A stretch of DNA of 15,444 nt, taken from positions 1-15,444 of the forward strand of contig JASJEI010000249.1 of NCBI GenBank assembly GCA_030064795.1. The letters are read 5' to 3'. Both the position numbers and the translations under genes were made by a program. The stretch is from Pleurocapsa sp. MO_226.B13 (GTDB lineage: Bacteria > Cyanobacteriota > Cyanobacteriia > Cyanobacteriales > Xenococcaceae). Shown in pieces: positions 1-15,444 of this stretch. Positions within the stretch are counted from its first letter, which is position 1, and the number at the start of each line of letters is the position of its first letter. Below the pieces are notes generated by a model, which did not search any database, had not been told where the DNA came from, and was given only the letters and a program-made list of their open reading frames with translations.

Positions 1-216
1 GGAAAATCGGATTTAGCACTAGCGGACTACAACCAAGCAATTCAACTCAATCCTCAATATGCTATTGCTTACAATAATTTAGGTTTAATACATATGCAAA
101 TGAAAAACACTGAAGAAGCAAGATTAAATTTACAAAAAGCTCAACAGTTGTTCATCTCTCAAAATAATACTGAGTTTGCTGAAAAAATAGCGAATCTCTT
201 AAAACAGTTACCTTAA
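1..216 (+). CDS. TPR-repeat protein, C-terminal end (5' truncated by window)
   Basis: The reading frame is open from base 1 and stops with TAA at 214-216, giving the last 71 residues of a larger protein. Two tetratricopeptide-repeat pieces are visible: the second helix of one repeat (residues 1-18, with the ALADYNQAIQLNP pattern) and a nearly full repeat (about 19-52, with AYNNLG and the EEARLNLQKA helix), then a short helical tail. TPRs are helix-pair scaffolds for protein-protein contacts, and this one closely matches the consensus, so the fold is secure. The partner and function cannot be told because the N-terminal part lies outside the window. No clear hairpin terminator follows the stop. 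Confidence 0.85.
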   Translation, partial: GKSDLALADYNQAIQLNPQYAIAYNNLGLIHMQMKNTEEARLNLQKAQQLFISQNNTEFAEKIANLLKQLP

Positions 217-340
217 AAGTTTGGTGAAATTCATCTAGAGTTTGGTTCGATCCTGTTGATATTATGGAATTTAAGCTCATCGTCGATTCTAACTTTAATC
301 AGTAATAAAAATCGCTCTTTGTTTGAAATGGAAACGGGGC

Positions 341-815
341 GCGCTCGCGAATTACTTCCTTTGACCACAAATATTTTCGAGCTAATTACGGGCGATCGCT
401 TGCCAGCAAATAAAGTCTCAAACAATCTGGTATTTGGTCGAATCATCTCAGTTCAAGATCATAATTTTTCGGGTGGCGATCGCCATCTTCAATCTCTCGT
501 TAACCAACCTGAATCATGCGATCGCGAATTACTTCCTTTGACCACAAATATTGGCGTTGTTGATTACAGGCGATCGCTTGCCAGCAGATAAAGTATAAAA
601 CAATCTGGTATTTGGTCGAATCATCTCAGTTCAAGATCATAATTTTTCGGGTGGCGATCGCCATCTTCAATCTTTCCTGACTAAACCTGAATCATGCGAT
701 CGCGAATTACTTCCTTCTGATCACAAATATTTTCGAGCTGATTACAGGCGATCGCTTGCCAGCAAATAAAGTCTAAAACAATCTGGTATTTTGCCGAATC
801 ATCTCAATTAAAGAT
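341..815. repeat. About 2.7 tandem copies of a ~177-bp HIP1-containing repeat
   Basis: Units start at about 341, 518 and 696 (periods 177 and 178); the third fades out near 815. Each begins with GCGATCGCGAATTAC (GCGCTCGC in the first) and continues through blocks such as CAATCTGGTATTTGGTCG. A full unit carries three HIP1 octamers, for example at 392-399, 476-483 and 518-525. Copies 1 and 2 differ mainly in a short block after ACAAATATT and near the unit ends; copy 3 is more diverged. The flanks 217-340 and 816-865 show nothing else. No gene is supported in 217-918: the longest open frame (256-591) simply translates the repeat. Function unknown. Confidence 0.85.
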
Positions 816-860
816 GAAGATCGAGCAATCTGTTCGCGCTTTGGTCGATCGACAATTAAC

Positions 861-891
861 ACAAAATCCCCCCATCTTTTCAGCGGGGGAT
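861..891 (-). terminator. Probable rho-independent terminator of glgA
   Basis: A 7-bp stem, ATCCCCC at 866-872 with GGGGGAT at 885-891, has a 12-nt loop. Read on the minus strand it is followed by ATTTTGTGT, a moderately T-rich tail. It lies about 28 bp past the glgA stop codon. On the plus strand no T-run follows, so it points to minus-strand termination. Confidence 0.5.
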
Positions 892-918
892 GAGCTTAAC
901 TTAACCGATTAACTGAAT

Positions 919-2394
919 TTACTTAAACTGAATAAACTCGTAAACATTGAGATATTGCGTCCCCGCACTGTGCCAGGAATAATCGTATTCCATCCCCTGT
1001 TGTACTAATTGCTCGAATTCTTTGGGATACTCGTAATACAAGCCGATCGCTCTTTCCATAGCGGATTCGAGAGCGTGGTGATCTGTCTGATAGAAAACGT
1101 AGCCATTACGCTTTTCGGGTGCACGATTTTGGTCGTGATCGCGATCGAATACAGTGCTTACTAAGCCACCAACACCCCGCACAATCGGCACGGTTCCGTA
1201 TTTGAGACTGATTAGTTGAGTCAAGCCACAGGGTTCAAAATTACTCGGCACGACTACCATATCTGCCCCTGCATAAATTAAGTGTGCTAGTTCTTCATTA
1301 AAACCAAGCTCTAAATGTACGTCGGGGTTGTTGTTGAGGAAATGTTTTTCATGCCAAAATCTACTGTTAACGTCCGCAGAAGTTGCCGAACCTAAGAGGA
1401 CAAACTGGGCATTGCGATTTAGGGCATAATAAATGGCATGGTGTACTAGATGTACGCCTTTTTGATCGTCTAGTCTACCAATGTAGGCAATAATTGGCTT
1501 ATTGGAATCTTGAAGTAACAGCCGTTCTCGTAAAGCTTTTTTGTCTTTAGCTTTGCCTTCTAGCTCGTCAATACTATACTGAAAAGGGATATACTTATCT
1601 GACTCAGGATTCCAGACACTATAATCGACACCGTTGAGAATACCGCTAAATTTTTCTTGGTGAATTTCTAAAGTATGTCCTAAACCATAGCCGACATCGG
1701 TAAAGCGCGCTTCCCAGGCATGGTGAGGAGAAACAGTATTAACATAGTTGGAATAGACGATTCCGCCTTTCATCATGTTGAGAGCAAAAGGATTAAAGTT
1801 ATCTCTCAGGCGATCGTAATGAAAATAATATTCGGGACGGTTTAAACCCGTAGCTATCAAAACTTCGTTACCGCAACTACCTTGATGTCTGAAGTTATGA
1901 ATGGTGTAACAGACTCTTTGACGCTCCATACCATAATACTGATACATTTCGTACAGCATGACGGGAACTAAACCAGTTTGCCAGTCGTGACAATGAATAA
2001 TATCGGGTCGTTTATTACTCTTGAGCAAAAATTCCATCGCTGCTTTACTAAAGAAAGCAAAACGCATTGGATCGTCATGACCACCGTAAACATAGCCTCG
2101 ATTAAAAAACTGGTCTTGGCTTTTGGGCTGAATAAAGAAACAAAGCCTACCATGTACCCAGCCACAAAAAACGTCGCATTTAATTTCGCCATCATACCAC
2201 GGTACACCCAGGTCGCGATAAGCATCATGCAATCCCCAGATATGGTCGTATCTCATGCAGTCATACATCGGCAGAATTAATTCAACGCAGTGACCGCGAT
2301 TTTCCAATTCTCTACTCAATCCATAAACTACATCTCCTAAACCGCCAGCTTTGATTACAGGAGCGCATTCGGATGCAATCTGCACGATGTACAT
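919..2394 (-). CDS. glgA: Glycogen synthase (ADP-glucose type, GT5)
   Basis: Transfers glucose from ADP-glucose to the growing alpha-1,4-glucan of cytoplasmic glycogen. The product is 491 aa, full length for the family. Visible motifs are the N-terminal nucleotide-sugar loop K15-A-GGLGD (17-21), HCHDWQ (134-139), NTVSPHHAWEA (219-229), the GRLDDQKG segment (306-313) with conserved R307 and K312, and EPCGLTQ (387-393) with catalytic-region E387. The N-terminal GT5 domain covers about 1-240 and the C-terminal GT domain about 295-470. Cyanobacteria often carry two synthases; from memory, this N-terminus and length resemble the GlgA2-type paralogue rather than GlgA1. The ATG at 2394 has a GAGG motif 8 nt upstream. 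A long upstream gap and a terminator suggest a monocistronic unit. Confidence 0.95.
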   Translation of the reverse strand: MYIVQIASECAPVIKAGGLGDVVYGLSRELENRGHCVELILPMYDCMRYDHIWGLHDAYRDLGVPWYDGEIKCDVFCGWVHGRLCFFIQPKSQDQFFNRGYVYGGHDDPMRFAFFSKAAMEFLLKSNKRPDIIHCHDWQTGLVPVMLYEMYQYYGMERQRVCYTIHNFRHQGSCGNEVLIATGLNRPEYYFHYDRLRDNFNPFALNMMKGGIVYSNYVNTVSPHHAWEARFTDVGYGLGHTLEIHQEKFSGILNGVDYSVWNPESDKYIPFQYSIDELEGKAKDKKALRERLLLQDSNKPIIAYIGRLDDQKGVHLVHHAIYYALNRNAQFVLLGSATSADVNSRFWHEKHFLNNNPDVHLELGFNEELAHLIYAGADMVVVPSNFEPCGLTQLISLKYGTVPIVRGVGGLVSTVFDRDHDQNRAPEKRNGYVFYQTDHHALESAMERAIGLYYEYPKEFEQLVQQGMEYDYSWHSAGTQYLNVYEFIQFK

Positions 2395-2796
2395 ATTTTA
2401 AGCCTCGCTTAATAAAACTTTATATTTATCTATTTTTATTTAAGATTTTAAAACAGAAAATCACTTTTCGCGTTGAGACAGGAGAAAAAGATCGGAATAT
2501 TATTCTGGTTAACTGCCAAGTTACTTAAATTAAGTTGACACTAAAATTTTTACTCCGTAAGTAGGTAAATGATTACAAAATCAAGAAAGAAGATACAAAT
2601 ATTCATACAAAACCAGTTATTCGATCGATACGAACCAGAGCAGATAGACTGGTTATCGAGAGGCAAAAACGATAAACAATTCAAATAGAAACTAGATGAA
2701 TGATTAGAGCGATCGCGCCTTAGCACTAGACGCAATCAAGACTAAAGACAGCTATTGACAAGCAATGGTCTAAAACCTAAGTATAAATTGAGCGGT
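2395..2796. other. Intergenic region between the sugar transferase gene and glgA
   Basis: This 402-bp stretch has no supported gene. It must hold the 5' region of glgA (minus strand), which is AT-rich from 2400 to 2450 but shows no clear -35/-10 pair, and the 3' end of the glycan cluster transcript. One HIP1 octamer occurs near 2709-2716. A 61-aa minus frame (2550-2735) has no recognisable features and looks like chance. No convincing terminator was seen after the sugar transferase gene. Confidence 0.6.
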
Positions 2797-3525
2797 TTAA
2801 TAAGCACCATTATTGCGAGGGAAAATAACTACACCAATAGTTTTATAGATAATCCATAAATCCAACAACCAATTATGGCTAGTTGCGTAGTAAACGTCTA
2901 TTTGAACTCTTTTAGGATAGGGTATGTCGTTTCGTCCCGATACTTGCCACAGTCCCGTAATACCCGGTCTAATTTGCAGCACCGTGTTAATTTTCCGACC
3001 ATACTTAGGCAACTCTTCGGGTACGAGGGGTCTTGGCCCAACTACGCTCATTTCGCCTTTGAGTACGTTCCAAAATTGGGGAAACTCATCGAGGCTAGTT
3101 AAACGTAAAAATTTGCCGATCTTAGTAATTCTGGGGTCTTGCTTGAGTTTAAAACTATCGCGAAACTCTTGACGCATCTGGTCTGAGTCTTGCACGATCG
3201 CTTCTAGCATTTCGTCGGCATTATTAACCATGGTTCTAAACTTAATACATTTGAAAAGCTGATGGTTTTTGCCTACCCTTTGTTGAACATAAAAAATTGG
3301 TCCTTGAGAATTGAGGGCAATTAGTACCATCAAAATTAGATATACGGGAGAAAATACAATTAGAAACAATAGAGCAAAAACTATATCAAATATACGTTTA
3401 GCAAGATTTCCGTTAAAAGTAGAGAGAGATAAACTCAACCAATTGAGATTGAATAAAGAGCGAATACCTTTTCTCACTAATCCCTGTAAAACTTTAACGG
3501 AAATAAGTTGGCTGTTAGCAGTCAT
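2797..3525 (-). CDS. Polyprenyl-phosphate sugar-1-phosphate transferase (Bac_transf family)
   Basis: Family members start exopolysaccharide or O-glycan synthesis by moving a sugar-1-phosphate from a nucleotide sugar onto undecaprenyl phosphate at the inner membrane face. The protein has 242 aa. After a polar N-terminus come KRIFD (43-47), one hydrophobic membrane segment (about 48-70), QQRVG (81-85), KFRTM (95-99), DPRITKIGKFLR (130-141), the SLDEFPQFWNVLKGEMS core (144-160), VGPRP (162-166) and RPGITGLWQVSGR (186-198). It lacks the extra N-terminal membrane helices of long WbaP-type enzymes, so it is the short core form. The sugar cannot be assigned. The start is well supported: AAGGAG sits 4 nt before the ATG. 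It lies 81 bp downstream of the GT4 gene and is likely cotranscribed with it. Confidence 0.9.
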   Translation of the reverse strand: MTANSQLISVKVLQGLVRKGIRSLFNLNWLSLSLSTFNGNLAKRIFDIVFALLFLIVFSPVYLILMVLIALNSQGPIFYVQQRVGKNHQLFKCIKFRTMVNNADEMLEAIVQDSDQMRQEFRDSFKLKQDPRITKIGKFLRLTSLDEFPQFWNVLKGEMSVVGPRPLVPEELPKYGRKINTVLQIRPGITGLWQVSGRNDIPYPKRVQIDVYYATSHNWLLDLWIIYKTIGVVIFPRNNGAY

Positions 3526-3606
3526 CTTACTCCTTCACACATCACACCACACTGTCCAATCATAAAGCTATAAAGCTCGATCGGCTGAAAAATTTCCTTT
3601 AAGGTT

Positions 3607-4749
3607 TTATTTTGTCTGTTTCCACTCTCGATAACAATCTTCGATAAACTGCAAATAGGATTGTTTAAAGATTTTCGGGCTAAACTTATATGCTTGTAAG
3701 CGACAATTTTCTGGCTCGATTTGATTTTGCAGTTGTTCAAATAGTTTTACCGTCTGGACTAAAGCTTCTGGTTGTTGAACGTCAAAAAATAAACCCGTTC
3801 CCGTTTTTGGTTCGACACGAATATCTTTGACTGTTTCTAATGCACCTCCTTTACCGTAGGCAATTACTGGTGTACCACAGGCTTGTGCTTCGACTAGGGC
3901 AATCCCAAAATCTTCGCAAGCTGCATAAACGAAAGCTTTGGCTTTGGTTATGTATTTTTTGACTAGATTATGCGGTTGCCAACCCAAAACTTGAATATGA
4001 GGTTGGGCAAGCTGACGTATTTCTTCTAGTTGCGAACCACCTCCAATGATGACTAAAGGTTTTTTGAGTTGATTAAATGCTTTAACAATTAAGCATATTT
4101 GTTTATAACTTACTAAGCGAGAAATTGTCAGATAGAAATCATCCTTTTCTGGCTCAAACCCAAATTTTTCTAGATCGACTGGAGGATAGATTACTTGGGC
4201 TGGGCGACGATAACAACGCCAAATACGCCTAGCTGTATGTCGAGAATTGGCAATAAAATAATCAACTCGATTTGCCGAGATAACATCCCATTGACGCAAG
4301 CGGTGCAGGATATACCTGGCAATAATGCCTTTGATTCCTTTACCTTGGCGATCGCCTTTTAAATAATCAAAGGTTAAATCCCAAGCATAGCGCATTGGAG
4401 TGTGGCAGTAACAAATATGTAGTTGATGCGGATTGGTCAGGACTCCTTTTGCTACTGCATGAGAAGAAGAGAGGATGACATCGTAATGATTGAGATCTAG
4501 TTGCTCGATCGCGATCGGTAAGAAAGGTAAGTATTTTTGTACGCCATTTTTTGCCAGGGGAAATTTTTGAAGAAAGGTAGTACCGATTTTTCTTTGATAA
4601 AGATAGCTTTGGGGGTTAACTGATTCAAAATCAATCAAAGCATAGAGATCTGCATCAATATGTTGCAAAATTTCTCGTACTACTAATTCTGACCCCCCAG
4701 TAGCTTTGGGAGTTAACCATTCATGTACTAAGGCATATTTTAAGTTCAC
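3607..4749 (-). CDS. GT4-family (group 1) glycosyltransferase
   Basis: A 380-aa cytosolic or peripheral GT-B glycosyltransferase, probably adding a sugar to a lipid-linked glycan precursor. Visible elements are the N-terminal GGSE loop (18-21), HTPMRYAWD (116-124), ANSRHTARR (167-175), the donor-domain start SRLVSYK (210-216) with conserved R211 and K216, and the retaining-GT4 signature EDFGIALVEAQACGTPVIA (279-297) with the paired glutamates E279 and E287. Donor and acceptor are not predictable from these motifs. The start is a GTG (4749-4747) with no Shine-Dalgarno sequence, because the leader is made of heptanucleotide repeats; the ATG two bases upstream on this strand is immediately closed by TGA. 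Context (PMT-like gene before, sugar transferase after) supports a role in exopolysaccharide or surface-glycan assembly. Confidence 0.88.
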   Translation of the reverse strand: MNLKYALVHEWLTPKATGGSELVVREILQHIDADLYALIDFESVNPQSYLYQRKIGTTFLQKFPLAKNGVQKYLPFLPIAIEQLDLNHYDVILSSSHAVAKGVLTNPHQLHICYCHTPMRYAWDLTFDYLKGDRQGKGIKGIIARYILHRLRQWDVISANRVDYFIANSRHTARRIWRCYRRPAQVIYPPVDLEKFGFEPEKDDFYLTISRLVSYKQICLIVKAFNQLKKPLVIIGGGSQLEEIRQLAQPHIQVLGWQPHNLVKKYITKAKAFVYAACEDFGIALVEAQACGTPVIAYGKGGALETVKDIRVEPKTGTGLFFDVQQPEALVQTVKLFEQLQNQIEPENCRLQAYKFSPKIFKQSYLQFIEDCYREWKQTK

Positions 4750-4750
4750 A

Positions 4751-4821
4751 TTAGTAGTTATTAGTTAGTAGTTAGTAGTTGGGAGAGACAAGGCATGCCT
4801 TGTCTGTACAGTAGTTAGTAG
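4751..4821. repeat. TTAGTAG heptamer array interrupted by a 20-bp perfect palindrome
   Basis: Heptamers of the TTAGTAG type run at 4751-4757, 4758-4764 (TTATTAG), 4765-4771, 4772-4778 and 4779-4785 (TTGGGAG), and again at 4815-4821. Between them lies the perfect palindrome AGACAAGGCATGCCTTGTCT (4786-4805). It begins exactly where a heptamer ends, so it looks like a small palindromic element inserted in a short-tandem-repeat array. The array forms the untranslated leader of the GT4 gene. Confidence 0.8.
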
Positions 4822-4856
4822 TTAAGCTTACTACACAAAACCATTAATTGGTTATC

Positions 4857-4884
4857 GGTCATTAGTCATTGGTCATTGGTTATT
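4857..4884. repeat. GGTCATT heptamer array overlapping a gene 3' end
   Basis: Four consecutive heptamers: GGTCATT (4857-4863), AGTCATT (4864-4870), GGTCATT (4871-4877) and GGTTATT (4878-4884). The array runs into the end of the upstream minus-strand gene, so that gene's last residues (ITNDQ) and its TGA stop are made of repeat sequence. Confidence 0.8.
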
Positions 4885-6464
4885 AATTGCCAGGTTGAAC
4901 GATCTGCTCGATCGCCTAATCTAATGTAAGATTCTAAATCTAATCTGTCGATTGCCTCTCGGTTTAGTAATAGATAGGCTGGCTGGTTTTGCCAAGTTTG
5001 TTTTAGTTTGGCATCGTCGGCAGGAACGATGACGCGATCGCTGTAAAAATCTAGAGAAGGTCGAAAATAAGGATAAGCGGTATAGATTTTTTGTTGAGGG
5101 GGTACATACTGCTTGATGATTGTCGCCACAGGTTGGACGGGAAAAGCTTCATTTAATTCCCATAGCCAGTGAGGAGTATTAAATAGTAGCAATAATGCTA
5201 AATAAAATCCCCCAAAAAGGGTGGGGATAAATAAACGCGAAGATGACCAGAGTAAGATTAGCGCGATCGAAAAGGCGATCGCGACTAGTCCTAAAATCGC
5301 AGCTAAATCCGACTCGATCTGACCGCTTAAGAATAAATATAGAGAGCCTAGCCAGCAAATTGCAGTGACTAAACTCAAGCAAATCTTCCAACTCTGAGAA
5401 TATACCTGTTGTTGCCAGGCGATCGCCAAACTATAACCGATTAACAAAGATAACCCTGGATAAATCGGTATTACATACCAGGGTAGTTTAGTCGCCATGA
5501 GTGAAATCGCCAGCAGATAGACCCCACTCCAGATTAAGGTTAGCTTTCCCCAACTAAATCGGCGATTTTTCCACCCTAGTCGAACTCCTCTGGGCAAAAA
5601 TATGAGCCAAGGAAGGCTATATTTAGCGATTTCCAATAAATAATACCAAGGAGGGCTAGAAACCTCGCTAACGGGCTGCCAAATGCGGTTAAAGGTCTGT
5701 TTGCCCAGGTTGATCCCCAAAAACTCTTGACCGTATTGTAAATATTGCAGCAGATACCAGGCGATCGCTGGTGCTACTCCCAAAATCGAGCCGATCCAGA
5801 GATGAGGACTCAGCAGCAATTGAGGATTGTCCCACAGGAGAAAGATAAAGATAATTCCTCCCAGTAAGATCCCCATCATGATCCCTTTGGTCAGGCAGAT
5901 CGAACCAATGCCCACGCCCGTACCCAATAGCCAGCCTCGATTTTTTCTTCCCCGCAGCAGACACCAGACAGCAAAACAAAACCAAAAATTAATAACTCCA
6001 TCCAACATCGCCACTCTACCGTGACGGGCTACAGGCAACAGAGTTAGATACACCAAAGCCGAAAAGATGGCTGCTGCACGAGAGGCAAAAATTTCTCTGG
6101 CGATCTGATAGAGCAAAGGCACGGTAAAAGCCGAAAGCAAGGCGGGAAAAAGCCTGGTACTCCACTCGCTAACTCCAAACAAACTATAGGCAAAAGCAAT
6201 TAACCAATGTACCAGAGGGGGTTTATTCCAATAGGGCTGACCGTAGTTAATGGTAGGATAAAGCCAAGTATCGCTATCTGGAAAACCACGCCAAATATTA
6301 CGGGCTACTTCCGCCACAATACCTTCATCCCAATCCCTCAGAGTCAGATCGCCCAATCCAGAAATATAAAGAGCAGTCGCAGCCAATAACAAACCTAGAA
6401 TCCAAAAGCGATCGCTACTCAATAATTTCTTGCTATCTCCCCATCTTCCCACGGTTTTAACCAA
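4866..6464 (-). CDS. PMT/ArnT-like integral membrane glycosyltransferase
   Basis: A 532-aa multi-spanning protein of the dolichyl-phosphate-mannose mannosyltransferase / ArnT superfamily. These enzymes use a polyprenyl-phosphate sugar on the outer face of the inner membrane to glycosylate lipids, proteins or glycans. The first extracytoplasmic loop carries the acidic motif RDWDEG (43-48), where the catalytic aspartate is expected, followed by NKPPLVHW (80-87). Roughly 11-13 hydrophobic segments span 20-430, including the typical KLPWYVIPIYPGLSLL stretch (326-341). A soluble tail covers 432-532. The frame opens just after a TGA and the first possible start is TTG (6464-6462), with AGGA about 10 nt upstream; a GTG four codons later is the alternative. 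No ATG exists near the N-terminus. It begins 19 bp after the ssb stop, so it may be cotranscribed with ssb. Substrate unknown. Confidence 0.85.
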   Translation of the reverse strand: MVKTVGRWGDSKKLLSSDRFWILGLLLAATALYISGLGDLTLRDWDEGIVAEVARNIWRGFPDSDTWLYPTINYGQPYWNKPPLVHWLIAFAYSLFGVSEWSTRLFPALLSAFTVPLLYQIAREIFASRAAAIFSALVYLTLLPVARHGRVAMLDGVINFWFCFAVWCLLRGRKNRGWLLGTGVGIGSICLTKGIMMGILLGGIIFIFLLWDNPQLLLSPHLWIGSILGVAPAIAWYLLQYLQYGQEFLGINLGKQTFNRIWQPVSEVSSPPWYYLLEIAKYSLPWLIFLPRGVRLGWKNRRFSWGKLTLIWSGVYLLAISLMATKLPWYVIPIYPGLSLLIGYSLAIAWQQQVYSQSWKICLSLVTAICWLGSLYLFLSGQIESDLAAILGLVAIAFSIALILLWSSSRLFIPTLFGGFYLALLLLFNTPHWLWELNEAFPVQPVATIIKQYVPPQQKIYTAYPYFRPSLDFYSDRVIVPADDAKLKQTWQNQPAYLLLNREAIDRLDLESYIRLGDRADRSTWQLITNDQ

Positions 6465-6483
6465 CGGCTTTCATTCCTGACAA

Positions 6484-6692
6484 CTACTCTGGATAGCCAC
6501 TAACTGCATCTGGATCGTTATCTCGTTTAGAACCTAATAACTCCAGGCGATCGACTTTGATTGTCGGACGCGATCTTTGTCCTCCAGTATTCTTATCCGT
6601 CCAGGTTTCTATCTTCAAAGAGCCTTGGACTCCGATTAATTTGCCTTTCTGGACGTAATTTCCAGCTACCTCGGCAGTTTTCCCCCACATTT
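6484..6692 (-). CDS. ssb: Single-stranded DNA-binding protein SSB, 3' exon
   Basis: Encodes residues 50 (last two bases of the codon) to 118 of SSB. It starts with the MWGKTAEVAGNYVQKG segment and continues through KLIGVQGSLK, RSRPTIKVDRLELLGSK and a short polar tail ending SGYPE. These are the middle and C-terminal strands of the OB fold that binds single-stranded DNA during replication and repair. It looks like a stand-alone 68-aa gene because AAATG happens to supply an ATG at 6690, but the N-terminal third of the fold is missing and is found 2.5 kb upstream on the same strand. The usual acidic DDDIPF-like tip, which recruits partner proteins, is absent, as I believe it is in some short cyanobacterial SSBs. 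Confidence 0.9.
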
Positions 6693-6696
6693 AGAA

Positions 6697-6768
6697 TAGT
6701 CGATGGAAATATCACTATTTCCACCTCTAATACAAAACTGTACGTGCAACTTTCACTGCATACAGCTC
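6697..6768 (-). ncRNA. Group II intron domains V and VI
   Basis: Domain V occupies 6768-6735, exactly 34 nt. An 8-bp lower helix (GAGCTGTA with TACAGTTT) contains the AGC catalytic triad. A 2-nt CG bulge follows, then a 6-bp upper helix (TGCAGT with GTTGCA) capped by a GAAA tetraloop. This is the metal-binding active site of the ribozyme. Domain VI follows: a 10-bp helix GGTGGAAATA / TATTTCCATC with GTGA loop, then a 3-bp basal TAG/CTA pairing interrupted by unpaired GA. That A (6700) is the probable lariat branch point. Confidence 0.9.
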
Positions 6769-6769
6769 C

Positions 6770-8485
6770 TCAATGACTTGGCTGCATTGGGGATATATCC
6801 GCGTACCTCTGCTGGTTTTCCATACCAGTTTTCTCGTGGTGACAGTGCCGATGAAGTAGTTGTAGATTTTTGAGTTCATCTTTACCACCATCGATTTTGG
6901 CGATAATATGATCTACATCCCATTTATCATTTGGCAGAAATTTCAGTCCGCACCAATTACAATTAGCGCTTTGTTTCTTCAGTAACAAATGAACTCTGGC
7001 TTTTAAGCCAGTGTATGACTTTAACCTATTTCCCCAGTAAGCCCAATCTCCGTCATAGGGACTTTTACCCCCTTTAACTTTGGTATGTCTTTTAATGGTT
7101 ACTTGGTTGTGAGTTCTGAGCATCATGGGTTCTCCTCCTTTTGGTTCACTGGCGAAGGTCATTCTTCCATTTATTTCCTTCCAGTATTTCTGGTAGGATT
7201 TTTTGTACTTGCCTGTCCTTCTCTTGCCCCAATGCAAAAGCATTGAGTATAAATCATGGTGAACTCTTTTGAAGGTTGTCGCACTGCATACTGTTCTAAA
7301 GTAGTTAGCCCATCCTCTAATAATTGGGTTGAGTTCAGTTATTAAATCGACCACTTTGGCATGGCGTTTTTTGTGAATTACGTCTCTTAGTTTCTGGACG
7401 TGATTTTTGACGCTCTTTTGGCTAGGTTGGATGATTGTTTTGAATCCCAATCTGGTTCTGTTGTCCTTAAATTGTTTGATGTTGAATCCTAGGAAATCAA
7501 ATCCAGGTTCTTCATCTCCCACTTTGCGGAGTGAGTTACAGATTCTAGTCTTTTCTTCTTTGAGGGTAAGTCCCATTGGTTTTAACCAATCTGAAATCTT
7601 AGATTTAATTTCGTGAATTACCTCCAGAGAAGGATGGATTACCACAAAGTCATCTGCGTATCTGATGATACTAGGCTTCCAGGGGTGGGAGCGACCTCCT
7701 ACCCTTTTAGTTTTAGAATATTGACTCCTGATTTCATCTATCATTCCATGTAGGGCGATATTTGAAAGTAAAGGGGATATTACTCCGCCCTGTGGCGTTC
7801 CTTCTTTGGTTGGAAATAGCGTGTCCCCTTCTAGGATTCCAGCTTTTAGCCATGCTTTGATTTGCCTCCTTAGCTTGGGAAAGGTATTAATTTTCTTAAG
7901 TAGTTCGGCGTGATTTATTTGGTCAAAACACTTGGCAATGTCTGCATCTAGAACGTATTTTACCTTCTGGTTGATTCCAGTGAAGATATGTTCTATTGCA
8001 TCATGTGCTGACCTTCCAGGTCTAAAGCCGTAGCTCGATTCCTCAAACTTCGCTTCCCACTCAGGTTCGAGAGCCATTTTAGCTAGTGCTTGTTTGGTTC
8101 TGTCCTTGATTGTGGGTATTCCCAACGGTCTTTTTTCCTCTCGCCCAGGTTTGGGTATCCAGACCCTTCTAAGAGCATTTGCCTTGTGGTCGATTCTCAG
8201 TTTGAGGGCAGATTCTAGACGTTGTGTGGGTTCGAGAGATTTAACTCTATCCACGCCAGCCGTGTTCCGTCCTTTATTATCCTGAGTTACTCTACGTACA
8301 GCTATACATCGCGCTGACCATGAGCGCATTAATGTTTTCTGAAGTTTTTGTACTGCTCTTTTGTCTCCACGTTGAGAGGCTCGATAAATTCGTTTTTGCA
8401 ACTTAAATACCGATCGTTCTAGTTTGCGCCAGTTGATGGTATTCCAATCCACGTTAGTCTCTAAACTCGTTTTAGACATATTCAT
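6770..8485 (-). CDS. Group II intron reverse transcriptase/maturase with HNH endonuclease
   Basis: The 571-aa intron-encoded protein aids splicing of its own RNA and drives retrohoming by target-primed reverse transcription. Visible RT blocks are RPLGIPTIKDR (119-129), YGFRPGRSAHDAI (152-164), LDADIAKCFD (179-188) with the first catalytic aspartates, GTPQGGVISPLLSNI (229-243), the YADD catalytic box (276-279) and FDFLGF (329-334). The maturase/X domain lies at about 355-435, with LNPIIRGWANYFR at 385-397. The C-terminal HNH nuclease has CNWC (509-512), DVDHIIAK (523-530), the GG at 533-534, and HRHCHH (545-550). All catalytic motifs are intact, so it is probably functional. ATG at 8485 is used; a second ATG two codons on is possible. 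Its stop lies only one base before domain V. Confidence 0.96.
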   Translation of the reverse strand: MNMSKTSLETNVDWNTINWRKLERSVFKLQKRIYRASQRGDKRAVQKLQKTLMRSWSARCIAVRRVTQDNKGRNTAGVDRVKSLEPTQRLESALKLRIDHKANALRRVWIPKPGREEKRPLGIPTIKDRTKQALAKMALEPEWEAKFEESSYGFRPGRSAHDAIEHIFTGINQKVKYVLDADIAKCFDQINHAELLKKINTFPKLRRQIKAWLKAGILEGDTLFPTKEGTPQGGVISPLLSNIALHGMIDEIRSQYSKTKRVGGRSHPWKPSIIRYADDFVVIHPSLEVIHEIKSKISDWLKPMGLTLKEEKTRICNSLRKVGDEEPGFDFLGFNIKQFKDNRTRLGFKTIIQPSQKSVKNHVQKLRDVIHKKRHAKVVDLITELNPIIRGWANYFRTVCSATTFKRVHHDLYSMLLHWGKRRTGKYKKSYQKYWKEINGRMTFASEPKGGEPMMLRTHNQVTIKRHTKVKGGKSPYDGDWAYWGNRLKSYTGLKARVHLLLKKQSANCNWCGLKFLPNDKWDVDHIIAKIDGGKDELKNLQLLHRHCHHEKTGMENQQRYADISPMQPSH

Positions 8486-9161
8486 TGCTAAATCACTTAT
8501 TTATCTCCAAGTCATCGTGAGACTTTGGGCGTATCCATAGCCATTACAGCTAGGCATTGGCTTCAGTCTCAATCTTTCCCTCTAGCACCATATAGATAGC
8601 TTCCTACTTGGGTTAATCGACCTACCCAAGAGATCCTAAAGGGTTTATTCGTTCCGAACGACCATTGTTTTGAGGCTTTAGGGTGACACAATCCGCCGAG
8701 GCTGTATTGGGATGCAGACTAGTCCACCTAGATGAATAGTCCTTTATGAATCTAATACGTCAACTTAGATTCCTTGAGCCTGTTGCCTTTTGGCTCTAGC
8801 GTGGTCAACTCATTTCGCTAGTTCTGGTTAACGACGGTTTTAGTGTCTTTGTATTCCTACCCATAACCTCCTGCTAGAAGGGATTCCCAGTGAGTTCTGA
8901 GTTACCTCCATTTCTTCCAAGCTGTTCACCATTAGGGTTGCTAGTTCCTAATAGTGTGGAAAATGCTTTCACTCCAGCATCCAAGAGGGTTAGACTTGCT
9001 AAGTTCAATCTGATTGTTAATTTTTATTAACTTCGTTATATTCCTTAACTCACTAACATGGTTCGTTCAGTTGTCAAAAGTCTAAGATTTAACTCTTATT
9101 TCTTTTGCAGCCTTTCCCCCGAATCCCTATTGGGACGCGGTTTGTGGCTAACGAATCGCAC
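8486..9161 (-). ncRNA. Group II intron 5' RNA region (domains I to IV start)
   Basis: This gene-free 676-nt stretch begins GTGCGATTCG and fits the size of domains I-III plus the start of domain IV, where the maturase gene lies. One candidate exon-binding site is CCAGA (8827-8823, about 335 nt into the intron), complementary to TCTGG at the end of exon 1 (9166-9162). Nearby AAACC (8840-8836) complements GGTTT in exon 1, but it is closer to the first site than usual, so at least one match may be chance. I did not fold the region fully. Confidence 0.75.
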
Positions 9162-9309
9162 CCAGATTAAACCAGTCTGGGCGATCGCTATTACGACTAC
9201 GGCGATCGACAGCTAAAGGTAATTTACACAAAACCGAACCCGATTGAAAGTGAATAATTTCTGGCGCGGCACCAGCACGACCGACTAAATTTACAACATT
9301 GAGACTCAT
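9162..9309 (-). CDS. ssb: Single-stranded DNA-binding protein SSB, 5' exon
   Basis: Encodes residues 1-49 and the first base of codon 50. It starts MSLNVVNLVGRAGAAPEI and runs through the LPLAVDRRSR strand to RPDWFNL, the N-terminal half of a cyanobacterial-type SSB OB fold. Without splicing, translation runs four more codons (GAIR) into the intron and meets TAG. Joined to 6484-6692 it gives 357 nt, coding 118 aa plus stop, of normal length for short cyanobacterial SSBs and continuous across NLE-MWGKTAEVA. The ATG at 9309 has no strong Shine-Dalgarno sequence. It is transcribed divergently from the membrane-protein gene at 9521. Confidence 0.92.
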
Positions 9310-9366
9310 GAGTTTGATCTTTTGTATAGTACTGAAGAACTAAATAATGATTTTTTAGTCTAGCAA

Positions 9367-9372
9367 ATTATA
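9367..9372 (-). promoter_or_regulatory. Candidate -10 box for ssb
   Basis: A perfect TATAAT on the minus strand lies 57 bp upstream of the ssb start codon. No good -35 hexamer sits at 16-19 bp spacing, so it would have to be a -35-weak or activator-dependent promoter. The region is AT-rich, so chance is possible. Confidence 0.35.
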
Positions 9373-9479
9373 GAGCAAGCGAATATTTGACTGTGCTTTT
9401 TAGTTTAATTAAATAGTCATTAGTCCACAAAGCGACATAATTACAACACTTAATTTATACAGTCACCGATAGTCAAAAA

Positions 9480-9508
9480 TTGATAGTATATTGTATCGAA
9501 GATAAGAT
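9480..9508 (+). promoter_or_regulatory. Candidate sigma-70 promoter of the membrane-protein gene
   Basis: TTGATA (9480-9485) and TAAGAT (9503-9508) are separated by exactly 17 bp, matching the consensus at 5/6 and 4/6 positions. Expected transcription start is near 9515, only about 6 nt before the GTG start codon, so the mRNA would be nearly leaderless. Confidence 0.5.
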
Positions 9509-9520
9509 TGGTAAATCTCT

Positions 9521-10255
9521 GTGTCCAAAGCACCTTCTGGCTGGCAGGAACTATTAAACCTAATTATTAAAGACAAGCAGACACGCAAAGCAGGCCGATG
9601 GTTATGCTGCTTGGGGATAATAGCACTATTGTGGTGGCTAAACTGGACATTATTCCTGGCTACCTCTGTTGGTATAGGCTTAATGTCTTTGTGTTATCTG
9701 CTACAAAATCCTTATTGGCAACGTTACTGTAAAAAATGGCAAGATTTTTTGGTCGGTTCCAATCGACAATTAATTATAGCTGTAGGCATTGGTGCAGCGG
9801 GTTCATTTTGTACTTACTTAGCTGCTTCGATTTGGGTAGAGGCTGAAAATCAATGGCTGGCAACAGGAGCAATTTTGCAGGGTTTTGTTAGTTTAGCTAC
9901 ACTATCAACCTTACTATGGTCTTTGTGGAAGCGAAAAGAAAACACTATAGAAACTAAACTAGATAGTCTGCTAGCAGATTTGAGTCATGCTGATGCCCTA
10001 AAGCGTTTGATCGCCATCAGACAATTAACTCACCTACTGATCGATCGCGGTTTGACTTGCGATCGCTATTCTCAGTCAATTGAATATTTTCGCTTGATGC
10101 TATCTCAGCCTCAGTTACCAACAGTTACAAATGCTTTACTCGAAAGTTTAGACCTTTTAGATGCACAACAAGTAATACGAGCAAAACGCCCACCAGTAAA
10201 AATCCCAATTCAGCTACAGCATTCTCCTAAATCAATAAAGTTGGCACAAGATTGA
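9521..10255 (+). CDS. Conserved-looking four-TM membrane protein, function unknown
   Basis: I do not recognise this 244-aa protein and assign no function. A short amphipathic N-terminus (1-25) is followed by four hydrophobic segments at about 27-45, 46-63, 84-105 and 113-136, rich in tryptophan and leucine. They are arranged as two hairpins split by a basic, aromatic loop (NPYWQRYCKKW, 63-73). After KRKE (137-140) comes a soluble, mostly helical C-terminal region (140-215), with a segment resembling a HEAT-like helix pair (DALKRLIAIRQLTHLL, 158-173), and a basic proline-containing tail. The positive-inside rule places the C-terminus in the cytoplasm. The start is GTG, since TAA closes the frame three codons upstream and no Shine-Dalgarno sequence is present. 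It is followed after 149 bp by a GST-family gene. Confidence 0.75.
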   Translation: MSKAPSGWQELLNLIIKDKQTRKAGRWLCCLGIIALLWWLNWTLFLATSVGIGLMSLCYLLQNPYWQRYCKKWQDFLVGSNRQLIIAVGIGAAGSFCTYLAASIWVEAENQWLATGAILQGFVSLATLSTLLWSLWKRKENTIETKLDSLLADLSHADALKRLIAIRQLTHLLIDRGLTCDRYSQSIEYFRLMLSQPQLPTVTNALLESLDLLDAQQVIRAKRPPVKIPIQLQHSPKSIKLAQD

Positions 10256-10404
10256 GATTCTAAATTTTTATTTCCACTATCGCAGGAAGTACACGCTCCT
10301 TTTATGGCGATCGCCAATTTTCAATACCCAAATAGGTCAGAAATTTGGCAAAGTGTTTGTTAGATAATAAATGACAAATAATAAATGCGATCGGGATAAA
10401 CAAA

Positions 10405-11616
10405 ATGACGACTCCTCTGACTTGGCAACAATTAGCAGATTTGACTGATTTTAAAAAAGACTATATCAATGGTGAAACCAACGCTCAAGCTACCCTACGT
10501 TTGTTTGGCAAAAGCGAAGCAGATGTACGCATAACCTTGTTTCGGGATAATCATGCTTGGTGTCCTTATTGTCAAAAGATTTGGCTATGGTTGGAAGAGA
10601 TGCAAATCCCCTATCGCATCCAAAAAGTAACCATGTTTTGTTACGGCAAAAAAGAAGACTGGTACAAGCGTAAAGTTCCTTCGGGGATGTTACCTGCGCT
10701 AGAGTTAGACGGACGAATTATTACCGAAAGTGATGATATTTTAATTGCTTTAGAAAGAGAATTTGGCGTACTGTATCTGGGAATGCAAGATCCTCAAGTA
10801 TTACCGCTACGCAGATTAGAAAGACTCTTATTTAGAGCTTGGTGTAGTTGGCTTTGTCAACGAGCCATATTCCCAGGACAAGAAAAAAACAACCGCCAAC
10901 AATTTATTGAAACCGTAGCCCTAGTAGAAGAAGCCTTAGCTAGTACCCCTGGTGCATATTTCCTAGAAGAGTTTAGTACCGCTGATGTCATTTTTACTCC
11001 CTACGTAGAAAGAATGAATGCTAGCCTCTATTACTACAAAGGCTATTCAATGCGCGAAGCAAATCCCCGCTTTTCTGCTTGGTTTGACGCAATGGAAACT
11101 CGTCCTACCTATAGGGGTACACAAAGCGATTTTCATACCCACGTCCACGATTTACCACCACAAATGGGAGGCTGCTATTCCAATGGTGAAGCCCAAACTT
11201 TAGCCAATCAAGAACGAGTCGATCGCGGTGACTGGTTTGGACTTCCAGATGTAACTTATCCCGAACCTGAAAATTCAAGAGAGGAAGCTTTGCAAAGAGT
11301 TATCAAACACCGCGACAATCTGATCGAAGTTAATCCTGCTGACAACAAATTATTTGATGAGGCTCTAAGATGCGCCCTAACCAAGATGATCACGGGAGAA
11401 AGCTGCACTCCACCATCGGGTTCGGATGTCGCTTTGCGTTATTTAAGGGATAGAATTAATGTACCTAGAGATATGTCGATTTATGCTGCTAAAAGATTGC
11501 GCACCGCTTTGGAAGAAACTGCTGCACTAGATGGCGATCGCCAGTCCGAACCCCTTCCTGTCAGACATCGTTACGACCAAAATCCTGCTAATTTTGCCAA
11601 AAGTTTTAGTTATTAG
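10405..11616 (+). CDS. Glutathione S-transferase family protein with CPYC motif
   Basis: A 403-aa cytosolic protein. The N-terminal thioredoxin-like domain (about 41-122) begins [17 protein letters not shown], with a glutaredoxin-style C53-P-Y-C56 active site, the cis-proline loop SGMLPALE (93-100, P97) and the glutathione-binding ESDD (108-111). The all-helical GST C-terminal domain covers about 132-235, including the capping segment [14 protein letters not shown] (191-204, D194). A further ~160-residue extension (240-403) has no domain I recognise, and makes this protein almost twice the ~220 aa of ordinary GSTs. The two cysteines point to thiol-transfer or redox work, as in omega-type GSTs or glutaredoxins, rather than classical conjugation; this is inference. 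The ATG at 10405 has a weak GGGA motif 10 nt upstream. Downstream is a HIP1-rich gap before convergent genes. Confidence 0.85.
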
Positions 11617-11741
11617 CTTTCAGCTTTGAGCTTGGGTCAATTTTGCTTTACCCGAACTAACGTTAACTATTTTCCAGCCAAGAGCGACTGGCAAGGGAGC
11701 GATCGCTCTTACTTGAATTTATTGGCGATCGCACTTTAAGA

Positions 11742-12242
11742 CTACAGAAGTGATATTGCTTTCATTGACAGATAAAGTCTGGAAGATTGAGAAGCAAAAG
11801 AAGTAAAACCGTATTTCCGATAAAATCTAACGGCATTTTCATCTATTGCATCTACTACTACTGCTATGGACGCTATTTGTTCTGTATTTTTATAGGCTCT
11901 TTTCAGTGCGTTGACTAGCATTAATCTTCCCAAATGCTGCTTGTGGTAAGTCAAATCTACTGCTAATCTCCCTAACATTGTTGCTGGCAACCTGGGATAA
12001 CGGGGTAGTTTTTTAGCTACAGAAGCATTTAATTCTTCTACCTCTATAGTAAAAGCCGATAGAGTGTAATAAGCGATAACTCGGTTTTCAGGCTTATCTA
12101 CTAAAACAAATACGGTTGTGACTTTTCTTCTTTGGTCTTGAGATGCAGTTTTGATTAAGTAATGGTTCAAACTTTGAATTCCACAGTCAAAATCAGTACG
12201 ACTGTGTATTTTAGAGTTGAATAATTCGATTTTTAATACCAT
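11742..12242 (-). CDS. GNAT-family acetyltransferase toxin (TacT-like)
   Basis: A 166-aa GNAT protein of the DUF1778-linked toxin group, whose members acetylate the amino group of charged tRNAs and block translation. Family features present are FDCGIQSLNHYL (18-29) near the N-terminus, KTASQDQRRKVTTVFV (31-46), the LPATMLGRLAVD strand (85-96), the acetyl-CoA pyrophosphate-binding turn HKQHLGRLML (100-109) and the C-terminal FYRKYGF (140-146) with Y141, the expected catalytic tyrosine. The acetyl-CoA loop has K and H where the classic QxxGxG glycines would be, leaving only G105; activity may still be normal, since the family varies here. The start overlaps the antitoxin stop by one base (TAATG), indicating translational coupling. 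Substrate tRNA cannot be read from sequence. Confidence 0.88.
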   Translation of the reverse strand: MVLKIELFNSKIHSRTDFDCGIQSLNHYLIKTASQDQRRKVTTVFVLVDKPENRVIAYYTLSAFTIEVEELNASVAKKLPRYPRLPATMLGRLAVDLTYHKQHLGRLMLVNALKRAYKNTEQIASIAVVVDAIDENAVRFYRKYGFTSFASQSSRLYLSMKAISLL

Positions 12243-12520
12243 TAATAACCAAATATTTCTTTATGTTCTATTGCTGCTAATTTTAATGCTTCATTAGGTT
12301 CTGTAGGATTTAAAATTGCTTCAACGAATGCCTGGGATTCTTCTTTGTTTAGCTGCATCGATTGATGCTTTTTAATTATTTTCATGGCTGACTCTTGTAA
12401 AGTGGCAACCATAAAATCAGTTAATGTTACTCCTTGAATCTCTGCTGCTTGTTGCCACAAAGCCTTTGCAGCAGGATCGACACGAGCCTCTAGTCTGGCA
12501 AAGGATTTAGATTCATTCAT
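12242..12520 (-). CDS. DUF1778 antitoxin (TacA-like, ribbon-helix-helix)
   Basis: A 92-aa antitoxin that binds and neutralises the GNAT toxin encoded immediately downstream, and typically represses its own operon. The N-terminal ribbon-helix-helix DNA-binding part is seen in RLEARVDPAAKALWQQAAE (9-27), followed by the GVTLTDFMVATLQESA helix (30-45). The C-terminal part, with NPTEPNEALKLAAIEHKE (71-88), is the expected toxin-wrapping region and has the DUF1778-type NP-P-EAL pattern. The ATG at 12520 has no Shine-Dalgarno sequence; a 10-bp palindrome AATTTAAATT (12521-12530) lies directly before it. Gene order antitoxin then toxin with a 1-nt overlap is standard for this type II system. Confidence 0.9.
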   Translation of the reverse strand: MNESKSFARLEARVDPAAKALWQQAAEIQGVTLTDFMVATLQESAMKIIKKHQSMQLNKEESQAFVEAILNPTEPNEALKLAAIEHKEIFGY

Positions 12521-12548
12521 AATTTAAATTGTAATTAACCTCTTTTCT

Positions 12549-12576
12549 ATTGTACGGCAATTAACCGTATTATCAA
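12549..12576 (-). promoter_or_regulatory. Toxin-antitoxin promoter with embedded inverted repeat (likely operator)
   Basis: On the minus strand TTGATA (12576-12571) and TACAAT (12554-12549) are 16 bp apart, each 5/6 to consensus. The spacer region holds the perfect inverted repeat TACGG-7 nt-CCGTA (12553-12569), where repressor binding would block polymerase. AATTAACC occurs twice, 26 bp apart (12533-12540 and 12559-12566). Predicted leader length is about 21 nt. Autoregulation is expected for RHH antitoxins, but the site itself is inferred. Confidence 0.5.
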
Positions 12577-12614
12577 GGCGATCGCTGCTATTGAATTTTT
12601 TCTAGAACCCAGTA

Positions 12615-12639
12615 AGCTTTTTACAAAGCTATTAGCTTT
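12615..12639 (+). promoter_or_regulatory. Alternating AGCTTT/AAAGCT blocks upstream of tex
   Basis: AGCTTT (12615-12620), AAAGCT (12625-12630) and AGCTTT (12634-12639) lie in a row. The middle block can pair with either neighbour, giving two mutually exclusive 6-bp hairpins with 4- and 3-nt loops. They lie 37-61 bp before the tex ATG. Function is unknown; no clear promoter was identified near them. Confidence 0.35.
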
Positions 12640-12675
12640 ATGATGATTGTTAATTGTTAGTTGTTTGTCAATCCC

Positions 12676-14832
12676 ATGACTGATATTCCCCAATTAATCG
12701 CTCAAGAATTCTCCTTATCACTGCGTAATATCAATAACGCTCTGGATTTATGGTTAGAAGGGGGTACTGTTCCTTTTATCGCCCGCTATCGCAAGGAACA
12801 AACAGGCTCGCTAGATGAGGTGCAGTTGCGAGATATATTTGAACGCTATACCTATCTCGATGAATTAGGGAAGCGAAAAGAGAAGATACTGGCAGAAATT
12901 GAGGCTCAGGGTAAGTTAACTTCCGAACTTAAAGCTAAAATAGTTAATTGCTTTAATAAAACCGAGCTAGAGGATTTATATCTTCCTTATAAACCCAAGC
13001 GACGCACGAGGGCGACTATTGCGCGGGAAAAAGGATTAGAGCCTTTGGCAAACTGGATTGAGTCGAATAATAAACCCCAGGTGTCGAGTATTTCTTTGGC
13101 AAAAGAAGCAAGTAAATATATTAATGCAGAACTAGAAATAGAAACAGCAGAACAGGCTTTAGCAGGGGCAGCAGATATATTAGCGGAGCAGGTAGCAGAT
13201 AATGCGGAAATTAGGGCTTATTTACGCGATTACTTCTTTAAAAACGGTGTATTTATCTCAAAAATTAAAGCCGAACATCCCGAAGGGAGTACTAAATATG
13301 AAATGTATCGGGATTATAGTTATGGCGTGAGCAAAATCCCGCCTCATAATGTTTTGGCTTTGTATCGGGGGGAAACCGAAGGTGTCTTGAGTGTGGATAT
13401 TGCTTTTGACGAGTCGGAAGTAATGGCTTATTTGGAGAGACGAGTTATTAATACCAAGGCTAGGGAGTTAAAAGAGTTTTATCAGGCGATGCTCAAGGAT
13501 GCTTTTAATCGTATGCTTAAGCCTTCTTTAATCAGGGAAGTGAGAAGCGATCGCAAAGACTATGCCGATCTCGAATCGATTCAAACTTTTGAAGCTAATT
13601 TACGCAACCTTTTACTGGCTTCTCCTGCGGGAAGAAAACCGACTCTGGCGATCGATCCTGGTTTTCGTACTGGGTGTAAGGCGGTAGTGCTATCGGATAC
13701 GGGTAAGTATTTGGAATATCGGGCGATCTTTCCTCATTCGGGAGATGATAAGAAAAAACAAGCAGAACGAACAGTAAAAGATTTTATTATTAAATACAAG
13801 ATTCAATTAATTGCCATTGGTAACGGTACGGCCTCCCGCGAAACCGATCGCTTTATTGGAGAAGTTTTAAAACAAATTGAAGCGAAACCAATTAAGGTAA
13901 TTGTCAATGAATCTGGAGCATCGATCTATTCTGCTAGTGATGTAGCGCGGGAAGAATTTCCCGATTTAGATCTTACTGTAAGAGGCGCGATTAGTATCGG
14001 CAGAAGACTACAAGATCCCTTAGCCGAATTAGTCAAAATCGACCCCAAATCGATTGGTGTAGGTCAATATCAACACGATGTCAATCAGAAATTACTCAAA
14101 CAAAAGTTAGAAGAGACTGTCGAAAGTTGCGTTAATTATGTGGGGGTAGATCTCAATACCGCCTCAAAAGAACTGCTGACCTTTGTATCGGGAATATCTC
14201 CTACCATTGCTAATAATATTGTCGCTTATCGTAACGACCAAGGCGCATTTAACAATCGAAAAGAACTGCTCAAAGTAGCCAAGTTAGGCAAAAAAACCTA
14301 CGAACAAGCAGCAGGATTCTTAAGAATTCGTAACGGTGATAATCCGCTAGATAATACGGCAGTACACCCAGAAAGTTATCAGGTAATTAAACAAATAGCC
14401 AAAAGCCTCAACGTACCTTTAAATAAAATTACTACTGTCGGTAGTAGCTTAAAAAACCTCGATCTCAAACAGTTTGTCACCGAAGAGATTGGTTTACCTA
14501 CCTTACGAGATGCGATCGCCGAATTAGAAAAACCAGGCAGAGATCCGAGAGAACAATTTCAATATGCAGTCTTTAAAGAAGGCGTTGCCGAAATTAGCGA
14601 TCTCAGTGAAGGAATGATTCTTGAGGGAGTAGTAACTAACGTAGTTAACTTTGGTGCATTTGTTGACGTTGGCGTACACCAAGATGGTTTGGTGCATATC
14701 TCGCAATTAGGCGATCGTTTTATTCGCGATCCAAATGAAATTGTCAAGGTAGGACAGGTAGTTAAAGTAAAAGTATTAGAGGTAAATGAAAAGCTAAAAC
14801 GTATCGGCTTATCGATCAAACAAGCAAGGTAG
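12676..14832 (+). CDS. tex: RNA-binding transcription accessory protein Tex (YhgF family)
   Basis: A 718-aa cytosolic nucleic-acid-binding protein, a bacterial relative of eukaryotic Spt6, linked to transcription and RNA turnover. Domains run in the canonical order. The helical Tex N-terminal domain (about 5-200) has VPFIARYRKEQTG (32-44) and LYLPYKPKRRT (101-111). The YqgF/RNase-H-like domain (about 320-450) has AIDPGFRTGCK (325-335), IGNGTASRETD (381-391) and VNESGASIYSASDVA (410-424). Two helix-hairpin-helix units follow at about 490-560, with VDLNTASKELLTFVSGI at 491-507. The C-terminal S1 domain (about 645-716) starts EGMILEGVVTNVVNFGAFVD. Length is slightly under the usual 720-780. The frame extends to a TTG at 12661, but the ATG at 12676 fits family N-termini better; neither has a Shine-Dalgarno sequence. 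Confidence 0.95.
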   Translation: MTDIPQLIAQEFSLSLRNINNALDLWLEGGTVPFIARYRKEQTGSLDEVQLRDIFERYTYLDELGKRKEKILAEIEAQGKLTSELKAKIVNCFNKTELEDLYLPYKPKRRTRATIAREKGLEPLANWIESNNKPQVSSISLAKEASKYINAELEIETAEQALAGAADILAEQVADNAEIRAYLRDYFFKNGVFISKIKAEHPEGSTKYEMYRDYSYGVSKIPPHNVLALYRGETEGVLSVDIAFDESEVMAYLERRVINTKARELKEFYQAMLKDAFNRMLKPSLIREVRSDRKDYADLESIQTFEANLRNLLLASPAGRKPTLAIDPGFRTGCKAVVLSDTGKYLEYRAIFPHSGDDKKKQAERTVKDFIIKYKIQLIAIGNGTASRETDRFIGEVLKQIEAKPIKVIVNESGASIYSASDVAREEFPDLDLTVRGAISIGRRLQDPLAELVKIDPKSIGVGQYQHDVNQKLLKQKLEETVESCVNYVGVDLNTASKELLTFVSGISPTIANNIVAYRNDQGAFNNRKELLKVAKLGKKTYEQAAGFLRIRNGDNPLDNTAVHPESYQVIKQIAKSLNVPLNKITTVGSSLKNLDLKQFVTEEIGLPTLRDAIAELEKPGRDPREQFQYAVFKEGVAEISDLSEGMILEGVVTNVVNFGAFVDVGVHQDGLVHISQLGDRFIRDPNEIVKVGQVVKVKVLEVNEKLKRIGLSIKQAR

Positions 14833-14888
14833 AGAAAGCAGGACAAAGGCGTAATTCCCCATGTAACAGAAGGCAGGGGAGCGAAATC

Positions 14889-15012
14889 TAATACCAAATC
14901 CTGTTTACATATACTTATTGGTTAAATCGTTAAACCCTGTAGAGACGTAATATATTACGTCTCTACGATCCATCTGTTTTTTTAAATGTTTTGGCGATCG
15001 GATTTGGTATAA
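14889..15012. mobile_element. MITE-like inverted-repeat element with TAA flanks
   Basis: The ends are a perfect inverted repeat, ATACCAAATCC (14891-14901) and GGATTTGGTAT (15000-15010). Counting the termini as TACCA...TGGTA, TAA stands directly outside at both ends (14889-14891 and 15010-15012), as a 3-bp target duplication would. Nearly concentric inside is a 28-bp perfect palindrome (14939-14966; half-site GTAGAGACGTAATA). A run of seven T (14977-14983) follows it by 10 nt, so the hairpin might also end tex transcription. No coding capacity. Confidence 0.6.
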
Positions 15013-15043
15013 CCTCTTTGCGCCTTCGCGCCTTTGCGAGAGA

Positions 15044-15204
15044 TAATACCATTTCTCATGATTTAGCTAGATAGATCGGATTAAAAAAATGTAGGTTGGG
15101 TTGAGGTACGAAACCCAACATCCATAAGCTATGGAAGGGTTGCACGCGCTTCAGGTTTAACCCAACTTACGAAGTCTCTTGTTAATGCATGAGAATTGGT
15201 ATAA
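15044..15204. mobile_element. Second MITE-like folded element with TAA flanks
   Basis: The terminal inverted repeats match at 14 of 15 bases: ATACCATTTCTCATG (15046-15060) and CATGAGAATTGGTAT (15188-15202). TAA lies outside both TACCA/TGGTA ends (15044-15046 and 15202-15204). Stems nest inwards: GTAGGTTGGGTT (15091-15102) with AACCCAACTTAC (15159-15170), AACCC (15112-15116) with GGGTT (15137-15141), and TCCATA-AGC-TATGGA (15121-15135). A single-stranded copy could fold into one long hairpin. GTTGGGTT can also pair locally with AACCCAAC (15112-15119). No coding capacity. Confidence 0.6.
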
Positions 15205-15359
15205 ATACTACTTGTCTCAACCTTTGCTTCGACTGCTGTAATTTTTTTCTAGCGTGAAATTAACTCAAACCCTCCTTTTAGGATCATTGGAAATAGCTAA
15301 GAAGACTGACTTTTCACGGGATCTTTTTTTCAATAAAGCGATCGCTAAACCACCGATTC

Positions 15360-15423
15360 CCCAAGGCTTATTTTCCCGTTATCGATTGTCATTAAGCCAA
15401 AATTATTGAAAATAAGCCTTGGG
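15360..15423. repeat. 16-bp perfect inverted repeat at the window edge
   Basis: CCCAAGGCTTATTTTC (15360-15375) and GAAAATAAGCCTTGGG (15408-15423) are perfect inverted repeats with a 32-nt centre. The rest of 15205-15444 has one HIP1 octamer and a small plus-strand frame (GTG 15254 to TGA 15409, 51 codons) that I do not recognise and that has no Shine-Dalgarno sequence. The element could be a hairpin regulator or the end of a further mobile element; the window stops too soon to tell. Confidence 0.6.
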
Positions 15424-15444
15424 AGGAAATCCAGTTCTGGAGGG

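What the first reader, a model, noticed from the sequence alone, without database searches (positions are those of the whole stretch)
6484..9309. ssb is split by an apparently intact group II intron
Exon 1 (9309-9162) and exon 2 (6692-6484) rebuild an in-frame 118-aa SSB, and all intron parts look functional: GTGCG, 34-nt domain V, bulged A, YADD and HNH. Bacterial group II introns usually sit in mobile DNA or between genes; one inside an essential replication gene makes SSB supply depend on splicing, unless a second ssb exists. The unspliced message stops 4 codons into the intron.
Basis: partly seen in the sequence, partly recalled or inferred. Interest (0 to 1): 0.8.

Follow-up and report, generated by a model that had tools for sequence, protein, structure and literature searches.

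The report
Homing intron inside a spare SSB gene
A cyanobacterial gene for a small single-strand-DNA-binding protein is cut in two by a complete, probably self-removing mobile intron; this is a recurring arrangement in cyanobacteria, and the gene is probably not the cell's main SSB.

Summary
Exons 9309-9162 and 6692-6484 join into an uninterrupted 118-aa SSB. The 2469-nt insert is a complete group II intron with a 571-aa RT/maturase/HNH protein; its EBS1 loop pairs 6/6 with the exon, and the eight relatives checked carry the empty site.

Two premises change. (1) This is ssb1, the tail-less Alr0088-type SSB. A separate SSB with the canonical acidic tip was read in 12 of the 13 held genomes with an intron at this site, so SSB supply as a whole probably does not hang on splicing. 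The window's own genome is not held. (2) It is not isolated. Exact-pattern searches of 388 Cyanobacteriales genomes found ssb1 split at this site in 13 and at codon 22 in 15 (25 in all). Ten of the 13 showed no intact ssb1. Intron proteins group by site, and in some host pairs introns are far more alike than exons, as expected for horizontal homing.

In eight relatives (Laspinema/Oscillatoria-type) the same-site intron is about 1.4 kb and keeps a 200-225-aa protein without an RT domain, whose maturase part is under purifying selection (dN/dS 0.27). That form is the most novel part, but lies outside the window. I had no RNA evidence.

The parts
9162..9309 (-). ssb1 exon 1 (148 nt; codons 1-49 plus first base of codon 50); IBS1 ATCTGG = 9167-9162
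6484..6692 (-). ssb1 exon 2 (209 nt; rest of codon 50 to stop)
   Evidence: joined product passes NF005674 and PF00436
6693..9161 (-). group II intron, 2469 nt, GTGCGA...TTCT
   Evidence: same intron at same site in L060, 82.5% identical over its length
8717..8742 (-). EBS1 hairpin (8-pair stem, 7 of 8 paired in the window; 9-nt loop)
   Evidence: stem covariation over eight sequences, 8 of 8 pairs changed on both sides, 0 of 500 shuffles as high
8726..8731 (-). EBS1 CTAGGT, pairs 6 of 6 (two G-U) with IBS1 ATCTGG
6770..8485 (-). intron-encoded protein, 571 aa
   Evidence: TIGR04416 347.6 bits over cut-off 300; best PDB sequence match 6me0 maturase reverse transcriptase, E 7.5e-98
7478..8158 (-). 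RVT_1 reverse transcriptase domain (aa 110-336), YADD at 7660-7649
7181..7411 (-). GIIM maturase domain X (aa 359-435)
6827..6961 (-). HNH endonuclease domain (aa 509-553)
6735..6768 (-). domain V, 34 nt
   Evidence: RF00029, position
6693..6730 (-). domain VI with bulged A at 6700 (8th base from the 3' end)
   Evidence: RF00029, position; bulged A by inspection

Best explanation
The window carries ssb1, the tail-less (Alr0088-type) cyanobacterial SSB, interrupted at codon 50 by a complete group IIB, chloroplast-like mobile intron that homes to this site. Inferred mechanism: the ssb1 transcript is made with the intron; the intron protein is translated from within it, binds the RNA and helps it fold; EBS1 pairs with the exon end ATCTGG and the intron leaves as a lariat, joining ...AAT CTG G to AA ATG TGG. 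The freed RNA-protein complex can insert into intronless ssb1 alleles by reverse splicing, second-strand cutting by HNH and reverse transcription. Shown by computation: the parts, frame, exon pairing, empty sites, recurrence at the same site in other genomes, and a separate tailed SSB in relatives. Inferred: splicing, mobility, and that the window's genome also has the tailed SSB.
For: Intact parts and frame. EBS1-IBS1 6/6 in the window, G009 and eight reduced introns; EBS1 hairpin stem covaries. Empty sites in the 8 relatives examined. Same site split in 13 of 388 genomes by exact pattern. Site-2 proteins fall in a clade of their own (4 of 13 were in the tree); in 388 genomes the only listed full-length relatives at 70% identity or more lie at ssb1 site 2. 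G194 and G264 introns are 90.1% identical while exon 1 is 68.2% identical, third positions 37%; for window and G009 introns 83.3%, exon 85.1%, third positions 71%. In eight genomes whose intron lacks the RT, ssb1 exons stay under purifying selection, dN/dS 0.20 over 28 pairs. Tailed SSB ending D[DE]IPF in 12 of 13 site-2 genomes.
Against: No RNA or activity data. The window's genome is not held, so an intact second ssb1 there cannot be excluded. The 3' end is CU rather than AY. EBS1 pairing is poor in two same-site relatives: G194 2/6 and G264 4/6; G111 5/6; G010's EBS1 could not be read (contig end). G264's intron protein is cut by transposase-like ORFs and G009's protein is frameshifted in the HNH part. 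One MAG (G009) holds both an intron-bearing and an intronless ssb1.
Confidence: 0.83

Rival explanations
1. The interrupted ssb1 is a dead allele: the intron inserted recently and does not splice well enough, and an intact ssb1 or the tailed SSB covers the loss.
For: The G009 MAG has both an intron-bearing and an intronless ssb1; G264's same-site intron protein is broken and its exon 2 was not found; a separate tailed SSB exists in relatives.
Against: Window exons and the intron protein are intact; EBS1 pairs 6/6. In the eight genomes with an RT-less intron, exons show dN/dS 0.20. 10 of 13 site-2 genomes showed no intact ssb1.
Confidence: 0.12
2. The interrupted gene is the cell's essential replicative SSB, so replication depends on splicing.
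For: ssb1 is widespread (378 of 388 genomes match, most rows with a single match); PMC7283527 passages report SOS control of ssb1 in Anabaena.
Against: ssb1 lacks the acidic tail; the tailed SSB is present in 12 of 13 site-2 genomes and PMC3976300 identifies it as the major typical SSB of Anabaena. Essentiality of ssb1 was not tested here.
Confidence: 0.08
3. The window is an assembly chimaera that places an intron into ssb1.
For: The window is a whole 15,444-base contig of uncertain source, and introns are often repeated sequences.
Against: Same junction in 13 genomes, including one on a 7.69-Mb contig; genes on both sides match those of intronless relatives L001 and L098; the lineage was not found elsewhere in the sampled genomes.
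Confidence: 0.02

Closest known systems
Cyanobacterial chloroplast-like (CL2) mobile group II introns, e.g. the maturase solved as 6me0 (that this is Thermosynechococcus TeI4h is recalled)
   Same: GTGYG start, domain V, RT-X-HNH protein; the window protein matches 6me0 over residues 8-558, E 7.5e-98
   Different: Bacterial group II introns in general sit mostly outside housekeeping genes or between genes (PMC4424553 and PMC4649490 passages); this lineage was found only in ssb1 in the sampled genomes
Trichodesmium group II introns in protein-coding genes (PMC4649490, passages read; dnaN and ribonucleotide reductase cases recalled)
   Same: Group II introns inside conserved coding genes, reported there to splice in vivo
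   Different: Different host gene; here two sites of one gene are occupied by two intron-protein clades across many genomes
O.i.I2 of Oceanobacillus in radC (PMC4424553 section 9 read)
   Same: Bacterial intron in a DNA-repair gene with an intron protein that has lost RT motifs but no stop codons
   Different: The Laspinema/Oscillatoria ssb1 introns lack the RT domain between the N-terminal and X parts; O.i.I2 is of the ML class
MatK of the chloroplast trnK intron (PMC4424553 section 9)
   Same: RT function lost, domain X kept, intron resident in a host gene (for the reduced relatives only)
   Different: MatK aligns with RT motifs 5-7 and binds several introns; the reduced proteins here keep the N-terminal domain and X only, and action on other introns is untested

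Membership tests
Group II intron (IIB, mobile, IEP-bearing) | 5' end GUGYG | tested here: met
   GTGCGA at 9161
Group II intron (IIB, mobile, IEP-bearing) | 34-nt domain V and domain VI with bulged A | tested here: met
   RF00029 57.3 bits, gathering 40; positions; bulged A by inspection
Group II intron (IIB, mobile, IEP-bearing) | 3' end AY (recalled consensus) | tested here: not met
   ends CU; nine of ten other site-2 introns lined up end AC. A departure of the last base pair only; the domains are present
Group II intron (IIB, mobile, IEP-bearing) | EBS1-IBS1 pairing | tested here: met
   6/6 in the window; among relatives G009 and the eight reduced introns 6/6, G111 5/6, G264 4/6, G194 2/6
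Group II intron (IIB, mobile, IEP-bearing) | protein with RT (YADD), domain X, endonuclease | tested here: met
Group II intron (IIB, mobile, IEP-bearing) | splicing and retrohoming activity | not testable with these tools
   no RNA or activity assay
Group II intron IEP class CL2 | placement in the CL2 clade of IEP trees | tested here: inconclusive
   closest solved relative 6me0; no tree with reference classes was built
Cyanobacterial ssb1 (Alr0088 type) | short OB-fold SSB ending after the fold, no P/G linker or acidic tip | tested here: met
   118 aa, ends SGYPE; NF005674 equivalog; definition from PMC3976300 passages
Main replicative SSB (All4779 type) | C-terminal acidic tip | tested here: not met
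   absent in the window protein; present in the separate gene of relatives
Degenerate-IEP, splicing-only group II intron (relatives, not the window) | RT domain lost, domain X retained under selection | tested here: met
   eight genomes; X dN/dS 0.27, linker 1.13; X aligns to window IEP 359-452, HHalign probability 99.9
Degenerate-IEP, splicing-only group II intron (relatives, not the window) | maturase activity without RT | not testable with these tools
   needs a splicing assay

The most novel reading that the evidence does not exclude
A group II intron lineage dedicated to one bacterial host gene (ssb1, site 2) spans mobile forms with full RT and HNH (the window) and, in Laspinema/Oscillatoria-type cyanobacteria, a splicing-only resident whose protein has shed its RT domain and kept only the N-terminal domain and the maturase domain: a bacterial counterpart of the MatK route to organellar introns, possibly coupling ssb1 output to splicing.
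Probability: 0.6. Interest if true: 0.72.

Novelty: new member of a known kind. Interest (0 to 1): 0.52.

Why it matters
Bacterial group II introns are said to sit mostly outside housekeeping genes, while organellar ones sit inside them and often lose mobility (PMC4424553 passages). The ssb1 introns give both states at one site in bacteria: full-length introns (the window, G194, G111) and reduced RT-less ones, with intronless sisters for comparison. That makes the step from mobile element to resident intron testable by RT-PCR and in vitro splicing. It also warns annotators: ssb1 reads as two fragments in such genomes, and calling this gene the essential SSB would be misleading.

Tried and rejected
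In one search one of eight stretches (L063, genome G001) showed no recognised tip. A second ssb in the window's own genome could not be searched. Chance origin of the junction pattern was rejected: 13 of 15 site-2 hits and 15 of 16 site-1 hits lie in ssb1. The reversed-pattern control showed no hit for site 2 and one hit (G038) for site 1. Dropped as chance: L082, L084, L153. Not counted: G369 and G240, fragmentary ssb1 matches with stops. G377 has only a 45% relative. Ten of 388 genomes gave no ssb1 match at all; one of them, G249, has the codon-22 junction, the other nine were not looked into.

I first read an EBS1 of GTAGGT for G194, but this overlaps the hairpin stem; the loop itself pairs only 2/6, and the latter is reported.

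AlphaFold of the reduced protein gave helical parts on both sides of a low-confidence linker, mean pLDDT 64; the Foldseek search found nothing at E 0.001 or better and is not used. The dN/dS of the N-terminal part (0.65) rests on low dS (0.12) and is weak. In the neutral simulation two close pairs kept open frames often (490 and 129 of 2000); only the distant pairs are informative (7 and 9 of 2000).

Sites of the other named members of the 70% clade (e.g. Planktothrix mougeotii, Symploca SIO1A3) could not be read. In one search at most three candidates per genome were scored and the match list was cut, 120 of 5443 proteins were listed. The tree held 4 of 13 site-2 and 7 of 15 site-1 proteins, no reduced ones. 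No phylum-wide survey was made. Papers PMC8919778 and PMC12702839 were seen in passages and added nothing on ssb.

Full report
What is there. Exon 1 (9309-9162) and exon 2 (6692-6484) join to a 118-aa SSB. The joined product passes the NCBIfam equivalog NF005674 at 176.5 bits against a cut-off of 161. The 2469-nt insert starts GTGCGA. It carries a 571-aa protein with RVT_N, RVT_1, GIIM and HNH and YADD, and a 34-nt domain V found by Rfam at 57.3 bits. The unspliced frame stops after four codons. The window is a whole contig: its protein's only listed contig is 15,444 bases long. No genome is held for it.

Empty site. The eight intronless relatives examined (L001-L004, L037, L098, L099, L107) read through the junction in the same frame. 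Where the held stretches reach, neighbours agree with the window: the 244-aa ORF upstream and the mannosyltransferase-like and glycosyltransferase genes downstream, both sides seen in L001 and L098.

Exon recognition. In the window the EBS1 loop CTAGGT pairs 6/6 with the exon end ATCTGG. G009 and the eight reduced introns have CTAAAT against ATTTAG, also 6/6. G111 has 5/6, G264 4/6 and G194 2/6. The stem around EBS1 has all eight pairs changed on both sides among eight distinct sequences; 96.9% of cells are paired against a shuffled mean of 69.8%, 0 of 500 shuffles as high. The eight sequences were picked by hand: seven from the alignment, G194. At codon 22, 13 of 15 introns contain CGAARU, which pairs with the exon ends there.

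Which SSB. Nine of the eleven relatives' genomes first searched hold two or more SSB-family genes. The interrupted one ends after the OB fold. The other ends in an acidic tip such as DWDEIPF: 7 of 8 stretches read, and 10 of 10 site-2 genomes read. PMC3976300 (abstract and passages) reports that in Anabaena the tailed All4779, not the truncated Alr0088, is the major typical SSB. So the word essential is not justified for the window's gene; its essentiality was not tested here.

Recurrence. An exact pattern for the 5' junction at this site matched 15 of 388 genomes of the order; 13 are ssb1. A pattern for codon 22 matched 16 of 388; 15 are ssb1. Three genomes carry both, so 25 of 388 in all. 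Exact patterns make this a lower bound. ssb1 itself matched in 378 of 388 genomes. Of the 13 site-2 genomes, 10 showed no intact ssb1. G009 has an intronless allele as well, and G165 and G190 have further uninterrupted relatives at 55-61% identity. One genome, G245, has a third interruption, at codon 57...GGTAAAACAGCG G | GTGCGATTCG, resuming AA GTG GCG. All three sites lie after the first base of a glutamate codon.

Dedicated lineages. Relatives of the window protein fall from 69% or more (24 proteins, the window's own included) straight to 58% or less in the 120 listed. In the 388 genomes three listed full-length proteins reach 70%: G194, G009 and G111, each at ssb1 site 2; G264 has a partial one, also there. 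G194's locus is spread over three contig ends whose sequences overlap or continue one another. In a quick tree of 79 rows the seven codon-22 proteins form one group (SH-aLRT 100) and the four site-2 proteins fall with their 23 clade mates in another, apart from 45 other cyanobacterial proteins. The six of the seven ORFs re-checked lie inside the codon-22 introns. The tree flags a long branch, L101.

Movement. G194 and G264 introns are 90.1% identical over 1348 sites, but their exon 1 is 68.2% identical and third codon positions 37%. For window and G009 the figures are 83.3%, 85.1% and 71%. This discordance fits horizontal homing into the same site.

Reduction. In eight genomes (G089, G123, G140, G153, G165, G190, G218, G228) the site-2 intron is 1375-1469 nt. 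Its ORF of 200-225 aa keeps the N-terminal domain and a maturase domain, without the RT in between. Pfam gives RVT_N clearly, and GIIM below cut-off in two members but above it in P0010 and P0014. Profile comparison aligns the C-terminal part with residues 359-452 of the window protein, probability 99.9. Mean dN/dS over 28 pairs is 0.27 in the maturase part, 1.13 in the linker and 0.65 in the N-terminal part; the interrupted ssb1 exons have 0.20. Since an RT-less intron should not move by itself, conserved exons around it are the best available sign that splicing happens. A database search found 14 such proteins covering 96% or more of the query and three covering about 55%. PMC4424553 (section 9 read) gave one known bacterial case of a degenerate intron protein as of 2015, O.i.I2. 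PMC4649490 passages, however, say that intron proteins often appear truncated or encode only the maturase domain.

Literature. Searches for an intron in ssb in the held library found no such report (listings seen). Group II introns in conserved cyanobacterial genes are known (PMC4649490 and PMC4424553 passages).

Verdict. An ordinary full-length mobile intron in an unusual, repeatedly used address. The window itself is a new member of a known kind; the RT-less form at the same address is the new variant.

Noticed in passing
window 11742-12520 (-): A TacA1-type antitoxin (92 aa, PF08681, E 6e-24) directly followed by a GNAT acetyltransferase (166 aa): looks like a TacTA toxin-antitoxin pair.
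   Followed up: partly
L100 (G245): ssb1 has a further interruption at codon 57 (GGTGCGATTCG start, exon resumes AAGTGGCG) besides the one at codon 22: a third insertion site in the same gene, again after the first base of a glutamate codon.
   Followed up: partly
L097 (G264): The same-site ssb1 intron has its protein cut at residue 231 and two transposase-like ORFs follow; no exon 2 was found. Possibly a dying intron or an assembly break (transposase types judged by eye).
   Followed up: partly
L060 and L002 (one Pleurocapsa MAG): Intron-bearing and intronless ssb1 contigs that share upstream and exon-2 sequence: two strains or alleles in one bin.
   Followed up: partly
L061 (G010), L092 (G228), G165: ssb1 carries group II introns at both codon 22 and codon 50, so three exons must be joined.
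   Followed up: partly
L101 (G300): Codon-22 intron whose 499-aa protein ORF sits on a very long branch (0.68); the genome has 332 first-look candidates for intron proteins.
   Followed up: no
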